Assembly: GCA_029861795.1 (NCBI GenBank)
Contig: JAOTYS010000201.1
Span: 1 to 8,158 of the forward strand
DNA from: Gammaproteobacteria bacterium
GTDB taxonomy: Bacteria > Pseudomonadota > Gammaproteobacteria > Arenicellales > JAOTYS01
Direction of reading: 5' to 3'
DNA: 8,158 nt
Part shown: positions 1 through 8,158 of the stretch, in pieces
How positions within the stretch are numbered: position 1 is the stretch's first letter
Layout of the letters: each line of letters begins with the position of its first letter
Made by a program: the position numbers and the translations under genes
Notes under the pieces: generated by a model
Databases searched by the model: none
Told to the model about the DNA's origin: nothing
What the model saw: only the letters and a program-made list of their open reading frames with translations

Positions 1-2434
1 ACAAACTGAATACGACCACATGCCGAGGAACGATCAGAGTATTTCGATCGATTGGGGTACAGATCTGAACGAGGGACGAACCAACGTTGGCATATTTGCG
101 AGGCGCTACAGCCGCGATCGCGTGCGGGCCAGTGACGAGAGTCGCTGGGCGAATTCCGATTTTCGTCATCGCTTTCCCCCGACTTCTCCTTACGCAGTAC
201 CGAATCCGCAGTCGCCTGCGGAGACCTCCACAGTGTTTCGAAATGACAGCGCGAACTCGCTGTTCGGACAGTTCGATGTCGTCAGCAGTCTCGGAAGCAG
301 TCATAGCCTGCGTGTAAACGATGTGGTCGACGCCGCAGGCGAGTTTGAAATCTACCCGACCGGCGATTCTCGCTGTGCCGGCGGTTTCGACACCGGGTAC
401 GGAACCTGCATGCATGAAGACGGACAGGGCACTATTCGATACAACTTTAATGCAAACCGTGACGTGATGGGTGAGGCTGATCGAACAACCATATTCGCCT
501 ACGTCAATCATGAAATGAACGAGGATCTCGAGTTTTTCAGCGACGTCTACTACTACGATTCGACGTCATCCCGAGATTTCGGTGCTTCCACGCCGCTGAC
601 CGCCGTGCCGCTGCGCGTTGGCGCCCAGAACTACTACAACCCGTTGGGTCCTTGCGGCTCACCGAACCGTTTACCAGATTCCATCATTGGTACGGATGTT
701 CCGTGTAGCGGGCTCGAATTGAGAATCGACAACTACCGGTTCGCAGAGAAAACGAGGGTCGTCGACAACAACGGTGATGCCTACCGGTTGCTGGCTGGAT
801 TTAGAGGCATCGCAGGCGACTGGGACTGGGAAACGGCAGCCATCATTTCGAAGGCAACCCGCGACGATATTACGCACAACAGGATATCGAATACGCTGAT
901 TACCGAAGCACTGTTTGATCCGACGCCGGCTGCGTATAACCCGTTCAGCGGCGGTGTTGATAGCAACATAGAACGTGCCTATATCGACGTTTACCGCAGG
1001 GGATCAACGACACTCAGATCTTTCGATGTCAAGTTTTCGAATCCAGAAATATTCGAAATGCCCGCTGGTCCCGCAGGAATGCTCATTGGAGCCGAAACAC
1101 GCCGGGAGGATTTCAGGGACGACCGTGATCCGCGACTTAACGGCACCATCGATTTTACTGACTTTGAAGGCGAGTCATACCCGTTGACTTCCGACGTCGT
1201 AAATTCGAGTCCGACTCCCGATAACGAGGGCGGTCGGTCAACGGTATCGTTTTTTGGGGAGCTGCAGTTACCATTGCACGAAACGATTGACGTGCAGCTG
1301 GCGGCGCGGTACGAGGACTTTAGTGATATCGGGGATACAACAGTAGGCAAATTTGCCATCGGCTGGCAGCCGCATGAGATGATCCTCTTGCGCGGTTCTG
1401 CGTCCACGGCGTTCCGCGCGCCAAACCTGATTACCATCAACGAAGGTTTTGTCGCACGATCAAATACGCGGGATGACTGGGTCTGCTTCTACGCCGTTGA
1501 TAATGGCACCCTTCCAGCAGACAACGACTTTTCTGATTGCGACTATGGTATGCAGCGACAGGCAACGGGTAGTAAGGGATTGGTGCCGGAAGAATCAATC
1601 AACTTGTCAGCTGGTTTCGTATTCGAACCGATTGAGAATCTGACCCTGACGTTCGACTACTGGTCGATTGAAAAAGAAGACACAATTGGATTGTTCGGCG
1701 AAGAGAATCATGTCCTGGTTGACCTCGTAACACGCCTCGAACAGGGTACGTCCAATTGTGCTGCCGTCGTTGGTCATCCGAACGTCGTCCGCGACACGCC
1801 GACAACCGATCCGGTAGAAATGCAGGGCTTCCTTGACGCCGGTCTGTGTCCAATCGGTTCAGTTCTCTTTGTATCCGATCAGTACGCGAACCTCGACACG
1901 CGCACGGTTGAGGGATTTGACGTTGGTTTGTACTACGACTTCGAAACCAGTTTCGGGTCGTTTGCCTTCAAATACAATGGTTCGTTCTACGAAAAGTACG
2001 AGCAGCAAGGAACCAGTGGTATTACCGCGTCTCTGATCGAGGCTAAAGCAGCGGATCCAACGATCGTTTACCCGATCGCAGGCATCGGAGACCTGCTGAA
2101 CCTGAATGGAAATCAGGAAAGCCGCATGACCGCCAGCCTCGCCTGGTACTTGTCCGATTGGTCGGTTGGCGTTTCGGCGAATCGCATTAGTAGTTTCCAT
2201 CAACTGCTGTCGAACGGTGATATTTTCCCGGTGCCGTCGATGACGACGTATAACGCGAAGTTTGATTACACCATGAACATCGCAGATGTTGATACGCGAG
2301 TTCGGCTCGGTGTCAACAACATCACTGACGAAAGGGCACCGCTCTATGACCGGTCATTCGGATACTCGGACGATGCTCACAGAGACTGGGGTCTCTATTA
2401 CTACCTGGACCTCAGGCTGGACTTCGGAGGCTAA
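1..2434 (+). CDS. TonB-dependent outer-membrane receptor, 5'-truncated by the window
   Basis: The reading frame is open from base 2 and has no stop before TAA at 2432, so the gene begins upstream; the ATG at 20 is internal. About 811 codons are visible, covering the barrel and perhaps the end of the plug. Alternating aromatic/polar beta-strand segments run throughout. A STAFRAPNL segment near codon 470 is typical of the TonB receptor barrel, and the protein ends on a final strand, LDLRLDF, as barrel proteins do. Four pairs of closely spaced cysteines lie in predicted extracellular loops and suggest disulfides. The family imports siderophores, vitamins, glycans or other ligands across the outer membrane using TonB energy; the substrate cannot be told here. 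It is convergent with the tRNA array and shares its terminator. Confidence 0.93.
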   Translation, partial: QTEYDHMPRNDQSISIDWGTDLNEGRTNVGIFARRYSRDRVRASDESRWANSDFRHRFPPTSPYAVPNPQSPAETSTVFRNDSANSLFGQFDVVSSLGSSHSLRVNDVVDAAGEFEIYPTGDSRCAGGFDTGYGTCMHEDGQGTIRYNFNANRDVMGEADRTTIFAYVNHEMNEDLEFFSDVYYYDSTSSRDFGASTPLTAVPLRVGAQNYYNPLGPCGSPNRLPDSIIGTDVPCSGLELRIDNYRFAEKTRVVDNNGDAYRLLAGFRGIAGDWDWETAAIISKATRDDITHNRISNTLITEALFDPTPAAYNPFSGGVDSNIERAYIDVYRRGSTTLRSFDVKFSNPEIFEMPAGPAGMLIGAETRREDFRDDRDPRLNGTIDFTDFEGESYPLTSDVVNSSPTPDNEGGRSTVSFFGELQLPLHETIDVQLAARYEDFSDIGDTTVGKFAIGWQPHEMILLRGSASTAFRAPNLITINEGFVARSNTRDDWVCFYAVDNGTLPADNDFSDCDYGMQRQATGSKGLVPEESINLSAGFVFEPIENLTLTFDYWSIEKEDTIGLFGEENHVLVDLVTRLEQGTSNCAAVVGHPNVVRDTPTTDPVEMQGFLDAGLCPIGSVLFVSDQYANLDTRTVEGFDVGLYYDFETSFGSFAFKYNGSFYEKYEQQGTSGITASLIEAKAADPTIVYPIAGIGDLLNLNGNQESRMTASLAWYLSDWSVGVSANRISSFHQLLSNGDIFPVPSMTTYNAKFDYTMNIADVDTRVRLGVNNITDERAPLYDRSFGYSDDAHRDWGLYYYLDLRLDFGG

Positions 2435-2456
2435 TACTAAGACCAGAAGATAATCG

Positions 2457-2485
2457 AAAAAAGGGGGCTTATGCCCCCTTTTTTT
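2457..2485. terminator. Bidirectional intrinsic terminator between receptor gene and tRNA array
   Basis: A GGGGGC/GCCCCC stem with a TTAT loop is flanked by six A on the left and seven T on the right, so it has a U-tract on both strands. It ends the receptor transcript and, in the other direction, the tRNA array transcript. A second hairpin, CGACGAA/TTCGTCG, lies at 2488-2508 on the array side. Confidence 0.92.
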
Positions 2486-2515
2486 GGCGACGAAACCATC
2501 GTTCGTCGGCGAGAA

Positions 2516-2535
2516 AATGCGGATTTGTTGATACA
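2516..2535. repeat. Array-flanking inverted repeat, trailer copy
   Basis: AATGCGGATTTGTTGATACA matches the reverse complement of 7003-7022 at 19 of 20 positions. The one difference becomes a G-U pair in RNA. It begins 3 nt past the CCA of the last tRNA. On one long - strand transcript, leader and trailer could pair over about 20 bp. Its TGCGGATTT part also resembles the end of the 55-bp hairpin repeats inside the array. Confidence 0.7.
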
Positions 2536-2538
2536 AAC

Positions 2539-2614
2539 TGGCCCGGCGCCCAGGACTTGAACCTGGATAACGAGATTCAAAGTCTCGCGTCTTTGCCGTT
2601 TAGACGAGCGCCGA
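2539..2614 (-). tRNA. tRNA-Gln(UUG), last tRNA of the array
   Basis: Cloverleaf with acceptor UCGGCGC/GCGCCGG (U1-G72), U8, a 4-bp D stem with GG in the loop, anticodon stem CGAGA/UCUCG and loop CUUUGAA (anticodon UUG, reads CAA). The T arm is CCAGG-UUCAAGU-CCUGG, then G73 and encoded CCA. The weak first pair and G73 agree with known glutaminyl identity elements. It is separated from the other tRNAs by about 400 nt of structured sequence. Confidence 0.93.
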
Positions 2615-2649
2615 ATTGGGAAACGGTCTGAACCATGTTCCTGGTCGCT

Positions 2650-2950
2650 TTAAAAAAAACGGTTGAGACTACGCCGTTTGTGATCGCCCTTTTGCCGGTG
2701 TACCCAACCCCTTGCCAGGGGTAGTTGCCGGCGTGTCCACCCGACCCCGCTTGCGGCGGCGACCGGGTCAGCGACCATGACTGCCTTTTTTAAGGTGTGG
2801 CGCTTCACCTGTACCATCGGTTTAATCGGCGACTTGTCTACCGTGAACCTTGCGGGCTCCAAACGGGGCGTCCCCGACCGTGCGACAAAATCGCTGAAGT
2901 TCTTCGGCTTGCGGCCTCCGAACCTCCACGTTCTTCTTGCGAAGCGTGGA
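2650..2950 (-). ncRNA. Candidate structured RNA with serial CGCAA-loop hairpins
   Basis: Successive stems can be drawn on the - strand: 2926-2949 (CCACG-CUUC-GCAA-GAAG-AA-CGUGG), 2897-2925 (GGC-CGCAA-GCC inside AGGUUC/GAACUU), 2882-2894 (GCGA/UCGC), 2864-2876 (CGGGG/CCCCG), 2845-2859 (GAGCC-CGCAA-GGUUC), 2784-2795 (CCUU/AAGG), 2739-2768 (CCGC-CGCAA-GCGG inside ACCCG/CGGGU) and 2694-2732 (GCCGG/CCGGC). Three loops are exactly CGCAA and a fourth is GCAA. It ends in a short hairpin followed by eight U (2652-2679). I do not recognise it: the RNase P, tmRNA and SRP signatures I know are absent. An overlapping frame encodes 113 basic residues (2650-2991), has no domain I recognise and no good ribosome site, and is probably fortuitous. 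The dense hairpins are seen; function is inference. Confidence 0.45.
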
Positions 2951-2998
2951 CTTAAGCCATTTTCTACCGATGCCGGAGCGCGTCTTGGCATTTTCTAG

Positions 2999-3072
2999 TG
3001 GTGTTTCCTGCCGGACTCGAACCGGCTTCTTTCACATTGCTGTGAACGCTCAACCGATAAGCTAAGGCACAA
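2999..3072 (-). pseudogene. Degenerate tRNA-like sequence, possibly Cys-like
   Basis: A good T arm (GCCGG-UUCGAGU-CCGGC), an encoded ACCA end and a normal D arm (GCU-UAUCGGUUG-AGC) are present. The 5' acceptor strand UGUGCCU pairs with AGGAAAC at only four positions. The anticodon stem UUCAC/GUGAA encloses a 6-nt loop, AGCAAU, lacking U33. Restoring one base would give GCA (Cys), but that is a guess. Most likely a decayed tRNA. Confidence 0.6.
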
Positions 3073-3417
3073 TTCCTACTGCGACGTGCGCGCTCCTGCA
3101 GCTTCGTTGCTTTTTGGGCAACGAAATACCGCACGCCGAATGTCGTTCCCCTGCCGGGTACTGAACCAGTGATCCGGATCATGACTGCACACCATGTCCC
3201 GAAACCCTTGCGCAACCGCACTCGCCTGCAAAGCTCGCACCTGGATGCACTACCTGTTATCTCTCACGATTTGCAACGTTAGTGTCACGGGTTACAGCAC
3301 TACCTGTTCTTTCGCGTTGCCCGCATTCCCGGTAAACCGGTACGTAAACAACGTTACTTCCGTGCGTTGCTGGTCTCGCTACTACCGGCCGTAACCGATA
3401 GCCAGGAGATCAGGCTT
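3073..3417. other. Gene-poor stretch inside the array
   Basis: I see no tRNA with pairing acceptor and T arms and no convincing reading frame. It holds a hairpin at 3103-3125 (TTCGTTGC/GCAACGAA), a perfect TGATCCGGATCA palindrome near 3171-3182, and a 14-base direct repeat GCACTACCTGTT(A/C)T near 3247 and 3297. It may be eroded tRNA or spacer DNA. Confidence 0.5.
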
Positions 3418-3537
3418 GCCTGGTTTGACCCGCGTGAGCGGGCGGGAAGTCGTAGGGTCTTCCCTTTCCCGTCGTTGCCGACGGTTAGCAGCGCCAGGCC
3501 GCAAATGTTGTACTTCAGCGAAGTGCAACAATTTTTT
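3418..3537 (+). ncRNA. Candidate + strand small RNA: three hairpins in a closed junction plus terminator
   Basis: GCCTGG (3418-3423) pairs with CCAGGC (3494-3499) and encloses three hairpins: CCCGC-GTGA-GCGGG (3429-3442), GGGAAG/CTTCCC (3444-3464) and CCGTCG-TTGC-CGACGG (3469-3484). A 10-bp stem and six T follow directly at 3507-3537, as an sRNA on the + strand would end. It could equally act on the - strand, where one loop reads as a GCAA tetraloop. I see no clear + strand promoter. Function unknown. Confidence 0.35.
3507..3537 (+). terminator. Intrinsic terminator on the + strand, antisense to the array
   Basis: GTTGTACTTC pairs with GAAGTGCAAC over 10 bp (one G-T) around an AGC loop, followed by AA and six T. 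Direction is opposite to the tRNAs. It ends on the first base of the TGG that encodes the Trp tRNA CCA. Confidence 0.65.
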
Positions 3538-3607
3538 GGCAGATCGTGTAGGTATCGAACCCACCTCATCAGGGTTGGAATCTGATTTGCTCCCTGAGCG
3601 ACGATCT
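3537..3607 (-). tRNA. tRNA-Trp(CCA) with a 3-nt D-loop
   Basis: Perfect acceptor AGAUCGU/ACGAUCU, G73 and encoded CCA. The D arm is reduced to GCUC-AGG-GAGC. The anticodon stem UCAGA/CCUGA (one A-C mismatch) holds loop UUCCAAC, giving CCA. The variable loop is 4 nt and the T arm is GUGGG-UUCGAUA-CCUAC. A1-U72 and G73 match known TrpRS identity elements. A 9-nt loop would expose UCC (Gly), but exact alignment with the His tRNA at 6127-6195, which has the same mini D arm, favours Trp. Confidence 0.75.
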
Positions 3608-3660
3608 AAGAAGAAATTCCATTTATGATTTCTAGACTGATGCCTGTTTCGGTTTTATTA

Positions 3661-3716
3661 CTAAAGATAAATCTGCACCTGCCAATGTGGAATTTCATGT
3701 CGCAAGTAGGCAGATT
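3661..3716 (-). repeat. 55-bp hairpin repeat, copy 1 (covarying stem)
   Basis: On the + strand it reads CTAAAGAT-AAATCTGC ... GCAGATTT and abuts the TGG encoding the CCA of tRNA-Ser(UGA). Relative to the other copies (AAATCCGC/GCGGATTT) both arms have changed, keeping the pair, which supports a selected stem. Confidence 0.8.
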
Positions 3717-3803
3717 TGGCAGAAGATAGAGGAGTCGAACCCCCACCGTTTCCAGCGCCCACGGGTTCAAACCGTGTTGCCAGCCAACCCAGCGGTATCT
3801 TCT
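3717..3803 (-). tRNA. tRNA-Ser(UGA)
   Basis: Class II tRNA. Acceptor AGAAGAU/AUCUUCU is perfect, with G73 and encoded CCA. Anticodon stem CACGG/CCGUG holds loop UUUGAAC, anticodon UGA. The long variable arm has a G-U-rich stem (CGCUG-GAAA-CGGU), as expected for Ser. The T arm is GGGGG-UUCGACU-CCUCU with G-U pairs. Confidence 0.9.
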
Positions 3804-3809
3804 GTTGTT

Positions 3810-3897
3810 TGGAGGAAGGCGTTCGACTCGAACGAAACACCTGGGCAGATGCGATCTGCTTAGCAAGCAGCCCCGGTCCCTGACCGGTTCACCTTCC
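3810..3897 (-). tRNA. tRNA-Ser(GCU) with extended D stem and 3-nt D-loop
   Basis: Acceptor GGAAGGU/GCCUUCC and encoded CCA. The D arm is CCGGUC-AGG-GACCGG, six pairs closed by a 3-nt loop. Anticodon loop UUGCUAA gives GCU, on a stem with four of five pairs. A long variable arm (CAGAU-CGC-AUCUG) is present, as Ser needs. The T loop is UUCGAGU. The discriminator is U rather than the usual G for Ser, so charging is less certain. Confidence 0.82.
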
Positions 3898-3908
3898 TGA
3901 AGAAACTT

Positions 3909-3973
3909 GAGAGCCTTTCATATACCACCCGTGCTTTAGCGCGCCTACGACACGGGACTGTTACTCGGCTCTC
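3909..3973 (-). other. Nested-stem spacer structure between Lys and Ser tRNAs
   Basis: GAGAGCC/GGCTCTC (7 bp) encloses CCCGTG/CACGGG (6 bp, 3928-3956). The outer stem is the length of a tRNA acceptor and the span is tRNA-sized. There is no T arm, anticodon loop or CCA, so it is either a wrecked tRNA or a distinct processing structure. Confidence 0.5.
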
Positions 3974-3978
3974 ATGAC

Positions 3979-4054
3979 TGGTCCCTCCGCAGGGATTTGA
4001 ACCCTGACCAAACAGATTAAAAGTCTGTTGTGCTACGCGTTACACCACGGAGGA
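3979..4054 (-). tRNA. tRNA-Lys(UUU)
   Basis: Acceptor UCCUCCG/CGGAGGG (U1-G72), U8, D arm GUGU-AACGCGUA-GCAC, anticodon stem ACAGA/UCUGU with loop CUUUUAA (UUU), T arm CAGGG-UUCAAAU-CCCUG, A73 and encoded CCA. Close in sequence to the Lys(CUU) gene at 4714-4790, so the two probably arose by duplication. Confidence 0.95.
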
Positions 4055-4142
4055 AAATCTCTTTTGTACTGTTTCCTAAATCAAATTCACAATCTCCTTT
4101 TGCACGCACCGTACTGGCGATAGCGAACTGATTTTCATTGCT

Positions 4143-4196
4143 CTAAAGATAAATCCGCAATTACCAAAGCATTAATACTGGAATTGCAGGCGGATT
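4143..4196 (-). repeat. 55-bp hairpin repeat, copy 2
   Basis: CTAAAGAT-AAATCCGC ... GCGGATTT, abutting the CCA of tRNA-Arg(UCG). The inner arms (AATTCCA against TGGTAATT on the - strand) also pair, so the transcript folds as a long imperfect hairpin. Confidence 0.82.
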
Positions 4197-4270
4197 TGGC
4201 ACCCCCGGTAGGATTCGAACCCACAAAGCCCGGCTTCGAAGGCCGAGCGGCTTCCACTTGCCACGGAGGC
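4197..4270 (-). tRNA. tRNA-Arg(UCG)
   Basis: Acceptor GCCUCCG/CGGGGGU (two G-U pairs), U8, 3-bp D stem GGC-AAGUGGAA-GCC, anticodon stem UCGGC/GCCGG with loop CUUCGAA (UCG), T arm GUGGG-UUCGAAU-CCUAC, G73 and encoded CCA. Its build resembles the Arg(UCU) gene at 5363-5436. Confidence 0.92.
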
Positions 4271-4300
4271 GAAAATCAATACGTACTATGATTTCTTGTA

Positions 4301-4354
4301 CTAAAGATAAATCCGCAACTGCCAACAGATTTTTTCTGGCACTGCGGGCGGATT
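4301..4354 (-). repeat. 55-bp hairpin repeat, copy 3
   Basis: CTAAAGAT-AAATCCGC ... GCGGATTT, abutting the CCA of tRNA-Ile(UAU). The inner stem TGCCA/TGGCA differs in sequence from copy 2 but still pairs. Confidence 0.82.
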
Positions 4355-4430
4355 TGGTCGTCCCGGTGAGAATCGAACTCACTTCAGACGGCATATAAGA
4401 CCGCTGCCTACACCATTCAGCCACGGGACA
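4355..4430 (-). tRNA. tRNA-Ile(UAU), reads AUA directly
   Basis: Acceptor UGUCCCG/CGGGACG (U1-G72), U8, D stem GCUG/CAGC, anticodon stem GCGGU/GCCGU (two G-U pairs) with loop CUUAUAU, anticodon UAU. T arm GUGAG-UUCGAUU-CUCAC, A73, encoded CCA. Most bacteria read AUA with a CAU tRNA modified to lysidine by TilS; a UAU anticodon is the rarer route and needs no TilS. Confidence 0.88.
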
Positions 4431-4431
4431 T

Positions 4432-4506
4432 TGGCGCAAGGTGATGGTATCGAACCACCCTCCGCTGGGCTTCAACCAGCTGCTAATCCGTCTCAGCTAA
4501 CCTTGC
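4432..4506 (-). tRNA. tRNA-Phe(GAA)
   Basis: Perfect acceptor GCAAGGU/ACCUUGC, D arm GCU-GAGACGGAUU-AGC, anticodon stem GCUGG/CCAGC with loop UUGAAGC (GAA, with G rather than A at position 37), T arm GGUGG-UUCGAUA-CCAUC, G73 and encoded CCA. Only 1 nt separates it from tRNA-Ile. Phe usually has A73, so G73 and G37 are unusual. Confidence 0.88.
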
Positions 4507-4525
4507 AATAGTTTGTGCCCAGGCC

Positions 4526-4547
4526 CCATTGTGCTTTTTGACAATGG
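4526..4547. other. Spacer hairpin upstream of tRNA-Phe
   Basis: CCATTGT/ACAATGG, 7 bp with an 8-nt T-rich loop, in the spacer between Leu(UAG) and Phe. Possibly a processing or stability element; no terminator U-tract. Confidence 0.45.
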
Positions 4548-4580
4548 CACACTGCCAAATGCGGACTGGCGAGTACTGCA

Positions 4581-4634
4581 CTAAATGTAAATCCGCAATT
4601 ACCCGGATACCGCTATTGGCACCGCGGGCGGATT
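4581..4634 (-). repeat. 55-bp hairpin repeat, copy 4
   Basis: CTAAATGT-AAATCCGC ... GCGGATTT, abutting the CCA of tRNA-Leu(UAG). The outer stem is identical to copies 2 and 3; the interior has drifted. Confidence 0.8.
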
Positions 4635-4712
4635 TGGTACCGACGATAGGAGTCGAACCTATACTGAACGGGGTCTAAGCCCGCTGCCTCTGCCAAGTTG
4701 GGCTACGTCGGC
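4635..4712 (-). tRNA. tRNA-Leu(UAG) without a long variable arm
   Basis: Acceptor GCCGACG/CGUCGGU, U8, D arm GCCC-AACUUGGCAGA-GGC, anticodon stem GCGGG/CCCGU with loop CUUAGAC (UAG, reads CUA), a variable loop of only 5 nt (UCAGU), T arm AUAGG-UUCGACU-CCUAU, A73, encoded CCA. Bacterial Leu tRNAs are normally class II; this one is class I in shape. A73 is a known leucine identity base. Confidence 0.87.
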
Positions 4713-4713
4713 G

Positions 4714-4790
4714 TGGTCCCCCCGCAGGGATTCGAACCCTGACCTAACAGATTAAGAGACTGTTGTGCTGCACGATTACACCACGGAGGA
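4714..4790 (-). tRNA. tRNA-Lys(CUU)
   Basis: Acceptor UCCUCCG/CGGGGGG, D arm GUGU/GCAC with GUG in the loop, anticodon stem ACAGU/UCUGU (last pair U-U) with loop CUCUUAA (CUU), T arm CAGGG-UUCGAAU-CCCUG, A73, encoded CCA. One nucleotide separates it from tRNA-Leu(UAG). Confidence 0.92.
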
Positions 4791-4800
4791 ATTATTCATT

Positions 4801-4878
4801 TGGTACCGACGGTAGGGGTCGAACCTACACTGTACGAATTTTAAGTCCGTTGCCTCTACCAGGTTGGGCTACGTCGGC
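4801..4878 (-). tRNA. tRNA-Leu(UAA) without a long variable arm
   Basis: Paralog of the Leu(UAG) gene, sharing acceptor GCCGACG/CGUCGGU and the same D arm form. The anticodon stem ACGGA/UUCGU holds loop CUUAAAA (UAA, reads UUA). The variable loop is 5 nt (ACAGU), the T arm GUAGG-UUCGACC-CCUAC, then A73 and CCA. Confidence 0.87.
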
Positions 4879-5031
4879 TATTTCACGATTTCAAGTCTCG
4901 TAGTCGTGAACAATTACAATTAAATTGATGCTAGCTTCAACTAGACTAGAAAATCTAAATTTGGGGGACGGAATTGAATCGGGATTGCATGCACGTCGCT
5001 TGTGCCGTGTTCTTTTACTGTAAGCCCGTGA
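4879..5031 (-). pseudogene. Spacer with probable tRNA remnant after the HNH gene
   Basis: Directly after the HNH stop, about 4966-5039 starts GGGGUUAG and ends CCGUCCCCCA, with a T-loop-like UUCAAUU. The T stem and full acceptor do not pair, so at best it is a decayed tRNA overlapping the gene end. A 7-bp hairpin, TTCACGA/TCGTGAA, lies at 4882-4910. The rest is AT-rich with nothing recognisable. Confidence 0.35.
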
Positions 5032-5361
5032 CTAACCCCGACTCCTACGCTTGAAAGTTCTGATCCTATGGCAATTTGAACAAACAATGTCGCACTTGGC
5101 GATTTCAGTATCTACGGCTTTTCGTGATCTTGTCCACGCTGCGGCAAGATTGAAAAACTTCTCTTCACTTGGTAGATGGTCAAAGTCCATGCAATATGGA
5201 GGAAATGTCCCACCGCAATCCTTGCATGGAGTCTTCTTGAGCTCGTTCAAGTAGGCCCGGTGCTTGTCTATACGCTTACGCACGAGGATTCGTTTTTTCT
5301 CTTTATTTCGGTTATACCACCGCGTCTGATGTTTCCGATTTAATACAGGGTTTTTCGACAA
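5032..5361 (-). CDS. Small HNH endonuclease inside the tRNA array
   Basis: 109 residues, start TTG. A basic N-terminal half (about residues 1-40, rich in K/R) precedes a zinc-knuckle HNH: CKDCGG near residue 46, the catalytic-type DFDH near 59-62, then CSNCH near 94-98. These two CxxC pairs and the D-H pair define the HNH nuclease fold. Small stand-alone HNH proteins of this kind act as homing or nicking enzymes and are common beside phage tRNA clusters. The TTG lies 1 nt past the CCA of tRNA-Arg(UCU), and the GAGGGAG of the tRNA acceptor strand would serve as ribosome site. No in-frame ATG gives a better start. Domain call is firm; the target site is unknown. Confidence 0.9.
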   Translation of the reverse strand: MSKNPVLNRKHQTRWYNRNKEKKRILVRKRIDKHRAYLNELKKTPCKDCGGTFPPYCMDFDHLPSEEKFFNLAAAWTRSRKAVDTEIAKCDIVCSNCHRIRTFKRRSRG

Positions 5362-5362
5362 T

Positions 5363-5436
5363 TGGCTCCCTCGGAAAGATTCGAACTCTCAAAGGCGGTG
5401 GTAGAAACACCGCTGGCTTCCAATAGCCACGAGGGA
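5363..5436 (-). tRNA. tRNA-Arg(UCU)
   Basis: Acceptor UCCCUCG/CGAGGGA perfect, U8, D arm GGC-UAUUGGAA-GCC, anticodon stem CGGUG/CACCG with loop UUUCUAC (UCU, reads AGA/AGG), T arm GAGAG-UUCGAAU-CUUUC, G73, encoded CCA. Its 3' acceptor strand doubles as the likely Shine-Dalgarno of the HNH gene. Confidence 0.93.
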
Positions 5437-5495
5437 AAAGTAGCTCAGAACAGGTGAAATATCTCCATACATATCTGGGCAGAACATTCAAAAAT

Positions 5496-5570
5496 TGGTG
5501 CTCAACGGAGGTAACGCTCCCCCTTCTCCGGGTTACAAAGCCGGTGCATCACTATTAATGCTTGTCGAGC
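5496..5570 (-). tRNA. tRNA-Thr(UGU) with non-canonical T-loop and D-loop
   Basis: Acceptor GCUCGAC/GUUGAGC, A73, encoded CCA. D arm GCAU-UAAUAGUG-AUGC lacks the GG pair. Anticodon stem CCGGC/CCCGG (one C-C mismatch) with loop UUUGUAA, anticodon UGU. The T arm GGGGG/CCUCC has loop AGCGUUA instead of UUCRANN. G1-C72 and C2-G71 match known ThrRS identity pairs. No nucleotides separate it from the CCA of tRNA-Gly. Confidence 0.83.
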
Positions 5571-5645
5571 TGGAGCGTCGTACGGGATTTGCACCCGTGC
5601 CTCTACATTGGCAACGTAGCGTGCCGCTGACAACACCTACAACGC
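5571..5645 (-). tRNA. tRNA-Gly(GCC) with non-canonical T-loop and D-loop
   Basis: Acceptor GCGUUGU/ACGACGC, U73, encoded CCA. D arm GUGU-UGUCAGCG-GCAC lacks GG. Anticodon stem CUACG/UGUAG with loop UUGCCAA (GCC). The T arm ACGGG/CCCGU has loop UGCAAAU. U73 agrees with bacterial glycine identity. Confidence 0.87.
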
Positions 5646-5651
5646 ATTGTT

Positions 5652-5676
5652 TGGTCCTGGTAGTTGGATTGAACGC
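5652..5676 (-). pseudogene. 3' fragment of a tRNA cut off by an inverted hairpin repeat
   Basis: The - strand ends CCAAC-UACCAGG-A-CCA, nearly the same as the 3' end of the tRNA-like gene at 5811-5890 (CCAAC-CGCCAGG-A-CCA), with a T-loop-like GUUCAAU. No matching acceptor 5' strand or T-stem 5' strand exists. The copy 5 hairpin repeat occupies the place where the rest of the tRNA should be. Confidence 0.6.
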
Positions 5677-5731
5677 AATCCGCCCTCCGCTCCGGACGAA
5701 CGTGTTCCGTCAAGTGCGGATTGATCTTTAG
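5677..5731 (+). repeat. 55-bp hairpin repeat, copy 5, inverted
   Basis: On the - strand this reads CTAAAGATCAATCCGC ... GCGGATT, the form the other four copies have on the + strand. It is therefore in the opposite orientation, with the same length and the same outer pairing AATCCGC/GCGGATT. It adjoins a truncated tRNA end. Confidence 0.72.
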
Positions 5732-5810
5732 TGCAATGAACGCCAGCCCGTAATTGCTTTTGCCGCGATCTCGTACATGTAGAAGAACTTCGTATACATC
5801 AGTATATTTT
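5732..5810. other. Spacer without recognisable features
   Basis: Spacer between the inverted repeat and the tRNA-like gene at 5811. I see no tRNA arms, frame or strong hairpin. Confidence 0.5.
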
Positions 5811-5890
5811 TGGTCCTGGCGGTTGGATTCGAACCAACATGCAACCACTTAGCCTTTCGACCGCGTATCAGGCGGAGGGCATACACCAGA
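5811..5890 (-). tRNA. Atypical tRNA-like gene, best loop GAU (Ile?)
   Basis: Acceptor UCUGGUG/CGCCAGG (7 pairs with G-U), T arm GUUGG-UUCGAAU-CCAAC perfect, A73 and encoded CCA. The 45 nt in between do not fold as a normal D plus anticodon arm. The best hairpin is CCGC-CUGAUAC-GCGG, an anticodon-like loop with GAU, which leaves almost no D arm and a 21-nt variable region. It could be a D-armless Ile tRNA, or a tRNA scrambled by rearrangement. Identity is uncertain. Confidence 0.55.
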
Positions 5891-5892
5891 GT

Positions 5893-5963
5893 TGGTTGCG
5901 AGTACGGGTAATGCTCCCGTCTGGTCAGGCTTATGAGGCCCTACTGATCCTTGATCACTCGCG
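5893..5963 (-). tRNA. Initiator tRNA-fMet(CAU) with minimal D arm
   Basis: CGCGAGU pairs with ACUCGCA except at 1-72, where C faces A. That unpaired C1xA72 is the hallmark allowing formylation and excluding elongation in bacterial initiators. The anticodon loop CUCAUAA gives CAU. G-C pairs close the loop (GGC/GCC rather than the usual GGG/CCC). The D arm is GAUC-AAG-GAUC with a 3-nt loop. The T arm ACGGG/CCCGU has loop AGCAUUA. A73 and CCA are encoded; 71 nt in all. Confidence 0.8.
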
Positions 5964-5969
5964 ATTGAT

Positions 5970-6045
5970 TGGTCTCCCCAGGTGGATTCGAACCACCATC
6001 TTCCGGCTCCGAACCGGAAACTCTGCCAGGTTGAGCTATAGAGAG
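5970..6045 (-). tRNA. tRNA-Pro(CGG)
   Basis: Acceptor CUCUCUA/UGGGGAG (two U-G), U8, D arm with GG in the loop, anticodon stem UCCGG/CCGGA with loop UUCGGAG (CGG), T arm GGUGG-UUCGAAU-CCACC, A73, encoded CCA. The only proline tRNA visible; as CGG it should read mainly CCG, which is odd for a minimal set. Confidence 0.88.
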
Positions 6046-6051
6046 AGAAAT

Positions 6052-6125
6052 TGGAGAAGCGGGTCGGAATCGCACCGACGTTTACTGGGTTGCAGCCAGT
6101 CGCATATCTACTTTGCTACCGCTTC
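6052..6125 (-). tRNA. tRNA-Cys(GCA) with altered T-loop and D-loop
   Basis: Perfect acceptor GAAGCGG/CCGCUUC, U8, D arm GCA-AAGUAGAUA-UGC without GG, anticodon stem ACUGG/CCAGU with loop CUGCAAC (GCA), T arm GUCGG/CCGAC with loop UGCGAUU, U73 and encoded CCA. U73 is the main cysteine identity base. Its 5' end directly follows the partial CCA of tRNA-His on the + coordinate axis. Confidence 0.9.
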
Positions 6126-6126
6126 G

Positions 6127-6195
6127 GGGTGAGGTGCGGACTCGAACCGCTGAGTGCAGGGTCACAGCCTGACTAGCCCCCTGGGCAACCTCAAC
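6127..6195 (-). tRNA. tRNA-His(GUG) with 3-nt D-loop and no full CCA
   Basis: GUUGAGG pairs with CCUCACC with one mismatch. The discriminator is C, the histidine hallmark, and the first G can serve as G-1. The D arm is GCCC-AGG-GGGC. Anticodon stem UCAGG/CCUGC (one mismatch) holds loop CUGUGAC (GUG). The T loop is UUCGAGU on a 4-bp stem. After C73 only one more C (6126) precedes the Cys tRNA start, so CCA must be finished by nucleotidyltransferase. Confidence 0.82.
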
Positions 6196-6201
6196 ATAAT
6201 T

Positions 6202-6284
6202 TGGTACCGGTGGAGGGATTTGAACCCCCATGCCTTTTGGCGCTAGCTTCTGAAACTAGTGTGTATGCGTTCCACCACACCGGC
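6202..6284 (-). tRNA. tRNA-Leu(CAG), class II
   Basis: Acceptor GCCGGUG/CACCGGU, anticodon stem CUAGU/GCUAG with loop UUCAGAA (CAG), variable arm GCC-AAAA-GGC, T arm GGGGG-UUCAAAU-CCCUC, A73, encoded CCA. Unlike the two other Leu genes here, it keeps the long variable arm. Confidence 0.93.
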
Positions 6285-6285
6285 G

Positions 6286-6363
6286 TGGTACAGGTGACGG
6301 GACTTGAACCCGTATCTCCGAGATTGAAAGTCTCGTGTTCTATGCCGATTAAACTACACCTGC
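6286..6363 (-). tRNA. tRNA-Glu(UUC)
   Basis: Acceptor GCAGGUG/CACCUGU, U8, D arm GUU/AAC with GG in the loop, anticodon stem CGAGA/UCUCG with loop CUUUCAA (UUC), T arm ACGGG-UUCAAGU-CCCGU, A73, encoded CCA. Its anticodon stem equals that of tRNA-Gln(UUG) at the far end of the array. Confidence 0.93.
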
Positions 6364-6370
6364 TCGGATT

Positions 6371-6446
6371 TGGTGGAGGATCGCGGTAACGCTCCGCGCA
6401 GACAGTCACCTTGCAAAAGTAACCCGCTTTTCCTTGAGCATCCCCC
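6371..6446 (-). tRNA. tRNA-Ala(UGC) with non-canonical T-loop, G3:U70 kept
   Basis: Acceptor GGGGGAU/AUCCUCC places a G-U pair exactly at 3-70, the alanine identity element. A73, encoded CCA. D arm GCU-CAAGGAAA-AGC. Anticodon stem UUACU/GGUGA with loop UUUGCAA (UGC). The T arm CGCGG/CCGCG has loop AGCGUUA, the same as tRNA-Thr. Confidence 0.88.
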
Positions 6447-6582
6447 TTCGTTTGCGCGTAACCGACCATCAAGTAGATGGGGTTTCGATTGAATACGAAT
6501 CGTCTAGCGCATTTGTTTGCTTGGACGCTAAAGGTAATCTCGCAACTATCATTTGCGAACCTTTCAGCGTCACCTGCGAGCT
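6447..6582. other. Spacer with 48-nt imperfect palindrome
   Basis: No tRNA or gene seen. A hairpin at 6524-6571 pairs GACGCT-AAAGGT-CGCAA with TTGCG-ACCTTT-AGCGTC around a 7-nt loop. Without a T-tract it is not a terminator; it may be an RNase III-type processing site or a small mobile repeat. Confidence 0.6.
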
Positions 6583-6655
6583 TGGTACCTCGTCAGTGAA
6601 TTGAACACTGCCACCCTTCCTTGTAAAAGACGGTTGCGGACCCAGCGCCCGAGGC
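6583..6655 (-). tRNA. tRNA-Val(UAC)
   Basis: Acceptor GCCUCGG/ACGAGGU with a G-A mismatch at 7-66, D arm GCG-CUGGGUC-CGC, anticodon stem CGUCU/GGAAG (one mismatch) with loop UUUACAA (UAC), T arm CAGUG-UUCAAUU-CACUG, A73, encoded CCA. Several imperfect pairs make it a little less certain than its neighbours. Confidence 0.8.
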
Positions 6656-6662
6656 GAAATTT

Positions 6663-6738
6663 TGGCGGCCCTACGGGGTTTCGATCCCCGTCCTGCTGTT
6701 CGACAGACAGCCATGCTAGCCATTGACACCACAGAGCC
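6663..6738 (-). tRNA. tRNA-Asp(GUC)
   Basis: Acceptor GGCUCUG/UAGGGCC (two G-U), U8, D arm GUGU-CAAUGGCUA-GCAU, anticodon stem GCUGU/ACAGC with loop CUGUCGA (GUC), T arm CGGGG/CCCCG with loop AUCGAAA (A in place of U54), G73, encoded CCA. G73 is an aspartate identity base. Confidence 0.92.
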
Positions 6739-6739
6739 T

Positions 6740-6816
6740 TGGCTCCGGCTGCAGGAATCGAACCTGCCGCATGCGGATTAACAGTCCGCTCCCCGCGCCA
6801 TGCGGGGCCAACCGGA
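6740..6816 (-). tRNA. tRNA-Asn(GUU) with extended D stem
   Basis: Acceptor UCCGGUU/AGCCGGA, a 6-bp D stem CCCCGC/GCGGGG around a short AUGGC loop, anticodon stem GCGGA/UCCGC with loop CUGUUAA (GUU), T arm GCAGG-UUCGAUU-CCUGC, G73, encoded CCA. One nucleotide from tRNA-Asp and one from tRNA-Tyr. Confidence 0.93.
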
Positions 6817-6817
6817 T

Positions 6818-6900
6818 TGGTGGAGAGAGATGGAATTGAACCACCAAGCTCTAGGAGCACCGGTTTACAGCCGGCTTGTCTCGCCGTTGACAGTCTCTCC
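6818..6900 (-). tRNA. tRNA-Tyr(GUA), first tRNA of the array
   Basis: Perfect acceptor GGAGAGA/UCUCUCC, D arm GUC-AACGGCGA-GAC, anticodon stem GCCGG/CCGGU with loop CUGUAAA (GUA), class II variable arm GCUC-CUA-GAGC, T arm GGUGG-UUCAAUU-CCAUC, A73, encoded CCA. A long variable arm is normal for bacterial Tyr. Confidence 0.95.
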
Positions 6901-6916
6901 AGGTTTGAGCACATGC

Positions 6917-6951
6917 ATCGCGGCTGAAGCCGCTCCCACGGCCACCGCGAT
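6917..6951 (-). repeat. REP-like palindromic element in the array leader
   Basis: The - strand carries GTGGGAGCGGCTTCAGCCGC followed by GAT. It resembles a REP family that, from memory, is abundant in Pseudomonas and Xanthomonadales intergenic DNA. GCGGCT/AGCCGC forms the core hairpin, and ATCGCGG/CCGCGAT (6917-6923, 6945-6951) can close it. Confidence 0.65.
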
Positions 6952-6961
6952 ACTTCCACTC

Positions 6962-7004
6962 CAGGAAGGTAGCGCGGTGCACTCAGCACCACGCCTCCTT
7001 CCTG
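6962..7004 (-). other. Long leader hairpin upstream of the first tRNA
   Basis: CAGGAAGG/CCTTCCTG (8 bp) continues through GCG/CGC and GGTGC/GCACC to an ACTCA loop, a 43-nt nearly continuous hairpin. It touches the leader copy of the array-flanking inverted repeat, so it is placed as a processing structure would be. No U-tract follows on the - strand. Confidence 0.7.
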
Positions 7005-7022
7005 TATCAACAAATCCACATT
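7003..7022. repeat. Array-flanking inverted repeat, leader copy
   Basis: Reverse complement matches 2516-2535 at 19/20 positions, with the exception giving G-U in RNA. The two copies enclose all tRNA genes. It overlaps the end of the boxA-like motif. Confidence 0.7.
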
Positions 7023-7047
7023 GTTAAAGAACAATGCCAACCGTCAA
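7020..7047 (-). promoter_or_regulatory. Candidate array promoter overlapping a boxA-like motif
   Basis: On the - strand TTGACG (7042-7047) lies 16 nt upstream of AACAAT (7020-7025). The same stretch contains TGTTCTTTAACA (7022-7033), close to the rrn boxA antitermination sequence TGCTCTTTAACA as I remember it. Both cannot act at once: boxA must be transcribed. A weaker upstream alternative, TTGTGC (7068-7073) and TATGCT (7047-7052) with 15-nt spacing, would place boxA in the transcript. Confidence 0.45.
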
Positions 7048-7051
7048 GCAT

Positions 7052-7089
7052 AAAAAAACCCCGGTTGGCACAAGCCAAGCGGGGTTTTT
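7052..7089. terminator. Bidirectional intrinsic terminator between repressor gene and array
   Basis: CCCCG-G-TTGGC / GCCAA-G-CGGGG with an ACAA loop, flanked by seven A and five T. On the - strand the U-tract is seven long, so it should stop repressor transcripts before the tRNA array and isolate the array's expression. Confidence 0.92.
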
Positions 7090-7398
7090 CCATTCCCGAA
7101 AGGCTTGCCGATAAGCGCCTCCCGGTAATGTTGGAAGACACTCAGGTCATGAGCACCTCTTCACTGGCGACCATGACAAAATCGTTGCGGCCGCGATGCG
7201 ATATCGCAGGCCAAACGAATCCGCACAGATACGCATCTCGACCTGCTGGCCAGCGCGTCTCTGTTTGAGCGACAGCATATTTTTGTCTGTTTCTAATCAT
7301 GGCGGGCGAGTTTACTCATCCAATTTTAAATGTCAATATCGAATTTACTTTGTCTATTGGTAATTGACGACTGTGTCACAAAAAGGTTCCACTTTCGC
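7090..7398. other. Non-coding stretch downstream of the repressor gene
   Basis: No convincing frame on either strand. It contains a perfect 12-bp palindrome TGCGATATCGCA at 7197-7208. The AT-rich part at 7320-7380 has GTCAA (7332-7336) and TTGAC (7364-7368), the same half-sites as the repressor operator near 8062. A recombination site could lie here, but I see no duplicate to support it. Confidence 0.5.
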
Positions 7399-8019
7399 TC
7401 AGTTTTTTTCCGGCAGCGTCTTAAGTAAAGTAATGAACGCAGATCGTTGACGATCATCGAGTGCCAGTGATGCGGCCATCAGTTCCAGGGTGTCAGATAG
7501 CCGCTGTTGATTTGACTGGCGTCCCACGCCCTCTGGCGGCGTGTCGAGCCAGCCAATTGGCTGATCCGCGGCGGTCTCCAGCGCCCGCGCCAGCCTGTCC
7601 GATACAGGACGCACAAATGGATACTCTCTATGAAACTCAAGTTCATCCAGCGCAACGCCAGCCGCGTTTAGCGTCCTTTTCGAAGGCCAGGCCTTGCTTG
7701 GTCCTCGAAACAAGGATCGGAGACGAAGCTGTCTTGTTATCTGGTTGATCGGATCACTCGCAAACATCGGGCCTTTACCGAACAAAATCCAGCCAGCTGC
7801 GAAACCGGTCACATCTGCAATGGCTTCCACGATTGTCAAATTCGGGTTTTGCGATTCAACGGATTCGTACCGATGTAACAACTGTTTTGATACATCGATG
7901 CGCCGCTTCTTCAGCTCGGCGCGCAGTGCCTGTGGTTCAATTCCCTGTGATTCCCGCGCATACCGAATGCGCGATGCCATCGTGTTATGCGCGCGACGTC
8001 GCGTATTTTTCTTTGTCAT
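7399..8019 (-). CDS. XRE-family (CI-like) transcriptional repressor without peptidase domain
   Basis: 206 residues. Residues about 14-75 form an XRE helix-turn-helix (SRIRYARESQGI ... LLHRYES ... IADVTGFAAGWILFGKGP), the layout of phage repressors including the GW-L-G-GP end. The C-terminal half has no S24 LexA-type protease signature. Instead, residues about 135-165 (DRLARALETAADQPIGWLDTPP) echo the end of the first domain and may be a second, degenerate HTH. The family binds operators as dimers and controls lysogeny or transfer genes. TATACT at 8026-8031 ends 6 nt from the ATG, which would give a leaderless mRNA as for lambda cI from PRM. No ribosome site is seen. It is divergent from the gene at 8100. 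Confidence 0.88.
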   Translation of the reverse strand: MTKKNTRRRAHNTMASRIRYARESQGIEPQALRAELKKRRIDVSKQLLHRYESVESQNPNLTIVEAIADVTGFAAGWILFGKGPMFASDPINQITRQLRLRSLFRGPSKAWPSKRTLNAAGVALDELEFHREYPFVRPVSDRLARALETAADQPIGWLDTPPEGVGRQSNQQRLSDTLELMAASLALDDRQRSAFITLLKTLPEKN

Positions 8020-8025
8020 TGTCGA

Positions 8026-8031
8026 AGTATA
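8026..8031 (-). promoter_or_regulatory. -10 element for the repressor gene, leaderless arrangement
   Basis: TATACT on the - strand sits 6 nt upstream of the repressor ATG at 8019, so transcription should start at or next to the A of ATG. The -35 region is poor, typical of activated or weak maintenance promoters. Confidence 0.5.
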
Positions 8032-8054
8032 AAGCTAATTCTCATTTCGGTACA

Positions 8055-8089
8055 TTGACAGTTGACTTTGTCAATTCTGCTGGTAGAGT
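8055..8089 (+). promoter_or_regulatory. Divergent promoter with repressor operator TTGAC-TTT-GTCAA
   Basis: -35 TTGACT (8062-8067) and -10 TAGAGT (8084-8089), 16 nt apart. The -35 lies inside a perfect 5-3-5 palindrome, TTGACTTTGTCAA (8062-8074), preceded by another half-site TTGAC (8055-8059). GTCA-type half-sites also lie over the repressor start codon (8015-8024). The layout suggests repression of the + gene and autoregulation. Confidence 0.6.
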
Positions 8090-8099
8090 ACGCCGCCCT

Positions 8100-8158
8100 A
8101 TGAAAATCTTAATCCATAAATTTGCGAACGAATCCGTACTCGGCAACTTCAATTGCCA
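8100..8158 (+). CDS. Start of an unidentified gene divergent from the repressor
   Basis: ATG at 8100 opens a frame running off the window: MKILIHKFANESVLGNFNC. It lies 11 nt after the -10 TAGAGT, so its mRNA would have almost no leader, and no ribosome site is visible. Too short to identify. Position makes it the first gene of the operon the XRE protein controls. Confidence 0.5.
   Translation, partial: MKILIHKFANESVLGNFNC

Follow-up and report, generated by a model that had tools for sequence, protein, structure and literature searches.

The window analysed here is an entire contig of 8,158 bases, outside of which the ends of any element would fall, and from 6900 to 2539 it carries an array of tRNA genes, all on the minus strand. 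ARAGORN, run on the window, accepted 20 tRNA genes, 15 of which were also listed at cut-off by the Rfam tRNA model, and five further genes (Ala-TGC, fMet-CAT, Thr-TGT, Trp-CCA and Val-TAC) were backed by folding and a descriptor scan, Val-TAC being the weakest of these five and of all 25. Laxer Rfam filters added two matches that exceed the 29-bit cut-off, 5570–5499 (30.7 bits) and 3070–3002 (30.2 bits), and one that stays under it, 3607–3540 (21.9 bits). In total, 25 tRNA genes represent the 20 amino acids and the initiator, with CCA encoded in 24 of them; a tRNA array unit is likewise defined by 20 or more clustered tRNAs for most amino acids. The sequence-only reading of this DNA had described a one-strand array for 20 amino acids plus fMet, and this array turned out to be real; of the 26 tRNAs it had counted, 25 are supported and the last one was not confirmed, which may have been a degenerate piece at about 5891–5811 or the tRNA-like element described below.

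Read along the minus strand, the array begins with tRNA-Asn(GTT) and tRNA-Tyr(GTA) (6740–6900, ARAGORN) and continues with tRNA-Asp(GTC) (6663–6738, ARAGORN), tRNA-Val(TAC) (6583–6655, fold, z −0.44), tRNA-Ala(TGC) (6371–6446, fold and descriptor scan), tRNA-Leu(CAG) and tRNA-Glu(TTC) (6202–6363, ARAGORN and Rfam), tRNA-His(GTG), the one whose CCA is not encoded (6126–6196; 6126–6195 in ARAGORN), tRNA-Cys(GCA) (6052–6125, ARAGORN), tRNA-Pro(CGG) (5970–6045, ARAGORN and Rfam), an initiator-type tRNA-fMet(CAT) (5893–5963, fold and descriptor scan), tRNA-Gly(GCC) (5571–5645, ARAGORN), tRNA-Thr(TGT) (5496–5570, fold and descriptor scan) and tRNA-Arg(TCT) (5363–5436, ARAGORN). Both ARAGORN and Rfam report tRNA-Leu(TAG), tRNA-Lys(CTT) and tRNA-Leu(TAA) (4635–4878), tRNA-Ile(TAT) and tRNA-Phe(GAA) (4355–4506), tRNA-Arg(TCG) (4197–4270), tRNA-Lys(TTT) (3979–4054) and the last gene, tRNA-Gln(TTG) (2539–2614, 53 bits); tRNA-Ser(TGA) and tRNA-Ser(GCT) (3717–3897) were called by ARAGORN, and tRNA-Trp(CCA) (3537–3607) by its fold, its Rfam score being the one under the cut-off. 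A degenerate tRNA-like piece (5811–5891, minus strand) has a TTCGAAT T-arm and CCA, and a predicted fold without cloverleaf. Hairpin repeats follow tRNA-Ser (3659–3719, its outer stem showing a compensatory exchange from C-G to U-A), tRNA-Arg (4141–4199), tRNA-Ile (4299–4357) and tRNA-Leu (4580–4637), all on the minus strand, and an inverted copy of this repeat adjoins a tRNA 3' fragment, read by eye and cut near the T-loop (5655–5764, minus strand; inverted repeats I1, I2 and I4).

Two further components of the array recall viral systems. At 3141–2660 on the minus strand, followed by a T run, the conserved 3' region of GOLLD RNA (RF02032) was matched over its full length (model 1–416 of 416) with 138.9 bits and E 1.4e-37; this is below the curated cut-off of 150 bits, and we therefore name the element GOLLD-like. 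Like GOLLD, it lies near tRNAs and contains a tRNA-like insert (3002–3070, minus strand), poorly folded and predicted as non-cloverleaf, and a 5' domain possibly extends from it in the direction of 3535. The sequence-only reading did not mention this match. Within the array an HNH endonuclease-like gene (5032–5361, minus strand) matched phrog_3106 (E 9.7e-28), and nothing in a Pfam search; such a gene is common, not universal, in tRNA array units. Its relatives are located close to viral tRNA arrays: 70 viral loci with such relatives were fetched, and 7 of the 28 scanned carry at least seven tRNAs. The previously suggested likeness to arrays carried by large phages and by mobile elements is borne out by the HNH gene, the GOLLD match and the position of the HNH relatives.

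The array is set in a frame that resembles the one of rRNA operons, a feature on which the sequence-only reading was silent. A leader strand (7001–7022, minus strand) can pair with a trailer strand directly after the last tRNA (2516–2537, minus strand) in a helix of 22 contiguous pairs, G-U allowed, which encloses the entire array; the maximum in 2000 shuffles was 18 bp, and a helix of at least 15 bp was present in only one of 51 arrays compared, that of the window, the other 50 having none. At 7020–7033 (minus strand) we found a boxA-like antitermination signal, TGTTCTTTAACAAT, which agrees in 13 of 14 bases, with one mismatch, with what we take to be the consensus of the E. coli rrn boxA. 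Since a search with up to three mismatches gave two matches, against a shuffle mean of 0.63, and 33 of 200 shuffles also reached two, the case for boxA depends on the one-mismatch site and on its position; sites with up to two mismatches in 12 were found within 300 nt upstream of 6 of the 51 arrays, the window counted. The leader (6901–7000, minus strand) folds in two strong hairpins (−56.9 kcal/mol, z −5.1, with none of 200 shuffles equally stable), one of which is presumably like a REP sequence. Immediately 5' of boxA, which starts only about 20 nt downstream, there is a terminator-like hairpin with a T run (7054–7089, minus strand; inverted repeat I7, 16-nt arms, 94% complementary, 4-nt loop), missing from the list of the terminator scan. 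No convincing promoter was seen in the stretch between this hairpin and boxA, and the promoter scan showed no excess (4 found, 4.1 expected). At the array 3' end, a 12-pair hairpin and a T run form a terminator (2457–2484, minus strand). For rrn operons (PMC10250234), a boxA in the leader and a helix longer than 17 bp between leader and trailer are likewise described; there, however, rRNA is enclosed, instead of tRNAs and a GOLLD-like RNA, and boxA and boxC of Enterobacteriaceae are usually 18–19 nt apart, whereas in the window boxA overlaps the helix start.

Convergent to the array lies the 3' part of a TonB-dependent receptor gene whose start is off the contig (2–2434, plus strand; PF00593, E 1.1e-26), with 75% identity to receptors of about 1000 aa on contigs of up to 5.0 Mb and with relatives at 61–65% identity named Woeseiaceae; it is probably part of the host chromosome. 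Upstream, an XRE/HTH regulator gene (7399–8019, minus strand) matched phrog_4 (E 5.8e-8) and, below the cut-off of 27, HTH_31 (22.5 bits). The protein search returned 13 relatives, 12 at 66–95% identity over 92–100% of the query and the other a short piece; the IMG/VR search gave no close relative, and one relative at 51% identity lies in a Chromatiales MAG, in a 20.6-kb locus with no tRNA at the Rfam cut-off. On these grounds the gene looks like a regulator of the host lineage, and the proposal of a CI-like repressor fitting a mobile element was not upheld.

The T-loop does not start with TTC in six of the 25 tRNAs, in which the canonical elbow (U54-A58, G18-U55, G19-C56) is not kept; these deviations had not been mentioned before. 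Five of them, Thr, Ala, fMet, Cys and Gly, have G55. tRNA-Thr(TGT) has the T-loop AGCGTTA, AG in place of GG in the D-loop and four of five anticodon stem pairs, and over bases 8–47 of its 75 it shows 92.5% similarity to the tRNA-Thr found in Pakpunavirus phages. tRNA-Gly (T-loop TGCAAAT) and tRNA-Cys (TGCGATT) also have AG in the D-loop, tRNA-Ala (AGCGTTA) retains G3:U70, and tRNA-fMet (AGCATTA) has a 3-nt D-loop, AAG, and an unpaired C1xA72. The D-loops of Ala and fMet were scored as GG in a simple test because they read AAGG, as was that of the G55-bearing tRNA-Ala of Ochrobactrum phage vB_OspM_OC (TAGG); for these three to agree with A18-G19, the G that follows must be G20 or belong to the stem. 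tRNA-Asp combines ATCGAAA (A54, A58) with a GG D-loop, and the T-loop of tRNA-His is TTCGAGT.

The same coupling was observed in viral arrays. Among 693 unique strict cloverleafs, the D-loop had AG in 84, GG in 7 and another form in 1 when base 55 was G, and GG in 595, AG in 4 and another form in 2 when it was T or C. Leaving out the selected loop AGCGTTA, GG was missing in 47 of 53 tRNAs with G55 and in 6 of 601 without it (Fisher 3e-58, a value made too strong by sequence kinship), and, in a sample not chosen for G55, in 5 of 5 and 1 of 263, respectively. Five sequence clusters contain both forms, and the D-loop switches along with base 55; in the mixed cluster L198 the base preceding G19 is C rather than A. 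Several identity elements are kept in the loosely parsed variants (discriminator C in 6 of 7 His, G in 6 of 7 Asn and 7 of 7 Trp, T in 3 of 3 Cys; G3:U70 in 2 of 2 Ala); among Phe tRNAs, by contrast, discriminator A occurs in 3 of 5 variants versus 20 of 21 canonical ones, and position 1:72 of the CAT tRNAs is mixed. An AGCGTTA tRNA is present, unannotated, in Pseudomonas phage ventosus, and in phage T5 none of the 11 tRNAs parsed has a non-TTC loop. In 274 gammaproteobacterial genomes the pattern AGCRTTA was at control level (8 hits versus 5 in the reversed control), and a tRNA scan of the 8 loci found none.

Judged from these sequences, the elbow contact G18-U55 would be replaced by A18-G55 in the viral-array class, and Thr, Ala and fMet of the window would additionally swap U54-A58 to A54-U58; the geometry of the A18-G55 pair is a deduction. 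Without U55 and G18, the G55 tRNAs offer no site for psi55 or Gm18, and those with AGCRTTA, where U54 is absent too, offer none for T54. TruB and TrmH (and TrmA in the A54 forms) would thus have lost their substrates, and host enzymes or nucleases which recognise an elbow of the standard form may fail to act on these tRNAs. We are cautiously inclined to see here an unrecognised class of working tRNAs of viral arrays with a rebuilt elbow, in which G18-U55 becomes A18-G55 and, independently, U54-A58 becomes A-U, A-A, G-G or C-A, with G19-C56 kept, and which would have entered a bacterial genome in a GOLLD array of rRNA-operon-like design. This swapped elbow was not found in the literature searched. 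According to PMC7609411, tRNA-Pyl and mitochondrial tRNAs similarly miss G18 G19 and/or TpsiC together; by contrast, the class described here keeps G19 and C56, exchanges the partners of 18-55 and 54-58 and includes many isotypes.

Taken together, we favour with reasonable confidence a phage-type unit, made up of the 25 tRNAs, the GOLLD-like RNA and the HNH gene, that an uncultured gammaproteobacterium carries in its genome. The array would most likely be transcribed as one long RNA, in which the boxA signal would sustain transcription by antitermination and the leader-trailer helix would close the transcript, as in rRNA operons, before its presumed cutting into tRNAs, in part of the G55 class, and GOLLD. 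Its function, by analogy with what has been suggested for the tRNA clusters of phages, would most likely be to provide replacements whenever the regular tRNAs are cleaved or run short. The genes, the similarity to GOLLD, the complementarity of the helix, the similarity to boxA and the 18-55 covariation in sequence are what the analysis shows directly.

A possible, if rather doubtful, alternative makes the array the cargo of a mobile element, be it a prophage, an ICE or a phage-plasmid, with its ends beyond the 8 kb contig. Such arrays occur on mycobacterial phages, plasmids and chromosomes (PMC6582537, PMC5966550, PMC12803027), and GOLLD has been described in phages and prophages; however, no integrase, conjugation or structural genes were recognised within the 8,158 bases, and the neighbours resemble chromosomal genes. 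These host-like neighbours would also suit a non-phage origin, which we consider unlikely: a tRNA cluster of the RtcB/slipin type, serving stress or RNA repair, on the chromosome of the host lineage. Such a cluster does exist in a gammaproteobacterial genome whose TonB receptor is related to that of the window (54% identity), composed of RtcB, tRNAs, an SPFH/Band_7 protein, further tRNAs, a weak match of tmRNA type and HNH, but TTC is present in all 12 T-loops checked among its 13 ARAGORN tRNAs and no GOLLD match was obtained at E 0.01, whereas a GOLLD match, an HNH gene of phage type and G55 tRNAs are all present in the window, and neither RtcB nor SPFH genes were seen on the contig.

It is very improbable that chance folding or pseudogene decay accounts for the tRNAs with odd T-loops. 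Val, the piece at 5891–5811 and one fragment are indeed degenerate, and ARAGORN recovers only 33 of 119 variants; nevertheless, the D-loop changes are compensated, identity elements are kept in several isotypes, CCA ends are present, the variants recur in viral arrays, and six permuted T-loops were found 0 times in the same loci as AGCGTTA, a control weakened by the selection of loci L141–L260 for this very loop. Least credible of all is that the array is the main tRNA set of the cell. Despite its 20 amino acids and initiator, 19 sense codons have no reader by strict wobble and 7 still have none when superwobble is allowed, the sole anticodons for Ile, Pro and Gly being TAT, CGG and GCC; the self-sufficient decoding set proposed from the sequence is thus contradicted.

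The tRNA array unit with GOLLD and HNH is already known, and what is new are the rRNA-operon-like frame and the swapped elbow. The Mycobacterium units (PMC6582537, PMC5966550, PMC12803027) likewise combine a cluster of about 30 tRNAs that covers nearly every amino acid, the rare Ile-TAT, an HNH gene and a GOLLD with a pseudo-tRNA inside; the window differs in its gammaproteobacterial contig, boxA-like leader, leader-trailer helix and, possibly, its tRNAs with the G55 elbow. The clusters of large phages (Pakpunavirus, T5, mycobacteriophage C1) have a similar tRNA set, with HNH genes in T5 and others, whereas the neighbours in the window look chromosomal. The tRNA array of ICEAfe1 in Acidithiobacillus ferrooxidans is likewise an extra tRNA set of a proteobacterium. 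Both the TpsiC loop and the contact that it makes with G18 G19 are regarded as near-universal features, on which tRNA finders rely; ARAGORN misses most AGCRTTA tRNAs, which suggests that tRNA counts of phage genomes are too low. Natural tRNAs in which 18/55 and 54/58 have changed together offer a direct route to the role of the standard elbow and of its modifications, and those with G55 allow one to ask whether phages alter the elbow to avoid host factors. Finally, the boxA and leader-trailer frame provides a testable idea of how a tRNA/GOLLD transcript of 4.4 kb, which is not translated, could be produced without being terminated by Rho.

The window holds 20 tRNA genes according to ARAGORN, all between 6900 and 2539 and on the minus strand throughout, 15 of which were listed at the cut-off by the Rfam tRNA model. 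Laxer Rfam filters brought two extra tRNA stretches above the cut-off (5570-5499 and 3070-3002), and tRNA-Ala(TGC), -fMet(CAT), -Thr(TGT) and -Trp(CCA) were backed by folding and a T-arm scan, tRNA-Val(TAC) less surely. In total, 25 tRNA genes for 20 amino acids were counted, 24 of them with an encoded CCA, so that the dense one-strand array, initiator included, described by the sequence-only reading is borne out. The tRNA-Ala shows G3:U70, and the initiator the C1xA72 mismatch. The same reading had called the array a self-sufficient decoding set; this part is not supported, since under strict wobble 19 sense codons are left without a reader, and 7 (CCT, CCC, CCA, ATT, ATC, GGA and GGG) still lack one even if U34 covers whole four-codon boxes. 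The minus strand also carries a degenerate tRNA-like piece (5891-5811), and there is a tRNA 3' fragment with its end near 5655. Two other stretches were observed: 5045-4960, 3' of the HNH gene, has GGGG...CCCC ends and a T-arm-like portion and is possibly a tRNA relic; 3978-3898, the 81-nt gap between tRNA-Lys and tRNA-Ser, has GAGAGCC...GGCTCTC arms enclosing an inner hairpin and is a possible small structured RNA.

The canonical tRNA elbow is built by U54-A58, G18-U55 and G19-C56 (PMC7912444). In the window, three tRNAs have the T-loop AGCRTTA, those for Cys and Gly have TGC and that for Asp has ATC; among the 137 records then compared, AGCRTTA tRNAs occurred in the window only. A scan of viral sequences with the pattern GGAGCGTTACC-N11-CCA gave at least 120 stretches (loci L141-L260), in which a loose descriptor found, among the matches listed, 139 AGCRTTA tRNAs in 110 of the 120 loci. 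By cloverleaf parsing, 119 such tRNAs were obtained in the 120 viral loci listed, plus the 3 of the window, and six permuted loops gave none in the same 120 loci, which had themselves been selected by the loop. ARAGORN recovered 33 of these 119 viral tRNAs; for canonical tRNAs its yield was 658 of 686. When 274 gammaproteobacterial genomes were searched for AGCRTTA plus closing GG/CC, there were 8 matches compared with 5 for the reversed control, and a tRNA scan of these 8 loci found none; a canonical-loop pattern of this kind, run on three genomes, had 13-26 matches in each. Three single variant tRNAs, searched by blastn against phages, gave no match.

Among eight stretches of named phages (L261-L264 and L273-L276), two showed a tRNA with G55. 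That of Pseudomonas phage ventosus is unannotated and, inspected by eye, has an acceptor stem with two mismatches; that of Ochrobactrum phage vB_OspM_OC is a tRNA-Ala whose D-loop contains TAGG. Pakpunavirus Ab08 and Curtobacterium phage Yappy combine A54-U58 with U55 and GG, and no non-TTC loop occurred among the 11 tRNAs parsed in T5. As a separate observation, the viral locus L191 contains a tmRNA (7094-7530; 100.2 bits, cut-off 47) inside a tRNA array with 8 strict G55 tRNAs.

To relate base 55 to the D-loop, a strict set of 693 unique cloverleafs was drawn from all loci then collected, requiring 7/7 acceptor, 5/5 anticodon-stem and 5/5 T-stem pairs, a D-stem of at least 3, CCA, G53-C61 and C56; this filter loses many real tRNAs, and 13 of the 25 of the window remain. 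Classed by bases 54, 55, 56 and 58, the tRNAs with and without GG in the D-loop numbered 531 and 6 for TTC-A, 34 and 0 for ATC-T, 21 and 0 for ATC-A, and 3 and 0 for each of TCC-A, GTC-G and CTC-A; the classes with G55 gave 1 and 48 for AGC-T, 5 and 17 for TGC-A, 1 and 14 for GGC-G, 0 and 4 for CGC-A, and 0 and 1 for both CGC-C and TGC-T. With G at position 55, 84 D-loops carry AG, 7 GG and 1 neither; with any other base there, these values are 4, 595 and 2, and the link persists with the selected loop AGCGTTA left out (Fisher P 3e-58). The same picture holds, classes summed, for 489 clusters (G55: AG 73, GG 7, other 1; not G55: GG 414, AG 4, other 2). Both elbow forms were present within one cluster in five cases; one of these combines the T-loop/D-loop pairs TTCAATT/ATGG, ATCGTTA/AAGG and AGCGTTA/AAAG, a series that looks like a stepwise change. 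In the mixed cluster L198, C and not A precedes G19 in the D-loop.

Two further samples, from which loci already collected were left out, used 117 of 120 and 112 of 120 stretches. The canonical-pattern sample (117 loci) yielded 268 strict tRNAs in 83 loci, including five with G55, all with AG, and GG was missing from 1 of the 263 others. In the TGCGATT-loop sample (112 loci, 27 with strict tRNAs), G55 was accompanied by AG in 13 tRNAs and by GG in 2; minus the selected loop, 5 of 6 G55 tRNAs were without GG, and all 107 not-G55 tRNAs had it.

The array has an operon-like frame. Upstream of the first tRNA, TGTTCTTTAACAAT at 7033-7020 has one mismatch with the E. coli rrn boxA consensus, and continues into a strand (7022-7001) that pairs with 2537-2516, just past the last tRNA, over 22 contiguous positions, G-U included, against at most 18 in 2000 shuffles. 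Two strong hairpins (z -5.1) lie between the leader strand of this helix and the first tRNA, and the leader sequence GTGGGAGCGGCTTCAGCCGCGATG (6937-6915) presumably resembles the REP sequences of pseudomonads and xanthomonads. The array is closed by a terminator at 2484-2457 (minus strand); a terminator-like hairpin at 7089-7054, absent from the terminator-scan list, stands directly upstream of boxA, with no clear promoter between the two, and a sigma-54 promoter search of the window gave a single match, at the contig edge. Among 51 arrays in which ARAGORN places at least 8 tRNAs on a single strand and for which sequence is available on either side, a helix of at least 15 bp was found in the window only, and a boxA-like site (at most 2 mismatches in 12, at most 300 nt upstream) in 6, the window included. 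In E. coli, the formation of active 30S subunits depends critically on a leader-trailer helix longer than 17 bp, and Nus factors are recruited with boxA as the key element (PMC10250234).

Within the array, a hairpin repeat occurs in four direct copies, after tRNA-Leu, -Ile, -Arg and -Ser, and in one inverted copy abutting the tRNA fragment that ends near 5655. Its outer stem measures 8 bp, with one compensatory pair among the five copies, and over the whole fold the covariation term comes to +0.12, so that its support is modest. Its tail GCGGATTTATCTTTAG matched 23 viral stretches, about the number expected by chance on a rough estimate.

At 3141-2660 (minus strand), a lower-threshold Rfam search gave a full-length match to the GOLLD RNA (138.9 bits at E 1.4e-37, short of the curated cut-off of 150 bits), which encloses a tRNA-like sequence of 30.2 bits. 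In Mycobacterium, tRNA arrays have been reported together with HNH and a GOLLD with a pseudo-tRNA, the same combination as in the window, where array, GOLLD with tRNA-like insert and HNH coexist (PMC6582537); for one GOLLD RNA, assembly into a cage of 14 subunits is described (PMC12286853). No GOLLD above the cut-off was found in nine viral loci and the compared locus L071, nor in 12 loci carrying variant tRNAs, and when viral contigs were scanned for a GOLLD motif, 32 stretches came up, none with more than 3 tRNAs by ARAGORN, and one with a tmRNA. The phage T5 record (L276) lists, beside tRNAs, several stable RNAs with no function assigned there (4285-4645, 6839-7084, 7878-7950 and 14849-15567), one of them 719 nt long and some described as tRNA-like.

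A different tRNA array was observed in another gammaproteobacterium (L277; genome G244, contig C148, 11-4946). It begins with an RtcB ligase and has two groups of tRNAs, one on each side of an SPFH/Band_7 protein, then a tmRNA-like match that is weak (17 bits versus a cut-off of 47) and an HNH gene. TTC was present in 12 of its 12 T-loops checked, and this array resembles RNA-repair operons.

The flanks of the window look chromosomal and the host is probably a gammaproteobacterium, judging from the relatives of the TonB-dependent receptor (2-2434, plus strand) and of the XRE/HTH regulator (7399-8019, minus strand). The window covers its contig completely, since the protein search places its own receptor on one of 8158 bases. 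The receptor showed 75% identity to receptors whose contigs reach 5.0 Mb, and its relatives at 61-65% carry the name Woeseiaceae; the regulator had 13 relatives in the protein search, and a further relative, at 51% identity, was found in a Chromatiales MAG, where its neighbours are ordinary genes and its locus gave no tRNA at the Rfam cut-off. IMG/VR gave no close relative of the XRE/HTH protein, and its alignment against 369 genomes matched in 9, nearly at full length only in the comparison genome G001; the TonB receptor was found in 0 of 2 genomes of the order of G001. In the best 20 of 38 phage records, and in two plasmid records, similarity to the array is confined to one or two tRNAs and covers no more than 3% of the query. 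The array of the window is read as phage-type, carried on a bacterial contig.

No report of the swapped elbow, A18-G55 in place of G18-U55, was found in the literature searched, older and subscription papers being outside its scope. Phage tRNAs with anticodon-loop changes have been proposed to avoid nucleases (PMC10264068), and it is on the basis of this work and of PMC11555353 that the array of the window may be thought of as a store of spare tRNAs. The swapped elbow may let the tRNAs that carry it avoid host enzymes.
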